Shown here: in pieces, positions 1 through 64,000 of the stretch
How positions within the stretch are numbered: position 1 is the stretch's first letter
Layout of the letters: each line of letters starts with the position of its first letter
Source: Clonostachys chloroleuca
Lineage: Eukaryota; Ascomycota; Sordariomycetes; Hypocreales; Bionectriaceae
Assembly (NCBI GenBank): GCA_037952775.1
Contig: JBANAY010000003.1
Span: 24,800,001 to 24,864,000, forward strand
Reading direction: 5' to 3'
DNA length: 64,000 bases
The notes under the pieces: generated by a model
The model's input: only the letters and a program-made list of their open reading frames with translations
The model's database searches: none
Told to the model about the DNA's origin: nothing
Translations under genes and position numbers: made by a program

Positions 1-2491
1 TCTAATAAGTATTTATATCTCCTAGGAATCTAGTTCTAAGATAAGAACTAGGAGGCTATATATATAAGTTATATAATCTATATTATAATCTTCTATCTAA
101 ATAAAATCTTAAGATAGATATAATAACTATATAAGAACTTATAGCTTTTTAAAAGCTATATAATATAAAAGACTATTTATTTAGTAGAGAACTATATAAT
201 ATACTTAATACTAAAATCAGAATAATATTAAATACTTATAAATCTTATAATATATAGCTAAATAGATTTAAAAAAAAAAATTTTAAATCTTTAAAGAGAA
301 TATATAGGATTTCTAGTTCTAATATATTAAAAAAGAATATACCTTTAGAGAGAAATATTTTAAACTAAAGTAATACTTTAATAATACTATTAATAAATAA
401 TAATATTATTATAACTAGATTTAAATTAGTATTATTTTAATATAGGTAAATAGAGAATATAAGGATTTTATAATATATTAGATATTATAAAAGATCTTTA
501 CTATTCTGATAAGAGTATAGAAAGTATTTAGAGTTACTTATATAGAGAATAATAATTTATAAGCTATAGTAGTAAGAGTATATAGAGATTTAAAGGAATT
601 AGAAATAATACTCTAAGAAGAGTATATAAATATTAAAACCCTAATATAATATCTACTTAATAAGATATTTTAATACTTACTCTCTAGAGAAAAAATTAAG
701 AGAAAACTATAAAACCCTTTATAATTTATTATTAAGAAAAGATATATAATATAATTCTAGAGGATTATACTAAATATAGATATCTTATTAATTTTAATTA
801 TAAGTAAATTATAATTTAAAATACTTAAATAAATTAATCTATTAATTAAACTAAATATTATAGTTAATATAAAGAGTATTAAGTTTAAAAAGAGATTTAT
901 AGAGTTACTTAGTATAATAAAGCTATAAACTCTATTCAGATCTATTATATTTTATATAATAAACTTAGAGATCCTTTTCCTAATATATCTTTAAAATATA
1001 AATTATCTAAATATTAAGTTTAGGAATATAACTAATAAAGTATTTAGAACTATAAATAATCTTTTTACTCTAACTATAAAAAAATAGAGCTATATATAGT
1101 TCTTTTCTTAATATATACTAATAGCTAGTATAGTTTATTTAATAGAACTAGAGCTAAAATAATTCTATTACTATTTTAGTTACTTATTAATAGAAAAACT
1201 ATATAGACTCTTAAAAAGAGTAGGCTATAAGAATATAAATAGAGAAATAATAAAAAAGATTAAATATTTCTACTACTAATACTAAACCTATAGCCTAGCT
1301 TTAAAATACTTTAAATTCAGATTATAAGATAATTTTAATTTTAATTATAAGATTATAATTAATATTATATATCTACTAGATTAAGAACTAGTTTTATATA
1401 TTATTTATATAATAATTATATTCTAAAATATAATCTTCCTTATAGATATCTTAGTAGATACTATATAGAAAGTATTAAAAAGAATCTAGCTAGATATATA
1501 TCTAGAACTACTAAACTATATTATATATAATATAGGAATTTAATTTATAAGTAATTAATTTTATATAAATATAAGAATTATTAATTCTAAGTATAAGTAA
1601 ATAGTAATTAAGGCTTATTAGTTAATTAGTAAGATTAAGAGATAGTTTAGACTATATAGACTTTTATTAAATAACTCCTATAATATTATAATTAAAATAT
1701 ATAATAGATTAAAAATCTTTTAGTTTATATATATAAAGCTATACTATAGAGATAAATAGATTAAAAACCTAGCTTAAGAGAGTACTAGTTTAATAATATA
1801 TTTAAAAGATCTCTTACTATTTATAATAAATAAATTATTATAAAGAAAGGAATAACTAATAGGCTTAAAGAATAAACTAAAAGTATATATATAATATATA
1901 GTATAATCAGTTAGACTATATACTAACTATATAATATATAAGGAGTAAAATACTCTTAAGCTAGCTAAAAAACTTTAAAAGAAAGAAGTTATTATAACTC
2001 TAGATACTCTATTTAAAACTTCTATAATAGTTAAAATTAATTAATTTATTAAAATAGATATATTTAAATTTATATAGTTTAATTATAATATTAAAAGTAA
2101 TTAATTATTTAAAGTATATATTATTAATAAGATAAAAGAATAGAATATATATCTATATAAGAAATTCTATCTGGTTATATAAGGATATAATAATACTAGT
2201 AAGGAGATAGTTCTTATATAGTTACTAATAATCTAATACTATAGCTAATAGCTTATTTTTATACTAATACTATTATTATTAGTAATAGGAACTTATATTC
2301 TAATAGATAGAGATATTATATAAGTCTACTTATAGTCTAAGTTAATATTATAATATATAATTTATATAATACTTCTAAAAAATCTTAAGTAAAGCTATCT
2401 ATAAGAAATAATTATAAAAATTATAAAGCTACTATATAGAATTACTAAGTTTAGTATATATTAGTATACTATATTTTGAAAGGTCAAGGTC
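1..2491. repeat. AT-rich, RIP-degraded repeat DNA (left block)
   Basis: The stretch is overwhelmingly A and T. The remaining C is followed by T or C and the remaining G is mostly preceded by A, while CA and TG dinucleotides are nearly absent over whole 60-base lines. That is the expected end state of repeat-induced point mutation, which turns CpA into TpA on both strands of duplicated DNA. No open frame of useful length survives, so the original element, probably a transposon, cannot be named. No terminal repeats could be recognised by eye. Confidence 0.85.
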
Positions 2492-3167
2492 TAGTATAGG
2501 GTAAACCAGCTGTAGGGTAAGCTAGGTCTAGGGTAGATAAAGCCTATAGGGTAGGCTTCGAAATACTAGAGAAGGATCGTTCGAAAGGGCGTAGTGGAAG
2601 GTACGGGCTCTATAAGAGAAAATAAAGCTCTATCAGCTACAGGGTAGCTAAGAAAGATAGACTGTAGGGTAGGTAAAAGAGTGTATTGGTGACTTATAGA
2701 ATCTCTATCTAGCAGGGAGGAAGCCCTGTACTTATAGGTGTTTCCAGGCCGTAAGGGCCCTGAAGATAATACGTTACCTTCTGTAATACGGGCTCGTAAC
2801 CGCTATAAGGTTCTCGTACAGAGGGATACGAGACCGCTAATGCAGATGCTACAGCGGATACGAAGTCCGCTAATGCAGCTGCTATAGTGGTTACGAGGTT
2901 CACTAAACTAAGTGCTAAGGTTCTCGTACAGCGGATACGAGGTCCGCTAATGCAAGCGCTGCAGCGGACACGAAGTCCGCTAATGCAGCTGCTTCAGCGC
3001 AATACGGGATCGCTAGCATGGACGCCACAGCGGCCGTTACAGCGGTTGTGACCGCTAACGCAATTGCCCCAACGGGCAGCTACAGTGGGTTGGGCCAGTG
3101 GCTTCAGAGGGCTCCCAGCTTTGGAGAGCCCTAAGTTAGTTATTTTATTCCCCCTTACCCTATACTA
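2492..3167. repeat. GC-normal island bounded by 13-bp inverted repeats
   Basis: Base composition returns to about half G+C and CA/TG dinucleotides are common, in sharp contrast to both flanks. The island begins with TAGTATAGGGTAA (2492-2504) and ends with its exact reverse complement (3155-3167). The left part holds several scattered TAGGGTA words, the centre a minisatellite, and the right part a short hairpin (AGGGCTC..GAGCCCT near 3108-3132). A 64-codon frame on the minus strand (2709-2903) is just the Ala/Val-rich translation of the minisatellite. It may be a non-autonomous element or a short repeat that escaped RIP; no target-site duplication is evident. Confidence 0.55.
2807..2996. repeat. 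33-bp minisatellite in a 110-bp higher-order repeat
   Basis: The core GCGGATACGAAGTCCGC occurs at 2854, 2931 and 2964 with one or two changes each, plus looser copies at 2822 and 2887, giving mostly 33-bp spacing. A second level is visible: AAGGTTCTCGTACA occurs at 2807 and again at 2917, and the sequence after each copy matches at an offset of 110 bp. Each 17-base core is an inverted repeat (GCGGA..TCCGC), so each unit can fold into a hairpin. Units are far shorter than RIP normally needs, which could explain why they are intact. Confidence 0.75.
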
Positions 3168-6024
3168 ATTATATATCATTTGATCAATTAATATAGGGTA
3201 ATCTTGATCTACCCTATAGTCTATAGGGTAAATCTCAATACTATATACTATAAGTACTTTATAATATATATAAAGATAGTAATCTTTAGTTTTAATCTAT
3301 ATCTTCTAATTATAGAAAATAATATATTTAGTTTTAGAATTATTAGAATATAAACTAATAATATATTTAAATTATTTAATAAAATACTTATTATAGAAGA
3401 AGAATATTAGTTAAAAGAGATTAAATTTAAAGTAAAAATTAGAATTAAGTTTTCTAAGGAAATAGATTTTAAATTTAATAGAGGAAAAATATCCCTCTAT
3501 AGTATAATAATTAAGTTCCTTTAAAAGAACTAAACTAATATACTCTAGAAAGCTATAGATATAGAGAGCTATAAAGTCTAAAGAGTATATAGTATATAGA
3601 TTATAAGTATTATATAACTAGAAGCTTTATATAATTTATTTATAATAATATAATTATAATAGAATCTATTAAAAGATAATATTAAGAAGTTAAATAAAAG
3701 ATTTATATAGTAAATTAAAAACTATAATTATAAACTAAAATTTATACTACTTAATCTATATAATCTAAAGTTATATATCTTTATAAATAAATCTCTTATT
3801 AATAATAAAGATATAAGCTTTTAAATTAGCTTTATAATTATACTTAGAATAGAGATAAGAATTAAGGATTAGAAGTCTATATTCTAACTAACTAGGAATA
3901 TTATATACTAATTATTAATAAAGTATAAATATATTATAAAAAGCAGTTTTATATTAGAAGTCTATAGTATAATAGCTAGATTTAATATAGATATTGTAAT
4001 TATAAATACTCTTTAAATAATTACTTTAAAAATAATATTATTAGAAATACTACTAGTAATTTATATAGATTCTCTCTTATTATATAAATACCTTATTAAG
4101 CTTAGTATAACTATAGAGAAAAAACTAATAATTAATATAATAACCTTATAGTAATTATATAAATACTATAAAATTACTAAAATAAAATAAATTAATAGAG
4201 AGAATAATCTAGTAGATATTTTAATAAAAGAGAAGCTTAATTTAATACTCTTAAAACTTATAGAAATAAATAAGTTAAGAATTTAAATTAAGAGAGATAT
4301 TAAGAAGCTATTTAAACTAGATATAGCCTAGTAAATATAAATAGACTGAATCTATATAATAAGCTATTTTAAACTAAGAATTTAAATATATTATAAATAA
4401 TTAGAATATATAGAGAGAGGGCTTTCTATAAAAGGTTATTCTATTTCCCTATTTATTTAAACTATCTACTAATAATTAGATCTATCTATTTATCTAAACT
4501 AGTTAAACTATCTAATTTTTTAATTTTTTTTTTATTTTATTCTCCTCTTTTACTTAGATTTAGAATATATAGGAAAATAGTATTTAGAGAATTAGAATTA
4601 GATATTAGAGAAATTACTTTTAAATTTATTATTACTATATATTAGAATTAGATATTAAAGGAATTACTCTTAGATTTATTATTATTATTAGATCTATTAA
4701 TACTCTATAGATAGTACTATTATTATTATTAGATCTTATAAACTAATAATAGATAATATAGTATTCTAAAAGAGATTTAATCTCCTTAGAAATAGTATTC
4801 TTAAAAATATAGCTAGAACTAGATTCTAATCTATATTACTAATAGATAGTTAAATTATTAAAAGTACTATCTATAGTAAGATTATAAGTTATCTTCCAGA
4901 TAGTACTAGTATATATAATCAGAAGATATATCTTAGTATATTTATAGAAAGATTTTTTAATAGGTTTACTAAGTTTAATAAGAGCTTTATAAATAATAAC
5001 TAAATTATATATAAAAGATATTAGAACTTTAAAAATAGTAATATAAATATTATTATTCTTATTATAATATATATATTATTACTATATAAAACTATATTTA
5101 GTCTTTTAATTAGTATATAGTAACTTTATAATTAATTATTATATTCTTTAAATATTCTATAGTAGTAATTAACTAATCTATTATAATTCCAGATACTATC
5201 TAATTAATCTTATTTAATTTAACTTTTCTCTTTAATAAACTTTTTAATAATTCTATTCTATTTAATTAATTCTCTTCTACTTATCTAATATTACTAACTA
5301 ATAGACTTTTAAACTTAAAGAGCTATTTTAGCCCGGATTAACTTAATTTAGTATATTACCTACTGATACTATATATAGTATATTAGATTATAATAATTAT
5401 TAAGTACTAGAGGAATATTTATATAATTCTTTATAAGTATATTAAAAGCTAGAATTATCTATATACCTTCTTATTAGCTACTATTAGATAGAGTAATAGC
5501 TCTAGTAGATATAACTACTAGGCCTATATAAGAGAGAGTAGCTTTATTACTATAAATAAATCTATAATAGATTATAGATTTAAATAATTAATATCTAAAA
5601 AGAGATTCTAATAGTTCTTATTAATAATAACTATTATAAGTATAAGGACCTGATTACTTATAATAATCAGGCCCTAGCTATAGGGGATAATAATATTAGA
5701 GGTATCTATTATTATTATAAGGAGAGATAGTTAGTAGTTAGTAATTAGGGATTAGTAATAATAAGCTTAGAGAGATATTATAGTTAATTATAGATAATAA
5801 GTATTTTCTCTTAGGATCTATAGCTAAGTTATATATTTAGTAAGCTTTTCTTAGAGTTTTTAGAAATACTATTATCTTACCTTAGCTTATATAAATAAAA
5901 AGATAAAAAAAAAATAGAGTTAAAGATTAGATATAAATTAAAACTTAGTTAAAAATAAATTATATAGATCTAATTATATATAGCCTGATTTTAGAATATT
6001 CTTTAAATATAGTAAAAACTCCCT

Positions 6025-6052
6025 AAAAAAAAAAATATATATATATATATAC
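6025..6052. repeat. poly-A followed by (TA)n tract
   Basis: A run of about eleven A is followed directly by alternating T and A for about seventeen bases. It is a simple-sequence tract inside the RIP-degraded block with no other function visible. Confidence 0.9.
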
Positions 6053-9000
6053 TATATCCTATTACTATTATAATTAAAGTAATAATTATTACTTTTCCCT
6101 AAGATAAGTAACTTAATATATACTATATATTTATTAGAATATTTATTATTAATAAATATATTAGCTAAAGAAATAAAAAAAATAAAAACTATTAATACTT
6201 ATATTTAATTAGAGTACTTCTTAGCTATATAATATTTCTATTTCTTAAGCTTCTTAAGCTCTTTTTATATTCTTCTAACCTTAGCTTACTACTAGACTAG
6301 TATACTTAATATTCTTTAAATTACTATATAAGCTTATTAGTAAGAGTTCCTAAAATTAAGTATCTAAGTATATATAATTAATAGCTATTTTCCTAATTAT
6401 ACTATAGTAAAGTAATATTATAAGCTTAGGGAAAGGGTTCTAAAAAGTAGATAAAAGAGGAAAGAGGAAAATATTATATCTCTATATTTAATTAGCTTTA
6501 AAATATATAAGAAAAGAGTAATTACTTATAGAGAAGAAAATAATAAATTAAAAGTTTAACTATATATTACTAAGATTAGCTATAAAATTATATTTTAAAG
6601 TATATATATCTCTATATATAAAAAAAGAATTAGAATATAATTATTCTATAAAATAATTAATTATAAAACTCTAATCTAAAATAATAAGAATTATTATAGA
6701 AGGTATATATATAATACTAGAATAGCTATATAGAAAAGGAAAAAAGAGATATTATAGTAGTATAGAATAGGGTTTAATATAAATAGGGTATATATCTATA
6801 ATTACTTATTACTAAAGATAATTATATTAATAAATAAGGAAATCTAATAATAAAATATATATATATCCAGACTAATATATATAGTATATCTTTTTAATAA
6901 AGATATAAGGAATTAGAATTATATATATTTATTTCTTATATTTATAGAGATTATAAAGGGTTTATAATTATAAGAGCTATTTATATAGAATAAGAAAATA
7001 AAAGACTATCTATATTAGTATACTAAATACTACTAACTAGTAGTTACTAGCTAGAAGCTAGAAGTAGAATAGTTTACTTAGTTAGAATTATTCTAGAACT
7101 ATATTTATAACTAATTTACTTCTATAGCTAGAATAGTAATATAATTAATTACTTTTTAATCTATCTACTCTATAGTATATACTTTAGAAAAGCCTTCTAA
7201 TAAATATCTATTAAAATTTTAATTTCTATTAATTCTAATATAGATTTATAAAAGTATTTTTCTACTCTATATAGCTAGTAAATTAATCTATTAGTAAGTT
7301 TATATCTTATAACTATAGTAATTTTAATATAATATTATAAGAATTTAATAGTACTAAGTTATATATAATATTAAATTTTTTTCCTTAGATCTTAGTTATA
7401 AGATAATTAGTCTTAGAGTTAATAATTTTATTATTATACTTAAATAATATTCTATTTAGAATTATAATATTATAGAACTTTTTCTTTATTCTTTATAATA
7501 AATAGAGTTAATTAATTACTACTAATAAAATATAATTACTTAATACTCTATAGTCTATTTATACTATAAGCTTATTTCTCTTAATCTTAATATCTATAAT
7601 AATATTAATTAAACTTTCTCTCTTAATAACTTCTAGAGTTTTCTAATTTAATATTATTTTACTATATTATAATTATATTATAAATAGCTTATATTATTTT
7701 TTATCTAGTTAATTTATTATTTAAGTTATTTTTATTCTTTTTTATTTTTAAATATCTATTTTAGAATATTTATAAGAGTTTTTAGTTTATTTATATAATT
7801 AGAAATAAATTATTTATATTTCTTTTTTTAATTATTTAATTTATTAATTATTATTAGTATTTCTTTATTAGAATAAATTTTACTTTATTCTTTTTTATTA
7901 ATAGAGATAATTTCTTATTTCTCTATATTATTACTTTCTCTACTATTTATTAGAGATAGTATATCTTATTTATAGTATTATTTTATTTCTTTTTCCTATA
8001 GCTAGTACTATTAAAAATATAGTTTAATAGGATTTATATTATTATTACTATATTTAGCTAGTTCTAATACTATTTTTTTAACTTTTAAATAGTTTTTATA
8101 TTTCTAGTTATAGTATTACTTAATTTAGTTATTATATTTAGTTATTATTTAGTTTTTAAGTTCTTTATTTTTATACTATAGTTTAATCTTAGTTTTTTTT
8201 ATAAATCTTATATCTTAGCTTAAAATATAATTCTATTAATAGTTTACTATAGATATATTCTTTAGAATATTTTTCTAGATTTTTCTTAAAAATAATATAT
8301 TATTTTATATTATATTATTAGTATATAAATTATTATATTTATTCTATAGTAGATTTATTAGATATCTTTCTATTAGAATATAAAAAGAAATTATTTTTAG
8401 CTTTCTCTATCTAATATATTTAATACTAATTATTATAATAAGTTATCTAGAATTCTAGAGAGTAGTTATATATTTATATAGTTTCTATATAGATTAGTAT
8501 TTTATATATATTATTATTAAGCTATATAGTACTAATAATATTATTTCTAAAAATAACTAGTTCTTCTAATATATCTGAATATTATTTTTATATCTTCTTT
8601 TATTAATATATATAGAGTTTATTATATTTAGCTTTAATTTCTATTTTTATCTATTAGTATTATTCTTTTTTAGTAGTATTTTATAGAATAACTCTATTAG
8701 TATAGTAGAATATATATTTATACTTAGTAGGTAGTTTAAATTCTAGAACTTATTTCTTTTATTTAAGTTTTTCTTTAAACTCTTAAAAGATCTATTAGAT
8801 CTCTTTTTATTATTTTCTAATTATACTAAGTTTTATATATTCTTTAAATTCTAATACTTCTCTAAAGATAAATATATTTCTTAGAGGAAATTTAGAAATT
8901 ATAATAGTTATATAAGTTCCTTCTTAATTAATTTTATATATTATTTCTAAAACCTTAGTATTAATTTTTCTAATTACTTCTAATTACTTCTTATTATCTT

Positions 9001-9906
9001 TAATAAGTTTCTAATTTTTTTTTCTTATCTTTCTTAGATTCTAAATATTAGAGTAAAATATATCTAATCTTATTATAATTATAGTATTTATACTTTTCTA
9101 TAACTCCTAGCTTTATAAAACCTATATATATTCTAGAGATTATAATATATTATTATTATAGTTTCCTAATATTAGTAAAATAAGTTATTTATTATTTATA
9201 AGTTTACTATTAGTACTATTAATTATTAATTCTTATAGTTATAATTATATATTTATAAATACTTACTAATCTATCTTCTTTATAGAGTTTATTTTAAACT
9301 TTTTTCTTAAGTTAATTAAAATAATAAGATATAATATACTTCTTATTCTATTCAGTTTTAGCTAGTAGCTAGAAATAGTAAGTACTAAAAATTAAATATA
9401 ATCCTTTCTAAAAAAGTATATTAATTTTATATTCTACTTTATACTTTTTATCTTAAATACTAAAAATCTATTTAAAAATTTCTATAAAATAATTAAAACT
9501 TATTATAATATTAATAGTTTATTAGTTTTCTTATTTATTAAGATATTTCTTTATAATAGATTTAAACTAATTAAGTATAACTCCTTTAAGTTATAAATAA
9601 GTATATATAATCTTCTTTTTATTAGTATTAAGTATAATAAGAAAATAATTAAAATATACTTAGAATTAGATTATAAATCTCTAAAGCTTATTTTATATTC
9701 TATTAAATATTTTAAATAATAATAACTTAAGTAGTTATTCTAATTCTCTTCCTTAAATTATAGTTATAATCTATATCTAGATATTAGTATTTATAGTAGC
9801 TTACTATACTATAAGAGCTATTATATTAACTAACTCCTAATAAGTATTTATAAGATATATATAGAGCTAGTTAATTTAGTTTTATAAGAGCTATATTTCT
9901 TTAGTA

Positions 9907-9908
9907 TA

Positions 9909-9939
<31 letters not shown>
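9907..9939. repeat. (ATT)n microsatellite
   Basis: About eleven uninterrupted ATT triplets lie inside the AT-rich block. It is a plain trinucleotide microsatellite. Confidence 0.9.
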
Positions 9940-9943
<4 letters not shown>

Positions 9944-10813
9944 TTTTATCTATTATATTATCTTTAATATTTAGAATAAATAGATTATTATTAATAGTAG
10001 AAATATATTATTACTAAGCTTAGAGTACTATAATAGCTATATTATCTTCTTTATTATTATATAGTAATTAAGATAAAGTAATTAGCTAAATAAGAATTAT
10101 TAATATATAATAGTTAGATAACTTATACTAAATAGGGATCTAGAGTAGATCAGGATTAAATTAATTAGAATATTATTCTAAATAGTATAATTAGATTATT
10201 ATTAGATTATATAATATAAGTTATTATTAATATATAAATATTATAGAGCTAGTAATAATAGTTATATAGATAATTATATTAATAACTATCTAAAAGAGTA
10301 TTCTATCTAGTAAAAATAAATATATATATATACTAGGTGATTATTAAGGCTTAATAATAATTCTGAGCTAAGAATTATAAGAATTATTATAAGATCTAAA
10401 TAATCTAGTTATAGTTAGAGAGAAAAAGTAGGGTTTATATATAATAGTATATATTAGTTAGATTTATAATATTTATCTATTACTACTAGTTTATATACTA
10501 TATAAGCTATAGTATATTAAAAGAAATATACTATTTATATCTTATAACTTAGGAGCTTTATAATTAAGTTAGTAATAGAGTAACTAAATATATATTTAAA
10601 GAGTAAGTCTAGATTTAAATAGATAGAAAAATTAAAACTCTAAAATAAAATAATATATAGTATTTTAATCTATAGTAATAGTATAAGGAAATAGTAGTAA
10701 GTATTTATTCTATATAGACTAAGATTTAGATTATTTATAGTAGTACTTATAAGTAAAAATAAGCTAGCTTAGAAGTATAGCTATAGCTTAGTTAATTATA
10801 GTTAATCTCAGTT

Positions 10814-10846
10814 TAGCTTAGTTCTAGCTTAGTTCTAGCTTAGACC
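10814..10846. repeat. three tandem 11-bp units near the edge of the AT-rich block
   Basis: TAGCTTAGTTC occurs twice exactly and a third time with two changes, in direct tandem. Looser relatives (AGCTTAG) precede it from about 10770. Confidence 0.7.
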
Positions 10847-10890
10847 TTACTCAGATTATATAATTATTAATCAGTTTTAAGAATAGAAGT

Positions 10891-11588
10891 AGACTTTGGT
10901 AAGATTATTTTATAGGATAGTGTTTAGCTGTTGATTTTTATTGTTGATGTTTGGATGTTTTCAGGTAGGAGAAGGGCTCTGATTGCGTCCAAAAGTTTAC
11001 GCGTGGAATCCTTACTTCTAAGGCAAATAACTTAGGTACCTTTCCAATAAGGTAGGTAGGTATACTACATACATGACCTACGTATACTAAATATACCTAG
11101 GGGACTTACCTTACCTACTTGCCTACTTACCTCCCTGATACGCTACTACAAATTGCTACTACCAAGTAAGTATGGTAGGCAGGCAGGTAGGTACTCATAA
11201 TGGTTACAAAAGTCTGATACAATTAGCTGGTACCTTTGGTAAGTGGGCCTGTGTCAAAGGTTGCCGCAGTTGACAGGTGAGTTGCAAGTGAGAGACTCGT
11301 CACCATCGGTCCACACCAGCTTCTCACTTTCGCGTCATGCAGAGACGCGTAGTCCGGATTGAAAGACGCGATTTCTTTTTTACCTAAGTACCGAGCTAGG
11401 TAACCTTTCCTTCGCGTTTTGGTGAACTTTTCATGGCGCAGGGTTTTCTCTTCTCTCTCAACCTTTTTCATCCGCACATCATCACATTAACGCCCCAGCC
11501 TCGAAGATTTTGTTTGCCAACTTATCGATTTTTACTGAACGAAAAAAAAAAAAAAAAAAACCTACCCGATCTCGAGGTCATACCAGTT
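10891..11588. other. transition zone without a gene; GGTA/CCTA-rich repeats and a 19-A run
   Basis: Here the AT-rich block gives way to ordinary genomic sequence. Between about 11030 and 11195 the strand alternates GGTAGGTAGG-type and CCTACTTACC-type stretches that are complementary to one another and could pair. A run of 19 A at 11542-11560 lies just before the first gene. No protein gene is supported; the in-frame extension upstream of the first gene translates this repeat-like DNA and the A run, so it was not taken as coding. Confidence 0.6.
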
Positions 11589-12632
11589 ATGTCTAGTTGG
11601 CCCTCAAGCGCCGCTCGTGGCGCCCCTGGTGGCAACAGCATTCGCCGTGGCCAGGGTTATCGCCGTGGTCGAGGAAGTGGTCGGGGCCGCGCAGGCCGTG
11701 GCGGCACCTTTGGCAGAGACATTACATATCTTGGTGTTTCTTCTGATGATGACATGCCCCAGGGCCAGCAGGAACGTCCCCACCAAGTAGATACTCCAGT
11801 AATCCAACAACCTCTGGAAGAGCAAAGTCATACAGGACACTCCGCCCTAGTAATCAATGTGGAAGGCAACGCAACTATCCGGATCGACCTAGAAATAAAG
11901 GAAGAGACACGTCAAGGGCAAGCAGAAGACACCCTCGGAGGAACCGAAAAATCGTCCGAAGAAGATACAGCTACGGGAAGTGGAAGCCGAGGAGCCACTA
12001 CAACTGCAACTACCAAGGCATCAAGCGGTGAAGACCTTACATTGAAGGAAATGGCCGAGTCAATGGATCAGATACAACAGCAGATGCAACAAATGCAACA
12101 GAAGCTCTCCGCCGTCCAGGCTTCTGTCGAGCTCGCCCGCCTTCCTCGAGGTGTTTTCGTCAGGTCTCAATGGACCCCTCCAGGAGCCATGCAGGTTGAT
12201 GGAGTTGAACTTTCTGGCAATGATCAAATCACCACCGCAGCACCTGAGCCCCCTAGCAATGTCCAGGTACCAGAGGGATCTGGAAGCACGCGCTACTCCT
12301 CGCGCCTCACTCGCGCTCCTCTGTCGGACGATATCCTCTTTGATGGTATGCCAGCCAACCAATGGCAGCCACCACCGGAACCAGAATCTAGGGCTGTTTC
12401 AACTCCGTCAACTGGCCAATCCACAGTTGAAGGGCAGATTGCGTTTGCTGCCGCTGCTGTTGCCGACGCGAGCTTTCTCGGGGGTACGTTGCCTGATAAT
12501 GCTCGGCCCCAGGCGGCCATGCAGCCATCTTCGACCGCGCCCTTTCGGTCTCTGACAGCCGAAGAGCAGGAGCAGGTGGCACTTGCGAGCCGTAAGCTGG
12601 CCGGTACCAAAAATGGTATGAAGCTCATGTAG
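11589..12632 (+). CDS. hypothetical protein with RGG-rich N-terminus and Gln-rich coiled coil
   Basis: A single exon of 347 codons. The start at 11589 was chosen because the frame upstream translates only a poly-A run and repeat-like DNA. Residues 19-39 form an Arg/Gly-rich stretch of the kind that binds RNA, followed by an acidic patch with SSDDD. The middle is rich in Ser, Thr and Glu, and residues about 155-175 (repeated MQQ) would form a short coiled coil. The rest is Pro/Ser-rich and looks disordered; a polyalanine stretch lies near residue 285. No catalytic motif and no known family are recognised. It is the first gene after the AT-rich block. An RNA-associated role is only inferred from the RGG segment. 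Confidence 0.55.
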   Translation: MSSWPSSAARGAPGGNSIRRGQGYRRGRGSGRGRAGRGGTFGRDITYLGVSSDDDMPQGQQERPHQVDTPVIQQPLEEQSHTGHSALVINVEGNATIRIDLEIKEETRQGQAEDTLGGTEKSSEEDTATGSGSRGATTTATTKASSGEDLTLKEMAESMDQIQQQMQQMQQKLSAVQASVELARLPRGVFVRSQWTPPGAMQVDGVELSGNDQITTAAPEPPSNVQVPEGSGSTRYSSRLTRAPLSDDILFDGMPANQWQPPPEPESRAVSTPSTGQSTVEGQIAFAAAAVADASFLGGTLPDNARPQAAMQPSSTAPFRSLTAEEQEQVALASRKLAGTKNGMKLM

Positions 12633-13115
12633 CCACGCCCAAGAGCGCAAGGAAGCTGGTGTTCCTCCAAGAATGAGATCCGGAGCTGGTGGATTGTTTG
12701 CACACGGACCGTGACGTCTAGGCCTGTTTATATGAAGTAGCTAGGTCTCATAGAGACAAGAATTCCACGCTGCCTTCACGTAAACACTGCTCTCTTTTGA
12801 ATCATGGATCATTTTGAGCGTGAGTCCATCCGTATTTGTAGGCCTTAATGGCTGTAAATCTAAGCCGACCAACCGCAGACGGGGAGTCTAATCATAAGGC
12901 AATGGACATAAACACCACTGTCGACTGAGAAAGCTGGTTATCATTTTCACCTGATGAAACCTCAAACAAAAAGTACAGGGTAGGGAGGTGACCATAGACC
13001 TCACAAGGTGCGCAATTGCAAACTTGGAGTGTGAGCGAAATCGTCAACTCTCCGCCTCCAACGAACAACAACATTCCTTTCCGACACCACGCCAGTACTT
13101 CTCACTATTCCCAAC
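12633..13115. other. intergenic, no gene seen
   Basis: About 480 bases between the RGG-rich gene and the helicase-like locus. Short frames on the minus strand here have no start context or family features. No promoter motif stands out. Confidence 0.5.
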
Positions 13116-15505
13116 ATGATCCCTCCGGAATGGGGCGGCAGTACTGAAGATCTGGCCGCAGACATATGCGACCCTACAAAGTTCATCTCGATTCATCACT
13201 TGCAGGCGCCCCATTTCATCGCGAGGGACTTGGCCGCCGTGGCTGCAGTTTCGATACTACGCAACTGGGAGGGTGTCACACTATATTATGGCACTCAGAG
13301 AAAAGACACAAAGAAAATATATTCCGCGATCAAAGCCGTGATAGAGCAGAACCCTGGCCGTTCCGACCTCATCGCATACGCCGTGGATTACGCTACGTTG
13401 ACGCGCAACATCGAGACGACACCCTTTCACGCGATCACGAATTTGGTGATCATACTAGAAGCGGACGCAGACATGTCTATCGAATATGCTCACTGCATCA
13501 TCAGCATATCTCAGAAGCTGAGAGGCCTGAATATCGATAGCTCGGACGGGCAAGGAGGAATCCGCCTGCTCACAGTCTCCCGCTACTCATTCGATGATCG
13601 ATTACGAAAGCTGTTGTCCATCGGCGATACAGGGTACCAACGGGTACCACGAGATGGACACATGATTCAATTCGAGTTTCCAAAGGAATGCATTATCGAG
13701 AAGGGGGTCTGCAAGGTCTACCTAGGCACTTCACGGTACGCAAATCTACTGTTAGTGCCGGCGGTAACCTGCGATCGATCACTCCGCGGCTGATGGAGAT
13801 CCAACCCGAAAGCAACGATATTTGGCTAGAGGCTGCCGCGCAAATCGCCAGTTCGGACAAGAAGATGCACCTCATAGTGTGCTTTGAGCCATGGCCAGAC
13901 TTGGCCAGAGCCGAAGATGCCGTTGGCAAAATGACCACTTTCGGGTCCTTCACACAAAAGCCAAAGTCTCAAGCTGGGGTGTTCAGTCACTATCAACCCT
14001 TGGCAGCACGTTTTTCAGAATGGCTACATACCGTAGCCGGCATACAGAACACTATTGGCAGCGAGGTGCTACAAGGAGAGAGCGATGGAGAAAAACACGT
14101 TTTCTTGGCATTGGTTCGGGACGGGATGGTGCCATGCGTGGAAGTGGTGTTTGCAGGTTGCGATCAATTTTAGGATCAATCATGGAATTTGATCCTAATT
14201 CTGGGCAACCAAACGACAAATTGCCATTATCGGCAATCTATACACAATTTACAGTCCGTCGAACTCCAGAGCGGTATCATCGAACGGTGGGATCAACTCA
14301 GCTGGCTCACAGCTGTCCCAGGCGACGCTATTGTTATCGACCGATATGGCTGGGCATTGGAAGCCGCCAAATCATGGAGGGAGAGAGGTATTGGCTACTA
14401 CATCGACCGAAATGACGAAGTTTGGCAGTATCGACGAGTGGGTTCGTCTGACATAGAGGGAAGTCGCCTGGCTGATTTCCTTGTATTGCTGGCAACCGAG
14501 CGCAAAGAGAGAGCCATCCCCAGCCATGAAGTCCAAGCCATCATATCCTCACTGGTAACTCAGCGACGGCCTTGGCGCCATGTCATGGCCCAGCTTGTAT
14601 ACCAGCGGGTTTTGGCCGTGGATGAGCCAGAAACTCTGAGCGATGGTAGGACCGAGAATCTCGGACATCTTGACATGATGCGTCTACCGCGAATTGAAAT
14701 GGATAGCCCAGGCAGAGCATTGTCGAAAGTTGAGCTGCTACGCAGTGCCAACTATGACTACAAGCTTGCACTCTTACTCAGTGTGCAGCCAACAGATCCC
14801 AATGCAGAGCTTTCCAAGATTCTTCTCGGTGCTTCCATCCTGTGTGGCATGGATCGCTTGTTAGTCGATCGGAATGGCGAGCTGGATGAACTGGCAAGGG
14901 CGGGCCCATTGGCCGAGTACGATGTTGAGGGCCTCGCCAGATCGGCGACTGGGATCCTGTCCGAGATCGCAAGCTTTGGGACATGGTGGCTCAAGATCGG
15001 CCTATGGCATAGAGTCGGCTGGTCATCAGGTCAAATGATGAATCTCATATCCAGTGGTCGCCCGCAGCCTGAGAAGTATGGGGAGGATCTACCCAATGGC
15101 AAGCGGTGTGAAGTGTTGTTTAAAGCGAGCTACAACATGATGGTCATGGTGAAGGAGCTGGATAGTGTCCTGGGCAGGTTACAATTGAGCGAGCAATCAC
15201 CCCCAGACAGGTGGCCATTGGATACCCCCGGCATACCAAGACCGTCGTTGGCCTTGTTCTATGGGCAGCTCATAAGCGCATTCATCCTTGATTTGGTAGA
15301 ATGTCGTTTAGTGAAGCAGGACGGCATGGATTACATCCGAGTGTCAAAGGTGCATGGTAATCTTGGGATGGAACCAAGGTGGGGATACATCACCTCCATG
15401 ATATCTAATATCCTTAGAGGACGATGTGTCGACTTGATATACGGGATAACTCCAACGACACCGACCCAGGTTGTAGAACGGAGGCAGGATGTTGCATTTG
15501 TTTGA
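13116..15505 (+). CDS. degenerate DEAH-helicase-like locus with interrupted reading frame
   Basis: Coding-like sequence runs through three segments: 13116-13793 in one frame, about 13775-14173 in a second, and 14189-15505 in that second frame after a TAG at 14171. Around 14180-14250 the third frame reads more convincingly (EFDPNSGQPND). The order of features resembles the helicase core and ratchet region of DEAH proteins: a motif II-like LVIILEADADMS, then RLLTVS where motif III (SAT) would be, a MHLIVCF strand opening the second domain, and a helical C-terminus. The DExH glutamate/histidine and the GKT loop are not visible, so ATPase activity is unlikely. The breaks may be unrecognised introns, but no donor/acceptor pair restored all frames convincingly. 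The helicase relationship is a low-confidence inference; otherwise this is an orphan protein or decaying gene. Confidence 0.4.
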
Positions 15506-16270
15506 TGAATGGATTTGGATTCCGACTCGGTTTCTTAAAGACTGGCATCAACGTCACCATCCAAACGAGGAATTCCTGGCTGGACTCGTTGATGTTATGT
15601 AAAGATAGCAATTGGAAGAAAGAATACTCGATCCACGTCCAAGAAACTGATGTTATCCATCCTCTGAATAATTGATAATTTAAGTAGTAGACAGTTGCGT
15701 CGAGCTTCAATCAACTTGTTGACCCACCGGTTGTCTTCGATTGCGGCCAGCATTGACCAGGTGAACCAAGCCAACGCGACTCGCCAACCCTCATTACATT
15801 TTTGTTATCCATTTTGGGGCAGAAATGGGAAAACTTTACGATAATTAGCAAGAGATAAACGTTGAATGAGTTATTGGTCCGTTGAGAAGTCATTTGAGCG
15901 ACCCTTAGATGCTTTGCTACAGAGTGAATCCAGCCTGTGCACCGCACGGTCCCAACCAACTTGGCATAGCGATTTTCTTTGTCACGGTCTTTAATGGGTT
16001 GCATGAGATTATTCATTGTGTTGAGATGTCGAGTCTAGCATCTTTCATTGCTGTCATACCTTTCTCCTTGAACTCTCACCCGCATTTCGTGAAATAACTT
16101 CCCAAACGGCTAAATGTTTTAGACTATGAAACTATATTAAGTCTCGGTTCAATGTCTCGTAGCATGATAAAGGCCCCCTAATCCTTCACGTTCGTTGAGG
16201 CATGGCCTCAATTTGGTCTCGAAGTGGTAGTAGGTGCTCGGGCTCTCATTATCCCTTTTGAATTCACTAA
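15506..16270. other. intergenic, no gene seen
   Basis: About 765 bases downstream of the helicase-like locus and downstream of the small secreted peptide gene on the other strand. Small frames on both strands lack start context and family features. It probably carries the 3' ends of both neighbours. Confidence 0.5.
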
Positions 16271-16450
16271 TTAGCGCTGCTCAATTGAGGGAAGGGAAGG
16301 GTGTATTACATGTACTGTATTGCAGCAGACAGGGAAGCCACCTCCATCGCAAACACCACCTTGGTTTGAACGATCGATAGGCTGAGGCGCGGCGTGGCTG
16401 CCGACGGCGAGTGACGCCAGAATGAGGAAGGTTTGGAGAAAGACGTCCAT
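16271..16450 (-). CDS. small secreted cysteine-containing peptide (59 aa)
   Basis: The ATG at 16450 opens a 59-residue frame. Residues 1-20 form a clear signal peptide (MDVFLQTFLILASLAVGSHA), followed by a mature part of about 39 residues with three cysteines, including a CC pair (GGVCDGGGFPVCCNT). A TATA box sits about 95 bases upstream, which supports a real gene. The CC pair recalls hydrophobins, but those need eight cysteines, so this is at most a truncated relative. A GTACATGT donor-like site follows the CC motif and a further exon is possible; the acceptors nearby lead straight to a stop. The function is unknown; secreted effector-like peptides of this size are common in fungi. Confidence 0.5.
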   Translation of the reverse strand: MDVFLQTFLILASLAVGSHAAPQPIDRSNQGGVCDGGGFPVCCNTVHVIHPSLPSIEQR

Positions 16451-16544
16451 AATGTCGCGGAGAGAATGAATTATGTTTGTGTGATAATGAAGAATGTAGT
16501 TGAATCGTTGAAGAACTATTGGGCTTTTTGTCGACAAAGGGCTG

Positions 16545-16552
16545 CTTTTATA
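16545..16552 (-). promoter_or_regulatory. TATA box of the small secreted peptide gene
   Basis: TATAAAAG on the minus strand, about 95 bases before the ATG at 16450, at normal spacing for a fungal core promoter. Confidence 0.55.
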
Positions 16553-18706
16553 TCCAAAGGGGCCAGCGAAAGGTCTTTCATTCAGAGAGTCATGCTGCTG
16601 TCGAACAACCGCTGGGTTGTAATGGGAGGCGAAGATTTGATGCAACTGATGTAAAACGACATTCCAAAAGCGGCACTCATCAATTGTTTCGTTCACACAA
16701 TCCTGGATGCGACCAGGAAGCTTCCCATGTAGCGTTCGTTAAAAGAACCAATCATGACACGGAGTTGCGAGTTTCAGCCTGCTGGAGAAACCCGAAATTG
16801 AAGGTTGGTAACTCGCCTTTTGTACTATCACCCTGACTGCACGAGGATTCAGGTTGCTCTCATCAATTGCTGGTTCTTCTCTTTGAATATGAGCCCTTTC
16901 TAGGCAAGCTATGCGCCCCTAACGTATTGCGATTGAGAATGTTATATACCATTTCGACGAGACGCATTGAGAGACCTCGACGTTTGTATTGGGTGAGATT
17001 TGACAAACAATATGAAATTGCCTCCTTGTGCCTTGCGATATCCCTGTATGCCGACCGTAGCTCCGACATCCCGGCGATGTTCCAACTAACGAGTAAGGAA
17101 GGATGGCAATCTAACAGGCACACTTTGGCATCTAAATAGCCAATAATTTGTTTGAAGAGAGGGCCGACTCATCCAAGCTTCGGGAGGAAAATTCATGCGT
17201 CTCACGGTACGCATATTGACCAATGGCAACATCTCCTTTCCGGTAACTCTCACAAAAAACAGCACCAGGAGTAGACGAGTTACCTAATGATGGTTTGAAA
17301 TAGTAATACTTTCGGTGAATACGAGATGCTCTACTCGAACTGCCTTTTCGTGTCGTGGAATGCGGCTCAGCGCAGCGAATCATGCAGCTACCTTAAACCA
17401 CCTTCAGAAAAGGAGAGGCATTGGCGCACTAAGGTTTGGATATCCTATACTGGGGATATCAGAGTTGGAGCAGTGACTAACTTGTAGCGAAAGACATAGC
17501 ACAAATGAATGCCGGACACGATCCCCGGTTTTTCACAAGAGCCATCTGTAAAACTCTGATACTAACATGCATACGTTTAGAAATCCTGCCATAGCAGGGC
17601 CTTTGAACCCAGTGAATCCAGAAAAAAAAAGCCGCCACAAAGATAGCAGCTGTTATGTGAATGTCCCAATTTTTCGGGGCACATAATTTCAACCGATATT
17701 CAATTGAAACTGCGTGTAATGATCACCCTCGTCCTATGTTTGGGGAGGAAAAGGCCCGACACTATGGCTGTTGGCGCCATCATCTCCACGGGCGAAACGC
17801 CCCCGAGAAAGTCGAAACTTGAGAGCGGCGCCGAAGAGTTACCATTTGGATCAGCTGCTACGCAGGGAAGATTGACTGGGTGAATAAGACATCACCTACA
17901 GGAGCCGCGGCGGAGGAGAAGGCCGATATATCAAGCCGAGCTCGTGGTTCGGCAGTGCTATGTTCGGTATCGAGCTATTATACTCGAATTGGAGAGCAAC
18001 AAAAGCCCGGCTCAATGAGGGCTATCAGCGCGTTCCCGTAGCGATCATCTGGCTTCCTCTTAGGCCGTTTAGGGGTTGACGTTGGGTCTTCAACGGTCGG
18101 GGGTTTCGGATTTGTGTGGGATGGTGATGGCCTCACTCTCGATGCGGTTGGAGCTCGAGACTTCTCGGGAGGCTAGAAGTTTCAAACATGGAGTGTTCGC
18201 TTAACTGATGTCGATGAAACTCCATGTCAACGGTAAACTTCATCATTGCGTTCTAGTTTTCCAGGGGACTTAACACAAGGGTAGGCGAGAATGGCCGAAG
18301 AAGACCAATAGAAGGACAATAAGCACAAAGACCACGAAGGACGCTAGGAATGCATGATGGGCAGACCCTTGAAAAAAGCCCACCACTAACGTGATCGGAT
18401 CCGCCCCATATCAGATCGTAGGCTGCTGGCCTTGCCTAATGCGACTGAATCTCGCAGAGAAGCACTACTTACGGCAAAATTCCCAGCATGTTGTTCCTGG
18501 GGCTGAAGGCGCAGCTCCAGGGTGACCACTCGGAATGTTCAGAGCGCGGAGTGCCGCATCTTACTGATATACGTGGGAGTAGGTAGAAAATAGCGCACAC
18601 TTCGAGCGCATTCGCGGACAGTCCAAAGTCCGCCTTCCTGCTACTGAGCACAGCACTCATATCACTTCGCTCATCACTCCATCAGCTTTAGATTCAGTAA
18701 TCCACC
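16553..18706. other. long intergenic region, no gene seen
   Basis: Over 2 kb between the secreted peptide gene and the next regulator. All open frames here are short, overlap each other on both strands and show no family motif. The last 900 bases are of ordinary composition and probably include the regulator's promoter. Confidence 0.5.
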
Positions 18707-21001
18707 ATGGAGACAGGATCGACAGCGGGCGTGAGTAGAAGTCGGACAGACGGAGGGGTTGACACTCCGAGAAATCGAGTCCTGTCTTGTGTAAATTGCC
18801 GCCAGAGGAAGATATTCTGCACCAAGGATATCCCTTGTGGAAACTGTATCAAGGTCAGTCATTTTCTCTCCACCACACTGAGTCCCGTGCAGGTGACACG
18901 ATTTGTCACTTCTCGTGATCACAGTATCCTGCTTACATTTGGACGAGTGACGCTGAGAGGAGAGGAACAGCACAACATCCCTTGCATACCCTCCAAGCCG
19001 GCGCCCTCAAGGCCTAGGCATAGGTCTACTGCTCAGGATATACGGGAACGCCTTGCCAAATGTGAAACATTGCTTCAAGAATACGCTACGGTGGATGACA
19101 GTTCCAAAAGTCGTTCCGGACAGGAAGGTCCCGCCAACAGCAATAACGACATTGCGCCAGCCAACAGAGAAGCAATTGGCGAACCAGCGGGGAAGCATGT
19201 TGATGGCGGTTTGTGGGTGACTCTCAACGATGAGGTATCTGTCCTTTAATCCGCATTACAAACCAATGAAGCTGATCAATAGTACAGATAAGTAAAATGA
19301 AGAGCCTTGTGGAACAGGACCAGACAGAGGTTGCTTTCAGCGAGGAAGATGCATCGGATGATTTCTCACGCTATCAACCCACGATGGTCACTGACTTTCC
19401 GACCCTTGACCCCATCACAGGATTCAAGCTGTGGCAGATATATCTCGAGCGCGTCAATCCGCTGCTCAAGATAATACATGCTCCCACCGTTCAGTCCTTG
19501 ATTGTATCTGCAACAGCCGACATCAAATTGGCTCCACTGGATCAACAAGCACTCTTGTACAGTATTTTCGGGCTGGCTGTATCAGCGCTTAGAAGTGACG
19601 AAATCACGGACATACTAGGAGGGGGAAACAGCGAGAAGACTTCCTCCAAGAAGTTCTTACCGCAGTCAGCGTTTCACTGGCGCATTTTGGCTCTTTTGGA
19701 CGATATAATATGGCTGTTGTGCAAGCTTTGATACATGCCTCTGTAAGTGTCCATCGCTGTTCCATGGGGAATGGAAGAGGCTGACTGTGAAGATCATCCT
19801 CATGGGCCAATGCAACAAACACGCTGCATGGGTTTTGTTGGGTGCATTGGTGCGGATTGCCATGAGCATGAGCTATCATCGTGATGGCACACATCTCTCA
19901 CTCTCACCATTTGAAACAGAAATGCGCCGACGCATCTGGTGGCAGATTGTCTTTTACGACATCAAGCTGGGCATCGACTCTGGCTTAACTAACAGCTCCG
20001 TGCCAGAGTACTTCGACACTAAACGCCCTCTGAACCTCAATGATGCAGACCTGTTCCCCGATGCCACAGAACCGCTGGCGCATAAAGAAGGACCGACGGA
20101 GATGGCATTTGTCCTAGTCATGACTCGGGTAGCAGCGTATCTACTCAACAAGAAGGCTCGTCGGGCTATGGAGGCGAACATTCTTGGGCATGGCGGAGAC
20201 GGTGGAAGCGCACATGCTTCCTTCTTGGATCATAATCGGCTTCTCGTTCAACAGCTTGACGCTGACCTTGTGGAAATCGAAAGAAGGTTTATCTCATCCG
20301 CTCCAAGTAAGATCCACGCGGCAGCCCTTGGAATCCACCCACATCTTATCAAACGGCTAGACGACATGACATATCCTATGCAAGAATCACCAGACTGGGG
20401 TACTGGTGTTTTGTCTCCTCGTGACAGCCTCTTCAAACTCATTCTCTCCAGCTGCGAAAACGCGACCAACTCATATGAGCCGATGGATCGATGGGGCTTT
20501 GCGTGGTACGTCCGCTTGCATTTCAACTTTGATATCCTTGCCTCTCTCGCCACCTTCTTATACCACAGTCCCACGAATGCCTTGGCCGAACGCGGCTGGG
20601 CCGTGCTTAAGTCGCTCTACGCCAGGCAGTCCTTGCTGGACGCTCATCGGCCGAATGCTGCCGTCACTCCGTCACAGTTCATTTTGAAGGCCTTTGGCGA
20701 GCGAGAGCGTGTCTTCGCCGAAATGGGACACATCGTCGAAGTTCCTGAACTCATTGCCGCCCTGAGGCAAATGAGTCAACTGCACACTGTGACTCCTCCA
20801 GCTCCAACTAATGCCAACCCTTGGACTGCTTTCGAATCGAACTCGGGCGACTTTATGCACGTCGATGGCATGCAGGGGTCGGAAGGCTTCGTGCTGCAGG
20901 CCGAAGCAGGCGAACGGCTCAGCGAGAGGTATGAATTCTGGCCAGGGGGTTTGTGGAATGCGGATTGGGGACAAGGTTATGGCGAATCGACTTCGGATTG
21001 A
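18707..21001 (+). CDS. Zn2Cys6 transcription factor with a probable one-base frameshift
   Basis: Exons: 18707-18853, 18971-19234, 19288-19742, 19793-21001 (about 691 residues). Splicing of intron 1 (117 nt) joins CVNCRQRKIFC..CGNCIK to HNIPC, completing the six-cysteine zinc cluster with regular spacing. A basic linker and short coiled coil (RERLAKCETLLQEYA) follow, then the fungal-specific regulator domain, with RYNMAVVQALIHAS joined across intron 3 to a segment ending MSYHRDG and EMRRRIWWQIVFYD. In exon 3 the frame must change at the G run 19621-19625: before it reads SDEITDILGG, after it REDFLQEVLTAVSVSLAHF. One more G would restore the family pattern. A 53-nt intron (19579-19631) could also join the frames but would delete expected sequence. 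It is a sequencing error or an inactivating mutation. Target genes are unknown. Confidence 0.75.
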
Positions 21002-21684
21002 GCTGCTGCATTTGACAAGAAACTATCTACAGAGAGCCACCCGTAACTTATCGTGGGTTAGTTAGAACGAGTTGGGGATTGGGAGACACGGGACATGAAA
21101 CCTTGCGTCGAATCAGAGCACAATACCGTTGGACCAGTCGTCGTTGCTTCTGATGGGAGTGCATAGTGAATTGTGGAAACTCAAAACGTACATCAAATAC
21201 ATTTAGACCCAGGATCAGATTCAAATATTTCTTTCTTGTTGCCCATGTTCAAATTCTTCCATGATAGCTGGTTTGTGCGACGATGGCTTCACTTTCGAGC
21301 GTGGCACAAACACGGCGCGTCTCAAACGCGTCGACTATCGCCGCGTGTTTTCAGTACGGGCTATTGGGGGTCAATGGCACCAGGAACATAGGAAGCGGGT
21401 TCTTGTACCACCAAACTTGTTCACTACTGGGAGAGCCAAAGCCGCCGTTAGTGAAGTGAATAGGCAGCTGCAGACAGCTGGCGGCCAACTGTCGGGCTTC
21501 ACCAACTGCTCACCTCTGCTGAAGATTCTTCCATTATCCCTTTGGTTTGTTTGCTTCATTCACCGCTTTTCAATTTCTCTTTTTCACCATCTGTTTCTTG
21601 CTTTCGTCTGCCCTCTTCCAATTTCTTTTCTCCTCCCAACCACCGCATCTTGACACCTGTGCAACAACAGCGAAAACACTGCCC
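21002..21684. other. intergenic region and promoter of the MYND gene
   Basis: About 680 bases. The last 150 bases upstream of the next start are pyrimidine-rich on the plus strand (runs of TTC, CTT and TCT), as is common before fungal start codons. No gene is seen. Confidence 0.5.
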
Positions 21685-23724
21685 ATGGCGTCAACCTGTG
21701 CAAACCACAGCAGCGGGGGCGAGAGCTGCCTCAAGCCCGCGCCGTTGTCTTGCAAAAACTGCCGCCTGGTCTCTGTGAGTCTCCAATCAAGTCTAACATA
21801 CCTACATCAAGGGACCACGGTGATTCACGCTTCATAGTACTGCGGCTCTGGATGTCAGAAGGAACACTGGGCCATCCACAAAAAGGACTGCAAATGCGCT
21901 GTGATGAGCGAGACTTGGGAAGCCAGCCTGGACAACCGAGAACCGCACGCCAGATTTCGTGCAGGAGGTGGCCAAGTCTTTCGAATTTGGTGGTAGCAAG
22001 CACTTTTGGGGAAATACCCCCGCCATCGACGTCTTGAGACTGGACAAGAACGAGGGGGTAGATTACGACAAAGAGTTAAATGTGCTCTTTGCTGGTAAGT
22101 CAGAAAAGGCACTTCTCTGACTGTACGACTCGAGGCTGATCGACATATACTTGTCATTAGCTTCCGGTGACTTGAGAAACGTCATCAAAACCATCACGTC
22201 TCTTCCAGACTCGTTCGACAAAGAGTTGTCCGTCGTGCTGAACGACAAAGAATTCGATGTTTTTGCCCGAAATGCGATTATGCTGCTTCTATGCCTAGTC
22301 ATCGTTGAACCGGAAGAAGCGGCCAACGCCATCACCCACATATGGTACTCCAGCCTTATCCAGGAAAGCCATATCAATCTACTTCAGGAGAAGATCCGTC
22401 CTAGGATTGCCCAGGTATGCGCAAGGATTGAAAGCAACTCCGAAGATGCTCTCCAGACGACCTGGGAGTTCGAGACCAGCTCCCTGCAAATGACCTTGTC
22501 AAATGACAATTGGAAACGGCTGCTCAACTTCCTCAAAGTGCCGGCTGGACTGACTGTCGATCGGGCTAATGAGATTCGCACCGCCGTCACTCTTGCAAAA
22601 GAGTGCCGGGACTTTAGGGACCGCAAGTATTCGACAATGCCTCGCCCCCACCGTCTCGCCGAGGAACGATTTCGTGAGGATGGCATCATGGTGCCGTTTG
22701 GTGGTAGTCGAAAGCCATACACGGTCCCGAACCCGTGAGTTACAATAGCTCACAGTACATTGAGATCTTTCATTGTCGAATTTCAACTAACAGCACTGCA
22801 GAACCATGTTCCAGAACCCGAACCAGTGGCCGTTGCCATACACCGCGAACCCCTTGCACGGCTGGGATATGCATGAACTCTCAGCAAAGTCGTCCTCGTC
22901 AGCCACTTCAGATCGCTATGGGATCCTTCAGGCTCATGTCCAGACTCTACTGCAACAATTCCACTCGCGACTCAAGACCCATTCTTGCTCTTTTCAACTC
23001 TGGAATCTGAATGCCACGGAACTGCCACGGTATCTCAAGAAGGGTTCATTTGCACGAATCGAGGTATGCATCCCAACTGCGACACATCGGTCACTGAGAT
23101 TAATGGGCTTCTAGATGGCGAACGTCTGCGACGTTTCGTATCTGGGCTGCGCAAGATCTTTGGTTGATCTCAGTCCTCTGCTACAGCGGCCTTCCGAGAA
23201 CCCGCATGCCACCATCCTCATGCTATTCATGAATGCGGCTCGCAAAAAGTTCACGACGCAGGATGAAATTAAAGAAACTTTAAGGCTCGTTCCTGTGTTG
23301 TCGTTGGCAGGTTTCGTGCGCCCGCCTCGACCTGGTTTAGAACCGTACGGCCCCGATTTCATGCTTTTCAACAGAGCCCTGGGCTTCTACATGGACCTAG
23401 AAACCTATTTCCACCGGTATGTGCAGGAGTGCATCTCAAAGTCGTGATGCGGTGATGCTAACAGTCTTCGGTGACCACAGGTATGCCAAGGAACAACGCT
23501 TCGACCTGGTCGGATCCATCTGCGGCATGGAAATAAAGGCAGCTCACACGATTGTGGACAAGTGTCTCCGGGCCCCGAAACTCCGACCAGGACAGCCTGG
23601 ATCGCGACAGGAATTTGACATGCTTGTCCAGTCCGACCATGCGGGACATGAACGATACGTCGAGTGGAAATCGGTTGGATCTTCGATGCTTGCGATGCTT
23701 ATGAGCATGTCTTTGGGGGGATAG
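21685..23724 (+). CDS. MYND zinc-finger protein with DUF4470 domain, one-base frameshift
   Basis: Six exons: 21685-21774, 21838-22094, 22161-22734, 22802-23063, 23115-23416, 23481-23724 (about 575 residues). Joining exons 1 and 2 builds a MYND finger: LSCKNCRLVS-YCGSGCQKEHW-AIHKKDC. MYND fingers bind proline-rich peptides in partner proteins. Next comes the fungal DUF4470 pattern: FWGNTPAIDVLRL, then NVLFA joined to ASGDLRNVIKTITSLP. The function of this fungal family is not established. In exon 2 the frame has to change near 21925-21935: MSETWEASLD in one frame is followed by ENRTPDFVQEVAKSF in the next. Removing one A from GACAACCGAG would restore a continuous family-like reading. All other junctions have good splice sites. 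It is either a decaying gene or carries a one-base sequence error. Confidence 0.75.
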
Positions 23725-23965
23725 ACCTTCAGTGATTGCTTCAGTGCAGTAATTTGCAACAGTTTCCCGGGGGTGTACCAAATCGCTTGATCCACCGACA
23801 ATAATTTGCAATAGCGGGTTATAGTTTCGGTGTATTTGTTCACAATAAACTATTCAATGATCGGTATTCCCCGTTAGATCCGTGAGTTCGTCATCACAAC
23901 ACTGCGACAGATTATGTCTTGATGTACGAAAATACCTCGCATTCATATCCATATATCTAGCAACA

Positions 23966-25570
23966 TCACCTGGAGTTCTCAAACTTGAACCTTGTTCCAT
24001 AATGATCATCTGGGAGCTTAGAGCTACCATTTCCATAGAACCTTTCCCGCATCGTGCCTGATTCACCAGCGGGCGCGTAAAGACCTCGTCGTCGAAGCTC
24101 AGGGACCAGCAACTCTACTACATCCTCCCACGTCCCCGGTGTCGTAATGTGGCCGACATTGAACCCATCGATGTCCGCCGCCTCTATCCATCTCTCCATC
24201 TCATCTGCAATCTCTTCAACTGTGCCCACCGGCACAGGCCCAGAAGCACCTAACGCGACCGCCTTTCCGATGTTTCGGGGCGTCCATTTGGGTACCCCAT
24301 CGCCACTATACGATAGGATGCCCAAGTGAGACTCTATCCGGCTGTTTGAGGACCCAACATCGGCAGCCGTGATCTCGGTATCCAAGTCGAACTTGCTCAA
24401 GTCCAAGTGTGTAGTCCCACACCAGTATACCAGTCCACCCTCCTCGCTGGCGTATTTGAGTGCCTCGTCGTACTTTTCTTCCGCTTGGGCCTTATCTTTC
24501 CCTATAATGGGGGTCATTGATGCAAATATTTTTACTGAATCAGGTCGACGACCATTCTCAACCAACTTGTCCCGAATAGCTTTCACTCTAGGTGCGATCA
24601 TTTCCGGTGTGAAGCCAACGACGAAAATGCCTTCAGCATGCCTGGCTCCAAACTCGATTCCCGTGCTACATTTGTAGCTTAGCCAACTTCATATGAAAAA
24701 GCGTCGAGGGTTCGTACTCACGGCGAGGTTCCAGCCTGGAACAGAAAAGGGGTCCGCTGAGGGCTGGGGTCAAGGATATGCGGCGCGTCAACTTTAAAGT
24801 ATTTTCCATCGTGATGAATAGTCTTGATTCTGTCGAATCTGGCGTAGATTTCCTTTTCCCGATCTTCTACCAGGGCATCATCAGCCCAAGATCCCTCCCA
24901 TAATCTAGCCGTGGCGCAATGTGTTAGATTTTCCCGTATGACTTATGACACAATTTGTATGCCCACAGCAGAGAATCCCGCTAAAAACTTACTTGTAGAC
25001 AACCTCCATAAACTCATCCGCTATTTCATATCTCTTATCATGCTCAATAGGATCAATTCCAATCTATAGATATTGTTAGCAGTCCGCGACGGAAGCTATG
25101 TAGAGCACACGAACAGCCTTGAAACCGGATGCCTTCCAAGATGTCACAATGTTCCATCCAAAGCGACCACCTGTAAGATGATCAAGAGTGGAAAACCTCT
25201 TAGCAAGCACGTAAGGACTATCAAACGAGGTAGAAGACGTGATAGCAAACCCCAAGTTCTTGGTAACTGCAGCCATGGCAGACACGGGGACAACAGGGTC
25301 TCCCATTGGATACTGAATCGCTGTGCGCACACACGGTTCTGCAGTTCCTTTGTAGACATCGGACCAACCAAATGTATCGGCAAGGAAGATTGCATTGAAG
25401 TCTCCCTTTTCTAGAATCTTCGCTAGGTCGGTCCAGTAGGTGAGGTCACGGCGCTTGTCAGCGGATCGATCTTTGGGATTACGCCACTGGCCAAAGGACA
25501 TGTGTCCGACGGTAAACTGGTCGAATGCATTGAAGATGATTTTCTTCTTTGACTTTGTTTGAGAAGTCAT
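23966..25570 (-). CDS. LLM-class FMN-dependent monooxygenase (NtaA/SnaA/DszA type)
   Basis: Exons on the minus strand: 25570-25115, 25063-24993, 24904-24722, 24665-23966; 469 residues, the usual length for the family, with no frame break. These flavin enzymes take reduced FMN from a separate reductase and oxidise substrates such as nitrilotriacetate, dibenzothiophene sulfone or sulfonates. Family marks include FNAFDQFTVGHMSFGQWRNP at the start, LAKILEKGDFNAIFLAD, GGRFGWNIVTSW, HDKRYEIADEFMEVVYKLWE, DDPR-type DDALV, HHDGKYFKVDAPH, and PSPQRTPFLFQAGTS, followed by ARHAEGIFV. Exon 2 is only 71 nt. A TATA-like stretch lies near 25657. It shares a promoter region with a small unknown frame and, further on, an anion transporter. 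The substrate cannot be read from sequence; a sulfur or nitrogen source is an inference. Confidence 0.88.
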
Positions 25571-25680
25571 TTTGAATGTACAGGACAGGGGAAAAAACAC
25601 TGTAGTCCAACTAAAATCCCTTTATCAGACACCGTTGCTGTCTTGTTATGCGTCAATATATAAATCAATCTGTGCACGCA

Positions 25681-25738
25681 CACGTGGGTAAAATTCCGAA
25701 CATCAACAAGGACTGGAAATCTTAATTAACTCCACGTG
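25681..25738. promoter_or_regulatory. two CACGTG boxes in the divergent promoter
   Basis: CACGTG occurs at 25681-25686 and 25733-25738, between the flavin monooxygenase (minus) and the genes to the right (plus). CACGTG is the core bound by bHLH proteins such as Cbf1, which in yeast acts on sulfur-assimilation genes. That these copies are used is an inference from their pairing and position. Confidence 0.4.
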
Positions 25739-25865
25739 GATATAGGCACGCCATGCTGGAGAAGGATGAGGCAACTTCTTATACACTAGGGTCTTAGAGC
25801 AGAAAATAGACGGACTCCAAAAGAAAACACATTTACTGACACCTTGGCATTGAAACTAGTCCACC

Positions 25866-26105
25866 ATGGCCACGGAAAATCTGGAAATAATCGCGGATTT
25901 AAAGAATATTTTTATTAATCAGGCAGGCCATCGCGTAACTGGCAAGTTATATCAGATGGTCTTTGCCGAGATGAGCACGCCATTCTGGAGCGAGATGAGG
26001 TATCCAACGACCCATGAACATACACCGAGAACTTGGTTTGGTAAGGGTCCGGACATCGGAAGAAAACATGACCTATTCCTCATGCAGTTACAAATCCATC
26101 CTTGA
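25866..26105 (+). CDS. small hypothetical protein (79 aa), uncertain
   Basis: The frame starts in an ideal context (CCACCATGG) and runs 79 codons to a TGA. The translation is mixed, without signal peptide, membrane segment or recognised motif (it contains TPFWSEMRYPTTHEHTPRTW). A GTGAGT donor-like site lies just after the stop. It could be a true small gene, the first exon of a lost gene, or an upstream frame in the leader of the transporter gene 230 bases away. Only the start context argues for it. Confidence 0.3.
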   Translation: MATENLEIIADLKNIFINQAGHRVTGKLYQMVFAEMSTPFWSEMRYPTTHEHTPRTWFGKGPDIGRKHDLFLMQLQIHP

Positions 26106-26333
26106 AACGGTGAGTGGATGTTTGGTTTAGTTTCCATCCTCTTGGTAGGGGGCCTGTCACCCCTGGTTGATAGAATAAGTCGTCATCAGCAATTTATTTA
26201 GCGTCTCAAACGCAAGGATTCATACATATACCACCGACGACTCATCATTGTAGGCGTGGCTCCGCTAATTAACTCAACCGAGTAATTATCCAGTACAGCT
26301 TTTCATCGTTGCATCATCCTTTGGATAGCAAAG

Positions 26334-28003
26334 ATGGCCTCGAAGTCTGGACTCGATACTCTTGACCCGGGGTCAGACTCAGTCGAGGAAGTTAACAAGT
26401 CTCCAGCGAAAGTCCAAGAACTCAACAAGGCGGATTTAGATGATGAAGAGGCTCGTAGGGAGTTTCTCTCTCGCTTCACTGCTGAGGATGACCACAGGAT
26501 CATGAGAAAAGTCGATTGGAGGTTCTTGCCTCTGATAGGTTTCATGTATCTCGTCAAACAGATCGATTTCTCCAACGCGGCTTCCATAAAGGTCCTGCAG
26601 CCCGGCGAATCAAGAAACGTCTTGACGGAATTAAACATGTCCGCTGACCAGTATAACTGGGTACAAACTGTTTACTACGTACGTCGTCTCCCGATATTTT
26701 GCACAGCTACACGAGTATTAACTTCTATATTGTACAGATCGCCTACGTCCTTTTCGAAATTCCAAGCACATTGGTGCTCAAGAAAGCTACGCCTCGAAAG
26801 TGGCAAAGTCGAATCTTCTTGACCTGGGGCATCGTGGTCGCCTGCCACGCGGCTATACAAAACGCGGGCGGCTTCTATGCTCTCCGGTTCCTCTTAGGTG
26901 CAATGGAAGCTGGATTCTTCCCTTGTTTGGCAGCACAGATGTGCAGTTGGTACCGCAGCGACGAGTACGGAAGACCTATCATGTGGATGTTTGGATTCCA
27001 AAACTTCTCAGGGATCATCGGAAGCCTGTTGACATACGGAATCTCTTCCATGAACGGTGTCGGGGGTTTGAGTGCTTGGAGATGGTAAGTTATTCCGATA
27101 CCGCTTGGCCTTTGAATCGTCTTTGATACTTATGGATTCATTCATAGGGTTTTCCTTCTGGAAGGACTCACGACAATACTGTTCGCAGGAGTCATCTACT
27201 ATGTCCTACCAGATTATCCTAAATCTCCCAGATCAAGCCGCTGGCTCACTCCAGACGAGCAGCAATATCTCGAATATCGTTTGACAGAAAATGCGCCGAA
27301 AACCGATGATGCCGTTTTTGACAAATCCGAGATCATTGCGTCTCTGAAAGATCCTAAGCTCATCGGATTCACATTATCTCAATTCTTCCTCAACATTGCT
27401 GGCTACGGATTAAGTTGGCAATTGCCGACAATCACCACCTCTCTCGGCTTCGCCGGTCTGCCCCGGAACCAACTTCTCAATATCCCACCTGCTGCTGCAA
27501 CTGTCATCGGAATCATACTTGCTGCGTGGTTCCTACGACGGGCATACGTCGCCCGACCTATTTTTATTCACGCCCTCAGTGCTGGTATCCTTGCCTTTTT
27601 CATAGTCCTCTGCGTCCCTGTAAGCAACGGCGCTGTCTACGCTGCAGTTGTTCTCGGAAACGCATTTTACTTCGTCTTTTTCGTACCCTTCTGGGCTTGG
27701 AGATCTGCCACGCTTGTCGGGACTACGGGAACAGCATTTACATTGGCTTTGCAGACATCAGTTGCTCAGGTTGGCGGTGTCATTGCACCTCAGCTGTTCC
27801 AGTCCAAGTACGCATACAATGGCTACAAGACATCATTCATCATTTGCACAGTCTCTGTGGCCATAGCCATCCTGTCCAATATCTGGCTCACTTACTTGAC
27901 TTGGGCGGTAGAGCAAGATACCAAGAATGTGAGAAGAGAACGCATCCGTGCTGAGCGGGAGGGCAAAGTATATACAGGTGAGGATGTCAAACTTCGTCAT
28001 TAG
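26334..28003 (+). CDS. MFS transporter, allantoate permease (Dal5)-like anion:cation symporter
   Basis: Exons 26334-26678, 26738-27084, 27148-28003; 515 residues, usual for the family. After an acidic N-terminus (about 60 residues) comes VDWRFLPLIGFMYLVKQIDF, the first membrane segment, with the family's conserved D-R-xxN-like region altered to DFSNAA. The second exon reads IAYVLFEIPSTLVLKKATPRKW and FYALRFLLGAMEAGFFP, both characteristic of fungal anion:cation symporters of the Dal5/Tna1/Seo1 group. About twelve membrane segments in total. Members import small organic anions: allantoate, nicotinate, pantothenate, sulfonates. Its place next to the flavin monooxygenase suggests that it brings in that enzyme's substrate, an inference from neighbourhood only. 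Confidence 0.88.
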
Positions 28004-28397
28004 TCACATTTATTCTTGTATAGGAGGCCACATCAGAGGGAACGTTGGGTTTCTGGAGTAAATCAGCCAGGTTAACCCCCCCGGAAGTTTGATTGCAAAA
28101 CGACATCGGCTGTTGAGTCTTCCACTCGATAAATGAAACCTTCATCAAAGAGTTGGCAACTAAAGAAAATGAACGATTGAATCTCAGCTTCAGAAGGACG
28201 TACATATGTAGATATTTCAGTCTAGCGAAGAGTTTAAGTTTCCAATGCTGGATGAGGGCATATCATAGACATTGAAGTAAATGTTTCAAGATCTTTTACA
28301 TTAGGAGAAGGTTTCACTATCACCAGGCGTGTATGCATTCAGGACCGCACTTAAACTGCGGTGGAGCTTTTATTTAGCGCTCTATCTTAGTTTTCTT
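28004..28397. other. intergenic between convergent genes, no gene seen
   Basis: About 390 bases separating the 3' ends of the Dal5-like transporter (plus) and the carboxypeptidase (minus). It should contain both polyadenylation sites; no further feature is recognised. Confidence 0.5.
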
Positions 28398-29840
28398 TTA
28401 GATGAGGGTGAAGAACTTCTTCATGCCCGCCCATTGCTCGGCACCTGAAGGCACAATGTGAGAAGCAGCGAGAACGAACCCATTGCTGGCAGACGAGCTG
28501 GGGCGCAGCTCGATGCACCACGAGTACTCGGCACCGGCAACTGCGTAGGCCCAGTCCAAGCTACCACCGTTGGCCTGGTAAATGGTGGAACAGGTAGGGC
28601 CATAGGTAAAGCTGAGGCCGTTCACGCCGCGAATGGCGGTCGCGACACTGCCGGCAGCGGACATTTGGGCTGCGTGGTTTGTAGCGCGAGCAGAGCAGCT
28701 GTATCCGAATGGTAGAAGGATCAGCTGGCTGTAAGAGTGCCAGTCGTTATAGAACTTGATGCCCTTGCCGGATGACAGGCCTGATAGATGAGCGACAAGA
28801 GCCTTGTTCTCGGGTGTGTCGCCTTGTGCGAGACCGCGGTAGGTTTCAGCGCAGGCGTTGGTTGAAGAGCCGGAGCCAGACCATTGGTATGGCCAGTTTC
28901 GGTTGATATCGGTGCCGACACAGGACACTCCAGATCGAGTTTGTCTGTTCTTGCGCCAAAGTCTTTCAGTGGTTTGGGTATAAACAAAACCTAGACAACA
29001 TTATCAGTATGTTTTTTGTTCAGTAAAAGAAACTAAATTTATCGAAGTTCTCACCATCAGGGTTAACAATGGGAAGAATGTAGAAGTCATAGTTGTTTAA
29101 TGCGGCAACAGTGGTGGCATCCGAGGCCAGATACTCCTCGACAATCTTGTATGCAAGATACTCAACAGTCTACACATAAAGTTAGCAGGCTATCATAATA
29201 TATAATAAAGGGGCTTCTCTTACCGTGGTAGTAATCCATTCACGGGCATGGACTGTGCCGTGCCACACGATGGCGGGCTTAGAGCCCTTGCCTCCACTTC
29301 CCCAGAGGTGGATGCCGCGGATGGCGCGGCCTTCGAACGAATTGCCAACGGTGAAGATCTCCGAGTTGCTTGGGAACGCTGCTTGCAAATCTGACAGGAA
29401 TGTTCCGTGCTCGGCGAAAGTGTGATAGGCATTAAAATATGAAATGGGAGGAATGGCAGCAATAGTGTCCTTAGTCTTGAGCGTAGCTAGGGATAGAAAT
29501 TTGTCAGACAAGTCACGAAAGGAGTAGCTGGAGGCAAAGATTACTTACACTCGTAAACCTCGAACTTCTCCTCCTCGAATGTTGAGGCAAGATCCTCCTC
29601 GATCAATGTAGCGTCAAGTCCAAGAGCATGGAAGTCCTCAAGCTTCTCGGGAGCAATAGCGACATTGACTGCGCTGTACGCCCCATCAACATGGAGAGTG
29701 ATGGAGCCAAGGTCTGCCAAAGCAGTTTCAATAGCCGGGTACGAGTCATGGCTCTCCACGCGAAACACCTTATATCCTTCATACGTGACCTTGGCCGCCA
29801 CAAGAGGCAGCAGAGCTGCGAGAGTGGCAAACACCTTCAT
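28398..29840 (-). CDS. secreted M14 zinc metallocarboxypeptidase (carboxypeptidase A type)
   Basis: Exons on the minus strand: 29840-29549, 29486-29224, 29169-29055, 28990-28398; 420 residues. It removes C-terminal amino acids from peptides outside the cell. The first 16 residues are a signal peptide (MKVFATLAALLPLVAA), followed by an activation propeptide of about 100 residues. The catalytic domain shows the zinc ligands in GTVHAREWI (His and Glu), the substrate-binding DINRNWPYQW, the third zinc ligand in WHSYSQLILLPFGYS, and the catalytic glutamate in CIELRPSSSA. All key residues are present and splice sites are good. A TATA box lies about 105 bases before the ATG. Related fungal enzymes serve in protein digestion by saprotrophs and insect pathogens; no virulence role can be concluded here. 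Confidence 0.93.
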
Positions 29841-29944
29841 GGCGGCGTAATTGGTACAGTCTGTGGATGTTGACGGGTAGAAGGAAGCTATTCCAAAGGA
29901 CTGAGTGGAAATCAACACTTCAAACGTCTTCGATGGCCGGCCAG

Positions 29945-29953
29945 CTTTTTATA
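29945..29953 (-). promoter_or_regulatory. TATA box of the carboxypeptidase gene
   Basis: TATAAAAAG on the minus strand, about 105 bases upstream of the ATG at 29840. Confidence 0.55.
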
Positions 29954-32107
29954 CTTTGAGACAGCGAGCACGATGGGGATGGTGGTCTAGACTTTGGGGT
30001 TAACAGCATGCTCGCAAACTCTCATTGTGCGATCTGTTTCGTACTTGCTTCTTTCAGACACAATATTAATGCGTCGAGTTACACTGGAACTTTTTGAAAG
30101 TGCGCCTTTTAGCTGATAACGCAACACGACCTGCCAAATACCCAAGTGGTGACAGAATGAGCACTACGAAAGGTACAACGAGGAACACGCCACCTTCTTG
30201 ATACAGCCATGGCCGCTAGAGCAATTGTACTTGAGCCCAAGTTCTTCTCCTTTGGTCATTCATTGCCAAGCACTTACCTGCCCCGTTGGGATTAGGTGTA
30301 TCACGCTCCCGGCATAAGCAGCCTAGGGATTTCTCTCCGCAAGGTACTTTATTGGCACCTCCCCGTAAAGTGTCTCGGTGATCTTTTCCTGGTCTTGCTT
30401 AGGGCAGGAGGTCATGGCATTAGACTTGACTACGATTCTGGTTGGGACTGGGCAGCTTCTCTGGAGACATCATGGCCCACACCCTCGCTTGGCTCCATTG
30501 TTCAATCCATACCATTAAAGGCAACTGACAAAGTGCCGAGGCCTTCCCATGTACCCGGCAGACACAACTTTATTTTTCTCAATTCTCACCTCAATTGGCT
30601 CGCTGTGCCAGCAGTAAATGGCTCTACCACTAAAACCCGCGTCAAAATGATACTCCAAGTGAAACAACACCACTCAACAAAGAGCAGCTCAATCCCCCCA
30701 TTTGCGTGAATCAAGGACTTCCAAAGGGACTATTTAAGTGCCAAAAGACCCAAAGGATCAAGGCCACGAAGTCTAGACATACGAGATGTAACCCTTTGTC
30801 GATCTTGGCTGAAACAGTTACATTGTTGATGCGTCACCCTATCACTACCTAGATTTACCGCACCACAGTTGATGTTTCCAAGAAATGGTACAATATGTAC
30901 ATCGCTTAAAGCAATCAGAAATGGATCCGTGTCCCAGCCACCCGATAAGAGCCAGTGACATATAATCCTAGGAGGAAAGTCAGCCAACCTTGTTTTTGGA
31001 AAGGAACATTAATTTCTACGAATGTATAGCTGCCATGACTGCAGCACACGTCTCAATTGTCGTAGTCCAAATATTTCCAAATCTCACATATAAGCAAAAG
31101 TTCGCTGTAATGATTTACGCATAGTCAAGAGAGAGAGGAAAATCGCATCTATCTTCACCCAGTGGAGGCTTGGAGGATCATCAATTTGCATGATTGTTTC
31201 TACATGGGATGTTATGAAATAGCAAGACAATTCTTAAACCCGCGGGAGAAATAAGATAAAGAGGGCCCGTCCCTGTCTTGTATCTCAGTACATTCAAGCC
31301 AGACGTCCGGCATGATCTGGATATCTTCGAAAACCTCTTCCTTAGGTACTTACCAAAGGTACAGAAGGAATTTGGATTGGGCCATACACCCAAACACCAC
31401 GCCCAATAATGTACAGGCCGTGTGGTTAATTTATCAAATTCGAATATATGCATGTGCTTCCCAATATAAAGTCAATTGATCCTTCTAATCTCGCCAGGTC
31501 CAGAGGCCTTATGGGCTAGTATATGAGTGATAAATAAGCATCGATATTGAGACCTGCCTAACCCAAGGCGCACGGTCCAGATGAGCAAAGGTTCAACCGC
31601 GGTTTCTTGCCCTTTGAATCGATCGGCCACAGATTCATTGGAAATTTAATATTAAGATATAACATTACATGGATTAGATTATGTCAAATTCACAGCATAG
31701 AAGACTAATTTCAATTGAATTGCCATTGCACGGGATAAAATGACAACGATGATGCGACTTTCAAAAGCCATCGAAGAAAATATGTTTGCATTCAAATAAT
31801 TAAAGAACTTTCAGAATGCTCACGACCTATACTCATCTTTGAACTTCACTAGTATTCAGCTTGAGTATTACACTTATCAGATACACAAAACAAAAAAAAA
31901 TTATTGTGCCTACTCTGTCTAAATTGCACGACAAATTTCCAACGACGGATACGCCCCCAAAAGGCTCGAACGTAATTGATAATATGCATAGCCAAAACTC
32001 GGGGATTTCTTTTCGGAGGTAATCAATTCGGCTTCTTACCTGAACCTGAGGGGTAAGAGTGCTACCCTTCATTCAGCGGGGGCGGATGCTGATCCCTCGC
32101 ATCGGAT
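29954..32107. other. long intergenic region, no gene seen
   Basis: About 2.2 kb between divergent genes. The longest frame (30296-30709, plus) begins at a GTG, not an ATG, and has no family features. From about 31640 to 31920 the sequence is AT-rich, but CA and TG dinucleotides are still common, so it is not RIP-degraded. The last 100 bases are the promoter of the acetoacetyl-CoA synthetase. Confidence 0.5.
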
Positions 32108-32120
32108 AAGAATCGCCGAG
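32108..32120 (+). promoter_or_regulatory. candidate regulatory motif AAGAATCGCCGAG upstream of the acetoacetyl-CoA synthetase
   Basis: This 13-mer lies 83 bases before the ATG at 32203. The same 13 bases occur 77 bases before the regulator gene at 62472, and its 3' part (ATCGCCGAG) occurs twice in the SDR/GST promoter. A shared binding site is an inference. Confidence 0.35.
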
Positions 32121-32202
32121 TGTATTTAACACCGGTTAAAAGCCCTCGCCCGCCCTCGCCCATATCGTCATCAATCTCAATCACCACACTAGTACGCTAA
32201 AG

Positions 32203-34376
32203 ATGAGCGAAAAGAGCAGTTCCCCGGAACCTTCTCGGGCTTTGGAGCCAGTCTGGCGCCCTTGGATACCAGAGGCTGCCATCCCGATGAACAGGTATCG
32301 TCACCACGTCAACCAAAAATTCAATCTTGATTTGAAAAATTCCCGGCAACTTCAGAAATGGTCTACCTCTTCCCCTCAGGAGTTTTGGATTGACCTCTGG
32401 TCCTACCTTGAGATCGTGCCGGAATTACCCAAGGGCTTGACTAAAGCATATGATTCCGCCATCCCAATAGATGAAATACCTCCATTCTTTGAGGGAGTTC
32501 ATGTCAACTACGCTGAGAATGTGCTTAACCAGCCTCACGTCTCGCCCCATTCAATAGCATTGATTGGAATCCGCGAGTGCCAAAGTTTCGAGGGGGAGCA
32601 ATGGACTTGGTCCGAGTTGAGAGAACGAGTTCGAGAAGCTCGCAGCGCTCTGATCAGAAGTGGTATTCGAGAGGGTGACCGGGTTGCTGCAATCATTTCA
32701 ACATCAATATGGTCCGTCACAATCTTTCTAGCTGCCGCAAGTTTGGGGGCAATATTCACATCCATCGCCTCTGACTTTGGAGTCGAGGTGAGTTCTTCAC
32801 TCATCATCAACGTACGAATGATAGCCTGATCTAATTGCTCTCATCAAAAGGGATGCGCATCTCGGCTAGAACTTGTAGGACCATCTATTATTTTTGCGGA
32901 TAGCCACGTCACATACAAAGGCAACCAGCGAGAAAATCTAGATAAAATATCTTCCATTCTATCCCGGCTGAGCCATAAGCCTCTGGCTATCCTTATTGAG
33001 CTTCAACGAACACCAAAGCACTCATTTTTAACTCTATCAGAATTTCTTTCGCGGTCCGATAAGATGGACAAGCTAGATTTCAAACGCCAACCGTTCTCCT
33101 CCCCATTATACATATTATATTCCAGCGGAACATCGGGTCCTCCTAAATGCCTAGTTCATCATCATGGACTTATCCTACAGCACCAGAAGGTAGGCAAGTT
33201 GCACAATTCGCTCGAGGCGGGGCACGTCGTCTTTCAATACTCCAGCCCATCATGGGTATTATGGAATGTAATGGTCGGCCACTTGTCTGTGGGAACAACA
33301 CTGGTGCTCTATGACGGCTCCCCAACGTTCCCATCTCCAGAGAAGATGTTGGAAATTGTACAGAGACACAGGGTGAATTACTGGGGGGTATCTCCACGCT
33401 ATCTCCAACAGTTGGAGATTGACGGAGTAATGCTGAAAGACAAATATAACCTCGAATCCCTTCGCATGGTTCAAACCACGGGAGCGCATTTATCCGCCAG
33501 CCAATACTATTGGTTCTACAAAGTGTTCCCATCCAAGATCCACCTCACGAACGTCGCAGGGGGTACTGACATTGCGACTTCGTGGGTTGCCTCAAACCCA
33601 ACTGGTCCTGTGTATCCTGGCGAAACGCAAATGCCAGCACTTGGCCATGATGTGGACGTAGCCGACCCCATTACCGGGCAGTCAATAAGGGACAATGGTG
33701 GCGCTGGTGAGCTGGTTTGTCGACTACCATTCCCTTCGATGCCAGTCTTCATGTGGGGAGACAAGGATAACAAGAAGTATCAGGAGAGCTACTTCCAGAA
33801 GTTTGATTTCCCATGCTGGGCTCAGCATGATTGGATCAGTTTCAACCCTGTGACCGGTGGCTCAACAATTCATGGCCGAAGGTGAGTCCGGCTTGAACTT
33901 CATTGCGCTGAAGCTTTAACTAACCGAATAGTGATGGGATTCTCAACCCGCAAGGCATACGATTCGGATCATCTGAGATCTACGCCATCAGTGAAGCTTC
34001 TCCATTCAACAAATATATTGAGACCACGCTATGTGTTGGCAGAACACGCAAAGGGCTAGACACTGACGAATCGGTCTTTCTCTTTGTCGTGATGCGCGAA
34101 GGCCACCGCTTCGATGTCCCTCTAGAGAAGAACATCTGCGACGCTATCCGCTCTGGCCTGAGCGCGCGACATGTTCCCCGATTTGTCCTGCCGGTGAAGG
34201 AGATACCGATGACGGTGACTGGGAAGAAGGTAGAAACTTTGGTCAAGCAGGTCATTTGCAGTGGCGAAATGCCAAAGAGAATCAGCTCGACTGTGGTAAA
34301 CAGTGGCTGCTTGGAAAGCTTTCGACAGTACTACCATTTGGAGTCGCAGCAACCAAGTACTAGATCCAAGCTATAG
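32203..34376 (+). CDS. acetoacetyl-CoA synthetase-like acyl-activating enzyme
   Basis: Exons 32203-32787, 32851-33881, 33932-34376; 686 residues, matching the family. It activates acetoacetate to acetoacetyl-CoA with ATP, in the cytosol. The N-terminus has the acetyl-CoA-synthetase N-terminal pattern (VWRPWIP..MNRYRHHVN). The adenylate-forming core begins with SPLYILYSSGTSGPPKCLVH, followed by SPSWVLWNVMVGHLSVGTTL, NYWGVSPRYLQQLE, and NVAGGTDIATSW, a pattern typical of acetoacetyl-CoA synthetases. The junction of exons 2 and 3 rebuilds HGRSDGILNPQGIRFGSSEIY, and PMTVTGKKVETLVKQ carries the catalytic lysine near the C-terminus. It lies 600 bases upstream of a CoA-transferase in the same direction. 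Another short-chain keto acid as substrate remains possible. Confidence 0.87.
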
Positions 34377-34979
34377 ATCGATGAAGTGTTACCTATAAAC
34401 ATATAGTTACTCAACCCCAACTACTAAAAGTACAATATGACACAAGATACATAGTTGGATTTGAATATCTCTTTCCAACCTCCACACGGGTATTGGATAT
34501 TCTTCGCCCCTAGTTATCGAATAGGCTAAACCTCCCTTGTCTCCTTGCTTGTGATCACTGCCTCGGCTCGTCTCAAAACGGTCGCATGTCACATGGTGGT
34601 AGCAGCGGCTTTCCTAGAAGAGTTGTATGCATGAGTAATAATGTTTTTGGGTCTCTTTTTATCTATCAGTTAATATTACCACACTGAATGAATAATGCTG
34701 ACCCGTGACAGGTCACAACGATTGCCAAATTCAAGGTCAAATGGCAATCAGGTATGCAGATCATAGACCGGTGAGCTCTTGGTGCACACAAAATGCAACC
34801 TCGCCGGGTACTAACCCAATAGCCGACTTCCAGGCGAAGTCCGAGCCGAAATCACCGGATGGATGGAAGGGTGTCATCAGGCAAGTTGGGCTCCTTGTTG
34901 AACAGTTTCAATATCTTTTTCACCTTTTGCACCAGATCATTCCGGATCAAAGAAATCAGACATGAGCTAGCCAGTAGCT
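34377..34979. other. intergenic, no gene seen
   Basis: About 600 bases between two genes of the same direction. It should hold the terminator of the synthetase and the promoter of the CoA-transferase. No TATA box or repeat is evident. Confidence 0.5.
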
Positions 34980-36371
34980 ATGGTCCTAAGCGTGCGAAAA
35001 GCCCTCAGGGCCATCCCGCTGTCTCCTGTCCCAGCCGCGGCGACGCAACAGCAACGACACTATCTCATCCCCAGATCCTACAAAGACGCTACTGTCCGCA
35101 GCTCACCCCAGCTAAAGAGCGGGATCCCCACTTCAGACAGCAGAAGACGCGGGGATGTTAGTCTGGGCCAAGCACGGGGATTCGCTACCAACCAACCCAA
35201 GGACCCAAAGAACCTCCCTCTCGATGGCATCACCGTCGTCAGCCTAGAGCAAGCCATCGCCGGCCCCTTCTGCACTCGCCAGCTGGCCGATCTTGGCGCT
35301 CGTGTCATCAAGGTAGAGCGGCCCGGCGATGGCGATTTCGCGCGCAAATATGATAATCGCGTCGCGGGGATGGCGTCCCATTTCATCTGGACGAACCGGT
35401 CCAAGGAGAGTCTAGCTCTTGATCTCAAGAAGCCAAAGTCGCTCGAAGTGCTCAAGAGGCTTCTCGCCAAGGCCGATGTCCTCGTGCAGAACCTCGTACC
35501 GGGCGCTACAGAAAGACTAGGCTTGTCCTTCGACAAGCTACGTAAGAAGAACCCGGGGCTCGTCGTGTGCAACATCTCGGGATACGGGCCAGACGGCCCT
35601 TATAGCGATAAGAAGGCCTACGATCTGCTAGTCCAGAGCGAAGCCGGTTTGCTCTCGGTGACAGGGAGTGAGTCAGAGCCCGCAAAGGTAGGGATCTCGA
35701 TCGCAGATATTGCATCGGCCATGTACGCGCACCAGAATATTCTTGCCGCTCTGCTCCGGCGTGGCAAGACGGGTGAGGGTGCTTCGATCGATGTCTCGAT
35801 GCTAGAGAGCATGGCTGAGTGGATGTCGTTCCCGATGTACTACTCGTACGGCGGCGCAGATGGTCCCAGCCGGACTGGAGCATCTCACGCGACAGTATAT
35901 CCCTATGGACCCTTTCCAACTGGAAGCGGGGACTGCATCATCCTTGGTGTTCAGAACGAGCGCGAGTGGAAGCTGTTCTGCGAGCACGTTATCGGAGACG
36001 CTGAACTGAGCTACGACAGACGATTCACGAGCAACTCGCTTCGTGTAGAGAATCGTGATGCGCTCAGAGATATCATTTGCTCCATTTTTCTCAAGTACCG
36101 AGTGGAGGAAGTCCTCGCTCTTCTCGACAAAGCGCGAATTGCGAATGCCAGGATGAACAAGGCAGAAGAGCTCTGGGACCACCCGCAGTTGAAGGCGAGG
36201 GGGAGATGGACCGAAGTTGAGACTCCAATTGGTCCAGTTCCCGCATTGCTGCCACCGGGCGTAGCGAGCGAGGAAGAAGTCAAGATGGAGGCTGTGCCGG
36301 CAGTTGGTGACCATAATGCCAGTATTCTGGCTGAACTCGGACTTACGGAAGCAGACCTGCTGGAAGACTAG
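34980..36371 (+). CDS. class III CoA-transferase (CaiB/BaiF family), probably mitochondrial
   Basis: A single exon of 463 codons. The family moves CoA between carboxylic acids through an aspartyl-CoA thioester. The family core begins at LDGITVVSLEQAIAGPFCTR (about residue 81) and continues with QLADLGARVIKVERPGDGDF, then ALDLKKP and ISGYGPDGPY. D215 in KAYDLLVQSEAG is the expected catalytic aspartate. About 70 residues precede the core, rich in Arg, Ser and Ala with few acidic residues, which looks like a mitochondrial presequence. The closest recognised types are the succinate-hydroxymethylglutarate and itaconate CoA-transferases; the substrate cannot be settled. With an acetoacetyl-CoA synthetase next door, a role in ketone-body, leucine or dicarboxylate-CoA metabolism is a reasonable inference. 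Confidence 0.88.
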   Translation: MVLSVRKALRAIPLSPVPAAATQQQRHYLIPRSYKDATVRSSPQLKSGIPTSDSRRRGDVSLGQARGFATNQPKDPKNLPLDGITVVSLEQAIAGPFCTRQLADLGARVIKVERPGDGDFARKYDNRVAGMASHFIWTNRSKESLALDLKKPKSLEVLKRLLAKADVLVQNLVPGATERLGLSFDKLRKKNPGLVVCNISGYGPDGPYSDKKAYDLLVQSEAGLLSVTGSESEPAKVGISIADIASAMYAHQNILAALLRRGKTGEGASIDVSMLESMAEWMSFPMYYSYGGADGPSRTGASHATVYPYGPFPTGSGDCIILGVQNEREWKLFCEHVIGDAELSYDRRFTSNSLRVENRDALRDIICSIFLKYRVEEVLALLDKARIANARMNKAEELWDHPQLKARGRWTEVETPIGPVPALLPPGVASEEEVKMEAVPAVGDHNASILAELGLTEADLLED

Positions 36372-36560
36372 CAGAAGTCCCCCAAGCTGAAGGTATTCAT
36401 ACACGTGCGTGTATATCACATGGGCCTTTGGTACATAGTTTGTTCAATTTCCAATTGCTCAAGGCGCTGTTATTACTTCTTTTGATACACAGAGATCTAC
36501 ACCCAACATCCCAAAGATCCCCAACGATGTGATATACGGATACTTCCGCATTGGTTCCAT

Positions 36561-38229
36561 TTAAACCTTCTCCTCCACATACTTCTGAGAGAGTCCACCT
36601 TGCTTTGACGCGGGAGAAGTCTCATGCTTAGCCCACTTACGGGGAGGAACCCTCAACTCGTAGAGCTCATCGATCTCAACCAGAGTACGGCCGGCTGTCT
36701 CAGGGAGGTAGATGTAGTAGAATACAAGGATAATGGCCACCAGACCTCCAAATACCAGATACGTCTTGGCTCCCAGATTAGCAGCATCGGCAGACGTGAG
36801 CTGGGGCACGACCAGCGTGGTGAGAACCGCTGTAACGTAGGAGCAGCCAATGGTGTAAGCAGACGTCAAGTTACGGAGACGCGGGGTGGGAATCTCGGCT
36901 GGGAGGGCGAGAGACAGAGGGTAGAATGACGCAGCCCAGAAGGTGTTCAAGATGAAGGACAGGGCAGCAATGGCAGTGACGTTGGCTTTCTTGTCGGTGA
37001 AGAAGGCGAGAGCTCCGCATGTGAAGTCGATGACCATGAGAACGCTCATTCCGATCAGAGCAGTAGGTCGACGACCAATTTTATCCACAGTCCAAGGGGC
37101 GATGATAGTTCCGGCAAGAGTGCAGCAAGAAGAGGCAATAGTCAACTGGAAAGCATTTCCAACGCCCAGTTGTGTAAGGAAGACAGTGGCGTATGTAGTG
37201 GACAAGATAATACCGGTGACCTGGTTCACTGAGAACATGGAACCAGCAACAAGGGTACGTTGGATATTGTTCTTATCAAACAGATCCCAGAAAGTGGCGC
37301 CTTTCGACAGTTCCTGGCCGCGCTCGTGGGTCAATCTCATGATCCGAAGTTCATCGGCGATGAGCTGTGTTCCGTATCGGCGCAGCTTGCTGAGGTTAAC
37401 AAGAGCGTCCTCATCCCGGCCTTTGGTAACAAGCCAGAGCGGGCTCTCAGGTATGAGAGCCGTAAGAGGGATAAGAATAGTAGGCATGGCTGCTTGCGCT
37501 CCAATGGGTATCTGATACGAGGCGTATCCAGTCATGGAGTGTGTCGCGTTGGCAATGACAGTGCCAATGACGCCGGCAATCAGGTTGAAGATGTTGGCGG
37601 AGGTCACAGCCCGTCCACGATACTTGGCAGGTACCAGTTCAGACAGGTACAAAGGGGTGATTGTCATAGCAATGGCCATAAGGATGGAGTTGATGAATCT
37701 ACCGACGACAAAAGCAGCGAGTTTAGGTGCGAACGTCTGCATAAACGTGCTACCATACGACAGGGCATAACAACCCACGATAGGCCATTTGCGACCGAAC
37801 TTGGTTGTCAGCGGGGATGCAATTATGGCGCCAACAATGGCGCCAACAAGGGGCACTGCAAAAACCAGAGTTTGATTTTTGGAGGTTAGGATAGGTGTTT
37901 CAACGCTGGGATCAAGTCCTTGGAATCGCTCCACCTATTGATTGGTTAGAGATGTATACATTGACAAGATATGAGATCCGGGTCTTGCAACATACAAAAG
38001 GCGTCATGGCGGCGACTGGGGACACGATTTTATCATCGTAGCCAAACAGCACAGATGACGCGCCCACAGTGAAGCAAGACAGGATAAGGAAAAAGTTCCA
38101 TGGGCTCTCATTGTCAAAATCTGCGCCAGATGCCACAGGATCATGGGTATGGTCAACCTCGATGGCAGTGGCGGAGCCCTCGACCTTTTGGATCGGCTCC
38201 AACTGGGCCTTGGGTTCTTGGGAACTCAT
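36561..38229 (-). CDS. MFS sugar transporter (hexose/disaccharide type)
   Basis: Two exons on the minus strand, 38229-37996 and 37934-36561; 535 residues with twelve expected membrane segments. A 40-residue acidic cytosolic start leads into TM1 (ILSCFTVGASSVLFGYDDKI). Sugar-transporter signatures are all present: TTKFGRKWPIVGCY in the TM2-TM3 loop, PLYLSELVPAKYRGR, PESPLWLVTKGRDEDAL, VNQVTGIILSTTYA, DKIGRRP and PETAGRTLVEIDELYE. It is divergent from the GH32 gene across a 600-base promoter that contains four CGG-N9-CGG sites, so sucrose or fructo-oligosaccharide is the likely cargo (inference). A TATA box lies 92 bases before the ATG. Residue-level substrate prediction within this superfamily is not reliable. 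Confidence 0.88.
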
Positions 38230-38320
38230 GTTGGGGGTATTCGATGGATGATGGCTGTGAATGAAGAAGATGAGTGACTCTGTCGAGATGAAGTCGTGAT
38301 ATGGTCCAGAATCGGGCCGC

Positions 38321-38328
38321 CTTATATA
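38321..38328 (-). promoter_or_regulatory. TATA box of the sugar transporter gene
   Basis: TATATAAG on the minus strand, about 92 bases before the ATG at 38229. Confidence 0.6.
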
Positions 38329-38522
38329 GTTTGTGCCATGGGGATGGAAGACGTGAATTGCGGAGTCTGGAGAACAGCTCACATCATGCAGAATGAAGAA
38401 ATGAGAAGTCTTCCCCAGACTCTGCAAACCGTGGAGCCGATGACATTCCCCCTCAAGTCCTTTCTCTAGCGTGGAACAAAATCGTTCGAGACGAGCCGAT
38501 GCAGCCAAATGCCGAGTCTTTC

Positions 38523-38633
38523 CCGAAATATTCACCGACTTGTTCACCGAGAGGCATGCCGAACCAATGGATTGCCTTGAGAATAGATCCACTACCGAAA
38601 AGTATTCCGAATTAGACCCCGAAATCGTCACCG
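38523..38633. promoter_or_regulatory. four CGG-N9-CGG sites in the sugar transporter/GH32 promoter
   Basis: On the plus strand CCG, nine bases, CCG occurs at 38523-38537, 38547-38561, 38595-38609 and 38619-38633, all in the same orientation (CGG-N9-CGG on the minus strand). Start-to-start distances are 24, 48 and 24. Sites 1 and 4 also share their spacer ends (AAAT..TCA). Zn2Cys6 dimers bind paired CGG triplets with fixed spacing, and the yeast MAL activator prefers pairs spaced by nine. A Zn2Cys6 gene lies 2.8 kb away at 41445. Binding by that protein is an inference. Confidence 0.6.
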
Positions 38634-38835
38634 AGATTAATGGGGCTACAGCAATGCCGCTTCCAGCCTCGAGTAGAATCAGCTAACGCAGATCCAGGTT
38701 CGTTCACGTGGTCTTGAAATCTGGGGCAAGCTGTTTCCAAAGTAAATAAGATATCCATTTCTTCCATAGTCTTGAATGAATGCAGAGGTCATCTGTCTGC
38801 TCCAAATCCAATCACCTCACCCTCAACATCACACC

Positions 38836-40779
38836 ATGTTAACAGCAGACTCCAGGGGCGACATCGCCACGGAGAGAGTTCGGGAGTCTCCTACTCCGCA
38901 CTTTTTCAACCATGCCTTGAATGCTTCAGCGTTCGATGGCTATGACAACAAAGCCCGTTCAAAGCCAAAAAATCCATCTCAGACCCGACCAGCTTTTGAC
39001 AGATGGCGGCCCAAAATGCACCTCCTCGCGCCTCATGGGTGGATGAACGACCCTTGCGCGCTCGGCTACAATGAGGCCACAGGATCATATCATGCTGGTT
39101 TCCAATGGAACCCCAAGGGTTATGAATGGGGAAACATGTCTTGGGGTTGTGCTTTGTCGAATGATCTCTTGCACTGGAACGTGCAAAAAACACCTTCCAT
39201 GGAGCCTGATAGGTCTCATGGTGAGGAAGGTGTCTTCACTGGCTCGATGCTGCCCACAAACCCAAATGGAGAGAAAGATGGATCTTTGACAGCATTCTTC
39301 ACATCCGCACGATATCTCCCTCTCCACTACACCTTGCCTTATACTCTTGGAGCTGAGTCTATCCACATGGCCACCTCGACGGATGGTGGGAGGAGCTGGA
39401 CTAGGTGTGAGCACAACCCCATTGTCAGTCTCCCACCAAAAGAACACAGCGTTCTGGGTTGGAGAGATCCATTCATCACACGCTGGAAAGAGGCCGATGT
39501 AATCCTTGGAAAGACGTCACCATCATTATACGGCTTAGTGGCGGGGAGCATCCGAGGCAAGACACCAACAGTATTTCTCTATGAGATCAATCCGACTCAT
39601 CTTATAGAGTGGTCATACATCTGCACACTCAGCGACCTGGGTATGAACTTTACCCCCTCGGCATGGACTGGTGACTATGGTCAAAATTTCGAAACTGCAA
39701 ATCTCATCTCTTTGGCGGACTCAAAAGGGAAACGACACAATATCATGACGTTGGGTGTAGAAGGGTGTCTAAAGCCAAGACCGAAAGAGAGATCGGAGGT
39801 TATTGATGACCACTCTCAAATGTGGCTATGTGGCCAACTAGAACCATCTTCCAACGGCCTTGAGTTAGGCTTCAAATTTGGCGGTATTGTCGATCACGGG
39901 TGCTATTACGCCATGGCTAGTTTCCCTGATCCTTTCACAGGCGAACAAGTAGCATTTGGCTGGGTGTTGGAAGAAGATCTATCCCCAGACCTTACTGCTC
40001 GCCAAAAATGGAGTGGATGCCTCTCTATACCGCGCGTGCTACGACTAGTTGAGCTTCACTCCGTAACCAAAGCCCTCAAGACGGACGTTGGGCAAATTAC
40101 ATCGATTCAAGCCACACCCACAGAAAACGACACTTTCTCCATTCTCACGTTTTGTGCAGTACCGGATCCCAGACTCCAAAATCTTCGAAGTTCCCAATAT
40201 TCACTGCAGCCTAGATTATTCACATCTAGGGCTCCGGATCAGGTTGAGTTGCTCAACGGATGCGATAGCTGGGAGATGAAGATGTCTTTTAAGGTCGGAA
40301 GCGCCACTAGATGCGGCTTCGAGATAGACTTTTCGCAAGGTGAGTTGATTTACGCGATCACCATAGTTCTAGCTGTATGGGTTGTGCTAACCTAAGATTT
40401 TATACTAGACTACCGGGAAACCGCTCGTGTTTACTTCGAGCCCGGCAACGAGATGCTCTATGTTGACCGGTCGGCCTCCACAAGCTACCCCGGAATCAAT
40501 CGTCTGCCTGAGCGAGCACCCCATACCTTATTTACTGTCCTGGACTCCTCCAATAAGACGGAAGAGCTAGAGACGCTTGACTTTCACGTATATTATGATT
40601 GCAGTGTCCTTGAAATATTTGTCAATGGCAGGACGGCCATCACAACTAGAGTCTACCCTGCATCAAACACCTCATTTGGGGTGCGACCTTTCGTAGAGAG
40701 CACAGATGCAAAGGGTGAAAGAAGCGAATTGGTTTCTTTCAACTTATGGGAATTAGACAGTGCCGGGTGCATTTCCTAA
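38836..40779 (+). CDS. GH32 beta-fructosidase (invertase/inulinase family), no signal peptide
   Basis: Exons 38836-40339 and 40409-40779; 624 residues. An in-frame ATG at 38776 would add 20 residues; 38836 was preferred for its CACACCATG context. It hydrolyses terminal fructose from sucrose or fructans. Catalytic residues by motif: nucleophile D72 in HGWMNDPCAL, transition-state stabiliser D211 in GWRDPFITRW, and acid/base E286 in NFETANLISL, where Thr stands in place of the usual Cys of the EC motif. EEDLSPDLTARQKWSGCLSI marks the end of the propeller; VYYDCSVLEIFVNGRTAI is the expected C-terminal beta-sandwich strand. No hydrophobic signal is present with either start, so the enzyme is probably intracellular, fitting import of the sugar by the divergent transporter. 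Confidence 0.9.
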
Positions 40780-41444
40780 AATTTAATTGCCCATTTGAAT
40801 TCATTTGATGAGAGGATGATATCTGGTTATGATACTTAAGTCAATTGTTGATGCGGAAGTGTTCACCAGTTGTAGTTTAGATTGCGAGCACCACTGTAGG
40901 TACCGAGTAAATACAGTGGGTGCCTACTAAAACGTAGCTCGTTGATTGGCTAATCACAGGAACCGTAAGCGCTATCCTGATTTGGCAAGAACGCTGACAA
41001 GATTGACATAAAGAATCAGCGCTGAGTTCGACAAAATATCAGAACAATCCACCCAATGATCAATACAAATATCGTAGAATAATCTATTAATTTCTTAGTA
41101 TTGCATTTATTATCATTTTAATAAGAAAACCAGGCCTGCAATATGTAATAAGGGCTCTAGTGTGCCATGGTTTTTTTTAGCGATTTGAGTGGATACACTC
41201 CAAAAACTAGCCCGCGGGTGGTTTAGCCCATTCTCAACCCTCTGGGCCGTCTTTGGCCTGGCTGCAATGTTTTCCTTCACGTCTTCGCTACGTCACGCGC
41301 CAGCCAAACATATTCGCTTGCAAATTCTTACCGGCGTCGCACCAAGGCCTACAAGCCTGGGAATGGTGTAAATAGTCCTCCTGGCGCTGTTATCTGCTGG
41401 AATCATATCTAGTATTGGCACGCACGCAGATACTTCATGGGGCG
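40780..41444. other. intergenic, no gene seen
   Basis: About 660 bases between the GH32 gene and the regulator downstream, both on the plus strand. The part around 41040-41140 is AT-rich. No CGG-N9-CGG pair was noticed here. Confidence 0.5.
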
Positions 41445-43529
41445 ATGGAGTATGATGGTGATGGGGCGGCCCTGGCCCCAGTAGGCAGGCCCAAGAGAGC
41501 CTGTGATCAATGCAGCTATCGCAAGGTTAAGGTGGGATTTGAGCTTGATCAGACTGGCCAGCGAACTGACATGGCTGTGACTTAGTGCGATGGGCTTCAG
41601 CCTTGCTCGCGATGCGCCAAATCCCGACTGGATTGCTCCTCAAGCCGGTCGCGTCCTTTGAAGCCATCGAATGGGAGGTATGTTGACTACTCTGGCCCTG
41701 TCTAGTGTCATGTCTTAGGTGGACTGATTGAAATAACGAGTAAAGGCGTATCCAAGCTTTGCGCAATTCGAATGCACCTCGTACGGATGCTGGCAGTTCC
41801 TTGACAGTCCCAGAGCAACGTTATGCTTTGGAGTCGCCGGACTCAGATCGGCCGGTAGTCAACGACTATGCAGCATCAAACTCCAGTCATAGCCCTGTTA
41901 GCATCAGAGATAACCATGGAAATATTCAGTGGGTGAGCCCTCGGCAAGATCATGCACCTCAACATGGCCGTCCATTTTTAAGTCCTGATATGGCACTGGC
42001 GGACCGCAACCAGCCAGGAGATTGGCGTCGACTGGAGGACATGAGCACCACGCCCCGGGATGCAGAATCCCCCACAGACCCTAGTTCTTACATGACACTC
42101 GACGAAGCAGAAGTCATGTCCTGGGTTGAAGTTTTCTTTGATCGGCTGTATTCCACTGTCCCAGTGGTTGACCGTGCTGAGCTGGGCCGTGACCTTATGG
42201 CCCAGAGACACCAACATGATCTTCAGTTTCGAGCAATGATCTACTCTCTTTGTGCTTTCGCAATGATGCAGCCAGTGCATGAGAATGAGCTGGGCTTCAT
42301 ATCATCGCGAGAATCCAGGGCCAAACAGCTGCTTCATTCGGCTGCTCGCGCGAGGGCTTCATATGACTTTGCCGAGAATCCCAATCTCGTCATCATCATC
42401 ACAAGCTTCTTCATGTTTGCCACCCTGTTCAACCTGCGCATGCAGAATTCATCTTGGATACAGCTTAGAGAAGCAGTCGAATGCGGTCGATTAATCGGTC
42501 TGCATCGTCCAGAGTCGTATGAAGGCTTAACACCCCGCCAAATCAGTCACAGACTTCGAGTCTACCTTGTGCTTTCCGTTACAGAGAGGTAGTGAACCCC
42601 AGATTAAATATCAGTTTTTTGGTAAAGGAAAATTGACCATCGAGGCTAATATTAATATTGTGCACAATAGATCAGTGGCACTGCAGCGGAATCATTACAT
42701 TAGCTTTACAGGCCAGCCACTTCAGGATCTGCATAATTACCACGTTTCGCTGCGCGCTGCAAGTGTCAAAGAGCTTTCCGGCGTTGTCATTTTTGACTCA
42801 CGAATGGCTTCTGCCACGGTAGGATTGCTGCGACTCAGCAAGCTATGCAGCGCCGTTGATGAACGTGTCATCTCATGCTGGAACTCCAGCTGCTCTTCCG
42901 GCCGACAGGCATGCACAAAAGTCACGATCGAACAGGCGGTCCAGGTTTTCAACAGCATCGAGAGTGCAGCTGGGCCTAGCGAAGACCCCAACGATCCGGA
43001 AAACATTCTTTCAGCCCGCATATTAGAGGATCGCGCTGCACACGAGGGCGTTGAGATATTGACCCAGGGGCAGGTCATTGACATCAGTATATTACGGTTC
43101 TGGCTCACTACAAGATTATGGGTGTCCTGCCTCACACACGATCTGCTGGATGAAACTTCCCCGCACGAAAACTTGAGACCGTCTTATATGGTTCACATCG
43201 CGAGACAGGCCCTGGACATTGCCAACATTTGTGGTGAAGATCGGCTGGCAACCCATGGCATCGGCATCGTGAGTTGCGCCCTCGCCGAGTAATCCCGACC
43301 GTAATTTTTCTCTAGCTAACACAACACTCTATAGATCGAAAGAATATATGATATTGGCATGGGGGTAATCATGGCATTACAGCACTGCGTTGCTGACCCG
43401 GCGTCTGCACCGCTCATCCCAGACTTTGAGCAATTGCTCCAAAGGTTTTTCCATTTCCTTCGCGCAACGAGGGGTGGAAACCATCCATTCTATCAGGCGC
43501 TCAAGAAGGCATTTGATTCCGTGCAATGA
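41445..43529 (+). CDS. Zn2Cys6 transcription factor, candidate regulator of the sugar cluster
   Basis: Five exons: 41445-41531, 41586-41677, 41746-42588, 42671-43268, 43335-43529; 604 residues, no frame break. The zinc cluster is split by intron 1: RACDQCSYRKVK joins CDGLQPCSRCAKSRLDC, giving C-x2-C-x6-C-x5-C-x2-C-x6-C. This finger, with CDG after the third cysteine, resembles fungal maltose/sucrose activators (MAL, SUC1, AmyR group). A Ser/Pro-rich linker follows, then the fungal-specific domain (MSWVEVFFDRLYSTVPVVD, FRAMIYSLCAFAMM, ECGRLIGLHRPESYEGLTP, and VTER joined to SVALQRNHYISF across intron 3). It follows the GH32 and transporter genes, whose shared promoter has spaced CGG pairs, so it is the obvious local regulator (inference). 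Its 3' end lies 97 bases from the next regulator's 3' end. Confidence 0.87.
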
Positions 43530-43626
43530 ATGATCATTCAGATGCGAGGCATATTGAAATGAAATCTATCACCTGAGATCTCCGAAACCTTGAGATATTC
43601 GAAATCATATGCGTTATGAAAGAAGT

Positions 43627-45925
43627 TCACGACCCCAGAAGATTCGGGTGCTCCGCCAGGTTCGCCCAGAAGTCATTCTCGCACTCCCAGGGATCCCAAT
43701 AATACGTGAATGCGGTGGTGGGATCATTAGATACCGGTACAGGCTGTTGTTGCTGCAATGGGAGCAATGGACTGGACAACACCGCGTCAAGTATGCTTTG
43801 AATTGTCCTCGTGGCCCGGGCGAACAGTGCGTAATTAGGTTCGCTGGGTTGGATGAAGGTGTTTCCCTTGAACTCCCCCACGAAAATGCTGAGATTCTGG
43901 ATGAGGTTGGAGCGGGAGCTGGACTTGGAGTTGAAGATCGTGGCTGGGTTGAGAAGGGATAGCGACACGGCAGCGGCGGCTGGGAGGCCATACTGGGAAA
44001 TCTAATACCAAGTAAGTCATGTAAATGTTAATGCAAATAAGATGAAAGGACATACATACCTTCCAGATTAGAGATGTCCCGGAGTTGACCAATGTGTGCC
44101 GTAGTATGATGAGTTCAACCGAATACGACAACATTTCGCCCGCGACTGCGAGAAGGGCCTCACTAGGGCCTGTCGAATTCTTGAGAGAGATCAGATCTAG
44201 AAGGAGAAGATTGTGCAAGTATTCGAGACGGGTTCCGACAAGAAAATCACGTTCAAACGAATTGGAAGGGCTGTCTCGGAGGCTGGTCGACAATTTAAAG
44301 CGAGCCGGGAAACCTTGCCAAATATTTTCGACCGCTTGTTGCAGAGAACTGTATGGAAATAACCCAAAAATTAGAATATGACGCCATAATTAGACGCTGG
44401 GGATCTCTTACCTTATTTTGGCTACTTGGTCATGAGAATGTCGAGTTCGGAATAGTTCTATGATCTCCTCTTTGATGGCGGAGAACAAGGCACTGCATCG
44501 AGTATCCGCGGTGTAGTTGATCTTCTCAAGTGAATCGAAAGTTGTGAACTCAGAAGGAGGAACATCTGTACTCATGTATCGCAAATGTGACTCTTGCGCG
44601 TCTTCATTCCAAAGATCCGGGATGTTTCGAGGCAACTGCAAAGTGCAATGTGCTTTCACAATACGCGGAGGGCGGCCCAAGAATACGGAAATCTTCTTAT
44701 CCGCCGAATATGTTCGAGCTGAAATGGCTCTCCGTAGTTCAGCCACGAATAGAGGAATCCGAGCTGAATTTTCATCGATGACCTCGTGGAATCCTAGGGC
44801 GAAGAACGTGCTTGCGGCATCACCTATTTTGCGCCAGAATTGATAACCTAATCGTTTCGAAAATTAGTGTTCGTATGGCTTTTGAGTGTGTATTAATTGA
44901 TATGCTTAGAGGACCGGCGTACTTTGGTCTCCGTCTACCTGTGAGTGAACAATCAGGTTCTCGTATTGGAGAACTGCCTGCAGATCGTTGAGGCAATCAA
45001 GAGACAGACAAATCTCGAGACAGCAGTCGCTAATATAGGTCACAGCCTTAACCAGATGTCGCTTCTCCCCGAAATTGGAATACAGTCCCGGCCATGAGTC
45101 CGTGTCCAGGGCGGCACGCGAGGCCGCGGTAAAGAAAATGCCGAGGGCCTCCCAGCGCAGGCTGTCGTCGAAGATCTGCGCCATGTATTCACTCACGGTG
45201 GTATCTCTCTCCAGTCGAATCTGCCTTCTGCTGTTTCTGAGCAGGAAGCGTGCTTTCCTGGTTATCCATTGGTCGGATATCTGAGCACTGCCACCGCACT
45301 CATGACCTCGGAGCTCCCAAAACGCCCGCGCAGCTTCAATGCTCCCCGGTACGAAAGGTTCGGCCAGAGGAAGATTCACATTTCGCCCGACCCAGTCATT
45401 GACTAGTCCGCATATACTTGGGACGTCCATTTGAACCAATTGGCTCAATGCTTGGATGGCTTTGTGGGCGACATCTTGATCCTTGAACACATCGTCTGTC
45501 CCCAAAGGAGTCTCCACATCTAAAGGGAGGATGCTAGGATCACCAACAGGAGACGTTTCGGTTGTATTCACTTGGCTGAAGATTGCCGAATGGCTAGAAT
45601 GCCCGAGATAACCAGGATTCGGATAATGATGAGGCCTCGGCGACGTGAGGAGTTGCTCAGGGGGTGATATCGGGCTCTGCGGCGAAGCTCTGCCCACGCT
45701 AATGACCCAAATTAGTGAACTATGTCAAATTTACTGCAAGGGGCTTTGTGAATCGTACCCAGGAGTCGTCCCATTTCTTCGCTCTCTTCGCTTGAATGGC
45801 CGGTCTCTGTATGTACAACTCCTACCTTGCCCACGGAAACTACACCTAGAGCAAACAGGGCGCTCGTGATTGCAGGCGAGCTTAGAAAGCCGGCAAGGCT
45901 CGCAAGCAGCAAGCCTCACGGACAT
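43627..45925 (-). CDS. Zn2Cys6 transcription factor
   Basis: Five exons on the minus strand: 45925-45759, 45698-44923, 44847-44412, 44348-44060, 44001-43627; 680 residues, all junctions in frame. The zinc cluster lies at the very N-terminus in exon 1 (LAACEPCRLSKLACNHERPV, then CSRCSFRGQGRSC), which gives spacing C-x2-C-x6-C and a slightly long last loop. A basic stretch RPFKRRERRNG follows. The middle region matches the fungal-specific regulator domain (ARAFWELRGHECGG, SLRWEALGIFFTAASRAAL, SDCCLEICLSLDCLND). It is divergent from the monocarboxylate-type transporter across 450 bases, so it may control that transporter (inference). Its target and ligand are unknown. Confidence 0.85.
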
Positions 45926-46379
45926 TGTTGTTTTGGGGCACTTGGCATACGGCGTGTTCTGTATTGAAGGAATGTGTAATGGTAGGAATGAAGCTTGCAA
46001 AAAGCAAGATTGTCGGAGAATTAGGACAACTGTGGGTTCCATCTCGGCGAAATCGGCGTATTACCTTTTTGCTCATGACTAGCGCCCCCTCGCCCTTTCT
46101 ATTAGTAACGAGACAGCCTGGGACTAATTTTTCACAATCGTTAATGTCGGTACTCCGAAGACGCCTAGATATGGAGATGGTGAGAATTAAGTAGTGTAGC
46201 ATGGTAAGACCATAGCGGATACGTAGTAATGTGACTGGTTGCGGGGGTATATGAAGGCAAGTCGCTCTCGTGTATTTGATCCTGCTGGCCTGCACCTATT
46301 TATGTCACCGACTTGTGCCAGTTTGCTCGCTTTCTCTCTCGATTCCAGCTTTCATGTCACATACTTTTAATCATACGCC
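45926..46379. other. divergent promoter region, no gene seen
   Basis: About 450 bases between a Zn2Cys6 gene (minus) and a transporter (plus). The last 60 bases are pyrimidine-rich on the plus strand. No clear TATA box or paired CGG site was found by eye. Confidence 0.5.
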
Positions 46380-47892
46380 ATGGAACGAACACCCAAGCTG
46401 TCGAATGTCGAGCAGAGCGCGTCGGATTCTGAGAGTGTAGGATCAAAAGCCACACTTGGTAACAGCACAGAGAAACATGCTCATTCATCATCTTCGGAAT
46501 CTGGGGCTATCTCTTCTCTGACTTCCAAGCCAGAGGCAGAAACCGGTGGGAGTAATTCGAATCTTGACGGTCCACCACCGGATGGCGGGTGGACAGCCTG
46601 GTCCCAATGTAAGTTTCAACTGCTGGTCGCCTTGGTCGTCTGGCTAAGTTCTTCGACAGGTATTGCTCTTCATGCCGTGGGATGTAATAGCTGGGGCATG
46701 GCCAACAGCTTCGGGACTTTCCAGACATATTACATGACTCTTCTTCCAGATCGAACAGCATCAGACATCTCCTTCATTGGAACGCTGCCGATATTCCTGA
46801 TGTTCTTTTGCGCCAGTATCACTGGCCGGCTCACAGACGCTGGGTACTTCAGAACTGTATTCGTAATAGGCAGCATTTTCCAGATCCTGGGAAGTGTGTC
46901 AATATCGTTTTGTTCTACATATTGGCAGCTCATGCTTGCTCAAGGTCTGTCCGTAGGCATCGCGAATGGCTTCCTATTCTGCCCTTCTTTGACCATCACC
47001 TCTACCTACTTTCTCAAGAAGAGGTCAATTGCAGTGGGAATTGGCGCTTGCGGTTCTGTCACAGGAGGCATTGTGTTCCCACTTATGGCCCGCCAACTGC
47101 TCCCAAAAATTGGATTCCCATGGACCATGCGCGCAATCGCCTTGGTACAGCTGTTTCTTTTACTTGTGGCAAACGTTCTTAGCAAGCCGAGGGTCAAGCC
47201 ACGTAAAGGTGGCCCACTCATCGACATCAAGGCGTTCAAGGAAATGGAGTATACCTTCTATGCGTTGGGGGCATTTCTGGTAAGTTTCCAGTCTAAAATT
47301 TGATTCAAGGGAACTAAAATTGATCACATATTTTCAGATATTCTGGGGTGTCTATTTCGGGTTTTTCTATCTCGCCTCTTTCGCTCGAAACGCGCTCCAG
47401 TCCCCCTTCCAGTTCGAGGACTCTCTCAACCTGTTGTTGATCACAAATGGTGTGGGATTTTTGGGCCGGATTATACCGAATTATCTTGCCGATCGTACTG
47501 GAGCTGTTACCATGCTGATCCCGGTATCTTCCGCCACCGCTATCCTCGTCTTCTGTTGGATGTCGGTCAAATCATCTAGTGGATTATATACATGGTCTGT
47601 GTTCTATGGATTCTTCGCCGGTGGAATTCAGAGTCTCTTTCCGGCTGCTCTGTCCCTTCTTAGCGATGATATGAGTAAGATTGGGGTGAGGACCGGGATG
47701 GTCTTCACAGTTGTTTCGTTCGCGGTTCTAACTGGGTCACCAATTGCTGGGAGCATAATTGACAAGTCGGGAAACTACAAGGGAGCACAAGGCTTTGCAG
47801 GCGCATCTCTAGCACTAGGGTCCGCTTTCTTACTTGCTTCTAAGATTGTCAGGATGCGTAAGACTGGAAGAGGATGGCTAGGGAAGGTCTAA
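46380..47892 (+). CDS. MFS monocarboxylate transporter-like permease
   Basis: Exons 46380-46608, 46660-47279, 47338-47892; 467 residues. After about 65 Ser-rich cytosolic residues comes PPDGGWTAWSQ, the entry motif of fungal monocarboxylate-porter homologues, joined across intron 1 to a first membrane segment with NSWGMANSFGTFQTYYMTLL. Further family marks are GRLTDAGYFRTVFVIGS, LSVGIANGFLFCPSLTITSTY and GGIVFPLMARQLLPKIGFPW. The second half (FGRII-type LGRIIPNYLADRTGAV, GIQSLFPAALSLLSDDMSKI, GTRTGM-like GVRTGMVFTVVSFAVLTGSP) is complete. Introns 1 (51 nt) and 2 have good sites. Fungal members carry riboflavin, monocarboxylates or unknown metabolites; the substrate is not predictable here. 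It is divergent from a Zn2Cys6 gene. Confidence 0.87.
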
Positions 47893-48301
47893 AACGGCAG
47901 ACAGAACTGATGAACCTAAACCACACTTACGGGCATTAATAGAAACGGGCATTTGACTATCTCAAAGCAGTTTTAGTTTTTCATAAAAAGAGAAATTCAC
48001 AACTCTGAAGTTCAATCAAAGCGCAAATGGTTGCTAGAGAATTAAAAGTGTATTCCCCCTTTCCGGTCACATCCGGGGAGTGCCCCACGTGCAACTCGGC
48101 GACTTCGGCCAATTCGTCGTGCAGTTGCATGTAGTCACGGTGAGAATAATCAAGAGCCACTCAAACAGATTTCATTGGCAATATCATGCAATGCTCAATC
48201 TCAAAAATGCAACAATCGATACCGGAAAAAAGGAGTTTAACGAACATAACGTGATGGCAAATGAGAAGAGTGATCAGGAGACCTGGTCCCAACACACTGC
48301 A
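47893..48301. other. intergenic between convergent genes, no gene seen
   Basis: About 410 bases between the 3' ends of the transporter (plus) and the peroxidase (minus). It should contain both polyadenylation sites. A CACGTG occurs near 48085. Confidence 0.5.
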
Positions 48302-49350
48302 TCAAGCTGACTGCCGGAGAGGTTGAAGGCTCCACCTATCAATGCCCTCGGCAAACGGTACGCCGAATTCAAATAGCTTCGTAACTGCTTCGCGGAAATG
48401 GCTGAAAAAGAGTTCCGTATCCTCCGCATATTTCTCAACCCATGTCCTCATCGCCTTGTCCTCAATGAGGGCCAAGTCACTTGGAAGCATCATGAGGGTC
48501 TGACTCATTGACCCTTGGAATTGGCGAGGTCCATCCCACTTCCGCTGGACCCATTGATCTCCCAAGAGCATATCGTAGTATTGATTGGTGAATGTCGTGG
48601 GAGAGTATGTCCATGCACCCTCGAAGCCTAGCCGATCTGAATGGCACCGGCCAAGACTATGAGCGCCGCAGAGTGCCACAATCTCTTGGTCGTTGAATCC
48701 CATGCGATAGAAAACATCTCTTAAGTGGTTCGATCCTCTAGTTGCATCAGGAAGCCGTCCGTCAGGAGGACAGTGGCTACCATCTTTATCTAAACGACCC
48801 GGCCGCCATGGGATGATGGGTCCCTTCATCTCTTGGATAGCAGCGATGCCGCCGAGGATCCACAAGTCGGCGTAAGTGATCCAAGGGAATTTAACTGTAG
48901 AAAATATCTTAGATGGGGCCGTGAAAAAGGCACACAGTAGACTGTTCCCAATTGAATACCTTTGACGTCCTCAAGAAAATTCTGGGCAATCATTAGACCA
49001 CTGTTAGCCCCATGGCTGCACTCTGGGTGGAATCGCATAGTAGCACCGTTACTACCTCCACTATGCGTTCTCGCGTCATATGTTCCGCTTGCGTGCCAGG
49101 CTAATCGGACCAAAATAGGGCCGTAGGAGCCATCGTCGTAGTCAAGATTTTCCTCCAGTCTCCTCGCAATCTCGTTGTAAACCTGTTGATAGTCTTTCAA
49201 CCCTCGCTTCTGCTTAGAAGGAAACGATGCTGATAAGGAGAAGGGGTTTCTTATGCAGAGAAAGTAAGCAAATGTGCTGGCAGTGATGAAAATTGCAAGA
49301 TAGAACTCTATTGCCAAGCGTTCCGGCAATTTGAATATAATCTCCGACAT
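48302..49350 (-). CDS. class I heme peroxidase, cytochrome c peroxidase-like, membrane-anchored
   Basis: Two exons on the minus strand, 49350-48960 and 48894-48302; 327 residues. It reduces hydrogen peroxide using a heme group. The distal heme side is [16 protein letters not shown] (R82, W85, H86), the proximal histidine lies in [13 protein letters not shown], and [17 protein letters not shown] places a tryptophan near the position of the radical-forming Trp of yeast enzyme. [20 protein letters not shown] and [20 protein letters not shown] are also typical. Residues about 16-33 form one membrane helix in place of a mitochondrial presequence, so it may sit in a membrane, unlike the soluble mitochondrial enzyme. 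The electron donor is not known. A fungal paralogue of CCP is the best reading. Confidence 0.88.
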
Positions 49351-49855
49351 TGTGCAGCTATTTCCATGGAATGGAGTAAATCCGGGATGCCATAGGACGA
49401 AAAGCCGCCGGCTGTTTGAGAGTATGGTGTTATTTTATTGTCCTTGAATAGCGAACCTTCAACCGCTGAAAAAGGAATTCGGCCTCTTCCAACGGCCAGA
49501 TAAGAATCACAATGCAACAATGCAAGTATCAGATCATTTCGCAATATGCTACTCGTTCTAGATAAGCAATCCGGTTCTTCACCTCCATCACCATCTCTAG
49601 ACTTAACCAATTTGGGAAATTTTAGCCGGTGAACTGATGGTGATCGAAAAGCAAGACAGGAAGGAAAATTGATGAACCAATTGCAACAGATATGATAGAA
49701 GAGTCAAGTTTAGAGAACCGTTGAATATCTTAATCCGTGATTAAAGCAAATATTATTTTCAGCACTTCATACGAAGAAAGCCAAAGAACCTCAGACACAG
49801 AAGTTACCCCACCCCGTATAACATCACCCTCAGATTATAAACGAGTTCGCATAAA
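49351..49855. other. intergenic, no gene seen
   Basis: About 500 bases between the peroxidase start and the 3' end of the next regulator, both on the minus strand. It holds the peroxidase promoter; no TATA box was identified with confidence. Confidence 0.5.
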
Positions 49856-52706
49856 TCATAATGGACCCAGGTCTAGTATTGGAAACTCCCCAAAGTCCAT
49901 CCCATCGAGACCAAGTTCGATAGCGGCTGAGGGCGGTAATTCTGGAACGGGAAAGGTCTCGCCCAGAATCGATTCCTCAATGACGTGCGATTGGGAAGCT
50001 CTCAGTGAGCCTGACCGTTCATCGGGCTCCATATCCCAGGAGTGGCCCGGGATGGCAAATGCGTTCGGCGGAGAAAGTCGTTGGTATGTCAGTGAGTGCT
50101 CTTGAGGCCAGGGAAGCTTCGCGCCTGTGCCGAGTAGTAATTTCAGGTCAGATGAAATATCATCTGCTCGGGCCAAGCAAGTCTTCTTAAGACTGAAATC
50201 TAGCGCATTCGACAGCTGCAAGTAATGGCCTGGCGATAGGATCAAAAAGTCCGTCCAGTCGGAGATGATGGGCTGACCCATTCCCGTATCAACACCAACG
50301 TTTGACATGACGTCCAATCTCGCGAGGTTCGTCACATGTCGGATTGTTTTGCAGATATAGTCAACGGTGGCGTATCTTGGGTGATATACACGCACGGCCT
50401 CGATCAGAACTGTAAGCCGTCGCTGCTTTACGGTTGCTTGAGTTTTCGAGGCCTTGATTGCAACCGAGTTTGGGTTCATGGACGATATCTTGACATCAAG
50501 AATTTGCAACATTAGAGGGAGAGCGAGGCAGGCGAGCCTATAATCAATATACGTTAGTCGCATGTTAACTCCGTTTCGCCAGGGGGGCTTACGTTACGAC
50601 TGGCAACCAACGAACCAGGCCCAGTTGAATAAGACGTTCCAGACAGTCACTGACTCCACAAACGGCTTCCCGAAGTTGTTGTTGATTATCGCAGATGGTA
50701 GCAAAAGCTATTGAATCTGGCATGGCTGAGGTGTTAGAGAGCGCCAGCTGCAAAGCCTCATAGTGGCAAACTGCGATTTTGGCCGAGCTTGGGAAGGGCC
50801 AGTCAGCTAAGATCCCGACATTACTTCCTCAGACGCTTGCTTAAAGGACTAAAGAACTTACTAATAATAAATATATGTGAAATCTGTGTACAATATCACG
50901 GGATCGAGGTTGCCAGCACCACCGGGAAGACTTGAAAGCTCTGAAAAAGCCGACTTGTACCAGGAATCAAGCAACTCCTTGCACTTCTTCGCAGAACTTC
51001 CCTTGCCTGTTTGGAAATTGCCCCTCGGCTCGTCGTCTGATGGATAGATCAGTGGGATCACGTCTGTGAGCGTCGTTGCAAGTCGCGCAAGTTGTACGAG
51101 GACCCGGATCGTGCGGCGTTTAGTGTCGGCATTGTAGACCCGCGATTGATGAATCTCATCACTCAAGTCTTGGTAAATAGTATCGGGATCATAGTACGCC
51201 CGCTTGATCTGGATATTACGCCGCAAGTTGAGGGCAAGGATGCGGTCGCGGATCAGGCAACACCACCACAATCTCCGCAGAGTATTTTGGCGGTTTTCCT
51301 CTGTGCTGTAGTCTTTCACAGGAGCCGAAAGAGGTATACTTGTTTGGAGATGGGCACCTGCGTTTCTAGCATCGTGAATCGCGAGAACCAGCCAAGCCTC
51401 AGTCGAATTCTTAGTACAATCGGACAGGCCGCCTTGCCCGCCCAAGGGGTCGGGAGCCCAGAAGGACAACAGAAGAGCTGTTTGTGCCAGCGGAATCAGT
51501 GAAGACTCGGTTTCCAAGTTGTACAAGAGCTAGCGAGAAATGAATGAGCATATTTGAGTTAAACGATCTAGAACAAAACGCTGCATACCTTTGCTCTTTT
51601 GTAGAAAGCTGCCCTTGCTGCTCGAGTGTGCGGAAATCCCAGGTGTTTGACAACTTCTTCCGATACAAACTATTCTTGTCAGCCTTGCGTTTACTGGAAG
51701 AATATGTGAGACCTACGCTACTGGCAGCAAACAGAATAGCCTGGAATAGTACCAACGGCACCTTGTCGGTATCTTCGCATGGCCCATGACAGTATAACTT
51801 CCAGAAATTGCCCTCGTTGACCATTGGAAGGAGAGGGTGCACATGTAGAAAGTACATTTCCAAGAAATGATCCAGGGTCTCTCCTGTGGGAATGACGAGG
51901 CAGTCTTGGGACGCCAAGTACGCTACATCTTCTGGTCCGAGGCTCCGTAGGTTATTCAAAATAATGAAGGAGCATCTTGTATAGCTGACTTCTCTTTCCG
52001 CAAAAAGTTCCATGGTATCAGATGCGGGCGACGCTATTGCAAGGAACTCCTCGGGTACAGCGTCATCTCGATTCTCTGTGTGGTTTTCTAAGAAGCCTTA
52101 GTGTGTTGGAATTTAGTTTAACTCGAAGTCATACCTTTCAAGTTACTCGAGAAGACTTTCAATGAAGATTCAACCAGTTTATCATCCGGTTGAGTTGAAC
52201 AAAGCGTGTCCTGTAGCCAGCCATCGGGGTCATTAGCTTGGCCGTTGTCGTCTAGCCCGTTCCCTATATCAACATCGATTTCGTTGGCGAAAGTGAACTC
52301 GTGTTGTCCCATCGATAAATCTTGGTCGCTGGCCAAAGCACGTTCGACATGGTCACGGGCGTTATTGGGATCGGCCACCTCTTCGACATGTTGTAGAGAA
52401 GGCTGTTCTACATCATCCCCCCACGTCATCTTCCCTCGTCTTCCATCTGGAAACCAATCAATATGGTTCATTACTGGTTCTGGTCACGTGAATAGACTTA
52501 CTGGGAACAATGCAAACCTTTCCATCAAGAGTACAATTGGTGCATGGGCGACTCTTCTGGAGGACATCGCATCGGACTTTCCTGCTGCGACAAACCAAAC
52601 ACGCTCTCGGGGATCTCTTTCGCTTCCGTCTGGGTCCCGGTTTGGCACAATGTGAAAACCCGAAATCCAAGGCGATTCCAATGTTTGCAGAGGTCTCGAC
52701 ACTCAT
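49856..52706 (-). CDS. Zn2Cys6 transcription factor of the CTF1/FarA-like group
   Basis: Seven exons on the minus strand: 52706-52502, 52446-52135, 52087-51717, 51669-51589, 51529-50862, 50823-50593, 50537-49856; 849 residues in one continuous frame. Zinc cluster in exon 1: ACLVCRSRKVRCD..RPCTNCTLDGKVC, preceded by RRKRKR. The regulator domain opens with GPEDVAYLASQDCLVIPTGE and MYFLHVHPLLPMVNEGNFW, as in cutinase/fatty-acid regulators CTF1, FarA and FarB. Exon 4 is exactly 27 codons and ends AAFYKRAK, followed by LLYNLETESSLIPLAQTALL; the same exon occurs in the regulator at 62472. The intron 50824-50861 would be only 38 nt, the least certain junction. The C-terminal 150 residues are acidic and likely activating. 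Targets are unknown; lipid or cutin genes are an inference. Confidence 0.86.
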
Positions 52707-54396
52707 TTTGTCGCTTTATTTCACAGCTGTGTTCGATCACCATGGAAGGCTCGCCAGAGGCTTCGGGATGAAGATGAACCTAGCGATGATATAAAATGCG
52801 GGGAAATCGTCAACTTCTAGTGACCTTAATATTCGGTGACTAGAGCCATAAAGGCGACTTAACAACAGACAGCCAATACATCGTACACGCCCAGAAACGC
52901 GGGGAAGATATCAGCTATCAATCTAATGTGCACCACCTTTCCTGCCCCAATCCCAGGTGAGTCCTTAGAAGACCGGTCAACCAATTGACAATTACTATTC
53001 CAACCCAGGAATATACGCATCGCGGGGAATTCTTTGCGAACTATGAGCCTTGGGTGCAACGCTGGGCATCTTGAAGCCAGCTCGTAGCAGGGGTGCCTCG
53101 GTCCGGCCAACAGGAATCAGAAAACTGCCTCGGCTTGATGCTAACGACGACGTCATCGGGGTAGCATCCGCATGCAGATTGATGACCGGGAGGATGAGCA
53201 GAGGTGACAGTGACATCCCTTGTCAATGCATTTGGGAAGAAAATGAATAATCGCTGCAGCCCGTCATTTAGCATATATGAACATACATTCCCACTCCTGC
53301 TTCAGTGACATCTCATTCCAAACCAGGCCGCGCCATTTCTTCCCAGATCTCCATCGCCCTCGGTCAGGGTCCGAGACTTATCGAGCGTGCATATATCACG
53401 CACGGTAAGAATCAAGAAAACGTGAGCAAATGACTAAGTAACGAGGAAGATACGGAGCAACTCACTATCGTGTGAGTTTGCGATAGTTTAATGTCTCAAA
53501 ATCGTCGCTTGTATCCTCATAGACTGCTCGGAGATATTTAGCTATCATCAGAGAAGATCCATCAACTCTCAAATCGTCTGAAGACCTTAGAGCTTGGCTC
53601 TTCAATCAAGAAGGGGGGTTATTCAAAAGGAATCCTGAAACAAGTCGTAGCAGATGGCCTTATATATACTAATGTCTATCAAATCAAGAACTTGATTCAA
53701 ATACTAGGCTGGAACTATGAATATACTTTGACATCCTGATGCTCCCCCATGCTGGTCATTTCCCCCACACTCTTCTCTGCCTCGTTGGGGCTAGCGGAAG
53801 GCTTCAGCGCCGAGGATCATCATCTCCACCAATGACGAGGACTAGATGAGCATATCTCTATCCATATCTCCATGTCTCCTTGATGGTGGACCGGCGGCCG
53901 AAGACCCGCCACACGCTGTCAGATACCCGTCAAAGCCTCGAAGGGGCCCACCACAAACAATACCATAGTCTGCAGATACGAGCCTCATCTTCCTTGTTTC
54001 TCCGGGCGCAGTGGAACAGGACGGAAATTGCATGGGGTTGAGTCGATCCGGTCCCTGACGCTGCTGCAAACAGCGAGTCGGACTGATTAACAAATGGGCC
54101 CGAGAATGCGGACAAATGTGGGGGAACGCGGTGCACTTTGCTGCTTGAGGCCATTGGGGCTTCGGGCGCGCCGTAGCAGCTGCAATTGGGCAATAAATAA
54201 TCCTCTGTGCCTGTCAGCTTCGTTCTAATCAAGCTAAGATATAAATAATTCCAAGCCCCCAGCGCCGTCGTTGGCCAAGCTTCCATCGTCTCCTCCGACA
54301 CGCACAAAATAATAAAAGGCTCAATTGACACGCGACGGACTACCGCCAACTCAACTTCTCTCATTCTCTACTCTTCGTGTCTCTCCGCCATCAACA
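52707..54396. other. long intergenic region with promoters, no gene seen
   Basis: About 1.7 kb between a regulator (minus) and the DUF1304 gene (plus). Frames present are short, overlap on both strands and show no family features. TATAAATA at 54240-54247 lies 157 bases before the next ATG and may serve it, although the spacing is long. Confidence 0.5.
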
Positions 54397-54762
54397 ATGG
54401 GCATCCTCTCTACCCTCGCCACCGGCAGCATCGCCGCCCTCCACGGCTACATCCTCGTCCTCGAGATGTTCCTCTGGACCACGCCGCGCGGTCGCAAGTC
54501 CTTCAGGCTGAGTGCCGAGTTCGCCGAGCAGTCCAAGGCCCTCGCCGCCAACATGGGCCTCTACAACGGCTTCCTGTCCGCCGGATTGATCTGGGGCCTC
54601 GTCCACCCCGTGCCCGAATTTGCGACCCAGATCCGCCTCTTCTTCCTGAGTCTCGTCTTTGTCGCCGGTGCCTACGGCGGTGCCACGGTTGGAAAGCGCA
54701 TCATTTACGTGCAAATGGTCCCTGCAACCATCGGTCTTGGCCTTGTCTACCTGGGCCTGTAA
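54397..54762 (+). CDS. DUF1304 family small membrane protein
   Basis: A single exon of 121 codons beginning at AACAATGGG; an upstream in-frame extension is ignored because it covers the pyrimidine-rich leader. Four membrane segments are expected, the usual count for the family. Recognisable family pattern: SIAALHGYILVLEMFLWTTP, FAEQSKALAANMGLYNGFLS, and GAYGGATVGKRIIYVQMVPA near the C-terminus. The family is found in bacteria and fungi and has no established function. Codon use favours C in third positions, suggesting good expression. Its 3' end is 27 bases from the 3' end of the alcohol dehydrogenase on the other strand. Confidence 0.85.
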   Translation: MGILSTLATGSIAALHGYILVLEMFLWTTPRGRKSFRLSAEFAEQSKALAANMGLYNGFLSAGLIWGLVHPVPEFATQIRLFFLSLVFVAGAYGGATVGKRIIYVQMVPATIGLGLVYLGL

Positions 54763-54789
54763 TGGAATGAAATGAAAGCAGAAGAGATG

Positions 54790-56209
54790 CTACAGTCGGG
54801 GTTTGAGATCAATCACGACTCTGCCTTGGATCACGCCGGATTCCATTTCTTGGAATGTCTTTCATGTCTATATTAGCGATAGTTGTTCTGTTCAATCAAA
54901 ACATTGTTCTCACCTTCGTAAGGTCGTCCAAACTACGCAGCTGGTAGACGGGCTTCACCTTGCCTTGCGCTGCAAATTCGAGACATTCCTTCATGTCCAG
55001 CCTGTTGCCCGACTTGGCGCCTAGTATTTGATGTCCATTGTCGGATCAAGGCATAGTCGGCTTCAGGTAAGCAATACTGACCGATAATCCTCAGCTCTTG
55101 CAGGATCAATGTCCCAACATCAGGCAGAAACGAGCCCGGCTTCTCTGGCAAGGCGATGCACGCCATCGTGCCTCGAAGCCCGAGCCACGCCAATGCTTGT
55201 GGGTAGCTCTTGGCGCTACATACCAGCGCGACCTTTGCTCCTCCACCCGTGAGCTTCTTGAGTCGGCTTGCAAGCGTGGCATTGCTCTGAAACTGGGTAA
55301 AATCAAGAAACTCGTCAGCGCCCACATCCCTACAGAACCGTTCCTTGGAACCGTGGTCAATTCCAATCACTTTCCCTCCCATCGCCTTGGCATACTGGAT
55401 GCCCAAATGGCCGAGGCCGCCCCCAGCTCCAGAGACAACAACCCAATCGCCAGGTCGAATTTGGGAGTTCTTGAGAGCCGTGTATACGGTCACGCCAGCG
55501 CACATGAGAGGCGCTGCAGCGGCCATGTCCAAACCGTCCGGAATGGGCATCACGTATCTGGCGGGAGCGATCTTGTATTGTTGGAACGTGCCGGGGGCAA
55601 AGTATCCCGTGATCTTCAAGCTTGAGCATGAAGTTTCTCCGCCAACGAGGCACGCATCTGTAAATGTTCATCACTGGTGAGCGAGTCGCGAATCGGGACA
55701 TGGGGTCAGTGGGAGCATCTTACCACAACTGAGGCAAGCATCTCCGGCGATTTGAATTCCTACCTTGGAGCCTACTGAAGTCGATTGAACTCCCTCACCG
55801 AGCGCAACGACCTCGCCGATTCCTACAGTCCAGAGTTAGGCTAGGATAATATATGAAGTGGACCATGGCCTACCTTCATGACCTCCGACCTGGCCTAAGA
55901 TTGTTCGTCAACTTCGCACATACTTGTTTTCTTTTTCCCCTAGAACTCACCCCTCTTTGTAGGCACCGCTTGGTTTGGAAATTCATTTAGGCAGAAGGCG
56001 ATATCTGTGTGGCATACACCAGAATAATGTCTTGTACACGTCAGCGATTGACGCGATACCCAAGAAGCTCATCGTGGAACAAACAATCGAATAAGCACCT
56101 CTCCCGGCCCCGGGTTAGGAATAGGGAGGTCTTTGATCTCTATCTCCAAAGTACCAGGCTCCGAGTACACGGCCGCTCGGTTTCCTGTCTTCTGCGGGTG
56201 GGCAGCCAT
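54790..56209 (-). CDS. zinc-containing alcohol dehydrogenase (MDR family)
   Basis: Seven exons on the minus strand: 56209-56085, 56030-55951, 55894-55874, 55822-55724, 55657-55082, 55020-54914, 54858-54790; 358 residues, continuous frame. Exon 3 is a 21-nt micro-exon that encodes the GGHE core. It interconverts alcohols and aldehydes with NAD(H). Catalytic zinc site: C48 in YSGVCHTD and H74/E75 in VGGHEG. Structural zinc site: C105, C108, C111 and C119 in ACLSCDACLVGGETSC. Cofactor fold: VVSGAGGGLGHLGIQYAKAMG. The order and length match fungal ADH1/ADH3-type enzymes. It lacks a mitochondrial presequence, so cytosolic. It shares a 516-base promoter region with the GXWXG/DUF4334 gene. Ethanol or another short alcohol as substrate is an inference. 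Confidence 0.9.
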
Positions 56210-56725
56210 TATCTCGGTGGCATTGGGCTCTCCTCAAGTGGATAGATGGAGGTGATCGATGTTTTATCGATTTCGGCGACTGTGACGCAGAAAATATATT
56301 ACGTAGACATTCCAATACCCCGATTCTGACTCCATGAATAAGAATTACCTTCCAACTCTTCTGGGGAATGACAAACCAAGATGCCGAGGCCCAATGCAAC
56401 CACATCCCTGCTCTGTTACACTGCGGGCCAACATTAAATACACTCGCTACGGAAGGATACTCGTTCATTCATACAGCTAACACAGACATCCGAGCTTGCG
56501 GATAGTCTGGGAGCGGGGTACATTAACTTCGGGATCTCGCACAGCAAGTAGACACCGGGTGCGACCAGCACGTGTAGGAATGAGCAAATATTGGCCGAAT
56601 CTGAGACGTGTATTTTAAACCTTTACTAAACCACATTCCCACCCACCTGGATAAACATCTGATTCATCTCAATTGCATTTCTTGATCTCCTCATCGCAAA
56701 TACTCCACACTCGCACAACATCACC
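56210..56725. other. divergent promoter region, no gene seen
   Basis: The 516 bases between the alcohol dehydrogenase (minus) and the GXWXG/DUF4334 gene (plus). TCCGAGCTTGCGGA near 56492 is an everted CCG/CGG pair of the kind some Zn2Cys6 proteins bind. The 100 bases before 56726 are rich in C, A and T, with CACAACATCACCATG at the start codon. No TATA box is clear. Confidence 0.45.
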
Positions 56726-57312
56726 ATGGGGCAGACGTAAATCTTGGACCTCTACCCATATACTTTAAATGTGATTTCATTAACAAAATACTCATACAGA
56801 ACCGAGGAAAAATTCAACGCATTGAAAGACCAGACCGGCCAAGTCGACGGCGAGAAAGTCGCAGAGGTCTTTGACGAAGCGAAGCCCGTCACACCAGACC
56901 AGCTCACCGGGTCATGGGTTGGGGGCAGCTTCGACACCGGGCATCCGGCTCACAAGAAGCTCGGCGAGGTCAAGTGGGCTGGCAAGGACTTCCGCTCGGC
57001 GGAGGACGTTGATCCGATGGTCGTGTACGGCGAGAACGGGGAACGGGTGTGGGCTGAGAATTACGGCCGTGCTAGGGTGAGTCTGCATCCCATCCGGAGG
57101 TCCTAAGTGAGAATGCCTCAAACTAATGTGGGAACGTGTAGCTACGAGAGATCAAGTTCCGCGGCGTGGTCTCCACGGCGATGGTGTACGACAACTTGCC
57201 CATCATTGACTCGTTTCGGCATGTCAAGGATGGTGTTGTGATCGGGGCAATGGACAGCAAACTCCTTCCTAAAAAAGCCGGGACATATTACTTTTATTTG
57301 TCCAAGCTCTGA
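56726..57312 (+). CDS. GXWXG and DUF4334 domain protein
   Basis: Three exons: 56726-56736, 56800-57076, 57142-57312; 152 residues. The first exon has only 11 bases (Met-Gly-Gln and part of Thr) with an excellent CACCATGGGG context, and the 63-nt intron after it has clean sites. The GXWXG domain is seen in LTGSWVGGSFDTGHPAHKKL, followed by WAGKDFRSAEDVDPMVV. The C-terminal DUF4334 part reads KFRGVVSTAMVYDNLPIIDS and GVVIGAMDSK. The pair of domains occurs together in bacteria and fungi as a small protein of unknown function, possibly binding a small hydrophobic ligand. Its divergence from an alcohol dehydrogenase suggests joint regulation (inference). Confidence 0.85.
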
Positions 57313-58254
57313 TATTCATTAAATAGGATTCGGTATATGAATTAAAGACTGATGCTTAGGCTGCCACATGTAAACGGCAAGTCGCTCACGTAGAGTAGAA
57401 GGTTCTTGGAACCACATAATTCTATTTGAGGTAAGGAAGAGGAAAGAATATGGATGGCCTAAACTGCTATAAGGAACCCTTCTTGGGCCATATGACCATA
57501 TAACCTTATACTTTCATCGAGGTGGCACGCTCTTCCTACTCCTGGCCCATGATAAGTAAAATGTTAATAAGCTGCTGAGTCTCATGAAGGTAGATTGGAT
57601 TTCCTTACAGTGCACCGTCACATGATTAGTGTTAGCCTGCGCTCTCAACATATTTTGGTGCAAAAGCTAGGGGCGTGCTTTGGGTTTATGACACGTATTC
57701 ACGGACTATTGAACGAAGGCCTTCGGGCTGAGGACGACTTTGGTGCAAGCGTGACCAACAGACACAAGATGTAGGGTAAGAAATACCGTCTAGGCGGTAT
57801 TACTGATGCCTCTTGGGGAATAGACCCCGTCCGTAAGATTGCGCTTGACCAGGTAGTTGGCTCGTGCTGGGGCTGTTGATTGGCGCGGCGGGTTGTCAGG
57901 CGGAGTTTTGGGCTCCTTTGTCATTATTAGCTCCATCTTGGATAAAATGCACAGAATTTCCCATGATCTCAATTTTTCTCCAGGTTCTATCTCCTGGTCT
58001 CAGATCTTGCGGCCGCTTCTCTGAGGCAACATCGGGGCGTCGCTCGCTGCCTGCCAGAGTCAAGGTTTCGAACCAGCGCAAAGTAGCGGAAGGATAACAT
58101 TCAAGGGGCTGAAGCTTCGCTCAAATTGGCTGGTCGGTGATTCCTCGGTTGGCGTCGGCCGGAATTGTTACGTCGTGCTGACGACGCCTGAAATTTCGCT
58201 CCTAGCAGCCGTGCTTCCTCCTCCCAAACCTCCCCCGTGTCGCCATCACCAACG
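57313..58254. other. intergenic, no gene seen
   Basis: About 940 bases between two plus-strand genes. Frames are short. A GTTTCGAACC word near 58067 faintly recalls a tRNA B box, but no cloverleaf could be built around it. Confidence 0.5.
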
Positions 58255-59178
58255 ATGCGGTCCTGTGGCAACCCGTTCGCCTTGGGCACAGGTCTCTGGG
58301 ACCCGTCTCACCGGTTCGAGACGTCGTGGCTGCTGAGTCCTTGGCTCCTCTTTGCCTGCCGCTTCCTCATCGTAAGTGGAAATCGTTCACGTGCCTGTTT
58401 TCTCCGTGTCCCTGGCCCCTGATGTGTTCGCCGCTCACCCCACGAACAGGGAATATATGCCTTGGTGACCCGTTTGTTCCTCATTGGATACACGTGTACG
58501 CATGATGGCGATGGCTGCACACAAGCAAAGCAGTCCTTCTCCTACTTCACCATCCTGACCTTCTGGGGCATCGCGTGCTACTTCCTCGTCGCCGCCTTCC
58601 ACACATTCTTCTATGCCCTCCGCGGACGCTCCCCTCTAGAGTCCTTCCCGCGCTTCCTGCAGGCCCTTCACTCGTTGTTTTACACGACAATTGTCACTTA
58701 TCCCTTCCTGGTCACCATCGTCTACTGGGTCGTGCTCTTCCGCGGACCTTGGTTCGACACCGAGATCGAGGGATGGTCCAACGTCACGCAGCACGGGCTC
58801 AACAGCGCCTTCGCCCTCTTCGAGATCTTCATCCCCAGAACCGAGCCGATGCTCTGGATCCACCTCCTCTGGGTCTTGATCATGCTTGCCGCCTATCTCG
58901 GTCTGGCCTATCTCACCTACGCCACCCAGGGCTTCTACGTGTACTCGTTCCTGGACCCGCGCCCTAACGGCCGCGGGATGGTCGCCGCCTACGCCTTTGG
59001 AATTCTCGCTGCTATTCTCATCATCTTTTGCATCGTCTACGGATTGATTTGGGTTAGAAAGTGGTTCACGGAGAAGAAGCTGGGCATGGATGGCAAGTTT
59101 GCTCACCAGCGTAATTCGAGACCGGTGGAGATGAGTGTTCGCCCCAAGGGAGGCAGAGGAGATGCGGGAATGGTTTAG
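58255..59178 (+). CDS. FAR-17a/AIG1-like multi-pass membrane protein
   Basis: Exons 58255-58371 and 58450-59178; 281 residues. The start is the ATG at 58255; the frame further upstream has no ATG. The N-terminus reads FETSWLLSPWLLFACRFLI, joined across the intron to GIYALVTRLFLIGYTCTHDG, then FSYFTILTFWGIACYFLVAA. Six or seven membrane segments are visible. LQALHSLFYTTIVTYPFLVT, WSNVTQHGLNSAFALFEIFI and YLTYATQGFYVYSFLDPRPN fit the fungal FAR-17a/AIG1-like family, whose animal members (AIG1/ADTRP) hydrolyse fatty acid esters of hydroxy fatty acids. Their catalytic Thr and His may correspond to the T in TTIVTYP and the H in QHGLNS; this is from family knowledge, not tested. A basic tail follows. 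Confidence 0.7.
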
Positions 59179-59448
59179 AGGGAGCGGCATCACATCGACG
59201 TTGCAGTTTGTGTATATGATGTCGACCCTCAAAAGATCCTCAAAACAATACCTAGTGTTTAATAGCATATTTTGGCATAATATACAAGCAATTATTTACC
59301 AATCTTGCTCTCCTTGTCACAGCCCATGAACCTGATCGTTTGTACCCCGATAGAAAAAATTCGTAGTGACGCCTCACTGTGATTTAAGAGCTTAACTGTA
59401 TGAATATTAAGAAAAATTATAATAGCGGTGTCTCGCTGCATCCTGCAT

Positions 59449-60529
59449 CTACAGACTGGATTTCATCTTGGTGCTATCAATCCGAATCCCCTCCTCCTCC
59501 TCTTCCGGCACTGTCAAATCCGGAAGTGTAGCTGGGAGCATGCGTCGCGGGTTTGCCCCAGGCACCACGCTGTACTTGGAGAAATCGGCCACTCCTCTTT
59601 TGCGTAGGAAATCTTCATCAAGTTCTAGACATCCGTTGATCTGCTCCGGAGGCGCCTTTAGCAACTCTAGGATCGCATCCGAGAAGATTGTCTGGTAGTT
59701 CGTTAGCTTCTTGAAGTAAGTTGCTCAATCAATAAATGGACGAACCGGTTTTCTCAAATCTGACAGCATCCTCGGGTCAGGTGTTGCAGCTGATTGAATT
59801 GCCTGCTTGCGTCAGTGTCGTTAACAAGCTCTTAGGAGTATGGCATAACATACCACAGCAGGCCAAATGCTGGTGATGGCCATATCATTCTTCCCTTCTC
59901 TCTTCCAGTCCATAGCTAGCCCTTTGGTAAGTACAGACATTGCAACTTTCCCCATTGCATAGGCTGTCTTCCCTCTGAAAAAGCGAGAGTAGATAGGAGG
60001 GCTCACTACTATGACTCGGCACTTCCAGCCACTGCGCTCGAAATACGGAAACGCAGCCTGAATGGTAGCGTATAAGCCTTCCATGTTCACACTAGAAAGG
60101 AGCTGGAAGCGCTTTAGGGGCGTCTTTTCAACCGACGACCACCAAATGGCACCTGGGTTATAAATTAAGACATCTAGTGATCCGAATATTCTCACTGTAG
60201 AGTCAACCATGTCCTTGATGCTCTCAGGGCTTCTTGTATCGACCTGGATTGCCGTTGCCTCTCCACCAGCTTCACGAATCTCGCGGGTCACGGTTGTAAT
60301 AGTTGACTGTTTAGAATTGGGATCGGGCGGGAAAGGAGACGTTTCGTTTCCATCGCTGACGGTCTTGGCCGCTACAACAACTAGCGAGCAAGTTAATTCC
60401 GGAACCTCGAAGCTCAGCTGTGTGTGTTGTACTTTTATATCCATTCTTGGCCAGGTCAATGGCAACTTGGCGGCCAATCCCGCGAGATGCGCCAACAACC
60501 AAGGCGACAGGATTGAATTGCTCAGACAT
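59449..60529 (-). CDS. short-chain dehydrogenase/reductase (HSDL2-like)
   Basis: Four exons on the minus strand: 60529-60433, 60380-59854, 59802-59746, 59691-59449; 307 residues, in frame. The Rossmann start is ALVVGASRGIGRQVAIDLAK with the glycine motif at residues 13-19. After splicing, the second strand reads IVVAAKT, followed by FPPDPNSKQSTI and REIREAGGEATAIQVD, both typical of hydroxysteroid-dehydrogenase-like 2 proteins. Active site: S159 in VVSPPIYS and Y173/K177 in TAYAMGKVAMS. NNAG is replaced by YNPGA. The end (LRKP-TIFSDAILELLKAPPE, then GCLELDEDFLRKRGVADFSK) matches the family; the SCP2 domain of animal HSDL2 is absent. It shares its promoter with a kappa-type GST. The substrate is unknown. 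Confidence 0.9.
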
Positions 60530-60727
60530 TTTAGAACTTCTCTGGTGGTCTTTTGGTTCCGTGAGGTGTCAATCAAGCTCAAATTCAGGGGCAGGAATCG
60601 GTGGAAGAAGTTCAATTTTCCCTTGCCTTTTTTTATTCTTTATTTCAAGGTCGGACTTATTGAGATGATTTTGCTTCCGTGGAGCTGGGAGGCCGAGGTC
60701 CTCTTAGTTGCGGGGTACTTACCACTC

Positions 60728-60757
60728 TATCGCCGAGGAAATTATATCGCCGAGGAA
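60728..60757. promoter_or_regulatory. two 13-bp direct repeats in the SDR/GST promoter
   Basis: TATCGCCGAGGAA occurs at 60728-60740 and again, identical, at 60745-60757, 17 bases apart, midway in the 412-base region between the SDR gene (minus) and the GST gene (plus). The core ATCGCCGAG is shared with sites upstream of 32203 and 62472. It is probably a protein-binding site; the protein is not known. Confidence 0.5.
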
Positions 60758-60886
60758 CTTTTACACCCAGTCTCACACGAACCATTCTTCTGCATCGTAA
60801 GGTCCAACAGATATTATTGATGACATCCCCCTTGCATTTTTCATTTCAAATTAGACGCACTTGTATACCTGGAAGACGAACCACCA

Positions 60887-60893
60887 TATAAAG
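60887..60893 (+). promoter_or_regulatory. TATA box of the kappa-type GST gene
   Basis: TATAAAG on the plus strand, 55 bases before the ATG at 60942. Confidence 0.5.
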
Positions 60894-60941
60894 TTCAGAG
60901 CCGATTCTAGCAGCTTCAACGTCCCCATCACGTCAGCAATT

Positions 60942-61858
60942 ATGCCTTCGCAGGACAGGAAGATTGAAGCGTTTCTTGATTGCGGTAATTTGCCTAACTC
61001 GATCTTGACCGTCACTTTGAGAGCTTACGACATTCCAGTTTCACCTTACAGCTTCTATGCATTTTCCTATCTTCGCGAGAATAGACGCGCACTTAGAACC
61101 CAAGGCGTAGAAGTCGAGTAGGTGCAGACGAGAAACACACAATCACCAACTATTTCTTAAGTGCTGACGAATTAGATTCATTCCCGTATTTCTGGGTGGG
61201 ATTAACGTCGGCAGCGGTAATGTGCATGCAATCTTCCGTGGAGATCTGCTATTGATGACAAATTGAATAGGAAATAAGCCGCCATGGACTCTTCCGGCCA
61301 AGGCGAGCTATTCTATGTATGACAATAGGCGAGCGCAAAAGTATTTTAAACTCAGCTTCAAGACTCCCGATTTTTTCCCGATCCTCTCATTACTAGTAAG
61401 CCTCCAAACATTCCTGCTAGAGAAACAAATCAACGCTCTAACATAATACTTCCAACAAAACCTAGCCTCAACGGTGTCTCACATATCTCAAGATGAAGCG
61501 CCCAGAGAAACTCGAAGATCTGTTCCAGTCATGCTTTGAGTCACTGTGGCTTGAGCACCTCGACTTGGCAAAGCAGGAACACATGCTGACTGCGCTCCTT
61601 AAAGTGTTCAACAAACAGGAGGCGGAGGAAATCCTGAACGCTGCGCAAACAGCAGAGATCAAGCAAGCTCTGAATGACGTGACCAAGCATGCTGTTGAAG
61701 GTCTTGGCGCGTTTGGATGCCCGTGGTTCTGGGTGCATGATGGCAAGGGAAACGCGGAACCGTTCTTTGGAAGTGATCGGTTTCACTACATGTGGGCTTA
61801 TTTGGACATCCCACACCGAGATTTGGAGATTCAGGGTCCGGTCTCTGGAAAGCTGTAG
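60942..61858 (+). CDS. kappa-type glutathione S-transferase / 2-hydroxychromene-2-carboxylate isomerase-like
   Basis: Five exons: 60942-60984, 61039-61117, 61176-61216, 61271-61395, 61466-61858; 226 residues, the usual length. Without splicing only a 59-residue frame and a separate C-terminal frame show. The joined N-terminus reads KIEAFLDC-VSPYSFYAFSYL, the thioredoxin-like strand with the SPYS serine that activates glutathione in kappa GSTs. It continues with VEVEFIPVFLGGINVGSGNK and PPWTLPAKASYSM. A helical insert follows (PEKLEDLFQSCFESLWLEHL), then the closing GAFGCPWFWVHDGKGNAEPF and FFGSDRFHYMWAYL. Kappa GSTs act in mitochondria or peroxisomes; bacterial relatives isomerise an intermediate of naphthalene breakdown. 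It is divergent from an SDR across 412 bases. Confidence 0.87.
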
Positions 61859-62471
61859 TAGATTCCACTTATCGCATATTCCTACAAGAACAACTTTTAT
61901 CGCCTTGATTCTTGCTGTACTCAGTAGCACTTATTCCGACAACATGCAGCGTCACAAAACGCTTCATCAAAGAGGTCTATTCATTAATCTGGGATTGTGC
62001 CGGTGAATATTGCCATGCGAAATACAATTATGTACAAGACGAAGACTTCAGTAGTCCGCTTGCTGACAAGTCAATGAGCACATATCACCTAGAAAGCCGA
62101 AGGGAATCATCTACGTCCACATATACATCCATTAGCTACATCCACCACACTACGGCTTATTTGCGTGCTCCTGATAGATTTTCAAGAATCAGCCGATCCT
62201 GTCTTTCATTTTCCAACTTCGTAAGGTCTGTAGGCTTGCCTGAGCTCCTCGGTAGTTGGGAAGTGTGGGTCACTTATACGTGGCGTTGACGCCTCGGTAA
62301 AAACTGCTGGAGCCCCGGGCTCAAGAAAGGTAGAGCCGCTACATGTGACAACTCTATCCAGGACTAACTTTTCGTATATAAGAAGAATCGCCGAGGCGAA
62401 AGGGATGTACGGGACCTGACTGGATACCACTTGCATACCTGCCAGAAATCATTTTCGCCGAGTCTTCCACG
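61859..62471. other. intergenic region and promoter of the last regulator
   Basis: About 610 bases without a gene. TATATAAG at 62375-62382 lies 97 bases before the ATG at 62472. Directly after it comes AAGAATCGCCGAG (62383-62395), identical to the site before 32203. CGCCTCGG near 62290 is the reverse complement of the CCGAGGCG at 62391-62398, so the two form a distant inverted pair. Confidence 0.55.
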
Positions 62472-64000
62472 ATGTCGAGGCAAATTTCTCCCGCAGCAAA
62501 GCGGCAAGCATCGCGTAAACGCCTCGGAGGTGCTTGTAAGGCCTGCCATGACCGGAAAGTGAGGTGTAGCCTGGCCAAGTCCGGCCCGCCCTGCACAAAC
62601 TGCTCATTGGATGATATAGAATGTGAGCCTCGAGTTCGCAAGGCACAAAGGGGAGTCGGACCTTCTGCCGCAGTGCCAGCCCAACAAGCACACGATAGGA
62701 CATCCGTCTCGGCTACCCCCTCGCGACAAGAGGTTCCGGGGTCATTCCATCTCTTTGGCAATCATGACAAAGCAGACGTTTCCATATCCCTTGTTCCACC
62801 ACTGGAAGTAGACTTAGACACACGTCCGGCGACCAGCCACTCCCGTCGTACTATGCCCGGGAACAACAGTGCCAGGAAGCTAGACGATCTGTTAAGAGAC
62901 TCAGACAGCAGCCATCCCATTGCTTCCGAGGACTTAGCAACCTGCAATGAAAGGTCAGATGCGTCGTGCTCCAGCAATTATCGCCCATTTCGTTCGCATT
63001 TCAGCCACTTTGAGGAAGACGACGCGCCGAACACAGACTCTCTCCCAGCCGATACACCTATGTATGGTATGAGAACCCGTTCCTAGTTATCCCTTGTTGC
63101 CTGCCTCACTTAGGGAACTCGTGCCATGCTCCGAGGAAATTGGGATTGACGAGTCAACTCTATAATAGGTGATCCCACAGGCATTTGCGCCGTGGCAAAC
63201 ATTTGTGAGCCGGAAGGAGCAGATAGCAGCGGCCACTTTCTTCTCCCAAATGGTATTTTTGCCTCACTCGATCTGGAAGATCAAGAATACTTGCGGCGTA
63301 AAGGTGCATTCGTGTTCCCTGAATCTCGGGTACGTGAGAGCTTGGTCCGGGCATATTTCCATTACGTCCACCCGTTCTTTCCCATCGTCGACATCCAAGA
63401 CTTTCTCCCTAAACATGAAAGTGGTGCACTTGATAAGATAAGCACTCATCTGTTATGGTCTATGTACCTCGCAGCATGTAATGTAAGTTCGTTCCTGCTT
63501 ATGGTGCAGCTCAACACTGACCATGCTTCGTGCATTCCAGTTCTTGGAGGAGGACGTAGTTCAGGCAGCCGGGTTTACAAGTAGGAAAGAAATGAAGCGC
63601 TCATTCTATCGAAAGGCAAAGGTACAGTTCAGCTCACCATAATACCTATACCGAACCATAGCTGATGCCATACCGTAGGCTCTATATGACATGCAACACG
63701 AAAGAGAGAGAACCACGTTGATACAGGCTGTGCTGCTGATGACCTTTTACTCCTCTGACACAGAAGATAAGACAGGCCCGTGGCATTGGATCGGGGTCGC
63801 TATTGGTCTAAGTCAGACAGCTGGACTACATCGAAACCCTCACTCTACGGCAAGTCGTATACCGCAGTACCGTCAGAGACTCTGGCGACTTATCTGGTGG
63901 TCATGCGTCCATCAAGATGTATGGTTCTCCGTTGGTATGGGTAGGCCAGTACGTATCAACTTGGACGATTGTGACACACAACTGCCAGTCGCTGCTGATT
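62472..64000 (+). CDS. Zn2Cys6 transcription factor, CTF1/FarA-like, cut by the window edge
   Basis: Exons so far: 62472-63066, 63169-63482, 63541-63621, 63679 to beyond 64000. The N-terminus has a complete zinc cluster, GGACKACHDRKVRCS..GPPCTNCSLDDIEC, after a basic stretch (KRQASRKR). About 130 disordered residues follow. The regulator domain starts with LLPNGIFASLDLEDQEYLRR and AYFHYVHPFFPIVDIQDFLP. The third exon is exactly 27 codons and ends RSFYRKAK, continuing ALYDMQHERERTTLIQAVLL and then RQRLWRLIWWSCVHQDVWFS. The same exon structure is found in the regulator at 49856-52706, so the two are paralogues. A TATA box and the ATCGCCGAG motif precede the start. The C-terminal part is outside the window. 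Confidence 0.87.

What the first reader, a model, noticed from the sequence alone, without database searches (positions are those of the whole stretch)
38523..38633. Four CGG-N9-CGG pairs in a 24-bp register in a bidirectional sugar-gene promoter
CCG-N9-CCG occurs four times, all in one orientation, at 38523, 38547, 38595 and 38619. The distances are 24, 48 and 24, so one 24-bp slot is skipped. Random expectation for this pattern on either strand in 600 bases is well below one. The array sits between a sugar transporter and a GH32 gene, and a Zn2Cys6 gene with a MAL/SUC1-like finger follows. Yeast MAL activators are known to use pairs spaced by nine. The regular register suggests cooperative binding of several dimers, a design I do not know as described for fungal fructoside genes.
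Basis: partly seen in the sequence, partly recalled or inferred. Interest (0 to 1): 0.75.

Follow-up and report, generated by a model that had tools for sequence, protein, structure and literature searches.

The report
MAL-type activator array, twelve-base register
Between a sugar-importer gene and a fructose-releasing enzyme gene of a Clonostachys fungus lie eight evenly spaced TCGG tags, probably docking points for a sugar-switched activator, and similar arrays lie in front of two maltase-type genes in the same genome.

Summary
The array is real, but its register was misread. It holds eight TCGG half-sites on the minus strand, one every 12 bp: four (38523-38562), two empty slots, four (38595-38634). 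That makes six CGG-N9-CGG pairs, not four; the 24-bp register comes from counting non-overlapping pairs. None of 5,000 dinucleotide shuffles passed three pairs or four in register. Spacers are about as unlike as composition predicts, so this is not a recent minisatellite.

The window is Clonostachys. Similar 12-bp arrays (4+3 and 2+4 half-sites) occur at two other transporter/glycosidase promoters of this genome, both with GH13 alpha-glucosidases and a Zn2Cys6 gene nearby. A weaker one (3+2) lies before a Git3-type receptor gene. Several other fungi seem to keep this GH32 gene and regulator together.

Best reading: a MAL-type upstream activating array for direct-repeat Zn2Cys6 dimers, serving both genes. 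The nine-base spacing matches yeast MalR sites (PMC4172970), not the N8 of AmyR/InuR. Which regulator binds is open. Promoter DNA of other fungi was not available, so conservation is untested. New variant of a known kind.

The parts
38523..38562 (-). Block 1: four TCGG half-sites, 12-bp step (CCGA on + at 38523, 38535, 38547, 38559)
38571..38594 (.). Two empty 12-bp slots between the blocks
38595..38634 (-). Block 2: four TCGG half-sites, 12-bp step (CCGA on + at 38595, 38607, 38619, 38631)
38512..38515 (-). Extra TCGG out of register (CGG-N8-CGG with 38523); may be chance
38323..38328 (-). TATATA about 95 bp upstream of the transporter ATG
36561..38229 (-). Sugar transporter gene; ATG at 38227-38229; intron near 37935-37992 read by eye
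   Evidence: Sugar_tr E 1.9e-72 on ORF 36561-37934; start read
38776..40779 (+). GH32 gene, no signal peptide seen by eye; ATG at 38776 or 38836; intron 40340-40408 read by eye
   Evidence: Glyco_hydro_32N E 4.7e-37; 95% identical to Clonostachys rosea P0001
41445..43529 (+). Zn2Cys6 regulator gene, five exons, 604 aa; candidate binder of the array
   Evidence: splice model; Zn_clus 44.3 bits; homologs

Best explanation
The array is a MAL-type upstream activating region inside a bidirectional promoter. Each TCGG is a half-site for one Zn2Cys6 DNA-binding domain. Domains bind head to tail, two per dimer, 12 bp apart (CGG-N9-CGG). Each block of four can hold two dimers side by side, or offers three overlapping pairings; the two blocks hold up to four dimers. 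When the inducing fructoside is imported, the activators switch on transporter and hydrolase together, and many sites make the response strong and switch-like. Shown: the array, its non-randomness, spacing and position, and its recurrence at two other transporter/glycosidase pairs. Inferred: binding, dimer geometry, induction and cooperativity. The gene at 41445-43529 is the first candidate binder; a regulator shared with other arrays is nearly as likely.
For: Eight TCGG in one 12-bp register, beyond 5,000 of 5,000 shuffles, with spacers near random likeness (0.31 against 0.28), so the tags alone are kept. Same-strand N9 pairs number 6, 5 and 4 at three of 10 GH32/GH13 upstream regions and 0-1 at the other seven. 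All three are MFS/glycosidase pairs with a Zn2Cys6 gene nearby. GH32 and regulator homologs share a contig length in 9 of 20 regulator hits. Yeast MalR sites are CGG(9N)CGG or CGC(9N)CGN, with three sites at maltose promoters and a bidirectional MAL11/MAL12 promoter (PMC4172970).
Against: No binding or expression data. No DNA from other species. In the genome the reversed control pattern matches more often than the array pattern (113 against 54, 69 against 13, 47 against 10, 48 against 14), so the evidence is place and context, not counts. Seven of 10 GH13/GH32 upstream regions lack the array. Half-site context groups the window with C1:6.06, while the regulators group window with C1:5.67, against a purely local binder. 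A 256-codon open frame covers the window's array.
Confidence: 0.75

Rival explanations
1. One shared regulator (an AmyR/COL-26/MalR-like activator encoded elsewhere) binds the arrays at several loci; the Zn2Cys6 gene beside the window's array does something else or only assists. This differs from the best explanation only in who binds.
For: Window and C1:6.06 half-sites look alike (T at -1 in 15 of 15, pyrimidine at -2 in 14 of 15), unlike C1:5.67 (3 of 6 and 2 of 6; post hoc Fisher p 0.015 and 0.011). The local regulators do not follow this: window and C1:5.67 are related (hhalign probability 99.4, E 4.7e-22), C1:6.06 is distant (81.5, E 1.1e-5). The array before a Git3-type gene had no Zn2Cys6 gene noticed in the 9.5 kb read (not searched for).
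Against: GH32 and this regulator travel together in other fungi, which suggests a dedicated pair. No shared regulator was identified here.
Confidence: 0.38
2. An AmyR/InuR-type regulator with N8 spacing uses these sites.
For: AmyR weakly binds single CGG triplets (PMC4943734, passages). One N8 pair is present (38512/38523). InuR controls sucrose and inulin genes (PMC5468973, passages).
Against: Six N9 pairs against one N8 pair in the window; at C1:6.06 five N9 and no N8; at C1:5.67 four N9 and one N8 on the same strand.
Confidence: 0.08
3. The 12-bp step comes from tandem duplication (a decayed minisatellite), not from selection for binding.
For: Tandem copies with the same step exist in this genome: C4:15042635 and C1:1537302 (spacer identity 0.83 and 0.92, three spacers each). 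C1:5.67 spacers are somewhat alike (0.47 against 0.26).
Against: Window spacers 0.31 against 0.28 expected, while TCGG is kept in eight of eight; three transporter/glycosidase loci share the step.
Confidence: 0.05
4. Chance, or a coding constraint in an upstream extension of the transporter.
For: The minus-strand ORF 37912-38631 runs over most of the array, and a stop-to-stop frame of 256 codons spans it; 12 bp is four codons.
Against: Shuffles. TATATA at 38323 lies inside that frame, and the transporter has an ATG at 38229. At C1:6.06 the longest spanning frame is 88 codons.
Confidence: 0.02

Closest known systems
Yeast MAL loci with MalR (Malx3, Yfl052w) sites (PMC4172970; passages and section 6 seen)
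   Same: CG-rich triplets as direct pairs with a nine-base spacer, several sites per promoter, a bidirectional transporter/hydrolase promoter (MAL11/MAL12)
   Different: Three Malx3 sites at maltose promoters and one Yfl052w site at palatinose genes; here half-sites are chained in blocks of four at a 12-bp step, and the hydrolase is GH32
AmyR and InuR sites in Aspergillus (PMC4943734, PMC5468973, PMC10142829, PMC9926565; passages seen)
   Same: Zn2Cys6 activators of storage-sugar genes on direct CGG repeats; InuR acts on sucrose/inulin genes and transporters
   Different: Spacer of eight, not nine; pairs, not chains; InuR's site is putative
MAL cluster of Aspergillus oryzae and other ascomycetes (PMC5468973, PMC11930586; passages seen)
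   Same: Transporter, intracellular GH13 and regulator side by side, as at C1:6.06 and C1:5.67
   Different: MalR's DNA site is listed as unknown in PMC5468973 (2017); the window's hydrolase is GH32

Membership tests
MAL-type UAS (MalR sites) | CGG direct repeat with nine-base spacer | tested here: met
   six pairs; site definition from PMC4172970
MAL-type UAS (MalR sites) | More than one site in a promoter between transporter and disaccharide hydrolase | tested here: met
   substrate of the GH32 not known
MAL-type UAS (MalR sites) | Bound and needed for induction by a MalR-type protein | not testable with these tools
   needs binding and reporter assays
AmyR/InuR sites | CGG-N8-(C/A)GG spacing | tested here: not met
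   one N8 CGG pair against six N9 pairs; the AGG variant was not counted
Zn2Cys6 regulators | Zn_clus domain | tested here: met
   44.3 bits, cut-off 21
MAL/AmyR/InuR regulator family (gene at 41445-43529) | Sequence relation to a named member | tested here: inconclusive
   hits bear no such names; related by hhalign to the regulator beside a GH13/MFS pair; a Lipomyces homolog has RKRGP after the finger, which I recall as MAL-like
Minisatellite / tandem duplication | Repeat units alike along their whole length | tested here: not met
   spacer identity 0.31 against 0.28

The most novel reading that the evidence does not exclude
Clonostachys marks a scattered sugar regulon (importer/hydrolase pairs for fructosides and glucosides, and perhaps a Git3-type receptor) with chained TCGG-N8 arrays. 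On these a Zn2Cys6 activator assembles head to tail as a short polymer beyond the dimer, so that the number of half-sites sets the threshold of the switch.
Probability: 0.2. Interest if true: 0.68.

Novelty: new variant of a known kind. Interest (0 to 1): 0.5.

Why it matters
Sugar regulators of filamentous fungi outside Aspergillus are poorly mapped; MalR's site is listed as unknown and InuR's as unconfirmed in the passages seen. A clear cis code (TCGG every 12 bp) recurring at several loci gives a direct way to find the regulator and its targets, and a natural test of how number and phasing of half-sites shape a eukaryotic switch.

Tried and rejected
24-bp register: rejected; pairs at 38535 and 38607 fill it to 12 bp. 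Minisatellite: rejected on spacer identity, with true tandem copies as contrast. Coding constraint: judged unlikely. A stricter half-site pair (TTCTCGG-N5-TTCTCGG) gave 4 matches, none at the arrays, so it is no useful extended site. Autoregulation through the same kind of array: no N9 pair in 40780-41444 upstream of the regulator. Paper searches for CGG-N9-CGG/MAL63, InuR, AmyR CGGN8 (40), MalR, MAL63/UAS/CGG, Clonostachys/GH32 (48), chained CGG half-sites, COL-26 motifs and sucrose clusters: no title or abstract shown in these capped listings describes chained N9 half-sites; of the papers listed only the six opened (PMC10142829, PMC4943734, PMC5468973, PMC9926565, PMC4172970, PMC6142294) and PMC11930586 were looked into, by passages (PMC4172970 also one section). 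No structure prediction was run.

Full report
WHAT IS THERE. The minus strand between the transporter ATG (38227-38229) and the GH32 ATG (38776, or 38836 in frame) carries TCGG at eight places: CCGA on the plus strand at 38523, 38535, 38547, 38559, then 38595, 38607, 38619, 38631. The step is 12 bp and two slots (38571, 38583) are empty. Six CGG-N9-CGG pairs lie here, of 23 in the window (14.0 expected; 4 of 100 shuffles reach 23). Plus-strand CGG occurs twice in 38231-38852.

IS IT CHANCE? In 5,000 dinucleotide shuffles of 38231-38835 the number of N9 pairs never passed 3 (observed 6), the number of CGG in one 12-bp register within 111 bp never passed 4 (observed 8), and the best pair count over all steps from 6 to 24 never passed 3.

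IS IT A TANDEM DUPLICATION? Mean pairwise identity of the eight spacer bases is 0.31 in the window against 0.28 expected from composition, 0.39 against 0.30 at C1:6.06 and 0.47 against 0.26 at C1:5.67. Tandem copies with the same step elsewhere in the genome give 0.83 (C4:15042635) and 0.92 (C1:1537302), three spacers each. In the window only the tags are kept. C1:5.67 may have a duplication history or a longer motif.

HOST AND GENES. The GH32 protein is 95% identical over 97% of the query to a Clonostachys rosea protein and the regulator 99% to one of Bionectria ochroleuca; the assembly has 59.4 Mb in four contigs. Pfam: Sugar_tr, Glyco_hydro_32N, and CoA_transf_3 for the next gene. NDP, RDP and E306 (P0001 numbering) are invariant in the 10 GH32 proteins aligned, 10 of 118 hits (their catalytic roles are recalled). 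No signal peptide is seen by eye. The regulator was spliced from five exons with GT..AG introns and has a Zn_clus domain of 44.3 bits.

SISTER ARRAYS: COUNTS. TCGG-N8-TCGG-N8-TCGG has 54 matches in the genome against 113 for the reversed control, so the triple alone is not enriched. Loci were fetched for 30 of the 54; 20 of these 30 are spanned by an open frame of at least 120 codons. That includes the two window loci (256 codons) and L021 (123), so frame length is no clean test, and calling a place non-coding rests partly on judgement. Within 2 kb of 101 transporter, GH13 and GH32 regions (91 transporter regions standing for the 97 rows, plus 6 GH13 and 4 GH32; 0.86% of the genome) lie 8 of the 54 matches, at three places: C1:6.06, the window, and C4:3730748, which by eye reads as transporter coding.

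Two-plus-two TCGG blocks gave 13 matches at 9 places with a gap of 8-38 (control 69) and 14 matches at 9 places with a gap of 39-69 (control 48). Four in a row starting with TCGG gave 10 matches at 9 places (control 47); six of those nine places were not fetched. Of the places, I judge three to be promoter arrays: the window, C1:6.06 and C3:4.94. C4:15042635 is tandem copies, C3:29898184 and C3:16339292 six-base repeats, C3:25053963 and C3:31435191 (frames of 115 and 114 codons) stay unclassified, and the others look coding from frames or by eye.

C1:6.06. CGG at 6059911, 923, 935, 947, then 984, 996, 6060008, all TCGG. It lies between a minus-strand Sugar_tr gene (E 1.7e-52) and a plus-strand GH13 gene (Alpha-amylase, E 3.5e-147), followed by a Fungal_trans gene (E 9.3e-15), whose start reads by eye as a Zn cluster; a GH3 gene lies beyond the transporter.

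C1:5.67. CGG at 5674115, 127, then 179, 191, 203, 215, about 210-310 bp upstream of the ATG (5674429) of another GH13 gene, with MFS-like minus-strand ORFs at 5672302-5673537 and a Zn2Cys6 ORF at 5677412-5678290 (read by eye, no Pfam run). It came up because one search's capped list of 903 triples covers contig 1 and only the start of contig 3; the rest of the genome has not been searched for arrays lacking T at -1.

C3:4.94. CCG at 4944544, 556, 568, then 628, 640: five TCGG, 480 bp upstream of an ATG at 4944064 of a gene with a Git3 domain (39 bits, cut-off 24.2; exons put together by eye). Found by motif first, three of five spacers begin alike (GAAT), and a 123-codon frame spans it, so it is a weaker lead.

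SURVEY. Of 10 GH13/GH32 upstream regions examined, same-strand N9 pairs number 6 (window), 5 (C1:6.06), 4 (C1:5.67), and 0 or 1 in the other seven, though those seven are longer regions (1.3-1.7 kb). The array marks some, not all, such genes. C1:6.06 entered this survey through the motif, so it is not an independent draw; C1:5.67 entered through the gene list and the motif list together.

WHO BINDS? The regulator search gave 20 hits (only 7,994 candidates scored) and the GH32 search 118. In nine of the 20 the longest-contig length equals that of a GH32 hit: Ilyonectria, Dactylonectria, Knufia, Sarocladium, two Exophiala (locus tags 07942/07944 and 010290/010292) and three unnamed. That suggests a kept cluster; same contig is inferred from lengths and tags. 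Against a purely local binder: half-site context groups the window with C1:6.06 (T at -1 in 15 of 15, pyrimidine at -2 in 14 of 15) apart from C1:5.67 (3 of 6, 2 of 6), a post hoc comparison, while the window regulator is nearer to that of C1:5.67 (hhalign 99.4) than of C1:6.06 (81.5). A shared binder is a serious rival.

KNOWN SYSTEMS. Yfl052w binds CGG(9N)CGG and Malx3 CGC(9N)CGN; maltose promoters and MAL11 carry three Malx3 sites, all needed for full activation; MAL11 and MAL12 share a bidirectional promoter (PMC4172970; passages, section 6). AmyR uses CGGN8(C/A)GG and binds single triplets weakly (PMC4943734, passages). InuR's CGGN8CGG is putative, and PMC9926565 calls it not experimentally confirmed (passages). 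Aspergillus MalR has no listed site (PMC5468973, passages). MAL clusters with intracellular GH13 are described in ascomycetes (PMC11930586, passages). The window works like a MAL-type UAS by spacing and setting; unlike it, half-sites are chained in blocks of four.

MECHANISM. At 12 bp per step successive half-sites turn by about 50 degrees (B-DNA of 10.5 bp per turn, recalled), so the array is not a one-face helical phasing; spacing within a dimer, not the helix face, seems to set the step (inference). Blocks sit 143-313 bp upstream of the GH32 ATGs and about 294-405 bp upstream of the transporter ATG (coordinates). CreA-like SYGGRG motifs (consensus seen) occur at 38360, 38367, 38413, 38431 and 38721, but such short motifs are common.

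VERDICT. A real, probably functional activator array with sister arrays that make it testable; a new variant of a known kind. Binding, inducer and conservation remain to be shown.

Noticed in passing
L021 and L070 (C3:4942826-4944643): A 3+2 TCGG array at the 12-bp step lies about 480 bp upstream of a gene with a Git3 (glucose-receptor type) domain: possible sugar-sensing member of the same regulon.
   Followed up: partly
window 34980-36371, +: CoA-transferase family III gene (PF02515) ends about 190 bp from the 3' end of the transporter gene; whether it belongs to the cluster is unknown.
   Followed up: no
window 45731-46042, -: A second Zn2Cys6-like finger ORF (by eye) near the regulator, on the other strand.
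   Followed up: no
L062 (C4:15042635-15042674) and L010 (C1:1537302): True tandem copies of a 12-bp unit with CGG (spacer identity 0.83 and 0.92): a possible raw material from which such arrays arise.
   Followed up: partly
window 38360, 38367, 38413, 38431, 38721: CreA-like SYGGRG motifs in the same promoter, as would suit glucose repression; not tested against chance.
   Followed up: no
L044 (C1:6055082-6057211): A GH3 gene with a PA14 domain lies next to the C1:6.06 transporter/alpha-glucosidase pair.
   Followed up: no
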